DNA of 64,000 nucleotides from Candidatus Berkiella aquae (GTDB lineage: Bacteria; Pseudomonadota; Gammaproteobacteria; Berkiellales; Berkiellaceae). Below, piece by piece: positions 1 through 64,000 of this stretch. The notes under the pieces were generated by a model that was not told where the DNA came from, did no database searches, and saw nothing but the letters and a program-made list of their open reading frames with translations. The stretch spans positions 1 to 64,000 of the forward strand of contig NZ_LKAJ02000002.1 in the NCBI RefSeq assembly GCF_001431295.2. The letters are read 5' to 3'. Within the stretch, counting starts at the first letter, position 1, and every line of letters starts with the position of its first letter. The position numbers and the translations under genes were made by a program.

Positions 1-2439
1 ATGATAAAGTGGCAAGGTTTTTTTGAAAAACCCTCTCAATTTTCTCCATTCGAGCATATATTACATGAAGAGTTGCCTTACGATGCCTATGATGAGGAAC
101 ATCAGCTTTTTTATAACAAGGATACCATCAGTTTCTGTATTGAAAGTAATCCATTAACAGGAGCTAATGAAGAAGTACTTAAGTTGATTAACAATCTTTT
201 GGTGACGGGATTTCCGGAAGGTTGTATTTTGCAGGTACATTTGTTTGCATCGCCTAAAATAGGGCCTATTTTAGATAAATGGAACCAATCTCGTCTCAAT
301 AGTAATCCTATATTTGAGTATTTGACTAAAGCCCGAATTGGGCATTTAACACAATCTGCATACAAAAGTTTGTTAACCGATGAGTCGGTATTATTGAGAG
401 ATTTCAGATTGTATTTTTCAGTGATATTTGACAAAGGGGATACCGAAAAATCTTTAAGAGAGATCCTCATCGTGCGCGAACAGCTGCTAAGCGCACTCAG
501 AACCTTAGGTGTGCCTTACAAGATTGTGCAAGTGGAAGAATTTATTGCGTTGATGCGAGAATGGATTGCCCCAAATGATAAAATAGATGTTGAGAAAGTC
601 ATTTGGAATCCAAATGACACACTTAATGCTCAAATCAGCGGCCAACCTAAACCCATTGATATCAGATCAAATTTCTTACAAATTGGAGAGGAATTTGAGA
701 TCCGACCCTTAGTGGTCGAGCAATACCCACAACAATGGCCCTTGTGGGGAATGCAAAGCTTAATAGGCGATTTATTCCATATCAATCAAAGCTTATGCAG
801 CCCATTTTACTTTTCATTTTCGTTATATTTTCCATCTCAAACAAGGCAAAGAGATAGGGCAACACTCAAAAGTACTCGATGGCGCAGGCTTCATGAAAGT
901 CCAATTCGCCGGTTTTTGCCGATCACAGGGTATGTTACCCAGGAATGGGAAAATGTAAACCGAAAGGTTGCATTGGGAGAGAAATTCATTTGGGTGATGC
1001 ATTCCTTGGTTTTATATTGCAAACGTGGGGAGGGTGAGCGTGCAGTCCATGCGGCTGAAAATCTATTTTCTCTAAATGGCTGGAAATTAAAACCAACACT
1101 CTATACGACTTTGCCTGTTTGGCTAGCAAGTCTTCCGATGAGCTTAAACAAAGAATGGCTTGAAGCTATGCATGGTCTTGGTTTCGCTAAAACGATGTTA
1201 CATTCTTCTGCATCACAATTATTACCCATTATTGCTGAATCTAAAGGAACCCCTGATCCTAGACTTCTTCTTGTAGGCAGGAGGGGACAGCTATTTGGTT
1301 GGGATCCCTTTCATAATGAGAAAGCAGGAGGAAATTTTAATATCTGCGTCGTAGGTAAGCCAGGAAGTGGTAAATCAGTTGTGATGCAAGAGTTACAACT
1401 CTCTATTTTAGCAAGCGGTGGCCGGGTGTGGGTAATTGATATTGGGCGCTCAGCACAGAAAACATGCGAACTGGTTGGGGGGCAGTTAATTGATTTTGCC
1501 CCTAATTCCCAAATATGCATCAACCCCTTTAGCGATCTTGAATCGTTAACGGAAGATGATTTAAAAATGCTGAAACCCTTGATTACCAATATGGCTCTTA
1601 AAAAGCGTGATGCCACTGATATTGAGGATAGCTTCATCGAAGAGGCAATCACATCTGTCTGGAATGATTACGGCTCTAATACGACGATTACCCTTATAGC
1701 CCATTGGCTTGAAAGCCAAAGCGAAGATCTAGTGGCTAAGGAATTGGGTCGCATGCTTTACCCCTATACCTCACAAGGAATGTATGGCCGCTTATGGAAT
1801 GGTAAAAATACTATCAACTTTGATAACCCCTATGTGTTGCTTGAGCTAGACAATCTTGAAAGTACTAAAGATTTGCAGACAGTCGTTTTATTGGCTTATT
1901 TGCATCGAGTCAGCAATGCCCTATTTTTGGGCGATAGAAACCAACGCAAGATGTGTGTCATGGATGAAGTCTGGGCGTTACTCAATGGTTGTCGAGTTAC
2001 GGAGTTTATTCAAGCTTTTGCACGTCGAGCTCGCAAGCATAATGGCAGCATTATGTTGGGCACCCAAGACATTAGCGATTTTTTCAGCAGTCAAGCGGGG
2101 GAGATCTCATTTAGGATCTCAGACTGGCTGATTATGTTGCAACAAAAAGGTGAGTCTATCGATAGGTTTATCGAAAAGGGGCAGAAAAAGGTCGATGCTT
2201 ACCAAGAAAAATTGATGAAGTCTTTAAGAACGGTAAACGGTCGTTATTCAGAAATGATGATCTGTGGTGATAATTGGTATGCAGTTGGTAGGTTATTTTT
2301 AGATCCTTTCTCGCAAATACTGTATTCCTCTAAAGCGCAAGAATATCAAGCCGTCCATGACTTGCGTGAAAAAGGTTATTCGTTACCAGAGGCTATTGCA
2401 TTGGTCGCTAAAGAGGTGCAGCGTGGAAAAGGCAACTAA
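1..2439 (+). CDS. traC: TraC, F-type T4SS ATPase
   Basis: This is the cytoplasmic VirB4-class ATPase that powers pilus assembly and DNA transfer in F-type conjugation. The 812-aa product has a Walker A (GKPGSGKS, residues 452-459) and a Walker B (CVMDE, acidic pair D655/E656). The N-terminal stretch around residues 25-60 (LPYDAYDEE, then PLTGANEE) matches the TraC family. F TraC is about 875 aa, so this one is slightly short. The ATG is the first base of the window, so an upstream start cannot be excluded. It opens the visible part of the tra operon. The genes expected before it (traA, L, E, K, B, V) would lie to the left, outside the window. Confidence 0.93.
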   Translation: MIKWQGFFEKPSQFSPFEHILHEELPYDAYDEEHQLFYNKDTISFCIESNPLTGANEEVLKLINNLLVTGFPEGCILQVHLFASPKIGPILDKWNQSRLNSNPIFEYLTKARIGHLTQSAYKSLLTDESVLLRDFRLYFSVIFDKGDTEKSLREILIVREQLLSALRTLGVPYKIVQVEEFIALMREWIAPNDKIDVEKVIWNPNDTLNAQISGQPKPIDIRSNFLQIGEEFEIRPLVVEQYPQQWPLWGMQSLIGDLFHINQSLCSPFYFSFSLYFPSQTRQRDRATLKSTRWRRLHESPIRRFLPITGYVTQEWENVNRKVALGEKFIWVMHSLVLYCKRGEGERAVHAAENLFSLNGWKLKPTLYTTLPVWLASLPMSLNKEWLEAMHGLGFAKTMLHSSASQLLPIIAESKGTPDPRLLLVGRRGQLFGWDPFHNEKAGGNFNICVVGKPGSGKSVVMQELQLSILASGGRVWVIDIGRSAQKTCELVGGQLIDFAPNSQICINPFSDLESLTEDDLKMLKPLITNMALKKRDATDIEDSFIEEAITSVWNDYGSNTTITLIAHWLESQSEDLVAKELGRMLYPYTSQGMYGRLWNGKNTINFDNPYVLLELDNLESTKDLQTVVLLAYLHRVSNALFLGDRNQRKMCVMDEVWALLNGCRVTEFIQAFARRARKHNGSIMLGTQDISDFFSSQAGEISFRISDWLIMLQQKGESIDRFIEKGQKKVDAYQEKLMKSLRTVNGRYSEMMICGDNWYAVGRLFLDPFSQILYSSKAQEYQAVHDLREKGYSLPEAIALVAKEVQRGKGN

Positions 2440-2773
2440 GTTAATTTGTCTTTTGTTTTTGCAATGTTTGGTTACCGTTAGCATTCTTTCTTTGTATCAC
2501 TTTAAAAATATTCCGCCCACAAATGAAATCATTGTTATTGATTTTAAAAAGGTAATGAAAGAAGGATTGTCACAGATAGCTGAGCAAGAATTAAACGAAG
2601 AAGGTCAAAAACAGGCATTGAATCAATTTTCGATAAAGTTTCGCAAGGCATTGCAGTCTTTATCTAGTGACTCTGGTAAAACAATATTCATTAAAGAAGT
2701 GGTTCTAGAAGGTGCAAGGGATGAGACCGATAACGTGCTGGCTGAACTATTTAGAAACTCGGCAAATGAATAA
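2423..2773 (+). CDS. trbI: TrbI-like F-type transfer protein
   Basis: The gene encodes a small inner-membrane protein of 116 aa with one N-terminal membrane segment and a periplasmic, charged, helix-prone remainder. Its position directly after traC and its size match TrbI of F (about 128 aa), which influences pilus extension and retraction. I chose the GTG at 2423 because a GAGGT ribosome-binding site sits about 6 bases upstream, inside the end of traC. An ATG in the same frame at 2357 lies deep in traC and lacks such a site. The traC stop overlaps this gene by a few codons, so translation is probably coupled. Confidence 0.75.
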   Translation: MEKATKLICLLFLQCLVTVSILSLYHFKNIPPTNEIIVIDFKKVMKEGLSQIAEQELNEEGQKQALNQFSIKFRKALQSLSSDSGKTIFIKEVVLEGARDETDNVLAELFRNSANE

Positions 2774-3236
2774 CATAGTAAAGTTTATGTCTAAATCTAA
2801 GTTTTTAATAGTATGTTTAATAGTAGGAGTTATTCTTCCTTTTAGGTTTACCATTACTGATTCAGTCACACCCAGAATATTTTATCTGTCATATTCTGGA
2901 GTTACAAAAAAGGGCGATTATATTCTCTTTAAAAGAAAGCACGACAATATAAGTAAATTCTCCTGGATTAAAGAAAGCATTAAACAAGTGACAGGGGTAT
3001 CCGGAGATACGGTTGAAGAGCGAAAGGGTGAATATTTTATCAATGGTCAATCAATGGGCATGGCAAAGCCGTTTAATGGCAAAGGGCAACTATTAGTTAA
3101 GGGCGCAACGGGTGTTATTCCAAAAGGTTATCTTTATGTGCATGGAACGGGAAAGAATTCTTTGGATTCTCGATATGAAGCGATGGGTTGGATCCATGAA
3201 AACAGTGTTATTGCTCGTGCTATCCCTATTTGGTAG
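2766..3236 (+). CDS. S26-family signal peptidase of the transfer operon (TrhF/TraF type)
   Basis: The product is 156 aa with one membrane anchor (about residues 12-30). It is predicted to be a conjugation-specific leader peptidase that processes prepilin or other transfer substrates. The S26 dyad is visible: Ser33 in the S-x-x-P context (SVTP) and Lys73 in KQVTGVSGD, which corresponds to KRxxGxPGD of LepB. The C-terminal DSRY box follows. F itself lacks this gene, but many F-like systems of the R27/SXT type carry a TrhF-like peptidase between trbI and traW. The start overlaps the end of trbI by 8 bases. Confidence 0.8.
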   Translation: MNNIVKFMSKSKFLIVCLIVGVILPFRFTITDSVTPRIFYLSYSGVTKKGDYILFKRKHDNISKFSWIKESIKQVTGVSGDTVEERKGEYFINGQSMGMAKPFNGKGQLLVKGATGVIPKGYLYVHGTGKNSLDSRYEAMGWIHENSVIARAIPIW

Positions 3237-3816
3237 TCAATGTGTAATGGCTAAAGTCTTGGGTGTGCATGGTAAGACCTATCCTATTGGGGAGCAAGAT
3301 CTGGTACAGGTGATTGAGGGTAAGCTGAGCACAATGCAAAAAAATGGAAAAATTAGTGAATTAGAGAAAACAGTAAAAGCGCGGGCTCAAGCCGCTACTG
3401 AAAGACCTGTGCCGGTGGCAGGTGTTTCTAAAACGGTTTCAGAGCGAAAGTTTTTCTTTAATCCTTCAATTACTGTTGCAGAGAATTTATATGACCACCA
3501 AGGCCAATTAATACATCAAAAGGGGAGTATTTTGAATCCATTAGATCAAGTAAGCCTGACAAAACCCATTTTGATGATTGATGGTGATGACAGCAGCCAA
3601 ATTGAATGGGCGCTTCTTCAAGAAAAAACCATTGGTACGGCCACTTTGATTTTAATAAAGGGGCCTATTATGGCCCTAAGAAAGAAGCTTGATCGCGAAA
3701 TATTCTTTGATCAACAGGGTCTTATCTGTAATCGTTTTTTGATTAAACAAGTTCCTGCAAGAATTCAGCAACAAGGGAAGCAGCTTTTGATTGAAGAGTT
3801 GCAGGTTACTATATGA
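3196..3816 (+). CDS. traW: TraW, periplasmic F-type assembly protein
   Basis: The gene encodes a 206-aa exported protein that begins with a clear signal peptide (MKTVLLLVLSLFGSQCVMA). The mature part carries the TraW features: an N-terminal GVHGKTYPIGEQDL segment and a central FFFNPSITVAENL segment. TraW works with TraU and TrbC in the periplasm during pilus assembly and mating-pair formation. F TraW is 210 aa, so the length fits. The ATG at 3196 lies inside the preceding peptidase gene, and the 3' end overlaps traU as ATGA. The W-U-TrbC order is that of F. Confidence 0.88.
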   Translation: MKTVLLLVLSLFGSQCVMAKVLGVHGKTYPIGEQDLVQVIEGKLSTMQKNGKISELEKTVKARAQAATERPVPVAGVSKTVSERKFFFNPSITVAENLYDHQGQLIHQKGSILNPLDQVSLTKPILMIDGDDSSQIEWALLQEKTIGTATLILIKGPIMALRKKLDREIFFDQQGLICNRFLIKQVPARIQQQGKQLLIEELQVTI

Positions 3817-4814
3817 AAGCTTTTATTGGATTGCTGCTCATTATTTGGCAAAGCGTCGCAGTTGCTGGAAATTTATGCCAGGGAAAATTTTTGAATCCTA
3901 TCACTGATGTATGCTGGAAATGCTTTTTCCCAATTGAGCTTGGACAACTAACATTGGTTGATGCCTCACCCAAAGCTGTGCCAGAAGTTTCTAAAAAGGA
4001 TTTACCTAACGCTATTTGTGCTTGTCCTGGCTTACCCCCCAAGGTAGGCATTTCATTTAGCTTTTGGGAGCCTTTGCGATTAGTAGAAGTGGCTAGGCAG
4101 CCCTTTTGCTTTTCAAGTCTAGGCGGCCTTCAGATTGCTTCTGGTTTATCGGGACAGGGTGGGGCGGTTGATGCAACTGAGTCCGGTGAGAATACCAGCT
4201 TTTACCATGTTCATTATTACGTTTACCCGCTTTTATATTGGTTAGAGATCCTTGAGGAGTCATCAGGCTGTGTTTCTAAAGAATCTTTCGACTTAGCTTA
4301 TTTATCAGAAGTTGACCCTACCTGGAACGACGATGAATTATCAGCCATTTTGAACCCTGAAGTTTTGCTTTATGCCAATCCAATAGCCCAGATTGCTTGT
4401 GCTGCAGATTGTGCAAAATCATCTACCGGTTTGGGATTTGACGCTTTGTATTGGTGTAGTGGTTGCCAAGGTAGTGTTTTCCCATTAACTGGTCATGTAG
4501 GAGCTCACGTGAATGGTGTTCAAGCAAGTCTGCTCTTGACTAGTCGAGTACTTTTTAGAATGCATAGAACGGGAGCCCTTCGAGGAAGCATGGGTCAAAA
4601 AGCTCTTTGTCATACTTTCTATCAGCCAATTTGGCGCAAGGCTCAATATCGTACTCAGATGGTTTATCCCATCCCCGGTATGAGTAAAGAGCCTTTTCCT
4701 TGTAATCCCGTGGGTAGGAGCTCTGTACCATGGGAAGCTGGTCGAGAATTTCCTGTTAAAGGAGAAAATTTCACATACCTTATTTGGCGAAAAAGGAGTT
4801 GCTGCCTTGGTTAA
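3813..4814 (+). CDS. traU: TraU, F-type DNA transfer protein
   Basis: This 333-aa exported, cysteine-rich protein closely matches the F TraU length (330 aa). The signal peptide (MKAFIGLLLIIWQSVAVAG) is followed by the family-typical stretch CQGKFLNPITDVCWKCFFPI. Many paired cysteines imply disulphides made by the DsbC/TrbB-like partners of the operon. TraU is needed mainly for DNA transfer rather than for pilus building. It overlaps traW by four bases (ATGA) and the following trbC by eight. Confidence 0.93.
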   Translation: MKAFIGLLLIIWQSVAVAGNLCQGKFLNPITDVCWKCFFPIELGQLTLVDASPKAVPEVSKKDLPNAICACPGLPPKVGISFSFWEPLRLVEVARQPFCFSSLGGLQIASGLSGQGGAVDATESGENTSFYHVHYYVYPLLYWLEILEESSGCVSKESFDLAYLSEVDPTWNDDELSAILNPEVLLYANPIAQIACAADCAKSSTGLGFDALYWCSGCQGSVFPLTGHVGAHVNGVQASLLLTSRVLFRMHRTGALRGSMGQKALCHTFYQPIWRKAQYRTQMVYPIPGMSKEPFPCNPVGRSSVPWEAGREFPVKGENFTYLIWRKRSCCLG

Positions 4815-5337
4815 CAAGAAAATGTTGTTTTTATTACTTTTTGGCGTTCAGTCGTTAGGATTTTGTGCCAATCCTTCTCAAGTATGTACGGCTCATTCCG
4901 AGTGCACCAATGAAGAAAGTGTTGAAGAAGTTGAGAAAAAATCAGATCTTTTCATATTCGTTTCCTTGGAAATGCCAAAAGATTCGCTTTTACAATGGTC
5001 AGAGCAAGCTAACAAAGCAGGTGGAGTTTTAGTATTGCGCGGATTGAAAAATAATTCATTGCCGCAAACTTTAGCCCTTACTAACAACTTGTGGGGAGCT
5101 AAAGCCAGAAATGTCATAATTGATCCCAACGCTTTTGAGCGATTCGCTATCAAATCTGTTCCTGCTGTGCTCATAACCAATCAAGCGCTTCAACCTTGCA
5201 CCAAAGAAGCTTGTCCAATTCCCGCTCATGACGTGATTTATGGTGATGTTGGGTTGGGTTACTCCTTAAACAAGATCAAGGAGCAGGGGGAGATGAACAA
5301 CCTAACTCAAAATTACCTAAAACGGTTAAATAGATGA
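4807..5337 (+). CDS. trbC: TrbC-family F-type assembly protein
   Basis: The product is 176 aa with a signal peptide and a TrbC domain (about residues 45-150: LFIFVSLEMPKDSLLQW, then a thioredoxin-like core ending near VPAVL). TrbC forms a periplasmic complex with TraW in pilus assembly. I take the TTG at 4807 as the start because AGGAG (4794-4798) lies eight bases before it. The in-frame ATG at 4822 would be too far from that site. F TrbC is 212 aa, so this is a shorter version. The stop overlaps the traN start (ATGA). Confidence 0.85.
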   Translation: MVNKKMLFLLLFGVQSLGFCANPSQVCTAHSECTNEESVEEVEKKSDLFIFVSLEMPKDSLLQWSEQANKAGGVLVLRGLKNNSLPQTLALTNNLWGAKARNVIIDPNAFERFAIKSVPAVLITNQALQPCTKEACPIPAHDVIYGDVGLGYSLNKIKEQGEMNNLTQNYLKRLNR

Positions 5338-7331
5338 AATGGATTGTGTTCATGATAGCTAATTTACTTGCGACAACATCATTTTGTGCAGAGAAGCAAC
5401 ACGATCCATGGATAGATTCCTTTCAACAGGCTACTCAAGATCCTTTGTTTATGGCCAATCTGGGACAAGAAGAAATCGTAGTTGAGCTCATGCAACAAGA
5501 AGATCCTAATAATTCACTTTTTGGGCAAGCAAGGGCACAAGGATTAGTGACTAAAGCATCTGAACGACTTAATGGAGAAGCTGCAAATCAGTATTTAGAT
5601 CAGGTTGGTACTTCAAATGGTCAAATAAATCAAGAGAAAAGAAGGTTAGATGCAGGTACGGAAGTAAATTTGAGTCACAGCATTGGCGAAATGTTGAAAG
5701 ATGGTTTTCTGAATGGCCAAAAGATAACACTGAATCCGAATGAACCCATTTTGCTACATGCAAAAAGGCTGCAAAACGGTTTAGACGCTAATGAAGGGGA
5801 AGGTGTTCTACCCGTTGATAATTACACTTATGAAGAGTATGTTTGCCACGAAAATGTACACAATTTCACTGAAAAAGTAAAAGAAAGCTTGCAAATTGAG
5901 TTTGAGGAAGCTTATGAAAGAAAGCAGGATATATCCCTGTATGCTGCTGCCCATAATGAATTTTCGGTTACTATAACGACAAATTTACTAAGCGGAGAAA
6001 TCACATCTACTGGAAATGGTCAAAATGCTCTTCATCCTGCTTCAAGAGTTGAAAAACCGCTAGGGAAGATTGCCCAAGGTTCAATTGTCGAGTTTAAAAG
6101 AAGAATTCCTTATGAATTTTGGAATGGTCAAACAGAATCGGTGCAAGTGAGTTTAGGCACTGAGCCGTCTCAAAGCAACGGGTATCAATATTCTTTTGGT
6201 TTAACCCAAACAAATTGTAACAAAAAGAACAAAGCACTGTGTCACCAATATCGGGGTATGTACCATAATTGGGAGGCCACTATTTTTATGGCTCCTATAA
6301 TCACCGGGGAGCAGTGGGTTGGCTCTGAAAAGTTGCAGCCCTTTATAAATAAAGGTCTATGTAAACAAATAGAAAGTCGTTGCCTTGGCATGCCAGAAAG
6401 TCGTTCCTTTGGAAAAGGGGCGCTGGCTTTGTCTGTAAAAAGGGATTGTTGGGAAAGGGAAACAACGTATCAGTGTGTATTGGGTGGGCAACATCAATAC
6501 GGCTGCGAACAATACCGAACTAGGGGATGTGAACAAACGGATGCGGTTTGCAAAGAGACTAAAAATAATATTTGTACATTGTATGAGCAACGTTATCGCT
6601 GCCCAATCAGCAATAAGTCCGTATTGATAGATGCCAAAATTGATCTTGAAGAGCTTAGCAAGGATGGCTATCAGCTTAGCTTTGAAAAAAATAATGACTT
6701 TGGAGAGGCGCTGAGTGCCTTAAGCTTAGCTACTAATTTTGCTAAAGAACAAGTGACGGAGGATGGGCTACAAGGTGCATTCTTTGGTGGCCAAGCGGGC
6801 GAATGCGAAATCCTACCCAAACAGTGTTGCGCTCAAAAAGGGGTAATTAAGAAGCTGTTTGGGTGTTCAGAAGAAGAAGAGGCGCTGGCCCCTAAAGTGC
6901 AAAATGGTGCCTGCCATTTGATTGAGGAAACCAAAAAAGGGATCTTCCATCAAAAAAAGCGGCACTATTGCTGTTTTAACACAAAGCTTGCAAGAGTGGT
7001 TCAAGTTGGAGCTAGGGCGCAATTGGGTATTGATTTTGGCAATGGTGAAGCCCCTAATTGTAGGGCTTTATCTGTCGCGGAAATTCAAAGGGTAGATTGG
7101 AGCGGGGTTGATTTTAGCGAAATTGCTCAAGATTTTGCTAAAAAAGCGCAACAAACAAAAATAACCGATGCATTCAAGTTGCAGTCTTTAAATTCAGTAA
7201 AATCTAATCATGAAGTTGCGACAAAAGGGCTTATGATTGGGATCAATTCAAAAATTGATGAAGTTAAAAAGCAAGCTCCAAATGCAAATGATTACTATCA
7301 AGAGCAACTGCAAGGTAAGCGGCATGGCTAA
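5334..7331 (+). CDS. traN: TraN, outer-membrane mating-pair stabilisation protein
   Basis: This 665-aa cysteine-rich exported protein fits TraN (602 aa in F), the outer-membrane adhesin that stabilises mating pairs. After a signal peptide (residues 1-19) come a long variable region and a C-terminal half dense in cysteines, for example CLGMPESRSFGKGALALS and then C-rich pairs up to CCAQKG near residue 500. TraN recognises recipient surface receptors, so the variable middle part probably sets host preference. I cannot identify the receptor type. It overlaps trbC by four bases and the traF start by eight. Confidence 0.88.
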   Translation: MKWIVFMIANLLATTSFCAEKQHDPWIDSFQQATQDPLFMANLGQEEIVVELMQQEDPNNSLFGQARAQGLVTKASERLNGEAANQYLDQVGTSNGQINQEKRRLDAGTEVNLSHSIGEMLKDGFLNGQKITLNPNEPILLHAKRLQNGLDANEGEGVLPVDNYTYEEYVCHENVHNFTEKVKESLQIEFEEAYERKQDISLYAAAHNEFSVTITTNLLSGEITSTGNGQNALHPASRVEKPLGKIAQGSIVEFKRRIPYEFWNGQTESVQVSLGTEPSQSNGYQYSFGLTQTNCNKKNKALCHQYRGMYHNWEATIFMAPIITGEQWVGSEKLQPFINKGLCKQIESRCLGMPESRSFGKGALALSVKRDCWERETTYQCVLGGQHQYGCEQYRTRGCEQTDAVCKETKNNICTLYEQRYRCPISNKSVLIDAKIDLEELSKDGYQLSFEKNNDFGEALSALSLATNFAKEQVTEDGLQGAFFGGQAGECEILPKQCCAQKGVIKKLFGCSEEEEALAPKVQNGACHLIEETKKGIFHQKKRHYCCFNTKLARVVQVGARAQLGIDFGNGEAPNCRALSVAEIQRVDWSGVDFSEIAQDFAKKAQQTKITDAFKLQSLNSVKSNHEVATKGLMIGINSKIDEVKKQAPNANDYYQEQLQGKRHG

Positions 7332-8115
7332 AGCAACCTTAAAAATAATGCTTATCTTGCTGACCTTCTATTCCACTTACATTGAAGCCTCTTGGCGGGA
7401 TGATCATGAGCGAGGTTGGCACTGGTATGAAAGAGATGAGGAAGAAAATGAGAAAAAAATAGAAGAAATCCATATAAATTCTACACCTGTAATGTCTTAT
7501 GCCGATAAACTTAAAAAATACCGTGAAGATGGGGAAGAATTAAGGGCAAAAGCGGTAATGGAAAGAACTCCAGAAAGTGTAAGGGCTTTAATGACTTGGG
7601 AAAAATCAATGTGGAATAATGCTGAGGCCTTTGGTTCGATGTGGCAAGCCGTATTGAGAGAGAATCCTGAATTTGATTACTCTGTTACACATCCAACCTC
7701 ACAATACTCCAGACATTTATATTTAGATGAGCAAAAGAAAAAGGTTAAGCTTGCGATTGATGCTTTAAAGAAAAAATATGGTTTGGTGTTTTTTTTCAAG
7801 GAAAACTGCGCTTATTGCCATGCAATGGCACCAATCGTTGCTTCTATGGCTTCTCGCCATGGTTTTATCTTGCATGGCATTAGCCTAGATGGAAGTAAAC
7901 TAAGCGAGATACCTGTTTCCTCGACAGATAATGGTTTAAGTCAGCGTTTTAATGTGACTATGGTTCCAGCCATCTATGCTGTGGATCCTAAATCAGGAGA
8001 GTATTTCCCTATTGCAACTGGCGCTATTAGTGAACAAGAGATTGAGGAAAGGATTTTTCAAATATCTGAATACCAATCAAGTTTAGGTGAACAAGGTAAA
8101 AGACATGCGCCATAA
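7324..8115 (+). CDS. traF: TraF-like thioredoxin-fold pilus assembly protein
   Basis: The product is 263 aa with a signal peptide ending near IEASW and a C-terminal thioredoxin-like domain (about residues 145-255). A CAYC motif is present at C162-C165 in the context FKENCAYCHAMAP. F TraF lacks an active CXXC, whereas this one retains it and could act as a periplasmic disulphide enzyme for the many cysteines of TraU, TraN and TraH. No separate trbB is seen in the operon, which would fit TraF doing that job (inference). I chose the ATG at 7324 over longer frames because the signal peptide begins there. Confidence 0.85.
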   Translation: MAKATLKIMLILLTFYSTYIEASWRDDHERGWHWYERDEEENEKKIEEIHINSTPVMSYADKLKKYREDGEELRAKAVMERTPESVRALMTWEKSMWNNAEAFGSMWQAVLRENPEFDYSVTHPTSQYSRHLYLDEQKKKVKLAIDALKKKYGLVFFFKENCAYCHAMAPIVASMASRHGFILHGISLDGSKLSEIPVSSTDNGLSQRFNVTMVPAIYAVDPKSGEYFPIATGAISEQEIEERIFQISEYQSSLGEQGKRHAP

Positions 8116-9595
8116 ACTTATCCAGTTTTTTTTATTAATCGTAAGTCCTGCCTTGATGGCCGAAGATATTTCCAGTCACATGAATCAATTTGTTCAATCA
8201 GGGGGGGTATCAGTTAATGTCACCGAAGCCTCTGCATTTAAAGGGCAAGCAGCAGGTGGTTATACTTTAGGCTCAGTGAGCTTAAGACATCCAACACGCA
8301 GTTACACTCCTATCATGGCTCAAGCCCCTGGCATGCGCATGGGGTGCGGTGGTATTGACCTATTTACTGGTTCTTTTTCTTATATTAGCTCTGACGAATT
8401 GAAAAGAGCCTTCAGAAATATTGGTACTTCAATGGGAACTTATGGCGTGATGATTGCCTTGGAAAGTGCTTGTCCAATGTGTAAAAAGCAAGTAGATCAA
8501 TTGCATAGAATGGCCAATGAAATTAATCGGTTTAATATTAACTCTTGTGAAACTGCCGCTGGTATCGTAGGGGGCTTATGGCCAAGAACCGAGACAGCGC
8601 AGCGCCATGTCTGTACTACGGCGGGTGGGCCAGGGGGACTTTTTAACGATTTTGCAGCAGCCAAGCAAAAATGTGGTTCAGGAGGCGAATCGCAACGAGT
8701 TTTTGATGAGATCAGGCAAGCTAGTCAGAAAAAGAATAATAATCAATCATTATCTGAGCGTGAACGTAAGCTAGCTTCATTTGAAGATATGCTTTTGGAT
8801 AAAGGTAACTTGGCTTGGATGATTTTAACTAAGACAGGTTTTACGAAGGAACATGGGCAACCATTGACTGAAATGGTCATGTCTTTGTCAGGAAGTTTAA
8901 TTTTAGATAATTCAAATGATACGAATGTATGGCGTTTATTGCCCTCTAAGGCGGGAGATGAAGCTCTCTTAAATACATTGCTGTATGGGGAAATTAAGAG
9001 TGCTAATAAATTGGATGGAAAAGCAGCAGCTCAATCATTGGATGCAAAGGTTTATCATTGCGACACTTCTGAATTGTATGGTTGTTTAAACCCAAATTTA
9101 GTTAATTTTAGGATTAATCACCCTCAATCTTGGGTGGGGCGCATTCAAGAAACACTTAGATCGATTCAAGACAAAGCAAGGTTGGATCAAGAATTAACAG
9201 CTCAAGAAAAAGATTTAATAAGTAGCGCAAAATTCCCTTTATTTCGTGCAATTAATGTTCAAAGCGCCTATTCTTTTGCTAGGGATGTTGTTAATTTAAG
9301 TGATTATGCTGAAATCTTGGCGCTTGATATTCTAGAAGAGTATTTAGAAGATTTATTAGATGTCGTAAAATTTGGGAGCCATCGTATTCAAGCCGATGCT
9401 GAAACACTGAAGGAATTTCAGGCGGGAATTGCAGAAGCTAGGGGTATGATCCGTTACTTTCGATCCAATAATCAAAAGAAAATTACTCAGGCACATGATA
9501 TGGTTCGTAGGGTACAGTTTTTAGAGCAACAACTCGTTGGTGAATTCGACGCAGATATGTTAAGAACCATAGATTATACTTCAGGAAGGAGGTAA
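8105..9595 (+). CDS. traH: TraH, F-type pilus assembly protein
   Basis: This 496-aa exported protein matches TraH (458 aa in F), an outer-membrane-associated component needed for pilus assembly with TraF. The signal peptide (MRHKLIQFFLLIVSPALMA) is followed by the conserved stretch RMGCGGIDLFTGSFSYIS near residue 80 and cysteine motifs such as CPMCKKQV. The start ATG at 8105 lies within the end of traF. The next gene begins three bases after the stop, behind a very strong ribosome-binding site. Confidence 0.93.
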   Translation: MRHKLIQFFLLIVSPALMAEDISSHMNQFVQSGGVSVNVTEASAFKGQAAGGYTLGSVSLRHPTRSYTPIMAQAPGMRMGCGGIDLFTGSFSYISSDELKRAFRNIGTSMGTYGVMIALESACPMCKKQVDQLHRMANEINRFNINSCETAAGIVGGLWPRTETAQRHVCTTAGGPGGLFNDFAAAKQKCGSGGESQRVFDEIRQASQKKNNNQSLSERERKLASFEDMLLDKGNLAWMILTKTGFTKEHGQPLTEMVMSLSGSLILDNSNDTNVWRLLPSKAGDEALLNTLLYGEIKSANKLDGKAAAQSLDAKVYHCDTSELYGCLNPNLVNFRINHPQSWVGRIQETLRSIQDKARLDQELTAQEKDLISSAKFPLFRAINVQSAYSFARDVVNLSDYAEILALDILEEYLEDLLDVVKFGSHRIQADAETLKEFQAGIAEARGMIRYFRSNNQKKITQAHDMVRRVQFLEQQLVGEFDADMLRTIDYTSGRR

Positions 9596-9598
9596 ATT

Positions 9599-10075
9599 AT
9601 GTCAACAGTTATTCATCCTGTTTTTTTCAGTTCATTGCGGATTATCCGAATGGCATCCTGGATGTTGTTCTTGCCATTCCCACTTATGTTATTCATTTTA
9701 ACAAGCGCTCCTGCAGGAAATAAATTTTCTTCTGTATTTATTATTCTCAGCGCAATCTTTATTTTTATTGGTGTGATCTGGTATGTCCTATCAAAGAGAA
9801 TTTATAAGGCCTCTTCTTTTGAGCTCGGAGAGGATTCAGTGGGAGAGCGTGAACAGTTCTTGGGAAACTATTTTAAAGAGATTAAATACCATGATATTAA
9901 GGAAATAGCTATAGGACAAGGCCCCTTTCAACAAAAGTACGGTCTTGGGAATATCTTTATCCGTTCTTATGCCAGCTCACCGGGAGCAAACGTTAATACA
10001 GGTATTACGCTCTTTGATATTAAGGATGCTAAAGAGATTTATGAGACCATTCAAAGGAAAAGAGCAAAAAGTTAA
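9599..10075 (+). CDS. Membrane protein with bacterial PH-like domain, inserted between traH and traG
   Basis: The gene encodes a 158-aa protein with two membrane segments (about residues 18-36 and 45-64), then a short soluble domain. The pattern YHDIKEIAIGQGPFQQKYGL-GNIFI resembles the bPH_2 (YdbT/DUF304) fold, in which such a line is diagnostic. F has no counterpart at this site. An AAGGAGG ribosome-binding site stands just before the ATG, and the stop overlaps the traG start (TAATG), so it is firmly part of the operon. Its function in transfer is unknown. A role at the membrane in pore assembly or surface exclusion would be a guess. Confidence 0.6.
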   Translation: MSTVIHPVFFSSLRIIRMASWMLFLPFPLMLFILTSAPAGNKFSSVFIILSAIFIFIGVIWYVLSKRIYKASSFELGEDSVGEREQFLGNYFKEIKYHDIKEIAIGQGPFQQKYGLGNIFIRSYASSPGANVNTGITLFDIKDAKEIYETIQRKRAKS

Positions 10076-12879
10076 TGCAAACTCTTGAGATCATTACTCA
10101 TGGTAATGGTGCTGTTTTAGTTGATATCTTTAATGCTATTGCCAGGATCCGAAACGGTGATTTCATTAATGGTGCCTTTATTGTAATGATGACTTCGGGT
10201 TATGCACTATCTTTAATACAAAATATTGCTGTATTGAATACCCGTGATATAGCTAAATGGACTATTGCTTGGGTATTGATATTTGGTGCGGTTTATCAAC
10301 CAACCACAACTGTGGTGATTACAGACAGGACGGTAGGTGGTCAAGTTCCTGTTAGTAATGTTCCCTTAGGACTGGCTGCGTTTGCAAGTATTACAAGTCA
10401 AATGGGCACCAATTTAGCAACGCTTTTTGAAGATCAACTCAATATTCCAAATGGGGTTACCCGCTATACCCATTCCGGGACGTTAATGTCCTCAAAGCTG
10501 GCTCTTGCTGCGAGTGAAATCCACATTGTAACACCTCATCTTGAGCGTAGTTTTAGAAACTTTGCCTTTCAATGCATCATGTACGATGTGCGTATTTGCG
10601 CTAAATATACTATGGATGACTTGCTATACCATAATGATATTTGGCCATTAATTAAAGATAATACTTCAGTATTAAGGATGTTTGAGTACTATGGGAAAAA
10701 TGGAGATAGAGATGTTTTTACTTGCCGAGAAGGGGCGGTCAAGCTAGAGCAAGAATTAAACCAGGAAGCTTCTCGTAATGAAAGAATATTAGCATGGCGG
10801 TTTCTAGGTAGTAAGAAAGATACAAATACTGCTTTAGATGCAAGCCAGGGAGTAGGGCGTTTAAATAGATTAATCAAAGATTATTTACCAGCAAGCCATG
10901 AGCTTTTAGTACACATGTCTGGGCAATCAACTGAAATATTAAAAAAGCACATGGTGATGAATGCTGTTAGAGAATCAGCTATTAAAAATGCTCAGATGCT
11001 AGATGTTGGGGCAGGCGCTCAAGGTTATGCTATTGCGCGAGCCAAGCTACAGCAACAAAATACTTTTCAGCTATTAGGTGCCATGGCTGGTACTGGGGTG
11101 CAATATTTAATGGGGCTATTCGAGGCTTTATTTTATGGCAGTTTTTTACTTATCATTTTGATAGCTATAATGCCTGGGTGCCAAAGAGTCTTGTTAAGCT
11201 ATTTAACCTCTCTTGTATGGATCCAATCCTGGCCAACCATATATACCATTATCAACTTTTTTATGACTGCCAATACTGTGGCGGCTAGTAACGCCGCTGC
11301 TAGCTTTATCGGGGCAGATGGCACTGAAGGTATCGGTTGGAACCTATTTACCTCTCCTGCGATAATACAAGCCAATTTAGACCAAGCGGCTTTAGCAGGC
11401 TTCTATTCCTTAAGTGTTCCTTTTATTGCGATTGCTATTGTAAAAGGTACAGGGTCGTTTGTGCACTTAGCAGGGCACCTAAGTTCTATTAGCCAAGGTG
11501 CTGCTAGTCAAGCAGGGGAGGAGCTTACTACCGGTAACTATGGCTTAGAAAACGTTCAATACCTCAATACTTCAGCATACAATATGAATGCAAATCATTG
11601 GGATTCAGCGCCAAGTTATCGAGCCAGAAATGCCAATTACGAGATGGATTCAGGATCTCAAATGCGTATCTCTGGTGATGGCACAACAACGTTAGATCAA
11701 TCCCAGGGGATGTCACAACTTGTATCTAATTTGCATCTTGGACAAAGCTTCTCTCAAAGAAAGAGTGAAGTGCTTCAAGCTGTAGAAAGTACATACCAAC
11801 AAGCTGGTATGTCATATGTAGATAGTATTGGCTCAACATTATCTTCTGCTGCACAGGCGATCAATGCCGGCGGGATAAGCACTTCAGATGGATCTCATTT
11901 CAGCCAATCAGAGCAAGCGGGCCACATGAAATCTATTCAAAAATTCGATCAATTGTCTGACAGACTTGCAACGCAAATGGGTTGGTCCAAAGATGATGCT
12001 ATGAATGCCATGGTTAGTGGTACAGCCACTTTCGGGAAATCCGGCATTATAAAACTACCTAAAGCCTTAGCAGAAACAATTTTAGGTGTTGGCGTGGAAG
12101 CAAGAGTGGGAGGATCCCTCAACCACACAAGATCGGACAAGGAAACCAGAGACAAAGTCATGGACTTTATCCAATCAGAAAATGCAACAGACACAATAGA
12201 CCAAGCCATTCGAGCTACTAAAGAGCTTCATTTTAATCAAGGAAGCGATAAGCAAGATAGGTATTCTCAGGAATTTGGCGCTAACTTATCGAAGATGAAG
12301 CACAATGAAAAGCAATTTCAAGTGGCTACCCAGAAATTACATAACATGCAAAACTCTGATGAATTCAGTGAGGCCAATAGTGCCAACATTGATCATAATC
12401 TAAATCAAGGTTTTGTAACGTGGGCAAAAGAAAAATTGGACCAAGACGGTGTTGAATTGGGGATCCATGGCGTTGATCAGATGTTAAAAACCCCTGATGA
12501 AGCACAGCGCTATGCAGCAAGCTACTTGGATGAACGTATTCAAGGATTAAGAGATAAATTTGATGCTGGGAATAATGAATCTATTGGAGAACGGTATCAG
12601 AAAGCATCTCATAACTTATCGAAGAAACCCAAAATTGAAGAACATGACCTTCATAACAAGAATAAAGTGTTAAGTCAGGCTAAAACACAGGGTCTTAATA
12701 TCCCATCTAACATGAATTTGAATGACACACCTATGTCGGCTTTCGATACTATGAACTCTCACAATAAAGCCTCCATGACTGATGAAAAGGAGCATATACA
12801 AAAAGGCGGGAATGATATTGCGAAGAAAGTTCGCAATAAAGTTAAACTTGATACTAAAAAAGACAAAGAAAAGGCATAA
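10075..12879 (+). CDS. traG: TraG, mating-pair stabilisation and pilus assembly protein
   Basis: This 934-aa inner-membrane protein matches TraG of F (938 aa) in length and arrangement. Hydrophobic N-terminal segments are followed by a membrane cluster around residues 350-400 (including MPGCQRVLLSYL) and 445-465, then a long hydrophilic C-terminal region (about 480-934). The N-terminal half acts in pilus assembly. The C-terminal half acts in mating-pair stabilisation and, in F, in entry exclusion through contact with TraS. No TraS-like gene is evident next to it. It closes the recognisable F-type operon. Confidence 0.9.
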   Translation: MQTLEIITHGNGAVLVDIFNAIARIRNGDFINGAFIVMMTSGYALSLIQNIAVLNTRDIAKWTIAWVLIFGAVYQPTTTVVITDRTVGGQVPVSNVPLGLAAFASITSQMGTNLATLFEDQLNIPNGVTRYTHSGTLMSSKLALAASEIHIVTPHLERSFRNFAFQCIMYDVRICAKYTMDDLLYHNDIWPLIKDNTSVLRMFEYYGKNGDRDVFTCREGAVKLEQELNQEASRNERILAWRFLGSKKDTNTALDASQGVGRLNRLIKDYLPASHELLVHMSGQSTEILKKHMVMNAVRESAIKNAQMLDVGAGAQGYAIARAKLQQQNTFQLLGAMAGTGVQYLMGLFEALFYGSFLLIILIAIMPGCQRVLLSYLTSLVWIQSWPTIYTIINFFMTANTVAASNAAASFIGADGTEGIGWNLFTSPAIIQANLDQAALAGFYSLSVPFIAIAIVKGTGSFVHLAGHLSSISQGAASQAGEELTTGNYGLENVQYLNTSAYNMNANHWDSAPSYRARNANYEMDSGSQMRISGDGTTTLDQSQGMSQLVSNLHLGQSFSQRKSEVLQAVESTYQQAGMSYVDSIGSTLSSAAQAINAGGISTSDGSHFSQSEQAGHMKSIQKFDQLSDRLATQMGWSKDDAMNAMVSGTATFGKSGIIKLPKALAETILGVGVEARVGGSLNHTRSDKETRDKVMDFIQSENATDTIDQAIRATKELHFNQGSDKQDRYSQEFGANLSKMKHNEKQFQVATQKLHNMQNSDEFSEANSANIDHNLNQGFVTWAKEKLDQDGVELGIHGVDQMLKTPDEAQRYAASYLDERIQGLRDKFDAGNNESIGERYQKASHNLSKKPKIEEHDLHNKNKVLSQAKTQGLNIPSNMNLNDTPMSAFDTMNSHNKASMTDEKEHIQKGGNDIAKKVRNKVKLDTKKDKEKA

Positions 12880-12982
12880 ATGCCCTCTAAATTTTTCTTA
12901 TAATTAACTTGAATCTAAATTGCATAATCGAAATACTGAACGGAGTTAGGCTATATGGAGATGGGGAAACCCATGTTATCTC

Positions 12983-15694
12983 ATGCAAGATTACGTGCCT
13001 GTTTCGTTAGGGAAAAGCTGGAAAAATAAATTCTTAGGATATCACCTAAAATACTTTCAAAGTAAAATGATTCTTCATGAAAAGAATATATTTGCTATCT
13101 GCAAAAATCCCTCTACATCTATTTTAAAACGCCTGAATACTGATTCATTTTGGGAAGACTTAAAATCACTATCACCCAAAAAAGAGGTCGTTGAGAAATA
13201 TCATGATATCTGGAAGAAAGTAAAACCGTTAGCCCACTTAAACGCACGAAATTTATTATCTTTACTTCAAGATCAAGTGCTTCCTTTAGAAAGAACTTAC
13301 CAACAAGCACTCAAGTCTTTTGAAGATGAGCGAATTAGCGTGGATGCTAGTGATTATTTACCTTCCCATTGGTTTTATCCGCAATTGAATCAAAATATTT
13401 CAAAAATAAGAGAAAATCAGACACGACTGGCTAGCTTAAAAGCAATTATTTACGAAGGGTTATTATGGCGCTCTCAAGCTCATTCATTACTAAAGGCCCC
13501 TCGAAATGTTGATGACATTGTAGGCGCAGTATGCATGAGTATTAACAGCCTTGATTTGCTCAAGTCTCCTTTTGAAATCAAAACACCGTATTCATCTACT
13601 TTAGATGACGATAAAAGATTAACTATTTATGATTACTTAGAAAAATCAACTCTCAATAAGGATAATTTACATACAACAGTTCTTGGCCCAATACCAAAAC
13701 AAGGCTATACGGCCTTTAAATCAAATGAAAAAGTTCAGAATGACCTTAAGCAAATAAAGAAAATTCATAAAAAAACATTTAATAACTTAATTAACGATGG
13801 CCCAGAAGAATCTTTTTTCCCTCCATGGTTTAATCAAATGATACCCCGCTCTGTTAAAAAAGCATGGAAAAACGCAATTTTGGCAACCAAAGACATGTTT
13901 TCGGATTTAGGGTTATTATCCCCATTATTAAAGTTATGGAATTACCGATATATTGCCTTTTTAGCGTTAACCTTACTCAGTTATCACTTTTTAATTTTGG
14001 CAATACAGCCGGTTGCTTCTGTGTTGTTAGGTCCCACAATTTTTGGTTTGCTGGATAGCTCATTATTTTATTCATTTGCTTTAGCACCTCTATGGGCACT
14101 TGGATGGAATTTACTCAATACTTTCAAGCAAATTGTTATTAATTATTTTGTTAGTTGGAAAAAAGAAGAGATTTATGAATCTTTAGATACTCTAGTTTTA
14201 ACACAAGAATTTATGGCTAATCATCTTAGTCAGGTTATTATTGATATTCCTCATTTCGATATAAAAGAATTAACCCAACAAGCTAATTTTCATTTTAACC
14301 AACTAGCCCGCATGAAGAAAAAATTGGATCGTTTTTATTTCGGCGAAAAATTCTTGTGTAGAGGGAATGTTAGTAAAAATATTGAGTTAATATTAGAAAA
14401 AATACAAGATCAAAAGAAACAGCTACAGTTGCATTTGAAACAAGTCACCAATCATATTGCATTACGGATTGGTGATGATATTGAGCAGCTTGAAAAATCA
14501 GCATCAAAGCATGAACTTATCCAAATCATTCCCCTCAAGCAGTTAGAAAATTTAAAGAATTTTGTTACTACCTTTGGTGATGAACTGTCTATAAACAAAT
14601 TCGAGCAAAATGCCAACCCAATATATAAATGGATGAACAAAATTGAACGTTGTAGCATGGCCCAAAAGCCGGCAGATGATCCATTTGCGCAACCTTGGGG
14701 CAGTCGTGTTGTCAGAAAGGACAATTTAAGAGGTTGGGAAATTATCTTAAAAGGATACATTTCAAAAGGCCCTAAGCAAGATGCTGCCTTACAAATAAAC
14801 AAATTACTTGATGGAAAAATTCATCCTTCAATGCCTCAATTGCAAGAATTGGTAAGAGAACTTGGAATAGGGGACAAGGCAGGTCTATTTTTATCAAAAG
14901 TCCAAGATCACATCTTTAAAACTCTCGATTCAGTTAATCCTCAAAATTCCAGGCTAGTATCTAAGCAACATCAGGATCTCATTTGTAGTTGGTACCAGCA
15001 ACACAAAGAGGAGATACAACAAGCTGAGAGGACCGTAAAGCAACTTTTTAGCACTAAACAGGATGATCACCTAGTCGCAGCATTGAACAAGCTAGGGGAC
15101 GTAGGATTATGCAACATTTATAGATTGTTGGATGGAGCAGACATTCATAGTTACCTATCTAACAATAATGAAGACGTTAATCATAGAAAAAACCTAGCCC
15201 GTCAATATTTCGAGAACTATAAGGGTGAAACTAGTCGCGCTATTCGATTTTTACGATTTATTTCCCATAACAATAGAAAAGAACTATTGCCTGAATTAGC
15301 CAAAAAAAGAGTGACTTGGCTTTTAGAGCATCTAGGACAAGGTGTAAGCCCCTCAAAACCTTTTGATGAAACTGACACTGAATTATTTCACAATTATCGC
15401 TTAATCCAAACCTCTGAAAAATTTAATTTTACCTCATTTGTCATGAAATCGAAGCAATTTAATAACCCATGGGATCAAAATGTAGAGTCCTTTCTCGATT
15501 CTTGCCGACGAAATGGTTTTGATTCAGGGAAACTTGCTAATAGTTATAAAAAAAGAAACCTGCGAGTAAAACCTTTTATCCTGCATCAACATGAACACAT
15601 CAAAAATAATGCAATTTCCTGTAAGTTAGAAGCGGATAAACTTTCTTCAACATCATTTAATTTTCAGAAGGGTGGGATTGATGTTAAATGTTAA
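12983..15694 (+). CDS. Large unrecognised protein with central membrane segments
   Basis: I do not recognise this 903-aa protein. Roughly residues 319-375 form two or three strongly hydrophobic segments. The regions on both sides are lysine- and glutamine-rich, helix-prone and coiled-coil-like, for example around residues 440-500. No catalytic motif, signal peptide or cysteine pattern stands out. It follows traG after about 100 bases and overlaps the next gene by 14 bases, so the two form a pair. Its location suggests a conjugation-associated or cargo membrane protein, and an effector-like protein is possible. No good ribosome-binding site is visible at the chosen ATG, so the start is uncertain. 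Confidence 0.7.
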   Translation: MQDYVPVSLGKSWKNKFLGYHLKYFQSKMILHEKNIFAICKNPSTSILKRLNTDSFWEDLKSLSPKKEVVEKYHDIWKKVKPLAHLNARNLLSLLQDQVLPLERTYQQALKSFEDERISVDASDYLPSHWFYPQLNQNISKIRENQTRLASLKAIIYEGLLWRSQAHSLLKAPRNVDDIVGAVCMSINSLDLLKSPFEIKTPYSSTLDDDKRLTIYDYLEKSTLNKDNLHTTVLGPIPKQGYTAFKSNEKVQNDLKQIKKIHKKTFNNLINDGPEESFFPPWFNQMIPRSVKKAWKNAILATKDMFSDLGLLSPLLKLWNYRYIAFLALTLLSYHFLILAIQPVASVLLGPTIFGLLDSSLFYSFALAPLWALGWNLLNTFKQIVINYFVSWKKEEIYESLDTLVLTQEFMANHLSQVIIDIPHFDIKELTQQANFHFNQLARMKKKLDRFYFGEKFLCRGNVSKNIELILEKIQDQKKQLQLHLKQVTNHIALRIGDDIEQLEKSASKHELIQIIPLKQLENLKNFVTTFGDELSINKFEQNANPIYKWMNKIERCSMAQKPADDPFAQPWGSRVVRKDNLRGWEIILKGYISKGPKQDAALQINKLLDGKIHPSMPQLQELVRELGIGDKAGLFLSKVQDHIFKTLDSVNPQNSRLVSKQHQDLICSWYQQHKEEIQQAERTVKQLFSTKQDDHLVAALNKLGDVGLCNIYRLLDGADIHSYLSNNNEDVNHRKNLARQYFENYKGETSRAIRFLRFISHNNRKELLPELAKKRVTWLLEHLGQGVSPSKPFDETDTELFHNYRLIQTSEKFNFTSFVMKSKQFNNPWDQNVESFLDSCRRNGFDSGKLANSYKKRNLRVKPFILHQHEHIKNNAISCKLEADKLSSTSFNFQKGGIDVKC

Positions 15695-16730
15695 AGATTT
15701 ATGCACGAGAATTGATCGAACTCTTTTAGATGTCATCGCAGAAAATCCACTTGCTGCCACATTGATGCTTGGTAATTTATATCATGCTATGGATCAAGCA
15801 ACAGAAGAAAACTCTGCTCTTTTACATGCAACTTTATTGGGCGCAAAGAAAAAGTTAACATCAAACCATATCCAAGTATTGTGGAGCACAGCCAATACTA
15901 TACCATATGCCAAACTTATAGTCATGGATAGCGCTCAGGTAGAAATTCTCCGCGGACTTAAGCACGAGATAATTGTGGATTTTGACTTTTTCAAACACGT
16001 TGATGCTGCGTCAATAGTAAAACTTGGGCAACAAATTGAATTTTATCGAGACTCACTTGTGGCACTGGTTCGTAAACATCTTTATGACAAGAAGTTATCT
16101 GATCCATTCTCAAAATCATCTTTTAGCTATAAACTTTTAACAAAGGGTAGCACGGAGCAAAATTCACGCTATTTTGCGCAATATGTTAAGGATTGCTCTT
16201 CTCTTCCCTTAGACAACTTAGTGCTATTAGGGACCCAATATCACGAAATCGCGACTTTAATTATGATGGATCTCCAAGCTTGTAAAGAGCGCTTTGAAAT
16301 TAGTAGTCGGTTTGCACATATACATCCGAAGCTTCGCAAGGAGATAAGTAAGAATTGGAAGGATTACTTAGACACGTTTCCCCTAAACTCACACGAAGAA
16401 AAATTCATCACTACAAAATTACCAGAACTAAAGAAGCAATTCGCTGAATTTAAGGATGTTAATGCTGACAGCAGAGTAAAAAGAAATTATCAAATTGAAG
16501 AAAAACCCGAAGAAAATTGGGGATTTTTCAAATCATGTTGTTATCAAGGTTTCAAACTTGGTGTTATTATAGCTACCCCCGTCACACCCATTACGGCGCC
16601 ATTTTTTATAGGTTATAGCGCATATTGTCTTTACGATATTACGAGACCCAAAAATTTAGAGGGGACTAATGCCCCTTCTCAGCCTTCCTCTCAACAACAT
16701 TCTGTGAGAAAAAAAGCAGCAAGATGGTAA
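15681..16730 (+). CDS. Unrecognised protein paired with the 903-aa gene
   Basis: This gene of 349 aa is largely helical and soluble. One hydrophobic stretch lies near the C terminus (about residues 291-317, with VIIATPVTPITAPFF), followed by a short polar tail. The ATG at 15681 is preferred because GAAGGG lies about eight bases before it. A GTG three codons upstream is possible. It overlaps the preceding gene and probably shares its transcript. It shows no similarity that I can name. Confidence 0.65.
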   Translation: MLNVKDLCTRIDRTLLDVIAENPLAATLMLGNLYHAMDQATEENSALLHATLLGAKKKLTSNHIQVLWSTANTIPYAKLIVMDSAQVEILRGLKHEIIVDFDFFKHVDAASIVKLGQQIEFYRDSLVALVRKHLYDKKLSDPFSKSSFSYKLLTKGSTEQNSRYFAQYVKDCSSLPLDNLVLLGTQYHEIATLIMMDLQACKERFEISSRFAHIHPKLRKEISKNWKDYLDTFPLNSHEEKFITTKLPELKKQFAEFKDVNADSRVKRNYQIEEKPEENWGFFKSCCYQGFKLGVIIATPVTPITAPFFIGYSAYCLYDITRPKNLEGTNAPSQPSSQQHSVRKKAARW

Positions 16731-16780
16731 ATAATTTAATTTCAGTTAGCTTATTTTCTATCAACTCGGGAACTATTTTA

Positions 16781-17032
16781 TTAACTTTTATATTTTGGCC
16801 CGAGACCAGTTAAAAGCCAATTTCGCTCTAGATTTAGTAGATTGGCATATTTTTCAATTACTCGGAGTGCCATACCTCGCATCCCAGATTCATGAAGGGC
16901 ATATGTAGATACTTTTAACTCCTTCTTGTCAGAAAAGATTTTGGCCGAAGCAAAACCTGCTTCAATCCTAGCCTCTTTAAGACGTTCTCGGATTATTTGT
17001 TCCAGTGATTTTGATTTATTGCTGATTCCCAT
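16781..17032 (-). CDS. Small XRE-type (Cro/CI-like) DNA-binding regulator
   Basis: The 83-aa protein consists almost wholly of a helix-turn-helix of the phage-repressor type. It has the pattern IRERLKEARIEAGFASAKIF, then VSTYALHESG, and ends with the hallmark YANLLNLERNWLLTGLG. It has no cleavage or dimerisation domain. It lies alone and convergent with the preceding gene, and it is divergent from the bacteriocin-like gene, whose promoter region it could control (inference). The ATG at 17032 is preferred over the GTG one codon upstream. Confidence 0.75.
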   Translation of the reverse strand: MGISNKSKSLEQIIRERLKEARIEAGFASAKIFSDKKELKVSTYALHESGMRGMALRVIEKYANLLNLERNWLLTGLGPKYKS

Positions 17033-17334
17033 CACTTCGATCCTCGCAGTGTTAATTAAAGGGTTTCTAGACCGTAATTACCTATAAGTTGGCGAATTAT
17101 ACATAAAATTAGCTTCACAACAACAAAACAACTCGATGTTTTGCAGAATTATAAGACTTAGATTCCATCTCAAATCAAGATGCCTGGCTTTTTCAGGGCA
17201 TTTGACAATGCAAATTGTGAAGCTACCTGAATTTTATGCAGAACTGAATAAGGTTTAAATTGAATAGGTATCATATTGTTTGAAATAATGAAAATTATCA
17301 ATTCGCGCTAATTGCGCATCAATAGTAGGTTTTT
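17033..17334. other. Intergenic region holding one copy of a 22-bp direct repeat
   Basis: About 300 bases of AT-rich sequence lie between the divergent XRE regulator and the bacteriocin-like gene, so it must hold at least one promoter. The only distinctive element seen is a 22-bp sequence at 17233-17254 that recurs exactly at 53428-53449. No further gene was found. Confidence 0.6.
17233..17254 (+). repeat. 22-bp direct repeat, copy 1
   Basis: The sequence begins TTTATGCAGAACTG and ends AATAAGGT. It is identical over 22 bases to 53428-53449 in the same orientation, and the flanks differ. The two copies bracket about 36 kb that includes all the cargo and the relaxase gene. It may be a recombination or regulatory site, but its function is not shown. 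Confidence 0.7.
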
Positions 17335-17652
17335 ATGAGAACATTAGCCAATATTGAAAGTAGCTCCGTTTCTGGGGGAATTTGGTGCACTTATGATGGC
17401 AACGAGTGTTCGGGATGTGCTAATCTTATTGAGATAAGTGGAAATGATTGTTCCGTAATAACAGGGCAATTAAGCGGCCATACTGGTCATTTTGATACCG
17501 GTGGAGTCGTGATGGGCCTAGCTGCAGGATGGGTTAGTTTTGTCGTTTCATATGCTGCAGTCGCTGCTTTTGGTCTTGGGACTATAGCTACGGGTGGAAT
17601 TGGCTTAGCTCTAGGAGCTGCTGTAGGTATTGGTTATGCAGCAAGTCATTGA
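17335..17652 (+). CDS. Bacteriocin-like peptide with double-glycine leader
   Basis: The 105-aa precursor starts with a short leader that ends in VSGG at residues 12-15. This matches the double-glycine leaders of class II bacteriocins and microcins that are cut and exported by peptidase-containing ABC transporters. The predicted mature part has four cysteines (C18, C25, C28, C39). Its C-terminal half is rich in Gly and Ala and strongly hydrophobic, with GxxxG-like spacing, fit for membrane insertion. A ribosome-binding site (TAGTAGGT) precedes the ATG. The next gene is a tiny two-helix membrane protein that fits an immunity protein. No matching transporter lies nearby. The assignment comes from leader and composition, not from a recognised homologue. 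Confidence 0.65.
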   Translation: MRTLANIESSSVSGGIWCTYDGNECSGCANLIEISGNDCSVITGQLSGHTGHFDTGGVVMGLAAGWVSFVVSYAAVAAFGLGTIATGGIGLALGAAVGIGYAASH

Positions 17653-17669
17653 TAAGAAGGTGATGGTTT

Positions 17670-17852
17670 ATGGATAATAAAAATCAAAGCAGATGGGTTA
17701 TATCTTTTCTGTCCATTTTAATTGGATCTTTTATTTTTATCATTGCTATTCCTTTATTTTTTGGTTTCCCCATCAATTACCTTCCCATACTTATTGCTAT
17801 TGGCGGTATTGTTATCGCGGTTTTATATAGAAAGTTTGTCAAAAAAGATTAA
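17670..17852 (+). CDS. Candidate bacteriocin immunity protein, two membrane helices
   Basis: The gene encodes 60 aa: a short polar N terminus, two hydrophobic helices (about residues 9-30 and 34-53) and a basic tail (RKFVKKD). It starts 17 bases after the bacteriocin-like gene with a ribosome-binding site (AAGAAGGTGATGG). Small size, topology and position are typical of immunity proteins for pore-forming class II bacteriocins. The role is inferred from context only. Confidence 0.55.
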   Translation: MDNKNQSRWVISFLSILIGSFIFIIAIPLFFGFPINYLPILIAIGGIVIAVLYRKFVKKD

Positions 17853-17945
17853 ATATATTATTCACCAAGTAGACCTTCACATAATATGCCTTCTTTAAGT
17901 GCAACATTAAGGCAAGGGTGTCAGGGCGTTTAGATAAGTACGATC

Positions 17946-18575
17946 ATGAGTCATCGTTCCAGTTTAAAATTTTTCTCATTTAAAAAGGCTCGGCTATTTG
18001 CTCGCTCACAGAAGCTAAACAGCAGAGAAGCTTGGTTGGAATATTCAAAAAGTGGAAGGAAACCAAATGGGATCCCAGCCACTCCTTATCTCGTCTATAA
18101 AAATGAAGGCTGGATATCTTGGGGCGATTGGTTAGGGACAGGTGTTATAGCATCTCAAAAAAAGGACTTTCGCACATTTAAAAAGGCATTAGTTTTTGCA
18201 CGATCCCTAAAGTTAGGTGGTTTTTCGGATTGGATGCATTTTTGCAAATCCGGCAATAGGCCAAAGGATATTCCTTCATCTCCTAATCAAATCTATAAAA
18301 ACAAGGGTTGGACTTCCTGGGGAGACTGGCTAGGTACTAGCAATGTTGCCCCTCAAAAAAGAACATTCCAATCATTTAAAATGGCGCGTTCTTTTGCGCA
18401 GTCTTTAAAGCTAACGGCGCAATCTGATTGGAAAAGATATTGCAAAAGTGCCTGTAGACCTTATGATATCCCTGCGGCACCTCATAAAGTTTACAATGGT
18501 AAAGGTTGGAAATCATGGGGGGATTGGTTAGGCTCTGGAAACATTGCGACTCAATCAATGAAAGCTCAGCGCTAG
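17946..18575 (+). CDS. Stand-alone phage-integrase repeat protein (three PF14882-type repeats)
   Basis: The 209-aa protein is made of three tandem copies of a repeat of about 56 residues at 66-residue spacing (about 9-64, 75-130, 141-196). Each runs from F-K-K/M-A through a DW/AW and a KSG- or KSA-type turn with IP to GW-SWGDWLG. This is the integrase repeat unit usually fused to phage integrases or found in helicase-like proteins. No recombinase, helicase or nuclease domain is attached. The repeat is thought to bind DNA. It may be a remnant or an accessory factor of a mobile element. Confidence 0.75.
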   Translation: MSHRSSLKFFSFKKARLFARSQKLNSREAWLEYSKSGRKPNGIPATPYLVYKNEGWISWGDWLGTGVIASQKKDFRTFKKALVFARSLKLGGFSDWMHFCKSGNRPKDIPSSPNQIYKNKGWTSWGDWLGTSNVAPQKRTFQSFKMARSFAQSLKLTAQSDWKRYCKSACRPYDIPAAPHKVYNGKGWKSWGDWLGSGNIATQSMKAQR

Positions 18576-18782
18576 ATCTATACCAGCTTGGGTTGATTGA
18601 AAAGATCCGGGCGTAGGGCTAGTAGGACATGAATGTTGAAAAGATACCTAGGAATAGAGGCTGGCACTCAGTTAGTTTCCCACCATTAAATACATATCCC
18701 GCCTATCACATTAATCATCAACTTCTGGTACCCTAATGTACTGATTTTTGGCTAAATATCAATTGCTGTGCATGTACAACAG

Positions 18783-18809
18783 AATTGTCGGGACAGTGTC
18801 CCAACAATT
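18783..18809. repeat. Palindrome upstream of the DUF1016 gene, copy 1
   Basis: This is a 27-base inverted repeat with 13-base arms around one central base. The left arm is AATTGTCGGGACA and the right arm has one mismatch. It lies 27 bases before the start codon of the DUF1016 gene. A perfect version occurs again inside that gene at 19132-19158. It could be an operator for autoregulation or a target site for the encoded nuclease. Confidence 0.8.
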
Positions 18810-18835
18810 GATAGAAATAGGAAAAAGGGTTATCA

Positions 18836-19921
18836 GTGAATATACGCCCATCTGATGAAGCATCAAAAAAGCTTATACAGGACATTCGTTCTGTAGTTGA
18901 TGAAGCAAAGTCATCCGTTTCCACATTCGTTAATTCTGCCTTAGTAGTCATGTACTGGCATATAGGGGCAAAAATTAACCAAGATATGATTGGGGAAGAA
19001 GAACGAGCCGATTATGGGAAGCAGGTAATCGACAATCTTGCTAAAGAACTTACCCAAGAATATGGCAGGGGCTTTACACGTGACAATCTGTTTAGGATGG
19101 TCCAATTCCATAAGGCATTCCCTGACTTTGAAATTGTCGGGACACTGTCCCGACAATTGTCATGGTCGCATTTCGTTGAAATATTAGTCTTAAAAGACCC
19201 CCTCAAAATGCAATTTTATTGTGAAATGTGCCGAATTGAACGTTGGAGTGTTCGAGCACTACATAGCAAAATTCAAGGTATGCTTTATGAAAGGACGGCC
19301 CTTTCTAAAAACACTGAAACATTCATTAAAAATGAGTTAACAAAATTAGGAAAGGAATCTAAAGTAACCCCAACTCTAGTATTTAAAGACCCATACTTGC
19401 TAGACTTCCTAGACTTACCAAAAGACTTTAGTGAAAACAGCTTAGAAAATGCAATCCTAGGAGAGCTATCGGCCTTCATTGGCGAACTTGGGAGTGATTT
19501 TTGCTTTCTAGAGCGTCAAAAGAGAATAACTATCGGCGGAGAAGATTTCTACCTTGATTTATTATTTTATCATCGAAGTCTTAAACGCTTAATTGTAATT
19601 GAATTAAAACTAGGTAAATTTACTGCAGCTAATAAAGGTCAAATGGAATTATATTTAAGATGGCTAGATAAATACGAGCGAAAAGAAGGCGAGGAACCGC
19701 CTCTCGGTATAATTTTATGTGCCGAAAAGAACCAAGAACAGGTTGAATTATTAGAAATGAAACAAAGCGGAATTCATGTTGCAGAGTATTTAACACAATT
19801 ACCGTCCAAAGAATTGTTGCAAAAGAAATTACACTTAGCTATTGAAGTTGCAAGAGAAAAACTAAGCCATCAAAATATTTCACCTGCATTAGATAATGAC
19901 AACAAAGAAGATGAAACATAA
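18836..19921 (+). CDS. DUF1016 / YhcG-family PDDEXK nuclease
   Basis: This 361-aa protein belongs to the DUF1016 (YhcG, RhuM-associated) family. The N-terminal part (about 10-150) holds the family pattern from VVMYWHIGAKI to LSRQLSWSHF. The C-terminal domain (about 195-330) is a PDDEXK nuclease fold with D241 (FYLDLLF) and E256-x-K258 (VIELKLG). Such proteins are found in plasmid and defence islands and some act in restriction or anti-phage settings. The GTG at 18836 is preceded by an A-rich AAATAGGAAAAAGG site. A 27-base palindrome stands before the gene and again within codons 99-107. Confidence 0.88.
   Translation: MNIRPSDEASKKLIQDIRSVVDEAKSSVSTFVNSALVVMYWHIGAKINQDMIGEEERADYGKQVIDNLAKELTQEYGRGFTRDNLFRMVQFHKAFPDFEIVGTLSRQLSWSHFVEILVLKDPLKMQFYCEMCRIERWSVRALHSKIQGMLYERTALSKNTETFIKNELTKLGKESKVTPTLVFKDPYLLDFLDLPKDFSENSLENAILGELSAFIGELGSDFCFLERQKRITIGGEDFYLDLLFYHRSLKRLIVIELKLGKFTAANKGQMELYLRWLDKYERKEGEEPPLGIILCAEKNQEQVELLEMKQSGIHVAEYLTQLPSKELLQKKLHLAIEVAREKLSHQNISPALDNDNKEDET
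19132..19158. repeat. Palindrome inside the DUF1016 gene, copy 2
   Basis: This is a perfect 13-1-13 inverted repeat (arm AATTGTCGGGACA, centre C) that encodes the family-conserved EIVGTLSRQLS stretch. The same sequence, with one arm mismatch and a different centre, lies ahead of the start codon at 18783-18809. The coding copy is therefore the probable parent, or both are binding sites. Confidence 0.85.
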
Positions 19922-19959
19922 TCTCTTATGGCCTGTAGAGCATTCGTAAAGATTTTAGA

Positions 19960-19986
19960 TAGGTAGCCTCAGAGAGGGGCTACCTA
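19960..19986. terminator. Hairpin between convergent genes
   Basis: A perfect 9-bp stem (TAGGTAGCC with GGCTACCTA) and 9-base loop lie between the end of the DUF1016 gene and the end of the convergent DUF6573 gene. The tail is only weakly T-rich on the - strand, so it is a plausible but imperfect bidirectional terminator. Confidence 0.45.
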
Positions 19987-19995
19987 TGCATATTC

Positions 19996-20402
19996 TCAAT
20001 CCTCATTATGTAACATAATTGTAATGACGGGCTCACCCTCATCGCCACCGCAGATAACTGATTTTAGCTTGATTAAAGTAGGTGATTTAGGGAACCTATC
20101 ACGCGAGATCACATGTAGTTCAAAGTTGATGTAGGATTCGTTCTTATTCGATTGCAGGCCACATATAGCATCCATAATACATCCCTTAACCTGCTTGACT
20201 GGTCTTGGATGGTTTGCCTATCATTATCCTTGTCAGCCCATTCTATGTACTGAACCCAAACGGCACGGGTAACAGCCACTGGGATTTTAAAACCCGATCG
20301 CTTTGCCATATCTGAAACGTCTACAAGCTCACCATCCTCAATTGCTTGGGCGCGAGAATATGCGTAAATCATTTCACCGAAAAAGTCAGTTGCTGTATCC
20401 AT
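19996..20402 (-). pseudogene. DUF6573-family plasmid protein, frameshifted
   Basis: Two frames together give one DUF6573 protein of about 134 aa. The first frame (from 20402) reads MDTATDFFGEMIYAYSRAQA, then RAVWVQYIEW, and runs off after CNR at about 20147 into an unrelated tail that stops at 20109. Reading on in the neighbouring frame gives NKNESYINFELHV and a family-like C terminus ending GEPVITIMLHNED with a stop at 19996. A single-base deletion near 20147 explains this. A good ribosome-binding site (AAGGGA) precedes the ATG. DUF6573 genes are common on plasmids and of unknown function. It may be truly broken or a sequencing error. Confidence 0.75.
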
Positions 20403-20772
20403 TATTATTTCCCTTTTCTGTTCATTTAATTAAAGAGTGCAGCGCGCGCTGCGCTCCTGCCAGACTGGCGAAGTCTGGGGGTCCAAGTGTCAAATCAGGG
20501 GGAACCACCCAACCTGCACAAATAAGCGAAGCGCATGCGGAAGGTTGGGGGATGAATTGATACGCGGTGGGGGCAAAGCCCCAAGATATTTTTCTAAACA
20601 GGGAGGGTATAGCTGCACTTTTAAACTTAGCTTAATAACTACTCGTTGGTTATTTAATTTGCTTAGTCACCCATGAAAATAAATTATGAGGGTGAAATCT
20701 TTTTCCTGCATTGAATAAAAAACTTCAGATATACTTTCTTCCTCAAATAAGACAAACGAATTAGGAACAACA
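20403..20772. other. Structured GC-rich intergenic segment
   Basis: The 370-base gap between two divergent genes holds about 150 bases that are clearly more GC-rich than the surroundings and full of inverted repeats. There is a 14-bp palindrome (20439-20452), a 7-bp stem (20460-20478), an 8-bp inverted repeat (20508-20515 with 20542-20549) and a GGGGC-AAA-GCCCC hairpin (20570-20582) followed by ATATTTTT. It could be a structured RNA, a foreign oriT or ori remnant, or a terminator cluster. Short open frames here have no coding character. Confidence 0.5.
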
Positions 20773-23076
20773 ATGTTGCAAGAAGTAAAATATGTACAGA
20801 ACATAGGTCGATTTGCTCAAGCAAAACCCGTAGCACATGCTGTTTTCGGGAAATGTACGCTGATATTCGGAGAAAACGCATGGGGTAAGTCTACCTTAGC
20901 CGATATACTTCGTTCTTTGACAACATGGAATTCAGAAATAATTATCGGTCGTAAAACTCTTGCAGGAGGCCCGGAACAAAAGGCAATTTTGCAGATTAAT
21001 GGCCAAGCTGTTAGTTTTAATGGTGATTCATGGACTGGCATTAAGCCAAAGATAGCCATATATGACAGCACATTTATCAATGACAATGTATTTTCTGGTG
21101 ACATTGTCACAAACGAACATTTGAAAAAGCAATATGGTTTAGTAGTTGGTAGCGAAGGCGTAAAGCTTGTTCGACAGATCGTAGATTTAGACAATGAAAA
21201 TAATGATATTAATAAAATAATTAGAAACGCAGAAGATGAGTTAAAAGCTGTTAGTCGTAGCATTTTAGCACCTTATACAATATCTGTAGATGATTTTATG
21301 TCTCTTACAAAACAAGAAGGGATTGATGTAACAATAGATAAAAAGCAAATCGAAGTTCAACAAGCTCAAAAAACTAAAGAACTTAAAGCTGCTAGCGAAC
21401 CAAAATTTTTTGCTGTCCCAACTGATTCAGAGCAATTCCAATCGGTACTTGAAAAAGGTATTGATGAAATTGCGGAAAGCGCACTTAAAGCAGTCCGCGA
21501 ACATGTGGCCATATATAATTGCAAAGATGTAAATCATATAACGCATGAAAGTTGGCTTGAAGTAGGAACTGCTTTTGGGGAAGCAGATAATTGTCCTTAT
21601 TGTGGGCAACTATTGCAAGATAGAACGCTTGTTGAAGCTTATAAGAAATTTTTCAGCGAAGATTATAAAAGGCTTTCAGAAAATGTTCGCAAAGCTAGCC
21701 AGATATTGACCAAGTACACGAATAAAGAGTTTCGTAATACAGTTAGTGAATTATTCACACAAAATCAACACACATTTAAATATTGGAAAGAAGTGGCACA
21801 ACTTGAGATTCCAGATATATCAAGTCTTTCTGAAATTATTCAACAGATGGAAAATGCTGCCATGCAAATGGAGGTGCTTTTTCAGAAAAAACAAGAAAAT
21901 CTAACAGATCCTCTTCCGTTTGAGCAATTTTCAGAAGTAATTAAAACTTGGGAAAATGGACGTATCAAAATTCAAAGAATTAATGAGAAAATTACTAACT
22001 ATTTAGATAAGATCAAAACTCTTAAAGATGGTCTCGATCCTTCACAACTACCCAAAATTGAGGAGGAAATAAAACGCTTACAGCTAACCAAAAGGCGGTT
22101 TGATGAGGATATTGTTGAAGCCGTAAATAGATTAAAGGAGAGCAACAAGCGTAAGGAAGAAATAAGGAATCAGAAAGAAAAGTTGCGCGAGTCTTTAACT
22201 AAACACGGTCGTTCTATAACTTCTTCACTTGGCACTACAATTAATGCATATTTGAAGCGTCTTAATGCGGGGTTTCGTATAGATTATAAGGAACCAAATT
22301 ATAGAGGAAAGGAACCTGCAGCGAGTTATCAAATTTTGATAAACGATGTTGCTGTTTCTCCTAATACATCACCAGATGCGGTTGATCAACCTAGTTTTCG
22401 CAACACCCTAAGTGCAGGAGATAAACAAGTTTTGGCATTAGCTTTGTTTCTAGCCAGAATTAACGCTGATCCACATTTATCGGAAACTATAGTAGTACTT
22501 GACGACCCTTTCACTAGCTTAGATAATTTTCGTCGTCAGTTCACAGCCATTGAAATTAAAAAACTATGTGGACAAGCAAAACAAACCATAGTGCTTTCAC
22601 ATGAAAAAGGTTTTTTAAGACTTTTGTGGGATAAGATTGACCAAAGCATCATAAAATCTATTTCACTCCAATCCGGAGCTCCTGGAATTACAACAATTTC
22701 AAGCTTTGATATAGAAGCTGCTACACAACCTAGGTATGTAACTGAGCGCATGCAAATCGAAGAATTTATCGAGGGCGAACCATATGAACTTAATTATATA
22801 CGAAGTCGCCTACGAACTGTTTGTGAAGATTTTTACCGTAAAGGTGATCCGGGGCTTTTTAGTGGCGCTTCAAGCTTAGAGGAGATTATTCGTAAACTTG
22901 ATACTACAGCAGATCAACACCCATATAAAGGAGCGCTTCAAGATTTGCGGGATATAAATGAATATTCTCGTGGAGATAGTCATGCAGAGGTTCAAGACAA
23001 TTCTAGCGAAGAAACATCCATCGAAGAGCTAAAGGGATTCTGTCAAAAAGTATTAGATCTTACCCGAGGAATGTAA
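20773..23076 (+). CDS. AAA_13-type ABC/SMC-like ATPase, candidate defence gene
   Basis: The 767-aa protein has an SMC/Rad50-like layout as in AAA_13 (PrrC/RloC-related) ATPases. It shows Walker A GENAWGKST (33-41), long coiled coils (about 150-230 and 290-490) around a CPYC zinc-hook-like motif (274-277), the ABC signature LSAGDKQ (546-552), Walker B VVLDDP (acidic pair D577/D578) and the H-loop LSHE (H610). The C-terminal 100 residues do not show the anticodon-nuclease signature of PrrC or RloC as far as I can see. An AGGAA site precedes the ATG. It is followed at once by a 72-aa gene and a GIY-YIG nuclease gene, which suggests an ATPase-sensor plus nuclease-effector cassette. Confidence 0.85.
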   Translation: MLQEVKYVQNIGRFAQAKPVAHAVFGKCTLIFGENAWGKSTLADILRSLTTWNSEIIIGRKTLAGGPEQKAILQINGQAVSFNGDSWTGIKPKIAIYDSTFINDNVFSGDIVTNEHLKKQYGLVVGSEGVKLVRQIVDLDNENNDINKIIRNAEDELKAVSRSILAPYTISVDDFMSLTKQEGIDVTIDKKQIEVQQAQKTKELKAASEPKFFAVPTDSEQFQSVLEKGIDEIAESALKAVREHVAIYNCKDVNHITHESWLEVGTAFGEADNCPYCGQLLQDRTLVEAYKKFFSEDYKRLSENVRKASQILTKYTNKEFRNTVSELFTQNQHTFKYWKEVAQLEIPDISSLSEIIQQMENAAMQMEVLFQKKQENLTDPLPFEQFSEVIKTWENGRIKIQRINEKITNYLDKIKTLKDGLDPSQLPKIEEEIKRLQLTKRRFDEDIVEAVNRLKESNKRKEEIRNQKEKLRESLTKHGRSITSSLGTTINAYLKRLNAGFRIDYKEPNYRGKEPAASYQILINDVAVSPNTSPDAVDQPSFRNTLSAGDKQVLALALFLARINADPHLSETIVVLDDPFTSLDNFRRQFTAIEIKKLCGQAKQTIVLSHEKGFLRLLWDKIDQSIIKSISLQSGAPGITTISSFDIEAATQPRYVTERMQIEEFIEGEPYELNYIRSRLRTVCEDFYRKGDPGLFSGASSLEEIIRKLDTTADQHPYKGALQDLRDINEYSRGDSHAEVQDNSSEETSIEELKGFCQKVLDLTRGM

Positions 23077-23086
23077 GTCGCCTACC

Positions 23087-23305
23087 GTGGACCAAATTAT
23101 TGAAGATAAATTTCCTGATTTATTAAAAGAATTTATTGCATATATAAACTATCAAAAGATTGAGAGCGACTGGAGACATCCAACTTTTTATAATTGGTGT
23201 AACAGCCATTTTAAAAAAATGTCAAAATCTACTGTTCAGCAACTACCTGAACAAATTAATGATACAGAAACAGAGAAGAGCTTTATCGATTATGACTATT
23301 TTTAG
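23087..23305 (+). CDS. Small 72-aa protein in the ATPase-nuclease cassette
   Basis: This small acidic protein begins with GTG ten bases after the ATPase stop and overlaps the start of the next gene by 14 bases. It has a helical N terminus (DKFPDLLKEFIAYINYQK) and a WRHPTFYNWCNSHF middle. No domain is recognised. The compact spacing makes a coupled operon likely. No strong ribosome-binding site is visible, which fits translational coupling. Confidence 0.55.
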   Translation: MDQIIEDKFPDLLKEFIAYINYQKIESDWRHPTFYNWCNSHFKKMSKSTVQQLPEQINDTETEKSFIDYDYF

Positions 23306-23900
23306 GCACCTTTTCGGACTAGTTTATATTCTTGAGAACGAAGAAGCGAAACGTGTAAAAGTCGGAATGACTATTAATCGCGTCGAGGAGCGACTCGAGG
23401 ATGTAAATAACATGTGGTTAGGCATTAAAGGGACCTGTCAGATCTGCGGTGGACGTCGATTAGTAAATCACGAAGGATTTATCCCCAAGCATATGGTCAG
23501 TGGCATTCGTTGCCTTGGAAGCTCTTTATTACCTTTTGAGAAGGATTCTTCTATAGCAATTTCCTATCTCATAGAATTAAAAAATAATCATGGTGTACTC
23601 AGAGGAAGTAGTCAAAACTCAAATTCAAAACGGATAAATGGCCTAGAAGAAAGAATTAGGCGGTTTCAAGCATTGAATAAACTCTTGGGCGTATGGAAGG
23701 TCAATACAGTTTACAAAACAAATAGTGCCGAAGACGTTGAATTGCGCTCACATGAGATTCTCTCTGATTATCTTGATAACGATGTCCCATTTGGTGAAGT
23801 CTTTATCTGTTCTGTCGCAGAGGCCACAAATGCTGTTGAACTAGTTCTTGATCAATTAGATCTGTTACAGTCAGCCAAGAAAGAAGTATTGAATACCTAG
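23292..23900 (+). CDS. GIY-YIG (T5orf172-like) nuclease with zinc-ribbon insertion
   Basis: The 202-aa protein contains a split GIY-YIG fold. It starts with GLVYIL (9-14), KVGMT (23-27) and the NRVEERL helix that carries the expected arginine (R30 or R34). It continues, after an insertion, with WKVNTVYKT (135-143), a conserved ELRSHEIL helix (E155 as the likely metal ligand) and GEVFICS. The insertion holds a CxxC-H-H-C pattern (C49, C52, H60, H67, C74) typical of a zinc ribbon. Such nucleases cut DNA with one metal ion. The gene overlaps the 72-aa gene and belongs to the ATPase cassette. Confidence 0.75.
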   Translation: MTIFRHLFGLVYILENEEAKRVKVGMTINRVEERLEDVNNMWLGIKGTCQICGGRRLVNHEGFIPKHMVSGIRCLGSSLLPFEKDSSIAISYLIELKNNHGVLRGSSQNSNSKRINGLEERIRRFQALNKLLGVWKVNTVYKTNSAEDVELRSHEILSDYLDNDVPFGEVFICSVAEATNAVELVLDQLDLLQSAKKEVLNT

Positions 23901-24033
23901 GAAGAAAAAAAGAACGGTTAATTTTTATGAATTAACAGCATTTTTTCAATTGCATAGAATATCTATTATATGCAATTTATACAATCGCAGAAATCGACCT
24001 TAGCTTTGTATCCCTATAGAGATGACCTCGGAT

Positions 24034-24249
24034 CTAAGTACCCTCTGTAACATTCGTCACTTCATATCCAAGTGTTTTAATTATCTTCACAATCTCTGCT
24101 GTCGGATGGCGGCTTTGCACCTCTACCAGACCAGATTTAAGATCAATATGAACATTTGCTGATTGATCAAGTGAATTCACAGCATGCTTAACTTTGCTTA
24201 CACAACCACCGCATGTCATACCATGTACTTTTAAACTAATCATATTCAT
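24034..24249 (-). CDS. Heavy-metal-associated (CopZ-like) copper chaperone
   Basis: The 71-aa protein is a single HMA domain with the copper-binding motif GMTCGGC near the N terminus and the typical ending IKTLGYEV. It is a soluble cytoplasmic chaperone that would hand Cu(I) to a P-type ATPase such as the copA gene at 34.2 kb. The first ATG (24249) or the one two codons later (24243) could be used. It stands apart from the other copper genes but on the same side of the island. Confidence 0.88.
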   Translation of the reverse strand: MNMISLKVHGMTCGGCVSKVKHAVNSLDQSANVHIDLKSGLVEVQSRHPTAEIVKIIKTLGYEVTNVTEGT

Positions 24250-24318
24250 CTCTTGTCAAAAGTTTATAACTATAAGGCGCAATTATCATTATGTTATTTT
24301 GATTTACTAACAAATCAA

Positions 24319-24687
24319 TTAATTTCCATACCAAGACTTTTCCCAATCCTTCATTTGTTTTATTTCATTTTCTTGGCTATCAATTATTTTCTGAGCCATT
24401 TCCTTTATTTCTGGTCTTTCAGATTTTTTAAGCGCATCTTTCGCCATCATAATTCCGCCTTCATGATGGCCGATCATAAGATCCATAAAGCGCTTATCAT
24501 ACATAGCATCTTTTGAACCCAAAGATTCCATCATTTTGCTATCCATGGTTTTCATGTCTTTTTGCATCATCATAACTTTATGATCAGATTTATTCATATT
24601 CGGATGCTCCGCCTTTTCTGTCGCAGCAAAAGCGAGTGAATTAACCAATAAAGTTGCTATCAAAAACAAAAAATTTCTTTTTACCAT
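24319..24687 (-). CDS. Exported DUF305 protein
   Basis: The 122-aa protein has a signal peptide (about residues 1-21) and a DUF305 domain marked by FMDLMIGHHEGGIMMAKDAL and the ending QENEIKQMKDWEK. DUF305 proteins have a ferritin-like helical fold and are often carried with copper resistance genes. The His- and Met-rich periplasmic face suggests metal binding. This gene and the next (also DUF305) run in the same direction, with the HMA chaperone downstream. Confidence 0.85.
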   Translation of the reverse strand: MVKRNFLFLIATLLVNSLAFAATEKAEHPNMNKSDHKVMMMQKDMKTMDSKMMESLGSKDAMYDKRFMDLMIGHHEGGIMMAKDALKKSERPEIKEMAQKIIDSQENEIKQMKDWEKSWYGN

Positions 24688-24788
24688 TTTTAAATTCCTT
24701 TTGGAGTTAAATATTTAATTAAACATATATCAGAACATTTTAACACTTTCGCACTATGATATTTACTGCTTCCAAACGCAACTGTCTC

Positions 24789-25235
24789 TTAGGAATTTTG
24801 TAATTTTCTCTTCATCATATCAATTTCCTTTTGTTGACCTTCAATAATATCTTTACAGAGTTTTTGAATTTCTGGATCTTTTATTGGTGCTTGTTCACAC
24901 ATCAATATGGCGCCAGCATGATGAGGAATCATTGACCTTAAGAATTGTTTATCATAAATGATGGTTTGATTTCTAATAAAAAGCCAAAGAAAAATAACCA
25001 AGAGAATACTAGAAATTATAATTAATGAATTAAGTTTGCTGCTGGGATACATTGCCCGCATTAACAAAAGCTCTAGAAATACCATTGGAACAGTCATAAG
25101 TCCTGTCATATAAGCTTGATTTAAATTAAGATAAACATTCCCCATAATATTTACCATCGAATACATTAGCGCATACATAATCATGAAATGCAGCAAAGTC
25201 ATTATGGCTAGGATTTTGTACTGTTTGGTATGCAT
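24789..25235 (-). CDS. Membrane-anchored DUF305 protein
   Basis: The product is 148 aa, with three hydrophobic segments in the N-terminal two thirds followed by a short DUF305 domain (FLRSMIPHHAGAILMCEQA, then GQQKEIDMMK). It is predicted to sit in the inner membrane with its metal-binding helix pair outside. It forms a small copper-associated group with the two genes downstream. Confidence 0.8.
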   Translation of the reverse strand: MHTKQYKILAIMTLLHFMIMYALMYSMVNIMGNVYLNLNQAYMTGLMTVPMVFLELLLMRAMYPSSKLNSLIIISSILLVIFLWLFIRNQTIIYDKQFLRSMIPHHAGAILMCEQAPIKDPEIQKLCKDIIEGQQKEIDMMKRKLQNS

Positions 25236-25254
25236 TTGCTGGTTCCCTCTTCTC

Positions 25255-25774
25255 TTATGCTGTCAACTTGACTTTATTATCTGGTTTAACAAGCTTTATG
25301 CGTTCAATCACTGTAGGCGTGCCGTTACTATCGGAACTTGTTGCCGTGACAGTGCCATCTGTGCCGATTTCAATTTTTTGACCTGCAGGCAATGTAATGG
25401 GCCCACTTGCTCCAAGAACAGGAAGCTGGTTGGCAGTAATCCCTCTTGTGTGACTTGCATGCTGCTGGTGCGAACATAAGATTCACTACCATCTTTAGAC
25501 ATCACCGAAAACCAGCCTTCACCATTCACGGCAATATCCATCACATTACCTGTTGGCATGAGACCACCCGGTGAAAAGTCTGTTTTTGTCCATCCGTGGA
25601 TGAATAAATACGTGAAGGCAAAGTATCGGCTTGGGCATTCATCACGCTCACAAATTGCGGATGATCGGCTTTAAACCCTGGGGTGCTGACGTTCGCAAGA
25701 TTATTAGCATTCACCGTTTGCGCATGTAAGATATTAGCGCCGCTCGATGTTGCTACATAAATCATTCCATCCAT
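25255..25774 (-). pseudogene. flgF: flgF remnant, proximal rod protein, frameshifted and truncated
   Basis: The N-terminal frame from 25774 reads MDGMIYVATSSGANILHAQ, then NNLANVSTPGFKAD, typical of FlgF. Near 25591, in a run of five A, the frame changes to DFSPGGLMPTGNVMDIAVNG. Near 25440 it changes again to ITANQLPVLGASGP and continues to KLVKPDNKVKLTA with a stop at 25255. FlgF normally has about 250 residues, so the C-terminal third is also missing. It therefore cannot make a rod protein. It follows flgE as in normal flagellar operons. Confidence 0.85.
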
Positions 25775-25792
25775 GGTTTAACGCTTCCCTAA

Positions 25793-27748
25793 TTATCGCA
25801 AATTAATAATCGTTTGTGTTACGGCATCTTCTGTTTTAATGGACTGCGCATTGGCTTGGAAGTTACGTTGCGCAACAATTAATTCAACTAATTCATCCGT
25901 TAATTGCACGTTAGAGTTTTCTAAGGCACCCGACTGAATCGAACCTAATTCAGCAGTTCCTGGTGCACCAATTAACGCCGAACCTGACGAGAAAGTTTCT
26001 ACCCAGCTTGTGTTACCCTGTGGGTTTAAACCTTGTACGTTACCGAAGTTGGCCAAGGCGACTTGGCCCAATGCTAATGATTGACCGTTATTATATTTCG
26101 CGAATATCACACCGGAGGAGTCGACGTTAACACCCGCTAACAAACCGGTCGAATAACCGTTTTGGCTTAATGCTAATACGGAAAATGGAGCACCATATTG
26201 CGTTGAGTTATTGAAGTTCATGCTCATTAACTGTGGACCGAAGGCACCGCCTGTTGGTGTCCAACCTGAAATATCAATGATATCCGAACTTGACTGAACA
26301 ATACCGGCTTGTGGACCTGCGGTTAAACTAGCATGTCCAGGATTTGGGCCACCCACAATAATCCCCTGATTATTGGTCGTTGATAGACTGACAGTACCAC
26401 GCTGTGCTTGATTTAACGCCACGCCACCATTCAAGTTAAAGTTTGCAAATGAAGCACCGGTAGCCTGTATGCCATCCGTTACTAATTGAATATTTCTGGA
26501 ATCAGCGGCAGTTAACAAAATCGCTGTGCCTGCACCGCCGGGTTGTGAACCCACAACCCCTGTGGTGGCAGTTTGGCCGTTAATTAAGCCTAACAAGTCG
26601 GTTGCGTTAGCATTCACACCAGTAATTGGCACACCGTTAATGCTAAAATCCCCTGCTGCAAGGTTTCCGAAACTAGGGATACCTAAATCAACAACGTTAG
26701 CGTTAACAGAAGCCGTTACGCCATGCTCAGCTGTGCTTTGGTTAATTGCAGCAGCTATTGCGATAGAGCTTGCTGCATTGTCGGTGGTAGATGAGCCATC
26801 TGATGAGCTACCACTTGCTGTTATTGCAACGCTATTAATGGTCAAATCATTTAAGTTCAACGTCGGTAAGGTTCCGGAGGTAACTAAACCGGAAGTGGTG
26901 CTGTTCACAGGACCTAGACCATAAAACGTAGGTGGCGTTGCAGGGTTGTTGGTAACATAGCTACCCGATTGGTTAAATACCAAAGTATAAGGTGAGGCAA
27001 TTTGACCTGATGGGTATTGCACAGGTGGTACACCAACAGGAGGTGTAGCTGGTGTTGGTGTCACATCAGATCCATCGATACCCACATAAGCGCGCCAGGT
27101 ATTTTCAGCATGCGCTTTAACGAAGTAGCTGGTCATAATGTGGGAATTACCTAAGCTATCGTAAACGGTTGTTGAAGTTGATGAATTGTAAGTCGTTGGA
27201 TCTGGCGGTTGTGCTGGGGTAAAGCCCGCAATAAATGGAGCGGTTGGTGGCTCAGCGGTTGCGTCTAAGTTTACGTTAACGCTCACCGTACTGGTTGGTT
27301 TTGGTGCAAGCGTTGCGCTATTGATCTGTAAATCGGTTTGCGCACCCGTGATGCTACCTGAACTATCAGCTAAGAAGCCCCGTAAGTGATGGTCGGAATC
27401 GTTAACGATATAACCATTTTTATCTACCCCGAACGATCCAGCACGCGAATAAGCAATACTACCGTTGTTGCTTAACACAAAGAAACCCTTGCCCGAAACG
27501 GCTAAGTCAAGGTTATTATCGGTGAAACCGATTTGTCCTTGGCTAAATTGTTGAGTTACGGCTGAAAGTACCACGCCCGAACCAATTGCTGTTTTACCGC
27601 CACCTAAACTGGAGTTGGCGTAGATATCAGCAAATTCCGTTCGCGAACTTTTAAAACCGTTGGTGCTAACGTTCGCAATATTATTACTGATAACATTGAG
27701 CTCGCTTGAAGTTGCTTTTAAACCACTAAGTGCTGAGTTAAAACCCAT
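25793..27748 (-). CDS. flgE: FlgE, flagellar hook protein
   Basis: This intact 651-aa frame has the FlgE N terminus (MGFNSALSGLKATSSELNV, then NNIANVSTNGFKSSR) and C terminus (ELVELIVAQRNFQANAQSI), which form the coiled-coil core of the hook. It is much longer than the E. coli protein (about 400 aa). The extra middle part (about residues 295-430) includes two flagellin-IN-like motifs (LTINSVAI and FSINGVPI regions). The neighbours flgB/flgD and flgF are broken, so although the frame is open the protein has no partners here. Confidence 0.92.
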   Translation of the reverse strand: MGFNSALSGLKATSSELNVISNNIANVSTNGFKSSRTEFADIYANSSLGGGKTAIGSGVVLSAVTQQFSQGQIGFTDNNLDLAVSGKGFFVLSNNGSIAYSRAGSFGVDKNGYIVNDSDHHLRGFLADSSGSITGAQTDLQINSATLAPKPTSTVSVNVNLDATAEPPTAPFIAGFTPAQPPDPTTYNSSTSTTVYDSLGNSHIMTSYFVKAHAENTWRAYVGIDGSDVTPTPATPPVGVPPVQYPSGQIASPYTLVFNQSGSYVTNNPATPPTFYGLGPVNSTTSGLVTSGTLPTLNLNDLTINSVAITASGSSSDGSSTTDNAASSIAIAAAINQSTAEHGVTASVNANVVDLGIPSFGNLAAGDFSINGVPITGVNANATDLLGLINGQTATTGVVGSQPGGAGTAILLTAADSRNIQLVTDGIQATGASFANFNLNGGVALNQAQRGTVSLSTTNNQGIIVGGPNPGHASLTAGPQAGIVQSSSDIIDISGWTPTGGAFGPQLMSMNFNNSTQYGAPFSVLALSQNGYSTGLLAGVNVDSSGVIFAKYNNGQSLALGQVALANFGNVQGLNPQGNTSWVETFSSGSALIGAPGTAELGSIQSGALENSNVQLTDELVELIVAQRNFQANAQSIKTEDAVTQTIINLR

Positions 27749-27776
27749 TGCTATATCCCTTATTTGTTAAGCTGTA

Positions 27777-28466
27777 TTAACTAATCGTTTTAATATCGTC
27801 CATGGAGATTTTGCCATAGCCTGATACATTCAACGTTACCGGTTGACCATTCTTATTAATTGTGATGCTGTTGACATTGGCTGATAAATACGTATTAATT
27901 TGTATTTCTTGACCTGATACATTGGCTTTAGCAATAAAACGGTAAACGCCTGATGGTTGTGCATTAACATTGTCATCTAAGCCATCCCACATTAACGCGA
28001 GTTCACCTTTATCAACGGCGTTCATTTTTACCGTTTTAATGACTTCGCCTTGTTCATTGCGTATTTCCATTTGCACATTGGTCGCATAATCTGGAACGTC
28101 GATCCTACCTTTGACGTTATTGCCTTGCATATAAAGTCCGTTGTCGATTTTGACATCGACATTTTTACCTACAAAGGAGGAAGCTTGTAAGGCCATTTCC
28201 ATCCAGGGAAGTTTGCAGGGGTTTGCGCGCTCAGTTAATTCAATATCAGAAACCCCATAACCATTACCTGATAAATGCCCTTTATGTGTTGCGTACATGC
28301 CCTTTTGGTTATTGTCCATTTCTTTTAATACGCTATCAAATTCCATATCTTTGGCTTTATAGCCTGGGTTGTCGGCGTTGCTGATGTTGCTTGCAAGCAC
28401 TTCCGCCCTTTTAACCCGCAGGTTCAAGGCTTGTTCATGTATGTCAAAAAGATTTTCTATGTTCAT
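27777..28466 (-). pseudogene. FlgB-FlgD fusion left by an internal deletion
   Basis: The open frame of 229 aa joins two different flagellar proteins. Residues 1 to about 85 are FlgB, the rod protein (MNIENLFDIHEQALNLRVKR, then NISNADNPGYKAKDMEFD). From about residue 92 on it is the C-terminal part of FlgD, the hook cap (ALQASSFVGKNV, then GVYRFIAKA). A trace of the FlgB motif QTSLDGN is readable in a shifted frame right at the junction (near 28192). The deletion removed the end of flgB, all of flgC and the start of flgD. Function as rod or cap is very unlikely. Confidence 0.85.
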
Positions 28467-28499
28467 AACGTAACCTATTCCTTCACTGCTTAAGGTTTA

Positions 28500-28517
28500 T
28501 TGCAAGTACGGTGCCAA
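28500..28517 (-). promoter_or_regulatory. Sigma-54 promoter of the flagellar operon
   Basis: On the - strand the sequence TTGGCACCGTACTTGCA fits the RpoN consensus TTGGCACG-N4-TTGCA almost perfectly, with GG and GC exactly ten bases apart. It lies about 35 bases before the flgB start. It shows that the fragment came from a class of flagellar operon driven by RpoN with an FleQ/FleR-type activator. Whether it still fires depends on the host. Confidence 0.8.
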
Positions 28518-28820
28518 TTCTAGATTTGCTTTTAGATCAATGAGTTAAATTTTAAAGCCTGTTAGATTGCATTCTAAATCGGCAAAACATTTCCGCCTTT
28601 GCCAAACCCTTTCCGCTTTCGAAACTGGCATAGTTTATGCAAAATAAAAGCAAAGGAATTTTTACGTCAACTTTTTGACACTTTCATTGGGAAGAACTAA
28701 TGAAGAAATTAATGATTGCCTTCATGCTTTTGATAATAGTTTATATTCATCTTGTGTAATAATATTTGGCCGCACTTTTATGATTTCTTAAGTTTATAAT
28801 CTATTTAAAGAATAAGCTAA
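28518..28820. other. Junction between flagellar and RND remnants
   Basis: About 300 bases contain no intact gene. A 19-codon frame at 28700-28759 (MKKLMIAFMLLIIVYIHLV) looks like an isolated signal peptide and may be the relic of an efflux gene. The flagellar fragment and the metal-efflux remnant are divergent, so this stretch probably contains a rearrangement junction. Confidence 0.4.
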
Positions 28821-29853
<1,033 letters not shown>

Positions 29854-30003
29854 GGCGATGAGTTAAAAGCTTTGAGCCTGGCTTAGCCCCCAAAAATCCG
29901 CTGTTACGTGTATATCTTAATAAGAGCCAATGTGTGATTTTCAACTTTACATGGCGTTTGGGATAAATGCAGGAATTCTATACCTCGTTGCGCCCATAAG
30001 CAC

Positions 30004-31386
30004 CTAATGGCCACAACTCCCTTGTGGCTTGCGCACTTTAAATGCAATTTTTTCTGAATGCTGCTCAGCATGCGCTCGCTGAGGCTCAGTTAAATCGCCC
30101 TTCCACTCAAAAGCAACAGTTCCTTGCGGAAAGTTATAGGGACCCGGATCTTTATAATCGCCAGGCTTTTGATCTTTTCTAATTTTCAAAACAGTAAACA
30201 TGCCACCCATCTCGATCGGGCCAAATTGACCCGTGCCAGTCATCATAGGTAATGTGTTTTCAGGTAATGGCATGTGCATTTCTCCCATGCTAGCCATGCC
30301 ATCTTCTCCCATCGACATATAGTCAGGTAATATTTTACTGATTTTATTACTCACGCCTTTGGTATCAACACCAATCATTGTGGGCACATCATGACCCATA
30401 GCATTCATCGTATGATGAGATTTATGGCAATGAAAAGCCCAATCCCCTAGATCCGTCGCATCAAATTCAATTGCTCGCATTTGGCCAACCGCAACATCAG
30501 TAGTAACTTCTGGCCAACGTGCCGAAGGTTGAACCCAACCGCCGTCAGTTCCCGTTACAGTAAATTCGTGTCCATGCAAATGAATCGGATGGTTAGTCAT
30601 CGTTAAATTACCAACTCGGATCCGAACCTTATCGCCTTGTCTACAGACCAAGGGATCGATACCTGGAAAAACTCGACTATTAAAACTCCATAAATTAAAA
30701 TCTAACATGGTATTTATTTTGGGCGTGAAGCTACCTGGGTCAATATCATATGAGCTTAAGAGAAAACAAAAGTCTCGGTCTACCTTCATAAAATTAGGAT
30801 CTTTAGGGTGAGTCACCCAAAATCCCATCATACCCATGGCCATTTGCACCATTTCATCGGCATGTGGATGGTACATGAATGTACCACTTCGTTTTGCTTC
30901 AAATTCGTAAACAAATGTTTTACCTGGTTTTATCTGCGGTTGATTGAGCCCACCTACTCCGTCCATTCCATTTGGCAAACGTTGACCATGCCAATGGATT
31001 GTCGTGTGTTCAGGTAATCGATTGGTAACAAAAATACGTACTTTCTCACCTTCTACAACTTCAATAGTGGGTCCAGGTGACTGACCATTATATCCCCATA
31101 AATGCGCTTTCATTCCCGGAGCAAACTCACGTACCACGGGTTCTGCGACCAAATGGAATTCTTTCCAACCATTTTTGATACGCCAAGGCAAAGACCAACC
31201 ATTTAAAGTCACAACCGGGTTATAGGGAAGCCCACTAGATGGCACCAGCGGCGGCTGGGTTTTAGTATCATTCATCACTGCGAGCTCAGGCAACGCAGCT
31301 AAGGCAAACTTGCTTACTGCACTAGCGGCAACAACGATTCCCACACCTTGAGCCGCACCTTTAATAAAATTACGCCTTGAAAACAT
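30004..31386 (-). CDS. Multicopper oxidase, Tat-exported (CopA/CueO-like)
   Basis: The 460-aa periplasmic oxidase begins with a twin-arginine signal (SRRNFIKG, residues 3-10, then a hydrophobic stretch to about 31). The four copper ligand groups are present: HWH (131-133), HPH (173-175), HPIHLHGH (266-273) and HCHKSHH (319-325). It would oxidise Cu(I) to the less toxic Cu(II), or act on metal or organic substrates. A Met-rich stretch around residues 365-395 is typical of copper-tolerance oxidases. It heads away from the RND remnant, and its upstream neighbour is a TolC-type gene on the same strand. Confidence 0.92.
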   Translation of the reverse strand: MFSRRNFIKGAAQGVGIVVAASAVSKFALAALPELAVMNDTKTQPPLVPSSGLPYNPVVTLNGWSLPWRIKNGWKEFHLVAEPVVREFAPGMKAHLWGYNGQSPGPTIEVVEGEKVRIFVTNRLPEHTTIHWHGQRLPNGMDGVGGLNQPQIKPGKTFVYEFEAKRSGTFMYHPHADEMVQMAMGMMGFWVTHPKDPNFMKVDRDFCFLLSSYDIDPGSFTPKINTMLDFNLWSFNSRVFPGIDPLVCRQGDKVRIRVGNLTMTNHPIHLHGHEFTVTGTDGGWVQPSARWPEVTTDVAVGQMRAIEFDATDLGDWAFHCHKSHHTMNAMGHDVPTMIGVDTKGVSNKISKILPDYMSMGEDGMASMGEMHMPLPENTLPMMTGTGQFGPIEMGGMFTVLKIRKDQKPGDYKDPGPYNFPQGTVAFEWKGDLTEPQRAHAEQHSEKIAFKVRKPQGSCGH

Positions 31387-31441
31387 ACTAAGCCTCTTAA
31401 TATTAATTAATTACTTCTTGATAATCGTAATCATGATTTTT

Positions 31442-32818
31442 TTAATCATGAGGCGATTTAACCATGAGCGCTGTTTGTAGATCCGTTTCGTTAATCCAAA
31501 AATCTCGAAGGTTTTCAATATACGCATTGGTGCTAGCAATATGCTCACGTGCGTCAGATAGTAACTCAAATGAACTCACCAGCATGCCATTGTACCGCAA
31601 CATATTTTGATCCAAGATAAACTTGCGCAAGGGTACGATTTCATCGCGATAATGTTTTGTCATATCATAAGTGGCACGATAAGTTTGATAAGCCTCTCGA
31701 ACTTCAGAACGGGCATTGATAGCTATATCGCGTAGTTGCCAAACAGATTGCATATAACTGGCCTGGGATTTTGCAATTCTTGCATCACCCCAGTCAAATA
31801 TAGGAACATTTAAACTAATTTCATAGCCTCGTTGGCGTGGTATATCTTGCCCTGTATTATGCGCATAACCAAGCTCGAATACATTAATAAAACGGGTCCC
31901 CTTTGTCAGTCCTAGTGCCTTAGCTTTTGCTTCAATTTCCATTTTTTTGGCTTGTACATCTAGACGATTGATTAAGGCTTGGCATTCAAGCTGAGAGAGC
32001 TCTTTAGGTTCTTTTGGTAATTCTGCTAATTCCTTGGGTAACTTGAACTCTATTTCCTTACCCCAAAGTCCCAGCAAACGTATTAAATGTTCACGTTCCT
32101 TAAGTGCCGTGAGCTTAGCTGCAGCCAATTTTGCCATCACTTCAGCATAAAATACTTGCTCACGTGCATATTGCAGCTTGTTAAAATTCCCTACTTCTAC
32201 CATACGTCGAGAAAGTTCAGCACTAGCTTGCGCGGCTTCTTTCATTTGTTCTAGGCTATCCACAGATTGTTGGGCAGCCACAGCAATATAATAGGCTTTT
32301 CGAGTATCTGCTACTAATTGCAAAATATCGATCGCAGCTTGCAGCTTTGCTTGATTAAAACGGTGACGTTCAATTGCTGTTTTCATAGGGATCGTTAAGA
32401 GACCCATCACATCAAGCAGAACCAGTCTTTCAATGTTAAATTCATCGTCAAGACGAGAAAGCCTTACATAGGAAAGAGCAGGATTTGGTGCCTTACCGGC
32501 CTGTACAAGATCTGCCTCAGCAATACCTAACTCGGTAAGCGCGGCTTGCAAGGCGGGGCTATTTATTAACGCAATCCGCACCGCATCTTCGGCCATTAAA
32601 GGAGTGGTAAGTAACGACTGTATCTTTTCTTGAGTATGTGCCTGGCTCTCCTTAAATGAGTGCAAAACCGGCGTTTGATCACTACGGTTTTGCACAGTCG
32701 AAACCACTTCTGAAAAACCAGAATCATTAGAAAATGAAACACAACCATGTAATACAGGAATACTCATGAACGCTAAAAAAAGCTTTGATTTTGTTAACTT
32801 GGTAATGGGTCTAACCAT
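31442..32818 (-). CDS. TolC-family outer-membrane efflux lipoprotein
   Basis: The 458-aa protein has the two-repeat outer-membrane efflux architecture with long helices (about residues 75-230 and 280-440). The N terminus has a lipobox-like ending (PVLHGC), so it is probably acylated. It fits the outer-membrane channel (CusC-like) for the cusBA pump encoded 4 kb further on, or one for the multicopper oxidase gene cluster. It is separated by only 55 bases from the oxidase and by three from the next small gene. Confidence 0.87.
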   Translation of the reverse strand: MVRPITKLTKSKLFLAFMSIPVLHGCVSFSNDSGFSEVVSTVQNRSDQTPVLHSFKESQAHTQEKIQSLLTTPLMAEDAVRIALINSPALQAALTELGIAEADLVQAGKAPNPALSYVRLSRLDDEFNIERLVLLDVMGLLTIPMKTAIERHRFNQAKLQAAIDILQLVADTRKAYYIAVAAQQSVDSLEQMKEAAQASAELSRRMVEVGNFNKLQYAREQVFYAEVMAKLAAAKLTALKEREHLIRLLGLWGKEIEFKLPKELAELPKEPKELSQLECQALINRLDVQAKKMEIEAKAKALGLTKGTRFINVFELGYAHNTGQDIPRQRGYEISLNVPIFDWGDARIAKSQASYMQSVWQLRDIAINARSEVREAYQTYRATYDMTKHYRDEIVPLRKFILDQNMLRYNGMLVSSFELLSDAREHIASTNAYIENLRDFWINETDLQTALMVKSPHD

Positions 32819-32821
32819 GAT

Positions 32822-33124
32822 CTAATGCTGCATACGCGAATGATCTACCTCATTCAGCTTTTTTTCAGTTGTGCCCTCATTCATATTCATGTTTTTCATA
32901 TTCCCCATGTTGTGCCCAGATTGCACAGCTTTGTCATTTACTTCACGCCAGGATTTTACTTTTAATTTTTTGAACCCTTTATAGTCAGTAAAGGGAGAAT
33001 GGTAGACCGTAGCGGGTACGGATTCTGTAGGATTATCGGGGCGCATTAAATCACAGTCGTTAGCTTCAACTGCAAAACTGAAACTAACGCCAAGTATTAC
33101 AGTTAAAGAGCTAATAAATTTCAT
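32822..33124 (-). CDS. Small exported His/Met-rich protein of the copper cluster
   Basis: The gene encodes 100 aa with a signal peptide (about 1-21) and a short mature part ending in a Met/His-rich tail (HNMGNMKNMNMN, then HSRMQH). This is a metal-binding type of composition. I do not know a family name. It lies between the TolC-type gene (three-base gap) and the DUF2231 gene in what looks like one operon. Confidence 0.65.
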   Translation of the reverse strand: MKFISSLTVILGVSFSFAVEANDCDLMRPDNPTESVPATVYHSPFTDYKGFKKLKVKSWREVNDKAVQSGHNMGNMKNMNMNEGTTEKKLNEVDHSRMQH

Positions 33125-33134
33125 GGGCAGACCA

Positions 33135-33656
33135 TCATTTATTTATCGGATTCATTTCAAAGAGATTATCACGTTTTGGTTCCTCGCTCGTGCTTTTCTG
33201 AAGGTCTCTTAATTCAGCAGTTGATTTGACACCCACCCCATAACCATAAACTAAATGCCCGCCTTTAAAAGCCGTCATCCCTACCATAAAACCTAGAATC
33301 AGCAATGAAATCATTAAGGAATAATGATGAATTTTGTTGGCAATGTAACCTCTCAAAGCTAATAAACTGCACATAAATAGCACCACAGCGGTTCCTAATG
33401 CCCAATTTCGATGGGAAACCATTGGCAAATGAACGAGCATGTCATGACGAACAGAATTAAACTGGATGAAACCAAAAGTGACTGTAAACAAGGTGGCTAT
33501 AAAAGAGAAAAGAATCATCCAAACTGCTGAAACACCCAAATCATTTTTGAGTTTGCCAACTGGGAGAATATAGGATATCAAATAAGCGCCAATCGCCGTA
33601 AAACTTAAGGCGACTGTAAAATGAACAAAGACAGGGTGTAATGGAAAGTCAAACAT
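33135..33656 (-). CDS. DUF2231-type membrane protein
   Basis: The 173-aa protein has four predicted membrane helices and the DUF2231 hallmarks HPVFVHFTVALSF near the N terminus and GGHLVYGYGVGV at the end of the last helix. Such proteins often travel with copper or redox genes, and the conserved histidines may bind haem or metal. It is in one operon with the flanking small exported genes. Confidence 0.8.
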   Translation of the reverse strand: MFDFPLHPVFVHFTVALSFTAIGAYLISYILPVGKLKNDLGVSAVWMILFSFIATLFTVTFGFIQFNSVRHDMLVHLPMVSHRNWALGTAVVLFMCSLLALRGYIANKIHHYSLMISLLILGFMVGMTAFKGGHLVYGYGVGVKSTAELRDLQKSTSEEPKRDNLFEMNPINK

Positions 33657-33665
33657 GATTCTTTT

Positions 33666-34007
33666 TTATTTTCCTGTATGATTCATTGCAACATATTTAC
33701 CATCAAGTTTGAAGAAAATAAATAATTCATTATTCTTATTTATTTCAGGATTAGTAAACTTGATAACCCATTGCCCACCTTTATCTTCATCAACAATTTT
33801 TGGTTCGTCAGCTTTCGCTACTTTCCAAGAAGGTTCTAATTTTTTTTGTTCAATCGCCATGTTGATCACTTTGTTTGCATTTTCAACAATCTGGGTTTTT
33901 TCGACGGGTTCAGCATGCCCTTCATGCCCAATGGAAATCATAGAGTATTGCAAAGAAAAGATCCCAAGAATTAGAATCATTAAACGCTTACCATAGTTTG
34001 TTTTCAT
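33666..34007 (-). CDS. Exported DUF6488-like protein
   Basis: The 113-aa exported protein has a signal peptide (about 1-24) followed by HEGHAEP, a helix, and a C-terminal beta-rich part (GGQWVIKFTNPEI, then LFIFFKLDGKYVAMNHTG). This pattern matches the small DUF6488 family found in copper clusters. I use the ATG at 34007 because the signal peptide starts there. A longer frame to 34067 lacks a signal. It is the first gene of the - strand operon and divergent from copA. Confidence 0.65.
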   Translation of the reverse strand: MKTNYGKRLMILILGIFSLQYSMISIGHEGHAEPVEKTQIVENANKVINMAIEQKKLEPSWKVAKADEPKIVDEDKGGQWVIKFTNPEINKNNELFIFFKLDGKYVAMNHTGK

Positions 34008-34191
34008 ACTTACCCTTGTGTTGCTTAAGATGGATATTCTTAATAACATTATAACAATTTCAATCATTGTTTAAACCAAAGATTTAAAAACACACTCAAT
34101 CACCAGCTATCTCTAAAATTGCTTAGCATATTAACTACATCCAGGGATTTAAAATAATTAATCAGAAGTAAATTTAAGAGAGGAATACCGC

Positions 34192-36456
34192 TTGAACAAA
34201 ATTCTTGATGAAGAGATGATTACTTACCACCTAGCACTTACGGGTATGAGCTGCGCTAGCTGCGTATCCAGAATTGAGAAAGCGCTACTGGCCATTCCTG
34301 ATGTTCAAAATGCACAAGTGAATTTGGTAAACCAAAGTGCAGCTGTCTCAACTATAAAAAATATTCCTGTTGATGTTTTAATTAAGGCTATTAAGCATGC
34401 AGGGTATGGAGCGAGTGTAATAAACAATCTTGAGGAAGAAGAAAGCACAAAGGCGCTTATAGAAAAATCATATTATCGACACCTAACCTATAAAACGATA
34501 TTTGCTGCAATCGTAGGATTCCCATTATTGGTCATGGGTATGCTAGATTTTATGCCTTCATTGATCACGCCTGTGGGTCGTCAAATAAATATTGGGTTGT
34601 GTTTTCTGACATTTCTTACCTTAGTTTATTCGGGAGGACATTTTTTTATCGGTGCTTGGAAAGCATTGCGTAACCACGCTGCGAATATGGATACACTGAT
34701 TGCCCTTGGCACTGGAGTCGCCTGGCTTTATTCACTATTTGCGATTTTATTTACAAAGTGGCTACCCCCATTAGCGCAGCATGTTTATTTTGAGGCGGCC
34801 ATCATTATCATTGCCTTAGTTAACCTTGGCGCTCTTTTAGAGCTCCGAGCACGACGGCACACCTCTGGAGCGATTAAACGCTTAATGTCCCTACAACCTA
34901 AAACTGCACGTATTATTCGAATAAATGAAGAAATTGATATTCCTATTGAAGACTTACTCATTGCTGATCTGGTGCGGGTAAGACCTGGTGAGCAAATACC
35001 AGTTGATGGGATTGTGGTCGAGGGCCAATCTCATGTTGATGAATCTATGTTAACAGGGGAAGCCTTACCTAAAGAGAAAAAAATGAATGATAAAGTGGTA
35101 GGGGGAACCTTAAATAAATCAGGTAGTTTCATTTTCAAAACGACTCGTGTTGGTAAAGAGACCACCCTCGCACAAATTATTCAATTGGTTCAACATGCGC
35201 AGAACTCTAAACCAGCACTTGCCCGTTTAGCGGATCAAGTAGCAGGTGTATTTGTACCCGTTGTTATGATTATTGCTATATTAACAGCGCTGATTTGGTT
35301 TAACGTGGGAGCTGAACCCAGAGTTGCCTATATGTTGGTGACTTCCATGGCTGTCTTAGTCATTGCTTGCCCTTGTGCTTTAGGGCTAGCCGTGCCTATA
35401 TCGGTTATGGTGGGTGTAGGGAAAGCAGCAGAACAGGGTATTTTGATCCGACAAGCAGATGCACTACAACAAGCAGGTCAAGTAACCACTATTGTGCTTG
35501 ATAAAACAGGTACAATCACTTTAGGGAAGCCACAGGTTACAGGTGTTTATGCCGTACAAAAAATGGATGAGCAACAGATATTAATAATGGCGGCAAGCCT
35601 TGAAGTGGGTTCAGAACATCCACTGGCAGAAGCTATTATTAACGCAGCTAAAGATAGAGGTCATTCCTTACTTCCAGTTACCAATTTTCAAGCCATTTCA
35701 GGATATGGCGTAAATGGCACGATCCAAGAAAAACTTATCTGGTTAGGAAATGCAAAATTAATGGATTTACAAAAGATACCTATCGAAGGTGCTCTTAAAA
35801 ATCAAACTGAACAATTAGCAGCATTAGGTCAAACACCTCTTTATCTAGCTGTAGATGAACAAGTCATCGGAATGATTACAATAGCTGATCCCATTAAGCC
35901 CGATTCTAAAGAAGCCATTATTCAATTACAGAAAATGGGCCTTAAAGTGATTATGCTCACTGGAGATCACCATGGCACAGCACAATCCATTGCAGCCGCG
36001 GTTAATATCTCTGATGTTCTAGCTGAAGTACTGCCTCAAGATAAAGCTAAAAAAATTGCAGAACTACAGGCTATGAAACACATCGTTGGAATGGTCGGTG
36101 ATGGTATTAACGATGCCCCAGCACTAGCTCAAGCCGATGTGGGTTTTGCAATAGGGACGGGTACTGATATTGCCATTGAAAGTGCAGGGATCATTTTGAT
36201 GAGTGGGTCTCTACAAGGGATTGTTAATGCTATGTTAATTTCAAGACAAACCGTTGGTAATATGAAACAAAACTTATTTGGTGCATTTATATATAATATA
36301 ATTGGAATTCCTATCGCTGCGGGTATTTTATATCCTTTCACTGGATTATTGCTTAATCCAATGATTGCAGGTGCTGCCATGGCATTTTCATCGGTTACCG
36401 TTGTTGGAAATGCAAATCGTTTGAGGTTTTTTAACCCAAGGAATAATATTTCATGA
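34192..36456 (+). CDS. copA: CopA-type Cu(I)-exporting P1B ATPase
   Basis: The 754-aa inner-membrane pump has one N-terminal HMA domain (GMSCASC, C21/C24), eight predicted helices, the transmembrane CPC motif (C393-P-C395), the phosphorylation site DKTGT (D437), the TGEALP loop and the hinge GDGINDAPA (from 636). This is the CopA pattern for exporting Cu(I) or Ag(I) from the cytoplasm. The TTG at 34192 has an AGAGAGG site eight bases upstream. An ATG at 34216 is an alternative. It overlaps the cupredoxin gene (ATGA). Confidence 0.95.
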
Positions 36457-36812
36457 TAACCGCGATGGTAAATTTAATTGGAATATCCTTTATTGGACTG
36501 ATTATTTGGTGGTTTTGGTTTGGTAAATCAAAGGCATCAACAAAGGTAGATGATTATATTGAAATCAAAGTAAAGGATGGCACCTATGACCCAGCTTATA
36601 TTCAAGTAAAAGCAAATCACCCTATAACACTTCGCTTTATTCGTGAAGATCCTACCCCATGTGCAGAGGTGGTTGTTTTTAGTACATTAAATATTAGTGA
36701 ACAGCTTCCCTTAAACAAACCAAAGGACATAGTATTGTCGATAAAAGAGGCTGGAGAATATACTTTTACTTGTCAAATGGGGATGTACCGCGGAAAAATC
36801 ATTGTTATTTAA
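36453..36812 (+). CDS. Membrane-anchored cupredoxin-like protein
   Basis: The 119-aa protein has one N-terminal membrane helix (about 7-24) and a cupredoxin-like domain outside the cell membrane ([20 protein letters not shown], then PCAEVVVF and [14 protein letters not shown]). The C-terminal Cys-x-Met-Gly-Met set can form a copper site. Its start overlaps the copA stop, so it probably receives or passes on copper moved by CopA. The 3' end overlaps the convergent cusA by eight bases. Confidence 0.82.
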
Positions 36813-39800
36813 GTACAATTTTTAAAGAATGCTTTTTCCATAGGAAATAAATTGCCGGCAAAACAATTAATGCCAGCAACGTAGCCGTAAGCATTCCTCC
36901 CACCATAGGGGCAGCAATCCGCCTCATAACTTCAGAGCCTGTGCCTCCCATTAACATAATGGGAAGCAAACCTCCAATGATCGCTAAGGTAGTCATCATA
37001 ATTGGCCTTAATCTTAATAAAGCACCTTCAACGATAGCCGCTCGAATGTCTTCCAAAGTAATATTGCGTTGTTCTTTCTCTACTAATAATTGGCGTTTAG
37101 ATAACGCTTGATTAAGATAGACCAGCTTAACCACCATAATTTCGACCGCAATGCCCGTAAGCGCTATGAAGCCTACGCCTGCTGCAACTGATAAGTGATA
37201 CCCCAGAAAATACAAAAACCAAATCCCTCCAACTAAAGCGAACGGGACAGCTGCCAAAATTACTAACACTTCAGAAAATCGACGAAAATTTAGATAAAGA
37301 AGCAATGCAATAATAATGAACGTAAACGGCGCAACAATTCCCAAACGAGTTTTTGCGCGTTCTAAATATTCATACTGACCTGACCAAGTTAGAGAGTATC
37401 CTCCTGGTAGACTCATTTTTTGTTTAATTTTTTCCTTTGCTTCACTAATGTAAGAGCCCAGATCTCTACTCGCTATATCTATATAAATCCATCCATTCAA
37501 TCTCGCATTTTCACTCCTAATCATATCCGGCCCTTCGCTAATATGAAGGTGTGCCACTTCGCTTAATGGAATAACCGCTCCCATTGCTGTAATAATTGGA
37601 AGTAATTTTAGTTCTTCAAATGAATCACGAAGCTCTCGAGGGTAACGTAAATTTACCGGATAACGTTCCCGCCCCTCCACCGTTTGAGTTACATCCAAGC
37701 CCCCAATTGCAGTTTGAACGATCTCTTGAATGTCATTAATACTTAATCCATAACGCGCTGCTTTGTCTCGATCAATCTCAACATTAATATAACGACCACT
37801 TGCTACACGCTCGGCAAATGCTGATACTGTACCCGGCACCGTTTTGAGAATTTCCTCAATTTGCATACCAAGATTTTGAATCACCATCAAATCAGAGCCA
37901 GCAATTTTAATTCCTACGGGGGTCTTAATGCCGGTTGCTAACATGTCAATTCGTGTACGGATAGGCATCACCCATGCATTAGATAATCCAGGTAACTTTA
38001 CTCGCTCTTCTAATTCCGATCGTAATGCCTCAAGTGTTAACCCTTCTCGCCATTCACTTTTAGGTTTAAATTGAATAGTTGTTTCAATCATCGATAGTGG
38101 TGCAGGATCGGTTGCTGTTTGTGCGCGACCAATTTTTCCAAATACTGTCTTAACTTCGGGTACACTGGCTATAAGCTTATCAGTTTGCTGCAAGATTTGT
38201 TCTGCTTTACCAATAGAAATTCCTGGAAACGTTGTGGGCATATAAAGAAGATCCCCTTCATTCATTTCAGGCATAAATTCCGTTCCTAACCGAAATAATG
38301 GAAAAAAGCCAATTATTACCAGGGTAAGAGCAATCATAACTGTGGTTTTAGGGATCTTTAATATTAATTGGAGTAAAGGGCGATATAGCATTGTTAAAAC
38401 TTTATTGAGAGGATTTTGTAGTTCCGATTTAATTTTACCTTTGATTAAATATCCCATGAGTACAGGAACAAGCGTAATGGATAGTATGCTAGCTGCTGCC
38501 ATTGCATAAGTTTTGGTATACGCCAAAGGAATAAATAAACGACCTTCTTGAGCCTGAAGGGCAAATATTGGCAAGAAACTAACTGTAACGATTAATAATG
38601 AAAAGAAAAGAGGAGGACCTACTTCCATGGCAGACTGCTCTATTACTTTCCAGCGGCTTTCTTTACTATCATCATGCTCGAGATGCTTATGCGCATTCTC
38701 AATCATGACAATAGCAGCATCCACCATCACTCCAATGGCAATAGCAATCCCCCCTAAAGACATAATATTGGCATTGATACCCTGCAAATGCATGATGATA
38801 AGTGCTATCAGGATCCCAATAGGTAAACTAATCACTATAATCAAGGAAGACCGTAAATGGAAAAGAAAAGCGAAACAAATCAATGATACAACAATAAATT
38901 CCTCAATTAATTTATCATATAAAGTATCGATGGAACGTTGAATAAGATTTGAGCGATCATAAGTTTCAATTATTTCAACTCCCTTTGGCAGGCTGGGTTT
39001 GAGTTCATTGATCCTTGTTTTTATTTTCGCAATGGTATCTTGCGCATTTTGGCCATAGCGCATGACAATAATGCCACCTACTACTTCGCCTTTGCCATTA
39101 AGTTCCGCTATCCCCCTGCGCATTTGAGGGCCAACTTGAACATGAGCCACATCTTTTATCAAAATAGGAATGCCATTTTTTTCTACCTTAAGGAAAACTT
39201 TTTCAATATCCTGGACTGATTTCAAATACCCACTTGAGCGCACCATATATTCCGCTTCGCCCATTTCAACAGCTGAACCACCAATCTCTTGGTTCCCTTT
39301 TTGCAATGCTTGTTTCACTTGATCTAGCGTAATTCCAAATGCTCGAAGTCGGTTTGGATCAAGAATAATCTGATATTGACGAACCATTCCACCCACTGTT
39401 GCAACTTCTGCTACGCCAGGGACTTTCTGTAATTCATATTTGAGGAACCAATCTTGAATGCTGCGAAGTTGCGATAAATCATGCTGACCAGTAGAATCAA
39501 CCAGAGCATATTCATATACCCAGCCTACACCAGTGGCATCCGGCCCCAATGCTGTTTGAGCACCACTTGGAAGGCGATTCGCAATTTGACTTAAATATTC
39601 CAATACACGCGAACGTGCCCAATATAAATCTGTACCATCCTGAAAAATAATGTAGACATAGGAATCACCAAACGATGATTCGCCACGCACGGCCACTGCA
39701 CCTGGCACGGCGAGCATCGCTGTTGTGAGAGGATAAGTCACTTGGTCTTCCACAACTTGTGGAGCCTGTCCTGGATAGGTTGTTCTGATGATCACCTGTA

Positions 39801-39933
39801 CGTCAGATAAATCAGGAATGGCATCCACAGCAATGTGTTTAACTGAATAGAGCCCAACTAAAATAATTAAGACAGTCATTACTAAAATCAAAATCCGATT
39901 GTGTAACGACCAACGGATAACAGCTGCAATCAT
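36805..39933 (-). CDS. cusA: CusA-like RND copper/silver efflux pump
   Basis: This 1042-aa inner-membrane RND transporter has 12 helices and two large periplasmic loops. The helix-4 signature GVMVDAAIVMIENAHKHL matches the monovalent-metal (CusA) class of heavy-metal RND pumps rather than the Czc class. With the adaptor gene next to it (4-base overlap) and an outer-membrane channel it would expel Cu(I)/Ag(I) across the envelope. It is intact, unlike its remnant at 28.8 kb. Confidence 0.93.
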   Translation of the reverse strand: MIAAVIRWSLHNRILILVMTVLIILVGLYSVKHIAVDAIPDLSDVQVIIRTTYPGQAPQVVEDQVTYPLTTAMLAVPGAVAVRGESSFGDSYVYIIFQDGTDLYWARSRVLEYLSQIANRLPSGAQTALGPDATGVGWVYEYALVDSTGQHDLSQLRSIQDWFLKYELQKVPGVAEVATVGGMVRQYQIILDPNRLRAFGITLDQVKQALQKGNQEIGGSAVEMGEAEYMVRSSGYLKSVQDIEKVFLKVEKNGIPILIKDVAHVQVGPQMRRGIAELNGKGEVVGGIIVMRYGQNAQDTIAKIKTRINELKPSLPKGVEIIETYDRSNLIQRSIDTLYDKLIEEFIVVSLICFAFLFHLRSSLIIVISLPIGILIALIIMHLQGINANIMSLGGIAIAIGVMVDAAIVMIENAHKHLEHDDSKESRWKVIEQSAMEVGPPLFFSLLIVTVSFLPIFALQAQEGRLFIPLAYTKTYAMAAASILSITLVPVLMGYLIKGKIKSELQNPLNKVLTMLYRPLLQLILKIPKTTVMIALTLVIIGFFPLFRLGTEFMPEMNEGDLLYMPTTFPGISIGKAEQILQQTDKLIASVPEVKTVFGKIGRAQTATDPAPLSMIETTIQFKPKSEWREGLTLEALRSELEERVKLPGLSNAWVMPIRTRIDMLATGIKTPVGIKIAGSDLMVIQNLGMQIEEILKTVPGTVSAFAERVASGRYINVEIDRDKAARYGLSINDIQEIVQTAIGGLDVTQTVEGRERYPVNLRYPRELRDSFEELKLLPIITAMGAVIPLSEVAHLHISEGPDMIRSENARLNGWIYIDIASRDLGSYISEAKEKIKQKMSLPGGYSLTWSGQYEYLERAKTRLGIVAPFTFIIIALLLYLNFRRFSEVLVILAAVPFALVGGIWFLYFLGYHLSVAAGVGFIALTGIAVEIMVVKLVYLNQALSKRQLLVEKEQRNITLEDIRAAIVEGALLRLRPIMMTTLAIIGGLLPIMLMGGTGSEVMRRIAAPMVGGMLTATLLALIVLPAIYFLWKKHSLKIVLK

Positions 39934-41411
39934 GGGGATGCCTCATCGATTGGTGATATTTTGGTGATCACGAATTGATGCATGGGATCTTTCTCTACAA
40001 TAAATCGAATACGTTCGCCCACTTTAATTGTGGATAAGGAAATATTCTCATTGACAACAAAATCCATTGTCATTTCTTGCATATCTAAGGCTGCGATTGC
40101 CTCATGCTTTAACGTTATGATATGTTGTTTAACATTCATGCTTTGCACAATGCCTATCCCTTCTACAGATAACGTTGATATTGATGAATTTTCATTTTGT
40201 GAGGATATTCTTTGGGTTGAAGCTTTTAAGTTCGCCTCTGAATCAATTAAAAACTGGCCTGAAGTGACTACCTGTTCACCTTCTTTTAGTCCAGAAACAA
40301 TCTCAATTCTATCGGATGTTTCAATGCCCGTTGTCACAGAGCGTGCTAGAAAACGTCCCTCTCCCAAAGCTACAATGACACGATCTCCCTTACTATGACG
40401 AATCAAGGCTTCCGTGGGGATGCTCAGCACATTTTCTTTTGGAGACACTAATAAAATAACATTCGCATACATATTTGGTTTAAGCATATGATGAGGATTA
40501 TCAAAAATAAAACGCACTTTTAAAGTACGCGTTGCTGCATCGACTTCAGGATAAACATACTCTACCTTTCCTTTCCATTCTTGACTAGGAAAGGCTGGCA
40601 GCTTTGCCTTTGCTTCCTGACCTTTAGTGACCCAACCTGCTTGTTGCTCAAATATTTGCACCATGATCCAAACTGAAGTGAGATCAACGAGACTCATAAT
40701 TTCAGTTTCAGGTGCAACCCACATTCCTTCACGAACATTTAATTCGGCGATAACGCCATCAATGGGAGAAAACATGTCGACGAGCTGTTCTGCTTGCTGT
40801 GATTTTCGGATCCTAGTAATTTGCTCTTCAGAAATCTTGAAGCTCTGCAATTTATGATATGCAGCCTCAATTAAACTTTTATCATCACCCCTTAGCGCTA
40901 ACAAAAATTCCTTTTGTGCTCCAATCAAGATGGGAGAATAAAGCTGTACAAGTAATTGGCCCTGCTTGACGGGTTCCCCCATTGCTCTTACGACTAATTT
41001 TCTGATCCATCCCTCTGCATAAGCATGGATATGAGAAATATTATTTTCATTGGGAACAACATAACCCACTGTTTCAATTTGTCGAGTTAAAGTACCACGT
41101 TCAACCTGTGCGGTGCGTACCCCTAAATTTTCAACAATGGCAGGAGAAATACGGATTGATCCATCTTTTTCTTGCTTCCCCTCTTTTTTTTCTTCATATA
41201 CTGGAACTAATTCCATCCCCATATGAGATTTCCCAGGCCCAGGATAATGTACCTGCGGTTCCATAGGATCTATCCAGTAAAGAGCTTTGACACTGGAGGT
41301 TTGGTTCGATTTGACCTTTTCGAGGGGGAGATCAATTTTAAGATAATATCCCAATACCACTCCCAATATTACGGCCACGGTAATGATGATGGCCAATAAG
41401 CCTCTCTTCAT
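39930..41411 (-). CDS. cusB: CusB-like periplasmic adaptor with heavy-metal-binding N terminus and fused CusF domain
   Basis: The 493-aa membrane-fusion protein has an N-terminal anchor and a heavy-metal-binding motif (YWIDPMEPQVHYPGPGKSHM, around residues 45-64). The adaptor core follows: a barrel-sandwich, a helical hairpin around 150-200 and a beta-barrel. The last about 80 residues (from about 415: VEGIGIVQSMNVKQHIITL, then MTMDFVV) match CusF, the small copper-binding chaperone that is a separate gene in E. coli. Fusion puts the metal donor and the adaptor in one chain. It overlaps cusA by four bases. Confidence 0.92.
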   Translation of the reverse strand: MKRGLLAIIITVAVILGVVLGYYLKIDLPLEKVKSNQTSSVKALYWIDPMEPQVHYPGPGKSHMGMELVPVYEEKKEGKQEKDGSIRISPAIVENLGVRTAQVERGTLTRQIETVGYVVPNENNISHIHAYAEGWIRKLVVRAMGEPVKQGQLLVQLYSPILIGAQKEFLLALRGDDKSLIEAAYHKLQSFKISEEQITRIRKSQQAEQLVDMFSPIDGVIAELNVREGMWVAPETEIMSLVDLTSVWIMVQIFEQQAGWVTKGQEAKAKLPAFPSQEWKGKVEYVYPEVDAATRTLKVRFIFDNPHHMLKPNMYANVILLVSPKENVLSIPTEALIRHSKGDRVIVALGEGRFLARSVTTGIETSDRIEIVSGLKEGEQVVTSGQFLIDSEANLKASTQRISSQNENSSISTLSVEGIGIVQSMNVKQHIITLKHEAIAALDMQEMTMDFVVNENISLSTIKVGERIRFIVEKDPMHQFVITKISPIDEASP

Positions 41412-41995
41412 ACTCAGGGCTCCTTAAACCAGGAATATACACTAAGTTGATGGTCTCTTAAATTAAGTATATGAAAAAAACATGCTTTAGGGGATAAATA
41501 TAGAAATGTAACTTCCATCTAAAGGATTTAGCAAAAAAAATTTCACATTTGAGCACAACGCTTCATTATTTTACCTTTACCAATCCTTCATACAATTTCT
41601 CAATCCTGTAAATGTCACTCACCTGTAAAATGACATTCCGTTTCTTCATTTAGGCACTTTTTTCTCTAATGTTGTAAAGTTGTATGAAGGATCCCAAACT
41701 TTGAAGCTAAAAGCACACGCATGTTTGGCAATACGCTTTCACAATCTGATTTTTCTTCAATAATGACATGTGCTGTTAAACAAATTTTTGCCACTAGCTA
41801 TTGTCCAAACGTGTAATTCATGAACATTTAAAACACTTCTTTTGTCACGCAAATAATAATTTTGGTTATTCTACGCATGAGATATTTAAATATGCTCATT
41901 TATTATGTTCTCGCTATAATTTTTATGACTCGAACAAATATATCTTTAATATGATATTATTTTTACCCACTTCATTATTTATCAAATTAAATCGA
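41412..41995. other. AT-rich gap with the cus promoter region and a CDF relic
   Basis: This 580-base stretch carries the probable promoter region of the - strand cusBA pair on the left. From about 41649 to 41841 it carries sequence homologous to the 3' end of the CDF gene at 43449. The rest, up to the HlyD gene, is very AT-rich with no gene. Short open frames here are spurious. Confidence 0.6.
41649..41841 (-). pseudogene. Decayed duplicate of the 3' end of the CDF transporter gene
   Basis: Read side by side, 41649-41841 and about 43478-43675 share long runs, including CACAATCTGATTTTTCTTC against the CACAATCAGATTTTTCTTC version, and CAAACGTGTAATTCATGAAC in both. The relic has point changes and indels that destroy the reading frame. 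Only the last part of the gene is present. It lies on the other side of the HlyD gene from the intact copy, in the same orientation. Confidence 0.85.
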
Positions 41996-43387
41996 TTACC
42001 TTTCTCTCATCGCGCTTTGCTTTGCGTTTATGATGGGTTGAAGCAAATATTCTAATACTGTTTTATGTCCCGTCAAAACGTCAACAGTTACGCTCATGCC
42101 GGAGATAATATTTAATCTTTCACCATGCTTTCCTAATAAGTAATTACGCCCTGTAGTGCGAACACGAATCACATAGAAAGGATTCTTCTTTTCATCTTTA
42201 ATAGTGTCTGCACTGATATGCTCTACTGTACCCTTTAAACCACCATAAATAGAAAAATCATAAGCAGACACCTTTATAGTGGCTGGTAATCCTGGTCTTA
42301 AAAACCCAATATCAACAGGGCGAATTTTAGCTTCAATCACTAAAGTATCATTCAACGGAACTATTGTAAGCAAGTCTTGTCCAGGTTGAATAATGCCCCC
42401 CACTGTCGTCACTTTAACTTGATTGACGGTTCCTTTTACTGGCGAACGAACAACAGTTCGCGTAACTCTATCCGTGGCAGCTTTTGTAGTTTCCATTAAC
42501 TTGTTATATTCTGCTTTTGCTTTATTCAGCTCCGTAAATGCTTCGGTTTTATCGGAAGCGCGCAATTCATTCATCTTACTTTTGGCGCTAGATAAGCTTG
42601 CTTCCAATTTAGGAATAGATAGTTCAGTTTGCTCCAAATCTCCTTGCAAATCATTAACCGTTCTTTCAAGTCGTAAAACCTCAACTGGCGAAACAGCTCC
42701 TGACTTTATAAGTGGTTGAGTTAATTCAAACTCTTTCTTAACAAGATCTAAACTTCTTTGTATCTGTTCCCTTTTTCCTTTTGATGCAATCAATTCCTGA
42801 CTTTTCTGTTTGACTTCGTCTTGAAGAATATTCAATTTAACTTGAAGTTCTTTTTCACTTGAATGATATAAATTTCTTTCTGAAGTTACATATTGAGGAT
42901 ATTTATCCGCTAATTCATTAGGAAACGATAATTCACTATCATTGGCTTCTGAAGTTAAACGTGCGATTTTGGCTTTTAATGCATATATTTGGGTTTCGTT
43001 TTCTTTAAGTGATGAAACAAATCTCGTATCATCAATAATCATCAATTCTTGCTCAGGCGAAACGACATCACCAATTTTCACAAGGATATCTTTAATAATT
43101 CCGCCTTCCAAATTTTGTATAACTTGCATATTACTGGATGGAATAACTTTTCCTTGCCCGACAGTAACTACATCCAACACTGCAAAGTTTGCCCAGATCC
43201 CAGCAACTAGAAAAAACAAGAGACCACAAATCAAAATAACATGGCATTTAATAATAGGGATCATTGATATATCGGAGTTTGCATCTATACTAAAATTCAC
43301 ATCATGAGTTTTTATAATTTCTTTTTTACGATTTAATTTAACAATGCTTCGTAAACTATCCTTAATTTTCTCGATAATATATTTCAT
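41996..43387 (-). CDS. HlyD-family type I secretion adaptor, orphan
   Basis: The 463-aa protein has a short cytoplasmic N terminus, one membrane anchor (about 50-70), VITVGQGKVIPSSNMQ-type start of the barrel-sandwich (TVGQGKVIPSS), a long coiled-coil hairpin (about 115-290) and the HlyD C-terminal ending GMSVTVDVLTG. This is the adaptor of ABC-driven type I secretion, not of RND efflux. No ABC or TolC partner is beside it, so it is an orphan here. It could export a bacteriocin or a repeat toxin with partners elsewhere. It is flanked by the two copies of the CDF 3' end. Confidence 0.88.
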   Translation of the reverse strand: MKYIIEKIKDSLRSIVKLNRKKEIIKTHDVNFSIDANSDISMIPIIKCHVILICGLLFFLVAGIWANFAVLDVVTVGQGKVIPSSNMQVIQNLEGGIIKDILVKIGDVVSPEQELMIIDDTRFVSSLKENETQIYALKAKIARLTSEANDSELSFPNELADKYPQYVTSERNLYHSSEKELQVKLNILQDEVKQKSQELIASKGKREQIQRSLDLVKKEFELTQPLIKSGAVSPVEVLRLERTVNDLQGDLEQTELSIPKLEASLSSAKSKMNELRASDKTEAFTELNKAKAEYNKLMETTKAATDRVTRTVVRSPVKGTVNQVKVTTVGGIIQPGQDLLTIVPLNDTLVIEAKIRPVDIGFLRPGLPATIKVSAYDFSIYGGLKGTVEHISADTIKDEKKNPFYVIRVRTTGRNYLLGKHGERLNIISGMSVTVDVLTGHKTVLEYLLQPIINAKQSAMRER

Positions 43388-43448
43388 AATGAAAGTTTAC
43401 TCTTTAAATTAATAATATTAATTGGTATTTTGCATTGCAAAATTATGT

Positions 43449-44348
43449 TTATTCTAAAAAATTACAAAGAACCTGCTCATTAAGACATTTTTTTCGTTCA
43501 TGTTGCAAAGTCGTATGAAGAATCCCAAATTGTGATGCTAAAACAGTCCGCATAATGGGTAATACACTTTCACAATCAGATTTTTCTTCAATAATCACGT
43601 GGGCAGTTAAACAAATTTTGCCACTTGCTATTGCCCAAACGTGTAATTCATGAACATCTAAAACACCTTTAATTTCAAGTAAGGCTTGCTCTAGTTTTTT
43701 GAGATCAATGCCTTTGGGAACTCCTTCAAGCAATATGTTAATGCTCTCTTTGAGTAAAATATATGTACGAGGTAACACCCATAATGAGATCAGAATTGCA
43801 ATAACGGAATCTACCCAGTTCAATTCGGTTAGCTTTATGATAATTGCGCCCACAATCACGGCCACAGAGCCAAGCATATCACTCCACACTTCTAAATAAG
43901 CGCTTTTCATGATAAGACTTTTATCTTTATGCGAAGTTAACAGTCGCATGGATATTAAATTGACTACTAACCCAATGGAAGCGACTATCAGCATACCAAT
44001 CGATTGTATTTCAGGTGGATTTTGCAATCTATGATAAGCTTCATAAAATATATAAAGAGCCACCACGAAAAGCATAACGGTATTAAATGCTGCAGCTAAT
44101 ATTTCAAAACGATAATAACCAAAAGTACGAACCTTATCTGCTGCTCTCTGCGAAAGTTTAACGGCTACTAATGCAATAATTAGTGCCGTTATATCTGTTA
44201 ACATATGCGCGGCATCAGATAGAAGTGCTAAACTTTCGGTTAAAATACCGGCCACAACTTCAGCAATAAAAAAAGAAACAGTCAGACCTAGTGCTATAAT
44301 TAGAGCTCGGTTATTGTTTAATTTTGTAACTGAATGATTATGTTCCAT
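43449..44348 (-). CDS. czcD: CDF-family metal efflux protein (CzcD-like)
   Basis: The 299-aa inner-membrane protein has six helices and the CDF metal site SDAAHMLTD (H48, D52) in helix 2, with the helix-5 partner VWSDMLGS. The cytoplasmic C-terminal domain is VLDVHELHVWAIASGKICLT. It would export Zn, Co, Cd or Ni from the cytoplasm to the periplasm, from where the CzcCBA pump carries it out. It starts 11 bases after the czcA stop, in the same operon. Confidence 0.92.
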   Translation of the reverse strand: MEHNHSVTKLNNNRALIIALGLTVSFFIAEVVAGILTESLALLSDAAHMLTDITALIIALVAVKLSQRAADKVRTFGYYRFEILAAAFNTVMLFVVALYIFYEAYHRLQNPPEIQSIGMLIVASIGLVVNLISMRLLTSHKDKSLIMKSAYLEVWSDMLGSVAVIVGAIIIKLTELNWVDSVIAILISLWVLPRTYILLKESINILLEGVPKGIDLKKLEQALLEIKGVLDVHELHVWAIASGKICLTAHVIIEEKSDCESVLPIMRTVLASQFGILHTTLQHERKKCLNEQVLCNFLE

Positions 44349-44359
44349 TCATTACCATC

Positions 44360-47300
44360 TTATCTATCTCGATAGTCACCATTTTTGAAGAATACTCCAT
44401 AGAGCACAGGTAATACCAGCAGCGTCAATGCAGTAGATGAAATGAGTCCTCCTACTACTACGGTTGCGAGAGGGCGCTGAATTTCCGCACCGATTCCGCT
44501 TGCCAGCAACATAGGGATTAAGCCAAGCGCTGTAATGAACGCAGTCATTAAAACAGGACGCAATCTTGACATGGAGCCCACAAAAATTGCTTCTGCTGTT
44601 GGCATACCGCCTTCTTTGTTTTGGTTAATCGCATTGACCAAAACAACACCATTGAGTACAGCAATACCAAATAGGGCAATAAAACCTATCGAGCCAGGTA
44701 CAGAAAGATACTGCCCCGAAAAAAATAAGGCTAAAATTCCACCTATCAATGCTAGAGGAACGTTAATCATAATCAACAAAGCCTGGCTAGCTGAATTAAA
44801 CGCAAAATATAAAAGCAAAAATATTAACCCTAGTGAGAGAGGAACCACAACCATTAACCGTGCTTGAGCGCGTTGTTGATTTTCAAATTGGCCGCCATAA
44901 ACTACCGTATACCCTGCAGGTAGTTTTAACTTTTGAGCAATTTGTTGCTGTATTTCAGAAACAACACTGCCCATATCACGTCCTTCCACGTTGCTTTGTA
45001 TCACAACACGTCGCTGGACATCGTCACGTCTAATTTGAGGTGTACCTGCTTCAATTTGTACACTTGCCACATCGCTCAAGCGTACCCATGCGCCTTTTGA
45101 CGACTGTAAAATAAGGTTACTAATAGTCTCAACACTATCGCGATAAGGTTTAGCTAAACGCACATAAATATCATAACGCTCATTTCCTTGTATAACTTGA
45201 CCTGCTGTTTTGCCGCCAATAGCATCCGATACAAGTGACATGACTTCACCGACAGAAATACCATAGCGCATTAGAGTCTCACGATCTGGTTTGATGACGA
45301 GTTGTGCTTCACCTGTAATCTGCTCAATTGCTACGTCACGCGTGCCTTTAACAGACTTCACAATATTTTCAATTTCTTGCCCTTTCTTCGCAAGGATGGC
45401 AAGATCTGTACCAAACAATTTAACTGAAAGTTGAGCTCTCACTCCGGAAAGCAGCTCATCCACTCGGCTCGCAATGGGCTGGGAGAAACTAAATAGCAAT
45501 CCAGGAAAAACTTCCATCTTCTTTTCCATTAATTCTTGCAGTAAGTACCGATTTTTTGCTGAAGTCCATTGTTTAACTGGCTTTAAACCCACAATGATCT
45601 CAATGTTAGAAACTGGTTCCGGATCACCACCTAACTCAGGGCGGCCAATGCGGCTTGAGGCATAAATTACCTCCGGAAAGCTCATCAGCGTTTGTTCAAG
45701 TGTTTGAGCCACGGATAAAGAGGTATCTAAACTTGCTGACGGCGCTAATGTAACGCGAATATTCAAAGTACCTTCTTCAAGCTCAGGTACAAATTCTGTT
45801 CCTAAAAATGGTAAAAATAAAAGCGAGACGACAAATAATGATCCTGCAATTGTTATCACATGTTTAGGATAACTCAATGCTTTAGTTAAAGATCGTCTAT
45901 AAAAGTTTGCTATTGGCATAAGCAATGGGCTATGACGATGTTTAACTCCCACCTTGAATACATAAGTTGCTAATGCAGGAATAACTACCATTGCCACAAA
46001 TAAAGAGGCCAACATAGCAAGTACAATACTTATCGCCATAGGCTGAAATAGTTTTCCTTCTACCCCTTGTAAGCTAAAGAGAGGAGCGAAAACTACGATA
46101 ATAATAAGTACTGCAAAAAAAACAGGTCGTGCTATCTCACGTGCGGCTTCTTGAATTCTTAATGGAATTGCATGTTCATTTTTATAATTCGCTTGATCAA
46201 AAGATTTATCTCCTTTTTCGGCATGAGTGTGTTCAGAGCCGGGCTCACTTATATGTTTGAAAATGTTTTCCATCATCACAACCGATCCATCCACCATCAT
46301 TCCGATCGCAATTGATAGTCCCCCTAGCGACATTAAATTGGCTGAAATATTCCAGTAAGCCATGGCTATTAAAGACATTCCCACAGAAATTGGAACTGAA
46401 ATAAGTACTAATAAAGTCGCTCGCAAATTCATGAGGAAAAGAAGTAGCACAACAAAGATTAATACAAAAGCTTCCACCAAAGCTTTTTTCACAGTATAAA
46501 CAGCCTTTTGTATCAGTTCTGATTGATCATATAAGGGTATTAATTTTACGCCTTCAGGCAATGCTGCTTGCACAAGAGGAAGGCGCTCTTTTATGCCATC
46601 AATAGTGGCCTTGGTATTAGCCCCAATCCTTTTAAGAACTATGCCACTGACAACTTCGCCAACCGCACGGGGCTTTCCTTGTGCATCTCTATCAGAAAGC
46701 GTAACAGCACCTTGACGAATTTCGCTTCCATACGCAACACGAGCAACGTCCCGCACTCGAATAACCACGCCATCTTTGTCTTTAACGGAGATATTTGCAA
46801 TATCTTGCAATCCTTTATCTTCACTGCGAACCCAACCTACTCCACGTATAACGAGTTGCTCTGCACCCCGATCTAGATACCATCCTCCGGCATTACGATT
46901 GTTTGATTCTATGGCATTGACCAAATCTTCAATTTTTAATTTATATGCGAGTAATCGAGAAGGATCGACTTGTACTTGGTATTGACGCACCTCACCACCA
47001 AATGAAAGCAAGTCTGTTACACCATCAACGGGCGCTAATAATAATTTAACCACCCAATCATTAAGACTACGTAAAGTCATTGTATTAAATTTTTCTTGGT
47101 TATCAGTGCGTAAAATGTATTGAAAAATTTGTCCTAATCCAGAAGTATTAGGCCCCATTTCAGGAATGCCAATCCCAGCTGGCATTTTTTCGCGTGCGAC
47201 CTGTAATCGCTCAAATACTTGTTGGCGGGCAAAATAAATATCGACTGCATCTTTAAATACCACTGTAATAACCGATAAACCCACCTTTGATATAGATCGT

Positions 47301-47545
47301 ACTTCTTCAACATTAGGCAAGGAATACATCGCAGCCTCAATGGGATAAGTAATTAATTGTTCAACTTCTTCCGCTGCAAGCCCAGGTGATTCTGCATTTA
47401 TAACGACTTGAACATTAGTAACGTCAGGAAAAGCATCTAGGTTTAAACGCGGTATGATCAGAATTCCTGCAACAATAGTCACCAAAAGCGCAAGAATAAC
47501 AAGAAGACGATTATTTACTGAAAAGTCGATGATCTTATCAAACAT
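44360..47545 (-). CDS. czcA: CzcA-like heavy-metal RND pump
   Basis: The 1061-aa RND transporter has the helix-4 signature GMMVDGSVVMMENIF, which differs from the CusA pump above and points to divalent metals. Both periplasmic domains and all 12 helices are present. The His- and Glu-rich insertion after the signature (EPGSEHTHAEKGD) may bind metal. Its partners are the adaptor and channel genes upstream in the operon. It is intact and full length. Confidence 0.92.
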   Translation of the reverse strand: MFDKIIDFSVNNRLLVILALLVTIVAGILIIPRLNLDAFPDVTNVQVVINAESPGLAAEEVEQLITYPIEAAMYSLPNVEEVRSISKVGLSVITVVFKDAVDIYFARQQVFERLQVAREKMPAGIGIPEMGPNTSGLGQIFQYILRTDNQEKFNTMTLRSLNDWVVKLLLAPVDGVTDLLSFGGEVRQYQVQVDPSRLLAYKLKIEDLVNAIESNNRNAGGWYLDRGAEQLVIRGVGWVRSEDKGLQDIANISVKDKDGVVIRVRDVARVAYGSEIRQGAVTLSDRDAQGKPRAVGEVVSGIVLKRIGANTKATIDGIKERLPLVQAALPEGVKLIPLYDQSELIQKAVYTVKKALVEAFVLIFVVLLLFLMNLRATLLVLISVPISVGMSLIAMAYWNISANLMSLGGLSIAIGMMVDGSVVMMENIFKHISEPGSEHTHAEKGDKSFDQANYKNEHAIPLRIQEAAREIARPVFFAVLIIIVVFAPLFSLQGVEGKLFQPMAISIVLAMLASLFVAMVVIPALATYVFKVGVKHRHSPLLMPIANFYRRSLTKALSYPKHVITIAGSLFVVSLLFLPFLGTEFVPELEEGTLNIRVTLAPSASLDTSLSVAQTLEQTLMSFPEVIYASSRIGRPELGGDPEPVSNIEIIVGLKPVKQWTSAKNRYLLQELMEKKMEVFPGLLFSFSQPIASRVDELLSGVRAQLSVKLFGTDLAILAKKGQEIENIVKSVKGTRDVAIEQITGEAQLVIKPDRETLMRYGISVGEVMSLVSDAIGGKTAGQVIQGNERYDIYVRLAKPYRDSVETISNLILQSSKGAWVRLSDVASVQIEAGTPQIRRDDVQRRVVIQSNVEGRDMGSVVSEIQQQIAQKLKLPAGYTVVYGGQFENQQRAQARLMVVVPLSLGLIFLLLYFAFNSASQALLIMINVPLALIGGILALFFSGQYLSVPGSIGFIALFGIAVLNGVVLVNAINQNKEGGMPTAEAIFVGSMSRLRPVLMTAFITALGLIPMLLASGIGAEIQRPLATVVVGGLISSTALTLLVLPVLYGVFFKNGDYRDR

Positions 47546-47562
47546 AAGAAAATTTTCCTTTC

Positions 47563-48687
47563 TTAGTGATTATGGGCATCAAACCCTCGCTTGTTTAATT
47601 CTGAATGTACAAAGAAAGCGCCATTTGTTACGACTCGTAGCCCTGATGAAACGCCCTCAATAATTGCTTGATTATCTGTAATTTTAATTACTTTCACTTC
47701 CACCTGTTGAAAATGATCAGGTTTAACTTCAACATAAATTGCCCAATCCCCATCAGCAGTGCGTAATACTGAACTTACCGGCAATGCCATAACAGGTGAA
47801 GATTCACTTCCTTCAATGTTACAATTGACGTATTGCCCTGGATGCAACATGTCTTGCGTGTTTGCAACTTCTATGCGCGTTGAACGAGTGCGGGTTGTTT
47901 CATCTAGCTGGTGATGTATCTGTATGATACGCCCAGGTAGAGTATGACTGTTTACAGAAATTTTTACTGCATCTCCAATTTTAACAGGCTGCTTTAAATC
48001 AGGAGGTAGCTTTGCGTCTATCCAAACTGTCGCTTCATCAACCACTTGTAATAAAACACGTCCAGGCTCTATCAACTCACCTTCATTAAAATTAACATTA
48101 AATGCTGTACCATTGCGTGGAGCAATCAAATTAAAATCGCCTTTAGCCTGAGAAGGTTTTTGACTGCCAAGTAATGTATTAATTTCAGATTCCGTTAGGC
48201 CATAAGCTGCTGCAGTGGAGTAAGCATGCTGATAAGCAACTTGCGCTTCAGTATATCGTTTACCTGAAATTGCTTCTGTTCCTAATAATTTAACTCGTTG
48301 CCATTCTTGAGCTGCCAATAACAAATCCCCTTGCACCTTTGCCATATCTACACTCGAAAGGGTTGCAAGAATTTGTCCCTCTTTAACATGTTCTCCTTCT
48401 TGAACGTGACGCTTTATTACTTGAGCTGACACACGCACAGTCACTTTATTAGTGAGCTTCTCATTAGGAATCACCTCACCAGGTACAGGAATGGAACCTT
48501 TAATTACTTGAGGATTTAATATGTCAATCTTAATACCAGCAGTCTCTTGAGCCTCTTTAGTTAAAATGACAACATTTTTTTCAGGAGAATCATTATGTTT
48601 ATCCTCAGAAAATACACTGAATGAAAAAAGGAAAACAAAAACTACTAATGGAGCATTTATTGAAAAATATTTTTGATTTCGGTTCAT
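47563..48687 (-). CDS. czcB: CzcB-like periplasmic adaptor
   Basis: The 374-aa membrane-fusion protein has a signal peptide (about 1-28) followed by the usual barrel-sandwich (VRVSAQVIKRHVQEGEHVK), a helical hairpin near 115-160 and beta-barrel domains. It links the CzcA pump to the CzcC channel. It lacks the N-terminal metal motif and CusF fusion of the other adaptor in this window. Confidence 0.9.
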   Translation of the reverse strand: MNRNQKYFSINAPLVVFVFLFSFSVFSEDKHNDSPEKNVVILTKEAQETAGIKIDILNPQVIKGSIPVPGEVIPNEKLTNKVTVRVSAQVIKRHVQEGEHVKEGQILATLSSVDMAKVQGDLLLAAQEWQRVKLLGTEAISGKRYTEAQVAYQHAYSTAAAYGLTESEINTLLGSQKPSQAKGDFNLIAPRNGTAFNVNFNEGELIEPGRVLLQVVDEATVWIDAKLPPDLKQPVKIGDAVKISVNSHTLPGRIIQIHHQLDETTRTRSTRIEVANTQDMLHPGQYVNCNIEGSESSPVMALPVSSVLRTADGDWAIYVEVKPDHFQQVEVKVIKITDNQAIIEGVSSGLRVVTNGAFFVHSELNKRGFDAHNH

Positions 48688-48710
48688 CCTTGTCCTCGTT
48701 TATAATAACG

Positions 48711-50072
48711 TTAATTGTTTTTCAACCAATTTTCCACTGTGCCAGAAGCCTTTAGCCATTCTGCCCATGCTTGCCATGCTCGTCCGCGCAATTCCGCTCC
48801 AGCTATTTGGCTATCAAGACGTTGTTTGAATTGCACTAAGTAGTCAGTAGTGGTCATCTCGCCAGCTTGCCATAACCGCTCTATTAATGTTATTCCATCA
48901 CCTAAAGGTTTGTTAGCAATCTTTTGCCATTCTTCAACTATCTGATAAAGCCTTTGATATCGTTCAGAGCTTCCCATCATATCAGCGCTTATTTGGCGAA
49001 TCATATCGATGCGCTTTTCTTCTACTTCTAGAGTATCGAAATTCGCAGCTTCCACTTCTGCCTTATATGAATTTCGAATAAATAATGGGATACTAAATGT
49101 TGCCATAATCACGCGTTTAGTACCTTCATCGGTATTTTCTTGGCCTCCTTGCAGACCAAAGGTAGGATCTGGAAATCGTTCACGCTGTGCTAATTTAATA
49201 CGCATTTGCGCACTTAGTATTTGTTCATTTAATACTTGCACTGCAGGAAGGCAATTTAATAATTCATTAAAATCAGTATTCATTTGGCTTGGTGATGGTA
49301 AGTAATTCGGGAGGTCTGGCCATTCTGAATTAGTTAATCCTGTCATTGATCGTAAAATTTGCAACGCTTGATTAAACGTCATTTCAGCATCAGCTTGTTG
49401 TGCCAATGCTTCTGACAGAGCCAATTGAGCTAGATCTGTTTCAACGCGCGCCACATCACCTGTAGCTTCTCGCTTTTCAGTTAACGTAACAAATTTTTGT
49501 AGCAAACTAGTTCGTTCTTTTGATAATTTCACTACTTGGCGAGTAGATTGGTAACGAATTAAAGCATTAATCACTTCAGTTGCTAATTGTTGTTGTAAAG
49601 ATTCTAGTTGTGATTCAGCGATATGAAAATTTCTGTCTGCGACTTTTGAACGAGCTGATCGCTTGCTTACCCAGTCAACTGTTTGATTAAGTCCTGCTGT
49701 ATAGGTTTTTTCATATGGCTTCTCACCTTCTAATGCTAATTCAGGATCTTTGAAGCTTTTCTGCCGTTTCTGCTCAGTCTCCGCAATGAGTTCTGGATTA
49801 TAAAGTGGTTGCTCGGCTGCATGGAATCGGGCATTTGCTGCCGCAACATTCGCTTTTGCAGCTTGTATTGAGGGATGACTTTCTAAAAATTGATAAATAA
49901 ATATTTTAAGTGGGAGAGAAGAGGTATCAGATTGGGTACATTGTACATTGTTATTATAATTTAATCGTTCATCTGCAAACAGACTAGAACAGCTAAGACT
50001 CAATATGATGTATATAAAGTACAAGAATTTGCTCTTGTTTATAGCTGCATTTAACCTCTCATGTGCAATCAT
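48711..50072 (-). CDS. czcC: CzcC-like TolC-family outer-membrane channel
   Basis: The 453-aa exported protein has two TolC-type repeats, each with paired long helices (about 65-230 and 265-440). The N terminus has a membrane-like segment with a cysteine (SLSCSS). It is the outer-membrane part of the CzcCBA pump. Its ATG overlaps the stop of the small ribbon-helix-helix gene (ATGA), so it is translated from the same message. Confidence 0.9.
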   Translation of the reverse strand: MIAHERLNAAINKSKFLYFIYIILSLSCSSLFADERLNYNNNVQCTQSDTSSLPLKIFIYQFLESHPSIQAAKANVAAANARFHAAEQPLYNPELIAETEQKRQKSFKDPELALEGEKPYEKTYTAGLNQTVDWVSKRSARSKVADRNFHIAESQLESLQQQLATEVINALIRYQSTRQVVKLSKERTSLLQKFVTLTEKREATGDVARVETDLAQLALSEALAQQADAEMTFNQALQILRSMTGLTNSEWPDLPNYLPSPSQMNTDFNELLNCLPAVQVLNEQILSAQMRIKLAQRERFPDPTFGLQGGQENTDEGTKRVIMATFSIPLFIRNSYKAEVEAANFDTLEVEEKRIDMIRQISADMMGSSERYQRLYQIVEEWQKIANKPLGDGITLIERLWQAGEMTTTDYLVQFKQRLDSQIAGAELRGRAWQAWAEWLKASGTVENWLKNN

Positions 50073-50260
50073 GACTCAGCCTGCTTATTTGTAGACGCTT
50101 GAATATGGCTCTGAACTACTTGTTCTAATCCCTGCCGACATATTTCCGCCATGCTTATATTCAAATCGAAGGCCATCAATCTTGTCTGGCGGTGAAGCTC
50201 TTTCGGTAAACGCACAAGGAGTTTTTTTTCATCTGAAAAGTCCTTTTTTGAAATGGGCAC
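50069..50260 (-). CDS. Small ribbon-helix-helix protein heading the czc operon
   Basis: The 63-aa protein matches a CopG/Arc-type fold: a beta strand KLLVRLPKELHRQTRLMAFD followed by two helices (SMAEICRQGLEQVVQSHI). It overlaps czcC by four bases, so it is co-transcribed. It could repress its own promoter, or it might be a plasmid-type regulator that captured the operon. Metal sensing cannot be seen in the sequence. Confidence 0.7.
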   Translation of the reverse strand: MPISKKDFSDEKKLLVRLPKELHRQTRLMAFDLNISMAEICRQGLEQVVQSHIQASTNKQAES

Positions 50261-50538
50261 TAAGATCCCTCCTATGTTTTATACAAATCAACTGCATAAA
50301 TTTGAATTTTGATATCAGAATATCCCGATATCTCTCAGTATAGTTATAATCTTAGAATTTCCAATGACCTGTTATTATTTGGGTGTCAATGATAGTGATT
50401 CAGTGAAAACTACAAATAAAGTGATCTATTCAATAGTTTTTAAAGCAATATAGTTTTTTGTAAGGCACATCATACAGTTTGCTAGATTACTTGCTGGTGG
50501 GTTCTTAACAAAGCATAAAATAATAACACTTAAACTTT

Positions 50539-53172
50539 TCAGTCAAAGCCAATTGCATGTTTATCTGAAATAACATGCTTTTCAACTTTTAATTCTCTTG
50601 AGTTGTTTGCTTGGGCCATTGTCAGGCTGCGTTCCGGCACAGCCTGCTGCTTCGAAATTCCTTCGGTTTTTTCAAGAACAGCGTATTTATTAACCTCCCC
50701 TTTCTTATCAAGCGAAATTTTTGCCTCTTTTCCAAAATGATTTTCAAGATAAGGGTGATATGATACCAATTTCACATGATCATTCTTAGTTAAACAAAGA
50801 ATTTGGCGATTATCACTTAATTGGATCACCCCTTGTAACCACCCTCTCAGGCATTCATATGCCCGAGCAAAAGAGAATTCCTTATTAGGCAATATTAATT
50901 TTAAGGCTTTAATTTCATGCCGCTCTCGTGCCAATTGCTTTTGCGAAATTTGGTTAGAGTTTAAGTTTAGATCCTGTTTGTTCTGCGGCTTAATCCATCT
51001 AGCCTGGGCATAGTCTACTGCCATGCTCTTTGAGCACTCTCGACTTAATGTTTTCATCATCATGTCTCGGTTTTTAAAATCTTTTTGATCACCAAACACC
51101 ATAAGCTTGTCTTTATGCCGTGTACAAGCAACATAGGTAGAGTGGCGATCAAAATAGGTTGAAGCCAATACATAAGCATTATTGACCGTGACACCCTGGG
51201 CTTTATAAATGGTCGCAGCATAACCGTGATCAAGATGCTTATAATGCCTGATATCTAATCCTACGATCCGGCCATCATCATTAGCCTTGATCTGAAAATG
51301 ATTGCCCTTAATGACTTCAATCGTACCCAACGCACCATTTTGGACCCCAAGGCGCTTGTCGTTCTTCAGAAAGTAAACAACATCCCCCTTGGCAAAGGAG
51401 CGCTGACCTTTTGCTACTGTAAACGCTCTCCCCTCTTCTATTTCACCAGCAGCAATTCGAACTTCTCTGGCAGCCTGATTTAATGATTGGACGCTATCAT
51501 TGGTATAAGCCAACATTAATTGTGATTTGCCTTCCAGCCGGTCACTGGACCAGGCCTCTATCATCATTCGCCTAGCAATGGGCTCATCAGCAGCGGTCAT
51601 ATTGAGTGCGCCCAGTTTCTCATAACGAGTTAATGCTTTTTCTGTTTGCTGTGTCGCAAATTCGTAAGTTGCACAACACATTTCAGGGTTTTGCTGACGT
51701 ACAACTTCTGTTAAAACAGCTTCCCCAAAACGCATGGCTATTGCGCGCGAAGGTGCGCCCGCTTCAATCGCTCCAAACTGCTCGGTATCGTGAACCAAGA
51801 TGACTTTTGCCCCTTCATTATTGGCATGGGATAATAGTTTATTCATCTTTTCGGTGCCCAGCATCCCAGCTTCATCAATCACTAACACATCATTTTTACT
51901 TAATTGCTCTCTCCCCTGCTCCCATTGTAATAAGCATGAGTCTACGGTGGCACTTTTGATCCCCGCTTCCTTCTCTAACCCCTTGGTAGCAATACCACTG
52001 AAACAAGCGCCTCTTACGTGATAACCCGAATTCTCAAAAGCTTCTCGTGCAACTTTCATCAAAGTACTTTTGCCGGTACCGGCAAAACCGGTGACGATTT
52101 TTAAATCCCCAGTATTAATAATGTGATTAAAGGCTGTGCGCTGCCCTTCATTCAGATTTGATGAGGTAACCGCTTGGGTAGCCGCCTCTAGATTAACGGC
52201 GTGCCCTTGCTTAGTATGGAGCTCATAGGCCTGGTTGAGCATATGATGTTCCATTTCAATCATCTTGCTGGTGGTAAAAGTCGATTTACCATATTCGTTT
52301 TCGCCTAAGGCAACCAACTGCTTGGCACTTTTAATGGCAGTCAGTACTTCATTGTACTGGTCGAGATCAACGCTATATTGATTGGCCAGTTTTGCAATCG
52401 CGTATTCATCAAAGACAGATTGTTGTTGGCTAAGTTTTTCTAAGGCAATATTCGGATCACGAATAACCCTTTCGCCATTAGCACGCAAAATATCGATATG
52501 ATCGATAAAGCGCATAAAGTTATCGCCTTGCCCTCGGGTCGCAGCTTGATGAGGTGCCTGCCCTAGGTGTAGACCTGGCTCTAAATCAATCCCTCTCTCT
52601 TGTAAGCTCCTGCAATCAATTCGTGTATCATGACCTGCCAGATGAAGATGGGTATTAGCAATCTCCTGCCAAGCTCGGCGTTGCTCAAATACTAATTCGC
52701 GTTTGTTCCAGTCTCGATTTTTTAAACCAAAGCCGGCTGGGGTAATTTCCCGTGTGGTCAACAAAATATGAGCGTGTGGGTTCTCTGGATTGTCTTCATG
52801 AATATTGATATCAGCTATCATGCCCTTATCAACAAATTGAGCTTGGCAATAACTTTTAATTAAGTCGACACGCTCTTCCTGCGATAATTCATTAGGCAGT
52901 GCTACTAAAACTTCTTTTGCAACTCGTGAGTCTTTACGAAGCTCTGCCGATTCAATGGCATTCCAAAGTTGTGTTCGGTCTTTGACCCATTCTGGGGCAT
53001 TATCAGGCGCCATTATTTCAGAAAAGACCACACCCTTCTTATTTGAATAATCAAAAGCTACTCCAAGACGTTCATCTACAATACGCTCCCCTGCTCTATA
53101 AGCTGCAGCACCAACGGCGGAGCGACCTTGGGAGCGTGATACATTTTTAACGTCTAGATGAAATATCGCCAT
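50539..53172 (-). CDS. traA: TraA relaxase-helicase, MobQ/MobA-MobL type
   Basis: The 877-aa bifunctional transfer initiator nicks oriT and unwinds the DNA. The relaxase domain (about 1-220) has the catalytic tyrosine Y25 in GRSAVGAAAYRAGE and the histidine triad H125, H133, H135 (HEDNPENPHAH). The helicase of RecD/TraI type follows, with Walker A GFAGTGKS (362-369), then VIDEAGML and the GYAATIYKAQG motif. Pairing a MobQ relaxase with an F-type secretion channel rather than F TraI is an unusual but known combination. The oriT lies just upstream. Confidence 0.95.
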   Translation of the reverse strand: MAIFHLDVKNVSRSQGRSAVGAAAYRAGERIVDERLGVAFDYSNKKGVVFSEIMAPDNAPEWVKDRTQLWNAIESAELRKDSRVAKEVLVALPNELSQEERVDLIKSYCQAQFVDKGMIADINIHEDNPENPHAHILLTTREITPAGFGLKNRDWNKRELVFEQRRAWQEIANTHLHLAGHDTRIDCRSLQERGIDLEPGLHLGQAPHQAATRGQGDNFMRFIDHIDILRANGERVIRDPNIALEKLSQQQSVFDEYAIAKLANQYSVDLDQYNEVLTAIKSAKQLVALGENEYGKSTFTTSKMIEMEHHMLNQAYELHTKQGHAVNLEAATQAVTSSNLNEGQRTAFNHIINTGDLKIVTGFAGTGKSTLMKVAREAFENSGYHVRGACFSGIATKGLEKEAGIKSATVDSCLLQWEQGREQLSKNDVLVIDEAGMLGTEKMNKLLSHANNEGAKVILVHDTEQFGAIEAGAPSRAIAMRFGEAVLTEVVRQQNPEMCCATYEFATQQTEKALTRYEKLGALNMTAADEPIARRMMIEAWSSDRLEGKSQLMLAYTNDSVQSLNQAAREVRIAAGEIEEGRAFTVAKGQRSFAKGDVVYFLKNDKRLGVQNGALGTIEVIKGNHFQIKANDDGRIVGLDIRHYKHLDHGYAATIYKAQGVTVNNAYVLASTYFDRHSTYVACTRHKDKLMVFGDQKDFKNRDMMMKTLSRECSKSMAVDYAQARWIKPQNKQDLNLNSNQISQKQLARERHEIKALKLILPNKEFSFARAYECLRGWLQGVIQLSDNRQILCLTKNDHVKLVSYHPYLENHFGKEAKISLDKKGEVNKYAVLEKTEGISKQQAVPERSLTMAQANNSRELKVEKHVISDKHAIGFD

Positions 53173-53238
53173 AAAATTAATTTCTTAATGCTGACTTGAA
53201 GATTAGCGTAATGAATGGATAAAGGTTTTGCAACAGTG

Positions 53239-53267
53239 ACGTTCGAAGAACGTGTAGTGTGCGCCCT
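53239..53267 (+). other. Putative oriT with MobQ nic site
   Basis: A 6-bp inverted repeat (ACGTTC-GAA-GAACGT, 53239-53253) is followed by TAGTGTGCGCCCTT. This matches the RSF1010-type oriT, in which an inverted repeat with CGAAG in the loop is followed by TAAGTGCGCCCT at nic. The relaxase gene is of the family that cuts this kind of site. It lies in the gap between the divergent traA and mobC-like genes, the standard position. Confidence 0.8.
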
Positions 53268-53427
53268 TTCTTCCTCCGGGCTTGTTTTGTTACTTAGCTT
53301 GATCGAATCTGCTTTATCATTTTTCTCATACTTTCTACACTTTTTCCCTTCGCTTCGCTTAGTTTCTATTTCTTTCGAATTATCTGGCCGGTCAATTACC
53401 ATTGATGATTTAGATGCACAAATGTAG

Positions 53428-53449
53428 TTTATGCAGAACTGAATAAGGT
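53428..53449 (+). repeat. 22-bp direct repeat, copy 2
   Basis: Identical to 17233-17254 over 22 bases. It sits in the oriT region, about 160 bases from the nic-like site and 65 before the mobC-like gene. Confidence 0.7.
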
Positions 53450-53514
53450 ATTTCTTGAAACACCCCGATGGGTAAGCAACAATATCAATATTGTCCTTTG
53501 ACTTTGGTGAATTC

Positions 53515-53817
53515 ATGAAAAATAACCTGACATTAGATGCCCTAGTAAAAAAAAAGGAACAGCTAGAAGCTCGGATTCAAAATATCAAAGCCAAAGAGGC
53601 TATGCAGCAACGTAAAGATGAAACTCGCCGTAAAATTTTGGTAGGCTCGTATATCTTAGACAAACATCAAAAAGCAGGCTCTCTTGAAAAGCTGTTCTTA
53701 GAATTAGATAAATTTTTATTTAAACCCTATGACAGAGAGCTCTTTGGATTTGAGCCACGCAAAGAAGAAAAGGTCCCTGCAAGCTCCCCTGAAAGCGTTG
53801 GGGGGGAATATGACTAA
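53515..53817 (+). CDS. Small mobilisation protein (MobC/TraC-like)
   Basis: The 100-aa protein is helical and strongly charged (LVKKKEQLEARIQNIKAKEA, then TRRKILVGSYILDK). The RRKILVG-x-x-LDK pattern is seen in small oriT-binding accessory proteins of MobQ systems. The ATG at 53515 is preferred. A TTG eight codons upstream is possible. It is divergent from traA across the oriT and overlaps the next gene by eight bases. Confidence 0.7.
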   Translation: MKNNLTLDALVKKKEQLEARIQNIKAKEAMQQRKDETRRKILVGSYILDKHQKAGSLEKLFLELDKFLFKPYDRELFGFEPRKEEKVPASSPESVGGEYD

Positions 53818-54130
53818 CATTCTTAGAACAGCCGAATTTAATCCCGACATGTCAAAGTGGCTTGATTGGTTTTGTTATGAGCAGGAAATTTCCTTCTCGG
53901 TAGCTCTCAATCAAGTCTTAGCTCTAGGGCGTCAATGTATTGAAAATAACCAGCTGCCAGGGGAGCTACCCATTGCGCAAAAATTATTAATTCAAACTTC
54001 AATGGAGTCACTATTGCTTTTACAAGAAGCTGTCTCGCAGGATCAACGCAAAGTGATTCGAGAGCGTGCCAAAACCCTCATTCGAAAGACACTAGCCTTA
54101 GAAGTCGAAACTGAATGTCTGCCTTCCTAA
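53810..54130 (+). CDS. Small mobilisation-operon protein of unknown role
   Basis: The product is 106 aa, helical, with no motif that I recognise (FNPDMSKWLDWFCYEQEISF, then LIQTSMESLLLLQEAVS). It is squeezed between the mobC-like gene and traD with overlaps on both sides (8 and 16 bases). It resembles in position the small TraD-type protein of Ti-plasmid mobilisation operons. I start it at the ATG at 53810, just after a run of G. Confidence 0.6.
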   Translation: MTNILRTAEFNPDMSKWLDWFCYEQEISFSVALNQVLALGRQCIENNQLPGELPIAQKLLIQTSMESLLLLQEAVSQDQRKVIRERAKTLIRKTLALEVETECLPS

Positions 54131-55983
54131 ATTTCACCCGTGGAGGCCAAGTTCAGCTTCATGGCATCCACATGTTTTGGCAAGTGCTGCTTCGATTTTT
54201 TAAAATCAGCCTAATTGTTTTTATGCTGTTCACCACCCTACTTTGGGTTTATCAAACCAAACCCTATGAGCGCTACTTATTGACTCAAGGCGTTAAAGCT
54301 TTTCTTTGCCAAGGTAATGTCTATTGCCCGAAAGTGCTTGAGCACAAAGACCCCTATGGTCATCTTCGTCGCTACACGCCTAAACAGCTGCTTTCCTCCC
54401 CTCCCATAAAACAACAACTTCGGCTTAGCAGGGGTGAATTTTGGTGGTCTCTCAAAGTTTCCGCTTTAACATCATGGATAATTGCCTTGCTTGTAGCCTG
54501 GCTGCTAACCAGATTTGGTGCGATGAGAAGTCAACAGCAAATGTTACGTGGGACAACTCTTGCCACCCCTCAAGAATATAAACGAATTGTTAAAAGAGCT
54601 CATCAAGCGTCACGTTGGACTTTAAGTGGTGTTCCTTTGCCTAAGGATGCTGAAACCCAGCATATTTTGTTATGTGGGTCACCTGGCGGGGGCAAATCTG
54701 TTTGCACACATGAATTATTGTCTCAGGTAAGACAGGCTGGCCAAAAAGCCTTGGTGTATGACATCAAGGGTGCCTTTATCCCCCATTATTATCGGGAAGG
54801 CAAAGATATCATTCTCAACCCATTAGATGAAAGAAGCCCTTCTTGGAATCTCTGGCAAGAATGCAATGCTTTAACTGATTATGATGCAATGGCATCAGCT
54901 ATAGTGCCCGATGTGTCTGTGAGTTCTGAATCTTTTTGGACCAAGGCAGCAAGGACCTTGCTGGCGATTACAGCCTCTCAGTTTAAGCACCGACAAAACC
55001 CGCGGATGAAAGAATTGATCCACCATTTGTTTTGTAGTGATTTAAAGGAAGTGGAATCGTTACTTCAAGGTACCCTTGGAAGTGCCATGGTTGGCAAAGA
55101 TTTAGAAAAGGGTACTCGCTCTGTGATCCTCACCTTAGTTACCTACTGCAAATCTCTTATGTACCTTAAAGATGAGCCTCAAACTCCTTCCTTTGTTATT
55201 CGTGATTGGGTTAACAATGACAAAGATGATTCTTGGCTCTTCATTTCTTCAAATCAACGCCTTGCTGATACCCTAAAGCCTCTTATCTCTTTATGGCTTG
55301 AATTAGCAGTCAATGCATTGCTAAGTCTTGAAGAAAGTCGTAACCGCAGATTATGGTTCTTCTTTGATGAGCTTGCCAGTTTGCAACGTTTACCTAGTTT
55401 AGAGCCGGTTTTGTCCCGAGGTCGTGGCTATGGTGCCTGCTTTGTAGGGGCTATACAAGATATTCATCAGCTACGCGACTTATATGGCGATAAAGCAGCA
55501 GAAGTATTGGTATCTTTATTCGGCACCTCCCTCTTCTTCTCTACCAATAACAATCATTCTGCCAAATGGGCTGCAGAGCAGCTTGGTAGGGCTGAATTTT
55601 TAGAGGCTAGAGAAGGATATTCCATGGGGGCACATCAAATGCGTGACGGCGTTACGTTAAGCCACCAGAGGCGCCAGGAATTCGTTGTAATGGACTCTGA
55701 GATTCGACATCTTAAAAAGCGAGAAGCTTTTATGGTAACTGCAGGTGGTTGGCCTGTAACCAAGCTTTTATTTGCCATCAAGAAACGACTAGAAAAGTGC
55801 CCTGCCATCATCGAAAGAAACTTAAGTTCCATAAATCATGAGGTATCCACCTTGGAACAAAAAATTGAAACCTTAACTTTGGATCCCTTAGATAGGGTTA
55901 ATCAAAAAGTATCAACTACTTCCTCCGCTCCTAATGAAGCGAATAGTAACGATGTCGAAGAGCAACAAATTGATTTATTTTAA
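54115..55983 (+). CDS. traD: TraD, type IV coupling protein
   Basis: The 622-aa VirD4/TraD-type ATPase brings the relaxase-DNA complex to the secretion channel. It has two N-terminal membrane helices (about 20-45 and 120-140), Walker A GSPGGGKS (188-195), Walker B FFFDELASL (D418/E419) and the motif GRGYGACFVGAIQD. The C-terminal tail is acidic and low in complexity and may set substrate choice. It closes the mobilisation operon. Confidence 0.93.
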   Translation: MSAFLNFTRGGQVQLHGIHMFWQVLLRFFKISLIVFMLFTTLLWVYQTKPYERYLLTQGVKAFLCQGNVYCPKVLEHKDPYGHLRRYTPKQLLSSPPIKQQLRLSRGEFWWSLKVSALTSWIIALLVAWLLTRFGAMRSQQQMLRGTTLATPQEYKRIVKRAHQASRWTLSGVPLPKDAETQHILLCGSPGGGKSVCTHELLSQVRQAGQKALVYDIKGAFIPHYYREGKDIILNPLDERSPSWNLWQECNALTDYDAMASAIVPDVSVSSESFWTKAARTLLAITASQFKHRQNPRMKELIHHLFCSDLKEVESLLQGTLGSAMVGKDLEKGTRSVILTLVTYCKSLMYLKDEPQTPSFVIRDWVNNDKDDSWLFISSNQRLADTLKPLISLWLELAVNALLSLEESRNRRLWFFFDELASLQRLPSLEPVLSRGRGYGACFVGAIQDIHQLRDLYGDKAAEVLVSLFGTSLFFSTNNNHSAKWAAEQLGRAEFLEAREGYSMGAHQMRDGVTLSHQRRQEFVVMDSEIRHLKKREAFMVTAGGWPVTKLLFAIKKRLEKCPAIIERNLSSINHEVSTLEQKIETLTLDPLDRVNQKVSTTSSAPNEANSNDVEEQQIDLF

Positions 55984-56297
55984 AACGATATTAATCTGCA
56001 AAGCGAACTTATCTTCTGCTCTTTGTATTTATTAAAAGTATTTTTTATATGTATAGAGATTAGATAATACAACACATTTAAGCATGACAATTAACAGGGA
56101 TAAATTGTGAATAACATATTTTCTTCAAATAGATATCCACAGATAACACAACTAAATAGATTTAAAGGGAGTTAAAACTCAATTTAGGTTGATTGAAATG
56201 TTACATATAGTTTGAATGGAGTGTAAATTTGAAATGGAAATAGATCTTTGGCGTAAAAATCATTCGATGGTTCATTAAGTGATCATTCGATGATTTA
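55984..56297. other. Candidate oriV region downstream of rep
   Basis: This is an AT-rich gap of about 310 bases between the convergent traD and rep genes. Two sites match a DnaA box in 8 of 9 positions: TGTGAATAA (56106-56114, reverse) and ATATCCACA (56133-56141). A 22-base imperfect direct repeat (56259-56280 and 56282-56303) follows and runs into the rep stop. In IncFII-type replicons the origin lies downstream of repA and uses a DnaA box, which fits. Confidence 0.5.
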
Positions 56298-57050
56298 TTA
56301 AGTTGGGCTGGGAAGTATGCGTTGTGCTTCATGAAGTGTTAAATTAGGCATTAAGCTCATTAATTTTTTTAGTTTTTCGTTATAAATGGAAGTAGGTTGT
56401 AAAGGCTTTGGGTTTTTAGGTAATGCAAAAGCTTCGGTAACCCCTTTTATAAGACTATTTATATTGGATACTGCAATTGTTGGTTTAAACTGGGGTTGTT
56501 TTTGAGATGATAAGGATTTTAGCAACACATCCTGAAATCTTCGCTTTGAGCGAGTTCTTGCCCTTTGTAATGCAAACTCTTTAATGCCCAAATCAAATAA
56601 TAGTTTAGAATTAACTCTTCTAATGGATGGTTTGTGATAATACTCTTCAGTATCGATATCATAAAAAGACTGACGGTAACCCACGATATATCCAGAACGG
56701 TATAGCCAGCTCATAGCTCTTTGTGCTCTGCGAATGTTTAAGCCGGATTTTTTGGCAATAAAATCTAAACTGAGATGTACAAAAGTGTCAGTTTCACGAT
56801 GATAAACCCCAACACACATAGTGTTTAGATCGAGATACTGAAATATAACCTTCAGAATTTCACTTATTGCTTCGCGTTGCTCAAATCTCATTGTTCTTGA
56901 TGATTGGCGACTTTGTTCTTGAAATCGCAATAGAACAGCAGAGCGTAGCCTTCCTAGCCATTTCCATGAAGACTCGACCCATTCCCCTACCCTGCCTGAC
57001 GCTAGCGATAGAATCTGTGGTGATTTTTTGTCAATAGTATAACTATTCAT
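56298..57050 (-). CDS. repA: RepA-like plasmid replication initiator (IncFII type)
   Basis: The 250-aa basic protein matches the RepA/IncFII layout: a winged-helix region (LSLDFIAKKSGLNIRRAQRA, then YRSGYIVGYRQSFYD) and a basic stretch LQRARTRSKRRFQDV that corresponds to the RRSR region of IncFII RepA. It would bind and open the origin. Upstream lie a leader frame whose stop overlaps its ATG and an antisense promoter-terminator unit, as in the R1 copA-tap-repA system. The ribosome-binding site (AAAAGGA) is inside the leader frame. I identify it from pattern and context, not a search. Confidence 0.75.
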   Translation of the reverse strand: MNSYTIDKKSPQILSLASGRVGEWVESSWKWLGRLRSAVLLRFQEQSRQSSRTMRFEQREAISEILKVIFQYLDLNTMCVGVYHRETDTFVHLSLDFIAKKSGLNIRRAQRAMSWLYRSGYIVGYRQSFYDIDTEEYYHKPSIRRVNSKLLFDLGIKEFALQRARTRSKRRFQDVLLKSLSSQKQPQFKPTIAVSNINSLIKGVTEAFALPKNPKPLQPTSIYNEKLKKLMSLMPNLTLHEAQRILPSPT

Positions 57051-57100
57051 TTCTTGGGATGAATCCTTTTGACGCCAAGAAACGAATAAACTAGAATCAT
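57047..57100 (-). CDS. Rep leader peptide (tap-like)
   Basis: A 17-codon frame (MILVYSFLGVKRIHPKK) ends with TGA overlapping the rep ATG (ATGA). Such a leader couples ribosomes to repA in IncFII plasmids (Tap). The start codon lies only a few bases from the presumed antisense RNA 5' end, so pairing would block it. Its own ribosome-binding site is weak, so this is a prediction. Confidence 0.5.
   Translation of the reverse strand: MILVYSFLGVKRIHPKK
57069..57097 (+). promoter_or_regulatory. Promoter of the rep antisense RNA
   Basis: TTGACG (57069-57074) and TAGAAT (57092-57097) have a 17-base spacer, one mismatch each from the sigma-70 consensus. It points to the right, opposite to rep, from within the leader. 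A strong terminator stands 50 bases downstream of the -10. Confidence 0.7.
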
Positions 57101-57103
57101 TTT

Positions 57104-57176
57104 ACCGGAATGATTGTTTCGTCTCTTGGCGTTACAATAAATTCAAATAAGCCCAGCTTGTCTGGGCTTATTTTTT
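57104..57176 (+). ncRNA. Candidate antisense RNA controlling rep (CopA-like)
   Basis: From the promoter just described the transcript would start at about 57104 and end in the T-run at 57176, giving about 73 nt. It is fully complementary to the leader of the rep message. It ends in an 11-bp stem with a 5-base loop (57146-57172). Upstream the DNA also has a long interrupted hairpin (57072-57132). This arrangement is that of the copy-number RNAs of IncFII and ColE2-type plasmids. There is no expression evidence. Confidence 0.6.
57146..57176 (+). terminator. Rho-independent terminator in the rep leader
   Basis: A perfect 11-bp stem (AATAAGCCCAG with CTGGGCTTATT), a CTTGT loop and a run of T on the + strand. 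It ends the presumed antisense RNA. On the - strand the same hairpin lies in the rep leader. Confidence 0.88.
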
Positions 57177-57503
57177 ATGTGGCGCCCTATTAATTAGTAT
57201 CTTATTTATAAATCAATATTTATTGTTCCAAATGCGCTATAAGTTATTTGATCTTATAGCCAATCAAAATAAAAGCAAATTTCGAAAATAAATTAAAAAC
57301 AAAAAGCCTGATATTTTTAGAAAATATAATAATCACCAGGGAAAATATTATATTTTAATTTTGAAATATAATATTTTTATTTTTTATTGTTAATGAAAAT
57401 TACATACAAAGAAATACCTCCTTAAATTTCACACAATATTTCACACACAAAAAAATACTTCTGTGTTTTTAATGATGCACGATCAGAATTCAATGAGCCT
57501 AAT
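57177..57503. other. AT-rich region upstream of rep
   Basis: Over 300 bases lie between the rep leader and the palindrome array. They are very AT-rich, with runs such as AAATATAATA and TATTATATTT in inverted orientation (about 57315-57380). It probably contains the rep promoter on the - strand, but no convincing hexamer pair was found. No gene is seen. Confidence 0.5.
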
Positions 57504-58706
57504 GTCCAGTCGCTGGACGACAAAGTAAGTGACGCAAATTGAGCGGTGTCCAGTGACTGGACGCAACGAGATGTCTTTGTGGTTGCTACCCAAAGTCTGC
57601 GTGCTATTCAATTCGAAAGGGATCCCAAAGAGGAGCTGTCCAGTGACTGGACGGTAATTGATCTAATTGAGCAGTGTCCAGTGACTGGACGCAACGAGAT
57701 GTCTTTGTGGTTGCTACCCAAAGTCTGCGCGCTATTCAATTATAAAGAGATCCCTAATAGGAGCTGTCCAGTGACTGGACGGTAAGTGACGCTTATAGAG
57801 TGGTGTTCAGTGACTGGACGCAACGAGATGTCTTTGTGGTTGCTACCCAAAGTCTGCGTGCTATTCAATTCGAAAGGGATCCCAAAGAGGAGCTGTCCAG
57901 TGACTGGACGGTAATTGATCTAATTGAGCAGTGTCCAGTGACTGGACGCAACGAGATGTCTTTGTGGTTGCTACCCAAAGTCTGCGCGCTATTCAATTAT
58001 AAAGAGATCCCTAATAGGAGCTGTCCAGTGACTGGACGGTAAGTGACGCTTATAGAGTGGTGTCCAGTGACTGGACGGTAAGTGACGCTTATAGAGTGGT
58101 GTCCAGTGACTGGACGCAACGAGATGTCTTTATGGTTGCTACCCAAAGTCTGCATGCTAATCAATTATAAAGAGATCCCAAAGAGGAGCTGTCCAGTGAC
58201 TGGACGGTAAGTGACGCTTATAGAGTGGTGTCCAGTGACTGGACGCAACGAGATGTCTTTATGGTTGCTACCCAAAGTCTGCATGCTATTCAATTATAAA
58301 GGGATCCCAAAGAGGAGCTGTCCATTGACTGGGCGGTAATTGATCTAATTGAGCAGTGTCCAGTGACCGGACACAACGAGATGTCTTTATGGTTGCTACC
58401 CAAAGTCTGCATGCTATTCAATTCGAAAGAGATCCCAAAGAGGAGCTGTCCAGTGACTGGACGGTAATTGATCTAATTGAGCAGTGTCCAGTGACTGGAC
58501 ACACGAGATGTCTTTATGGTTGCTACCCAAAGTCTGCATGCTGTTCAATTATATAAGGATCCCTAATAGGAGCTGTCCAGTGACTGGACGGTACCGAAAA
58601 GTAAAAGTAAGCAGGAGTAGGTGAGCTAGAAACTTAGTTTGTATTCGTGCTTAGTTTGTTGGGGATGATTTAATCAATGCTCCCAAATGTTGTCCAGTCA
58701 CTGGAC
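57504..58706. repeat. Array of 19 copies of a 15-bp palindrome, probable partition centromere or iteron site
   Basis: The element GTCCAGTGACTGGAC (7-1-7 palindrome) occurs at 57504, 57548, 57638, 57676, 57766, 57805, 57895, 57933, 58023, 58062, 58101, 58191, 58230, 58320, 58358, 58448, 58486, 58575 and 58692. Five copies carry one or two changes. Spacings mostly alternate between 90 and 38-39 bases, so the array is built of units of about 128 bases with conserved spacers. It lies just before parA and after the rep region. It may be the ParB-binding centromere, an iteron block for copy control, or both. Open frames through the array are an artefact of the repeat. Confidence 0.9.
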
Positions 58707-58765
58707 AGTGTTTGGATGGAGAATATAGCGGCTAGTAATTTTATGAGTCAAAGTTAATTTTACAC

Positions 58766-58808
58766 TTGTATATACAGGAATTATCATTATACTAATTACA
58801 TACGTATG
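58766..58808 (+). promoter_or_regulatory. parA promoter with palindromic operator candidate
   Basis: TTGTAT (58766-58771) and TATACT (58788-58793) have a 16-base spacer. A perfect 10-bp palindrome CATACGTATG (58799-58808) covers the expected start of transcription. This would suit autorepression by ParA/ParB or by the small third gene. Confidence 0.5.
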
Positions 58809-58853
58809 CAATTTGTAGCGTGTCCTCCATGATATCTCAAAAAGGAATTGGAT

Positions 58854-59840
58854 ATGGCAATTAATGTCCCGATTGTTGCGACAATGAATCAGAAGGGTGG
58901 TGTTGGTAAATCAACAATCACAGGAACTCAGGCTGAATGGTTCTCGCTAGTAAGAAAGAAAAGGGTTTGCCTAGTAGATCTTGACGAGCAATGTAATACA
59001 ACGAAGCAATTTGTTGGTGTTGAATATATCAATGATGATACTGAAGCTGGTTTTCAAATTAAAAAACATCCAGATTTTTCTCCACATTTAGGTGCTAATG
59101 AGCGATCTTCGATAGCAGATATATTTTATGGTGAAGCCGTTTTGCCATACCAATCATGGATCACGGAAAAAAATTCTAATGGTGGATTAGTTGACGTTTT
59201 ATGTGGGCATCCTGTCCGAATTGAGGAAATAAATAACGCCTTAGTTTCAAAGGAGGATGGAAAAGTAAATCAAACTGCAAAAGAAAGACTAAAAGAATTT
59301 TTTGATATGGAAGAGGTGCATGATGCTTATGATGTATTTTTACTTGATACAGGGCCAAGCAAGAATGTAATGTTTCGTTCCGCATTGCACGCAGCATCTC
59401 ATGTAGTAGTGCCTTTTGAACCTGAAGATAAAGCAATTCAAGGTATTACACAGATGTTAAATGCTATTAAACGTGAAAATTATTCAAGAGAAAGGGGAGC
59501 ACAGCTTAAGCTGGCTGGGTTGCTGCCTAATAAAGTGAGAAATTTAAAGCTACATAAACAATATTTAAATGATCTGTCAGAAAGATATGAAGAGTATCTA
59601 TTTCCATGGCCTTGCTGGTTAAGCTTATTGACAGATTTTCCTACAAGGGATCGTGCTGGCGTGAAGCCTCGAAGCGTATTTCAACTGCCTATAACAAATA
59701 CAGCAAGAGCCCAAGCAACAGCAATGTGTCTTTATATTGAACAAAAAATATTTGGTAAACATTTAGGCATTACCAAAGAAATTAAACAAACGCTAAACGT
59801 ATTTGAGGATGGGCTTAAAACTTTGGGAGTTAGCGCATAA
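58854..59840 (+). CDS. parA: ParA-family partition ATPase
   Basis: The 328-aa protein has the deviant Walker A KGGVGKST near residue 15, the DLDEQ motif in place of DxDPQ near residue 43, and the LLDTGPS switch near 166. It has no N-terminal DNA-binding extension, which resembles the type Ib class, although its length is intermediate. It would drive plasmid segregation together with ParB at the palindrome array. The ATG at 58854 has an AAGGA site seven bases upstream. Its stop overlaps the parB start. Confidence 0.92.
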   Translation: MAINVPIVATMNQKGGVGKSTITGTQAEWFSLVRKKRVCLVDLDEQCNTTKQFVGVEYINDDTEAGFQIKKHPDFSPHLGANERSSIADIFYGEAVLPYQSWITEKNSNGGLVDVLCGHPVRIEEINNALVSKEDGKVNQTAKERLKEFFDMEEVHDAYDVFLLDTGPSKNVMFRSALHAASHVVVPFEPEDKAIQGITQMLNAIKRENYSRERGAQLKLAGLLPNKVRNLKLHKQYLNDLSERYEEYLFPWPCWLSLLTDFPTRDRAGVKPRSVFQLPITNTARAQATAMCLYIEQKIFGKHLGITKEIKQTLNVFEDGLKTLGVSA

Positions 59841-61003
59841 TGTCAAACTTAACAAAGTCCAAGACTCATAAGATTGAAGATAAAAAACGGAAGCCTCTTT
59901 TTATAAAATCAAAGGTAAATTTAGAACAGGTCCAAAGCCTCAATCAAACAAATAAATCTACGTCTAATGAAGAACAGTCAAATTCAGACTTATTGGATAG
60001 CTTGGATTCACAGCTATCGAAAATTGAATTTTTGAATGCAAAATATTTGCCCTTACAGGCGATTCATCTAGATCCTGATAATCCAAGAAAGCTTTCTATC
60101 GATATAAACGATGTCCTTAATGGTCCAAAATTACCGGAAGAACCATTTGACGATGAGGTACAAGATGCTTTCAAAGAAACTTTAAAACAACATTTTGGTG
60201 TTGAAGATAATAAAAAACAAAAGATCCAAGATTATCTTTCTATCGCATTATTAGCTTCATCCATCAAAGTGCCTGAAAGATTAATACAGCCAATATGTGT
60301 ATATGGTAAAGGAAATAAATATATTCTTCTTGCTGGCGAAAGACGTACCTTGGCGCATCATGTTATGGGCGCTAAGTTTATAGCTGCCAACATAATTATT
60401 GAGCCTGAGAACAAAGAGAAGGCTTTGCTTCAATATATTGAGAATTCATCGCGTGAGGACCTCTCACTTAAAGATAAGTATGGGGCAATTAGAAAAATAA
60501 TCTCATATTACAGCGAGTCTGTATCAGCTAGATCGCTAGCAAGTATTTTGCGGATCTCAAAATCACAAGCTCAAAAATATTCAAAGATATGCAAAGAAGA
60601 AAATATAATTTTTAAAAGGGCAATAGAAACGGGAGTTTTAACTTCACCTGAAGACGCTTACAATATTATTAAGAGTAATGATTCGAACATGATAACTAAT
60701 ATCTGTAATTTATTACTGAAGGGAAAAGGTATTGAGGAAGCTTTACAGGAAATCAACAATCAAACATCGGTAAGACCTAACTTAAAGCCGAAAAGAATAA
60801 TTTCACCTAACCCTGTACATGAAACAAAAGATGAACAAAAGGTTTTATTTAAAGGCGATGATATTAATGTGCTTAAAGAATTAATTCATATTGCAATAAA
60901 AGGTGGAAAGTTAGATCTTTCTATAGATGATTTTAAAAACAAAGATATTGATTTTTCAAGTCTTTGGAAAAAAATCAAAGACATAGTTGCAAAAGCAAGG
61001 TGA
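59840..61003 (+). CDS. parB: ParB-family partition protein
   Basis: The 387-aa protein has a long variable N terminus, then a ParB/Srx domain (PLQAIHLDPDNPRK from about residue 73, then LIQPICVYGKGNKYILLAGERR around 150-175). A helix-turn-helix follows (RSLASILRISKSQAQKYSKI near 233-252) and a C-terminal part. An unusual acidic insertion (about 90-130) splits the ParB box from the next motif. It probably binds the array and activates ParA. Confidence 0.92.
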   Translation: MSNLTKSKTHKIEDKKRKPLFIKSKVNLEQVQSLNQTNKSTSNEEQSNSDLLDSLDSQLSKIEFLNAKYLPLQAIHLDPDNPRKLSIDINDVLNGPKLPEEPFDDEVQDAFKETLKQHFGVEDNKKQKIQDYLSIALLASSIKVPERLIQPICVYGKGNKYILLAGERRTLAHHVMGAKFIAANIIIEPENKEKALLQYIENSSREDLSLKDKYGAIRKIISYYSESVSARSLASILRISKSQAQKYSKICKEENIIFKRAIETGVLTSPEDAYNIIKSNDSNMITNICNLLLKGKGIEEALQEINNQTSVRPNLKPKRIISPNPVHETKDEQKVLFKGDDINVLKELIHIAIKGGKLDLSIDDFKNKDIDFSSLWKKIKDIVAKAR

Positions 61004-61006
61004 TAT

Positions 61007-61411
61007 ATGGTTAAAGCATTTAATCCTCCACATGCGAGAAAGTCAAAATCGGCAAAACCTCTAAAATTAAATAGTAGTGTACGAAGAGCTTCTATTAGAA
61101 TGCCTGAAAAAATGCTTGAAGAAGTTAATAAAATTCTTGAACTTGAGGGTAAGACCCACAAGGGCAAATGGATTTCAAAAGCAATTATTGATTTATATGA
61201 AACTGAGGACTTTATTGGTCTAATTGATGAAGAATGGTTTGATAGGGCAAATAATTTTGCAATTCAGGTAGTCTTAACAAAAGAAGCTCAAAGTGCTTTG
61301 AATAATATAATAAAAGAAGCTAAACAGCAGGGGTTAGAAAGAAATGATTTCATTAGTGCGACAATAAGGGTCGCCATAACTAATGCTCTAGTTAGAGAGG
61401 GAAACTTCTGA
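61007..61411 (+). CDS. Small basic protein, third gene of the partition operon
   Basis: The 134-aa protein has a basic N terminus (HARKSKSAKPLK), then RASIRMPEKMLEEVNKIL, which fits a ribbon-helix-helix start. A second similar helix pair near the C terminus reads VVLTKEAQSALNNIIKEAK. It starts three bases after parB behind an AGGTGAT site. It may be a DNA-binding regulator or centromere accessory factor. I cannot name a family. Confidence 0.65.
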   Translation: MVKAFNPPHARKSKSAKPLKLNSSVRRASIRMPEKMLEEVNKILELEGKTHKGKWISKAIIDLYETEDFIGLIDEEWFDRANNFAIQVVLTKEAQSALNNIIKEAKQQGLERNDFISATIRVAITNALVREGNF

Positions 61412-61742
61412 TTGACGTCAAAAGTTCTTTTCAGGCCATTAGTCAAAAGCTGTAAGAAGACAAAATAATTAAATCTTTGCAATTGAAATTGGCCCATCTA
61501 GAAGTTGCATGTAGTGTTAGATTTTATTCAAGAGTAAGAGATAGGTGTTTCACATTTTAAATGCCTCACGTTGGGTTGTATATATAACTTCTAAAATACC
61601 TAGTATTTTACGTGCTCATACTCGTGAGTTTAGATTAGATAAGTTCATTCAACAGAGTTAAGTTACATATAATTGATTAATCCTAAAATAGCATTTAATA
61701 TTGCCGTTCTGAAAATAATGAAAGACAATATTTGTTGTACAT
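61412..61742. other. AT-rich gap after the partition operon
   Basis: About 330 bases without a gene. It separates plasmid maintenance genes from the last cargo operon and must hold its promoter. I found no clear hairpin or repeat in it. Confidence 0.5.
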
Positions 61743-62495
61743 ATGAATCATGGAAGTTTCGATAAGCACAAGCTAATACCAGAGCCTTTGCCCTCAGGTC
61801 TTATCCCCACACTAAATAAAATGGGGTATATGACTCAATTCATAGATGAATATTCCCAAAAATTTATTGACGATGCTAAGTATGCCGATGCGCCGGTTTT
61901 AGAAATAGGGGCTGCGTATGGTATAGCAACGCTTCAGGCACTCAGCAATGGGGCTAGGGTAGTATCTAACGACCTTGATGAGCAGCATCTCAAAATACTT
62001 GGGCAAATATGCCCTAAAGAGCTACTTCACAATTTAATATTATTACCTGGAAAGTTTCCTGATGATATTAATATCGATGATAATTCTATTTATTCAATAT
62101 TAATGTGTCGAGTAGTACATTTTTTTACTCCAGTTGAAATAAAGCAAGCCTTCAAAAAAGCCTTTAATATTTTAGCGCCGGGAGGAAAGATATATATTAT
62201 CGCAGATACCCCTTATCAAAAAAATTGGTCGAAATTTCTTGCGACATATGAACAGAAAAAGAGAAGTGGGGAAAAATTTCCTGGATTTATTGTAAACTCT
62301 GATGACTTTATAACAGACTTGGCCTTTAATCTTCCTAAAATGTTTAATTTTATGGATACCGAAGTGCTTCTTCGAGAGTTGACCGAAGTGGGATTTTTAA
62401 TTGAAAAGTTAGAATATATAAATCGATTAAATTATCCTGAAACAGTAAGACTAGATGGAAGAGAGAGCGTAGGGGCTATAGCCGTTAAATCGTAG
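61743..62495 (+). CDS. SAM-dependent methyltransferase (class I)
   Basis: The 250-aa protein has the class I motif VLEIGAAYGIATLQAL (residues 53-68), then an acidic residue after the second strand (VVSNDLDEQH) and the post-motif stretch LAPGGKIYIIADTP. The substrate cannot be read from the sequence. A small molecule is more likely than DNA, because no target-recognition domain is present. It is followed 15 bases later by an MFS transporter and a thioesterase. Confidence 0.82.
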   Translation: MNHGSFDKHKLIPEPLPSGLIPTLNKMGYMTQFIDEYSQKFIDDAKYADAPVLEIGAAYGIATLQALSNGARVVSNDLDEQHLKILGQICPKELLHNLILLPGKFPDDINIDDNSIYSILMCRVVHFFTPVEIKQAFKKAFNILAPGGKIYIIADTPYQKNWSKFLATYEQKKRSGEKFPGFIVNSDDFITDLAFNLPKMFNFMDTEVLLRELTEVGFLIEKLEYINRLNYPETVRLDGRESVGAIAVKS

Positions 62496-62510
62496 TTGAG
62501 GTTTAGTAGT

Positions 62511-63824
62511 ATGGACAGCCATTTCAAGGATAGATTGCTGAAGCCGATTATTGGCTGCAGCTTAGGCACATTCCTAGAATTTTTAGATTTTGCTTTGTAT
62601 GCATCGTTAGCTCCAGTCTTTGCATTAAAATTCTTTCCCAAGGAATATCATGAGATCTCCGTCATTTACGCATGGGGCATTTTTGCAGTAAGCTTTATCG
62701 CCCGGCCATTTTCAGGCTTAATATTGGGGCCAATCGGAGACAGGATCGGAATCAAGAAAATTCTTCTGTTTTCTTTAGCCATAATGGGACTTGCAACTAC
62801 GGCGATTGGGATTTTGCCAACCTATGATCAAATAGGACTACTTGCACCTTTATTATTAATATTATTAAGAATAATTCAGGGTTTAGCTGTTAGTATTGAA
62901 TACAACAGCCTTGGAGTATACCTTCTACAGCAAAATGGCATTGCTAAGAAATTTGGATTTTACTCTAGCTTTACATCAGTTGGAGTAATTGCAGGTTTAA
63001 TATCAGGCAGCCTTATTGTTGGTTTATTTTTAAACAAGTCTTCACTCATTGATATTCCTGATTGGCAATGGAGAATGCCTTTTATAAGCTGTGGGCTGGT
63101 AGTTAGTGTATTGGGGATATTTCTAAGACAGCAAATGCAAGACCCTCATAAAAGCTCCTGCTCCTATTCTGAAAGGGGAGTATTAAAAAGTCTTTTCTGT
63201 AATCAAATAAAGCAGTTGTTTATGGCTATTTTTGTAACAGGCTTTATTAGTATTTCAGCTTATATTGCCATCGGTTATATGGCGACCTATTTGCAACTTT
63301 ATAGAAACTTTCTACTAAAAGAATCAATATTAGTTTGTTGTGCCTGCGGTATTGCTATGCTTATATCTGTCCCAATTGGAGGATGGATTTCTGATAAGCT
63401 AGGAAGAACGCGCTTTATGGCGGTTTCTTCTTTATCAATGTCAATTATTTCAATCCTTTCTATGGGATTGATTGCCTATGGGCAGTCAAAAATCCTTATT
63501 TTAGGACTCCTGCTGCTTTCAATTAATACAGGCATTTCAGCTGGAGGACTGCCGGCATTTGTAACTGAGCTGTTTCATAGCGATCATCGATATACGGGTT
63601 CAACGATTGCTTATAATGCTGGGGTTGCCTGGATAGGGGGCACAGCCCCGATGATAATATCTCTCTTGTTAATGAAAACAAATAATCCGATGATCCCTGG
63701 TATATATTTGTCTTTCTTTTCTCTGTTAGGTTTTATTGCGGCTATGGCATTAAACCAACGAAAGCAATGTAACGATAAATTACGCGTTTATCCTATTAAT
63801 AATAAGGAAGTAAAACATGTTTGA
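62511..63824 (+). CDS. MFS transporter, metabolite:H+ symporter type
   Basis: The 437-aa protein has 12 predicted helices and the MHS-type loops GPIGDRIGIKKILL (helices 2-3) and GGWISDKLGRTRF (helices 8-9). It is related to proline/betaine, shikimate and alpha-ketoglutarate permeases. The ATG at 62511 has GAGG nine bases upstream. A TTG at 62496 is less likely. Its end overlaps the next gene by eight bases. It could import or export the compound processed by the neighbouring enzymes. Confidence 0.85.
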   Translation: MDSHFKDRLLKPIIGCSLGTFLEFLDFALYASLAPVFALKFFPKEYHEISVIYAWGIFAVSFIARPFSGLILGPIGDRIGIKKILLFSLAIMGLATTAIGILPTYDQIGLLAPLLLILLRIIQGLAVSIEYNSLGVYLLQQNGIAKKFGFYSSFTSVGVIAGLISGSLIVGLFLNKSSLIDIPDWQWRMPFISCGLVVSVLGIFLRQQMQDPHKSSCSYSERGVLKSLFCNQIKQLFMAIFVTGFISISAYIAIGYMATYLQLYRNFLLKESILVCCACGIAMLISVPIGGWISDKLGRTRFMAVSSLSMSIISILSMGLIAYGQSKILILGLLLLSINTGISAGGLPAFVTELFHSDHRYTGSTIAYNAGVAWIGGTAPMIISLLLMKTNNPMIPGIYLSFFSLLGFIAAMALNQRKQCNDKLRVYPINNKEVKHV

Positions 63825-64000
63825 TAAAAAAGAAAATTTTGATTTTCCAGATAATGCATCTTTTGTAACAAGGATGAATGTTAGGATCAACGACGTAAAT
63901 TACGCTAATCATTTAGATTACTCGGCACTTTTAGAAATGGTGGGTAACGCTCGTTCTCAATTCTTCAGGCACTACGGGTGCACTGAAATTGATATAGAAG
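63817..64000 (+). CDS. Hotdog-fold acyl-CoA thioesterase, 5' part only
   Basis: The first 61 codons are present before the window ends. They show a 4HBT start: RINDVNYANHLDYSALLEMV with the typical Asp and Asn-His pair, then RSQFFRHYG. An AAGGAAGT site precedes the ATG, which overlaps the transporter stop. It is the third gene of the terminal operon and continues beyond the window. Confidence 0.75.
   Translation, partial: MFDKKENFDFPDNASFVTRMNVRINDVNYANHLDYSALLEMVGNARSQFFRHYGCTEIDIE

Follow-up and report, generated by a model that had tools for sequence, protein, structure and literature searches.

A 19-copy palindrome array upstream of parA, a probable parS centromere within a family of plasmid ParABS operons

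The par operon, the rep gene and the array between them

The window analysed here comprises bases 1-64,000 of a 71,223-base contig (G000:C2) from a gammaproteobacterial genome of three contigs and 3.59 Mb. Three genes on its + strand form a par operon. The first, parA (58854..59840, +), encodes a 328-aa deviant Walker ATPase with a KGGVGKST motif (Pfam AAA_31, 1.2e-24), and its stop codon overlaps the start of parB (59840..61003, +) directly downstream. For the 387-aa ParB, profiles, motifs and a fold model indicate a ParB_N CTPase-type domain and a helix-turn-helix (HTH) with the recognition helix at about S240-K246. Profile scores were 3e-13 for TIGR04285, 7e-10 for TIGR00180 (below the cut-off) and 26.0 vs 26.3 bits for Pfam ParB_N. 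The CTPase-pocket motifs GERR (G166 E167 R168 R169) and ENxxR (E201 N202 .. R205) are invariant in 23 relatives, and the modelled fold resembles those of Noc, chromosomal ParB and RK2 KorB (Foldseek E about 1e-8; 2e-7 for KorB). The third gene (61007..61411, +) encodes a 134-aa protein predicted to carry two ribbon-helix-helix (RHH) units in one chain. Its structure model folds like F TraY, the best match being to one chain in entry 9f10, the F relaxosome (VIA-align 2: Z 10.6; 2.6 A for 100 residues); we take this chain to be TraY. Downstream of par lies a methyltransferase and MFS transporter gene pair (61743-63824), of which a diverged copy adjoins rep on C3, the other plasmid-size contig of the host (L068:12519-14585).

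Divergent from par, a 250-aa putative replication initiator, rep (56298..57050, -), has homologues on the co-resident plasmid C3 (50% identity), on the plasmid of a related genus, G008 (50-52%), and on a contig of the same genus, G004 (74%). The protein matches no Pfam family and shows weak helix-turn-helix similarity. The region from rep to the array (57052..57480, unstranded) consists of the rep leader and an AT-rich stretch and is a candidate origin region. The leader (57052-57173) contains stem-loops, among them CCAAGAAACGAA...TTTCGTCTCTTGG and a terminator-like hairpin (57145-57173), and the G004 plasmid has a similar sequence there; RNA-based copy control is possible. On the other side of the array we predicted a parA promoter (58766..58808, +; TTGTATATACA ... 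TATACT), which is accompanied by the palindrome CATACGTATG (58799-58808). The latter is also found upstream of parA in the G008 plasmid and is likely to be the operator of the par operon, distinct from parS.

The array itself (57504..58706, unstranded) was delimited by sequence scan and contains 19 copies of a 15-bp palindrome, GTCCAGT-S-ACTGGAC. Exact GTCCAGTSACTGGAC accounts for 15 of the 19, the remaining copies having one mismatch (57504, 57805 and 58358) or two (58320). At up to two mismatches 0.03 matches are expected from shuffles of the window, and no further copy was found elsewhere in the whole genome (3.59 Mb scanned). The start-to-start spacings are 44, 90, 38, 90, 39, 90, 38, 90, 39, 39, 90, 39, 90, 38, 90, 38, 89 and 117 bp, so that the alternation of 90 and 38-39 bp is broken solely at both ends of the array and at one duplicated 39-bp unit (58022-58116). 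Together with Tandem Repeats Finder (TRF), which reported a 128-bp unit and a higher-order 257-bp unit, these spacings indicate tandem amplification between 57525 and 58593 (unstranded) of a 128-bp unit (90 + 38/39 bp) and the 257-bp unit, with the extra 39-bp unit inserted. The initial annotation had described about 1.2 kb with 19 palindromes, the 90/38 alternation and the amplification of a two-palindrome unit of about 128 bases, all of which our scan bears out apart from the irregular ends and the duplicated unit. It had also pointed to a 7-1-7 symmetry with a differing centre in the first and last copies. This is correct but of minor importance, because a C centre in an odd palindrome is a G centre on the other strand; the first copy has one arm mismatch besides. 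The last, parA-proximal copy (58692..58706, unstranded) was found in the same scan, is C-centred on the + strand and lies about 60 bp ahead of the predicted parA promoter.

The spacers are about 94% alike, and the 257-bp block is repeated almost perfectly. Deviations from the consensus amount to 4 of 255 bases in the palindromes and 33 of 600 in the long spacers (Fisher p = 0.009, the copies not being independent). A DNA search of 72,556 plasmids with the array region returned zero matches, near or distant, and RNA family searches of the same region gave sub-threshold matches alone.

The palindrome in related plasmids

On a 70-kb contig from another genus of the same family (G008:C2), rep, palindromes, parA, parB and the third gene follow each other in the same order as in the window. 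The par proteins are 80% (ParA), 61% (ParB) and 55% (third gene) identical to those of the window. Between rep and parA this plasmid has eight copies of the window palindrome, irregularly spaced and in 154-bp units, and the DNA between the sites shares zero 9-mers with that of the window. The same-genus contig G004:C44 carries, beside its rep, at least 5 sites, of which two are degenerate, spaced 43-46 bp apart up to the contig end; a parB of the window's kind was not found in the G004 assembly. Common 8-mers of the G008 and G004 arrays were considered as shared spacer DNA and rejected, as they stem from degenerate palindromes that had escaped masking. The palindrome is thus conserved across the three plasmids while spacers, unit length and copy number vary. 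With 19, 8 and at least 5 sites on unrelated spacers and unit lengths, the high copy number would therefore have arisen or been renewed repeatedly.

The co-resident plasmid C3 (102.6 kb) combines its rep homologue with a different ParA and another par system. At up to two mismatches the window palindrome is missing from C3, whose par and rep genes have another array between them, made of 11/12-bp repeats. These are phased, form two blocks (L068:9550-10150; G000:C3, about 24550-25150) with the consensus GCTATCCTTTT and about 30 degenerate copies, lie between an HTH-ParA gene and rep, and are a candidate for a different centromere or a block of iterons in the corresponding position. C3 also contains a perfect tandem array of CTGCCGAATCG (10.9 copies, L068:6662-6781). 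Outside the clade of the window, G008 and G004, this rep gene was found in none of the distant palindrome-bearing loci. Since the C3 rep lacks the palindrome and the distant palindrome loci lack this rep, the site goes with parB and not with rep.

These distant loci were collected by a ParB alignment search, whereas a single-sequence ParB search of the genome contigs gave no relatives. The 50 loci belong to Legionellales, other Gammaproteobacteria and a few other phyla, and the three-gene operon is present in nearly all of them. Profile comparison supports homology of the window's ParB and third protein to those of the distant relatives (99.7% and 97%, respectively). Among viral contigs we found weak ParB relatives alone and no site pair within 45 bp. 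A search of the open-access (PMC) literature gave no description of the operon family or of its composite site, though one may exist elsewhere.

A perfect 7-1-7 palindrome directly follows the stop of the third gene in 16 of 26 loci (the Legionella anisa-like clade left out), compared to 0.5% of control windows; if one mismatch is tolerated, the numbers are 20 of 26 and 7%. Most of the sites share a core of about (A/G)GTSAC(T/C), while the arms differ: GTTAAGT, GTTCAGT, CTTAAGT, CTCAAGT, GTTCGGT and ATTCGGT, and in two more cases GTAAAGC and TTTTCCC. The window's GTCCAGT is one more arm variant. The L. anisa-like clade, which at first looked negative, has TGTCCCC-S-GGGG sites on the - strand upstream of parA, each with a match to the IHF consensus; they were found by a composite scan for a palindrome with IHF at +6..8. 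An independent array was found on a Legionellales metagenome contig (L096:6347-6536), where six CTCAAGTCACTTGAG follow each other at exactly 35 bp without an IHF box. The spacings of the sites (90, 38/39, 35, 43-46 and 112-197 bp) have no common helical phase.

Several further repeats were seen at these loci. In L092, a perfect parS-class palindrome CTCAAGTCACTTGAG lies within the parA coding sequence (4811-4825), in addition to the usual one after the third gene. In the plasmid loci of Legionella longbeachae and L. santicrucis (L070:5855-6137 and L095:6440-6720), each parS palindrome adjoins a 17-bp element, ATGTGACGTTTGCAGG. Read on the opposite strand, this element matches an array of direct repeats ahead of parA, which are probably Rep iterons; sites for replication and for partition may be intermingled at these loci. 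Direct repeats of 21-22 bp that precede parA in Legionella, Aquicella and Manganitrophus were considered as sites but set aside as probable Rep iterons.

ParB specificity and the IHF box

In the closest group of loci, base 4 of the palindrome arm corresponds to one residue of the ParB recognition helix: A occurs with proline and C with serine in 15 of 15 loci. The ParB proteins of the window and G008 have serine at this position (S242 in the window) and sites with C. An exception is L099, which has a different core and combines C with proline. Judged by the spacing of motifs, this position is residue 174 in Caulobacter ParB, beside R173, one of the residues found experimentally to set specificity (PMC7383237). 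Three changes are required to explain the GTTC class on a tree from which the HTH region was left out. Among ParA columns, none separates the two classes; among ParB columns ten do, including four within the HTH or immediately ahead of it, and position 280 is one that also separates them cleanly. The covariation between helix and base favours ParB as the reader of the palindrome, but the argument is statistical and rests on 15 loci, and other ParB columns separate the classes as well. Mapping the site residues onto the window ParB is less certain, because this protein sits on a long branch and is 22-29% identical to its distant relatives.

In single-site relatives, a match to the IHF consensus YAANNNNTTGATW with at most one mismatch starts 6-8 bases past the palindrome in 15 of 19 loci, compared to 0.4% in the background. 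When all loci with one or two sites that were found without reference to IHF are taken, the match at +6..8 is present in 18 of 22. It is present in 0 of 6 loci with at least three sites, namely the window (19), G008 (8), G004 (at least 5), L096 (6), L070 and L095 (3 each), which represent three lineages. Within the window array there are likewise 0 IHF matches at up to one mismatch (shuffle mean 1.2), and it thus has no P1-like IHF box. L084 and the L. anisa-like sites were left out of this count because IHF served to find them. With L084 counted, 19/23 against 0/6 gives a Fisher p of 0.0004, and against the three collapsed lineages 0.013; without L084 the values are about 0.0006 and 0.015 (hand calculation on the same counts). 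IhfA and IhfB genes scoring above curated cut-offs are present in both the host of the window and G008, so the loss of the box is not explained by a missing protein. All IHF sites in this comparison are consensus matches. Because the match accompanies one or two sites and is absent where there are at least three, one ParB family seems to span both P1-like (IHF and one site) and F sopC-like (many sites) centromere designs.

Interpretation and comparison with known systems

The locus has the elements of a type I ParABS system: an upstream deviant Walker ParA, a ParB with ParB_N domain and HTH, and a conserved inverted-repeat site nearby. We consider it very probable that the array is the parS centromere of the adjoining parA-parB-third-gene operon on a 71-kb plasmid. 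The centromere reading had been put forward in the initial annotation and is now well supported by conservation in relatives and by the recognition-helix covariation. One ParB dimer would bind each 15-bp palindrome through its helix-turn-helix, as conservation and covariation suggest. Having CTP-clamp motifs, ParB would load at the sites and spread into a partition complex, which ParA would move over the nucleoid; loading, spreading and ParA-driven movement are established for the ParB clamp family. A second plasmid with the same site would be expected to compete for ParB, and partition incompatibility is therefore a plausible consequence of the array. Replication control by the array is unnecessary to account for any of the observations.

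The array could also serve replication control, as a set of iterons that the 250-aa Rep would bind, with titration and handcuffing as the mode of action. It has rep on one side, par on the other and an AT-rich stretch beside it, and repeated sites adjoining a rep gene are at the classic iteron location. However, the sites do not follow rep across plasmids: the C3 homologue comes with another repeat array, the palindrome-bearing relatives outside the clade all lack this rep, and the covariation points to ParB. That the site tracks parB counts against both iterons and handcuffing, so that the handcuffing region suggested at first finds no support and we hold this reading to be very improbable. 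Small RHH proteins are the centromere-binding proteins of type Ib systems, and the 134-aa tandem RHH protein might bind the palindromes as a centromere-binding or regulatory protein. Its gene belongs to the same operon in nearly all relatives, it is predicted to bind DNA, and the site usually lies directly after its gene. Yet its DNA-contacting strand does not follow the site sequence, which makes it the less likely binder: KVKITFVLP is identical in GTTA loci (L077 and L078) and a GTTC locus (L079), and only two columns of the protein separate the classes, both outside this first strand. The spacings without helical phase also argue against it, the conserved parA-promoter palindrome is a better candidate for its operator, and in the IncC operon the third protein is dispensable for partition (PMC10954446). 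Binding of the array by the RHH protein is thus unlikely, though somewhat less so than the iterons.

A different question is whether the number of sites matters. Even if the palindromes are ParB sites, recent recombination may incidentally have multiplied one or two functional ones to 19, the number itself having no function. The likeness of the spacers and the near-perfect repetition of the 257-bp block fit this view, and recent amplification alone can yield many copies without selection for number. Moreover, one site is enough in the relatives, and a review states that nearly every system tested needs no more than one copy (PMC5016525). Against this, the three plasmids of the clade keep their 8, 19 and at least 5 sites on unrelated spacers and unit lengths, the palindromes have changed less than the spacers, and it is mainly the multi-site lineages that lack the IHF box. 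We regard a functionless copy number as rather unlikely. Our own proposal on copy number is tentative: the usual parS of the family would be a single palindrome with IHF about 7 bp away, and at least three lineages would have lost IHF and gained 3 to 19 palindromes, site number substituting for IHF-assisted assembly. In the layout usual for the relatives, one palindrome is followed by an IHF-like site at 6-8 bases; in the window's clade the box is absent and the palindrome, placed upstream of parA, has been copied to 8-19 sites, which would take over the help that IHF gives to complex assembly. That extra sites replace this help is the most likely reading, but it rests on three lineages and is the weakest link of the explanation.

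The family around the array matters more than the array itself, which, though large, belongs to a known type. This family provides about 50 related ParABS loci in which the site can be read, comprising at least 8 site sequences, 1 to 19 copies and layouts with or without an IHF-like box. This makes a change of ParB specificity testable (one helix position against one base), as well as the purpose of many centromere copies. If the substitution of IHF is true, the loci form a natural series on why some centromeres have many sites though one mostly suffices.

Among known systems, the array is most readily compared to F sopABC, which likewise has short inverted repeats in a tandem block beside parAB on a low-copy plasmid, an HTH ParB and a Walker ParA. 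The 43-bp repeat of F sopC occurs twelve times (PMC9178275), and about 10 of these copies are functional (PMC7205306); sopC lies downstream of sopB, has another palindrome sequence and a uniform 43-bp spacing, and is without a third RHH gene. In the window, too, numerous inverted repeats stand in tandem as a single block next to parAB, but these 19 sites lie upstream of parA and alternate at 90/38 bp, and neither the uniform 43 bp nor the downstream position of sopC is seen. The 43-46 bp spacing on the same-genus G004 contig is near that of F. In P1 parABS, IHF bending promotes ParB binding to parS, and the need for several sites elsewhere has been described as unclear (PMC5016525). The relatives resemble P1 in having a ParB-type palindrome and an IHF-consensus match at a fixed distance by the par operon, but A- and B-boxes flank IHF on both sides in P1 (PMC5016525), whereas the single palindrome of the relatives has a single IHF box to one side; the window array has lost this box. 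IncC parAB053, by its layout, is a similar three-gene par operon with many palindromic parS copies, of which there are 14, and extra parS copies cause incompatibility (PMC10954446). Its sites are scattered, even inside genes, and have a 14-bp core with flanks, an even palindrome. RK2 KorB, whose fold matches the window ParB at E 2e-7, is a plasmid ParB-family CTP clamp that acts from plasmid operator copies (PMC11790492). Unlike the window ParB, whose sites all lie in one block, KorB is also a global repressor at many promoters and has KorA as a partner. The initial view that the array is unusual, ParB sites being usually few, is therefore half right: F and IncC have twelve and 14 sites, yet a single block of 19 stands at the upper end of the range, and the relatives of this operon mostly have one. 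Taken together, the sequence comparisons indicate that the array is a real, large plasmid centromere of a ParABS family with a tandem RHH third gene, of a kind known from F sopC. It is a variant in size, position and site sequence and, family-wide, in the composite palindrome-IHF site.
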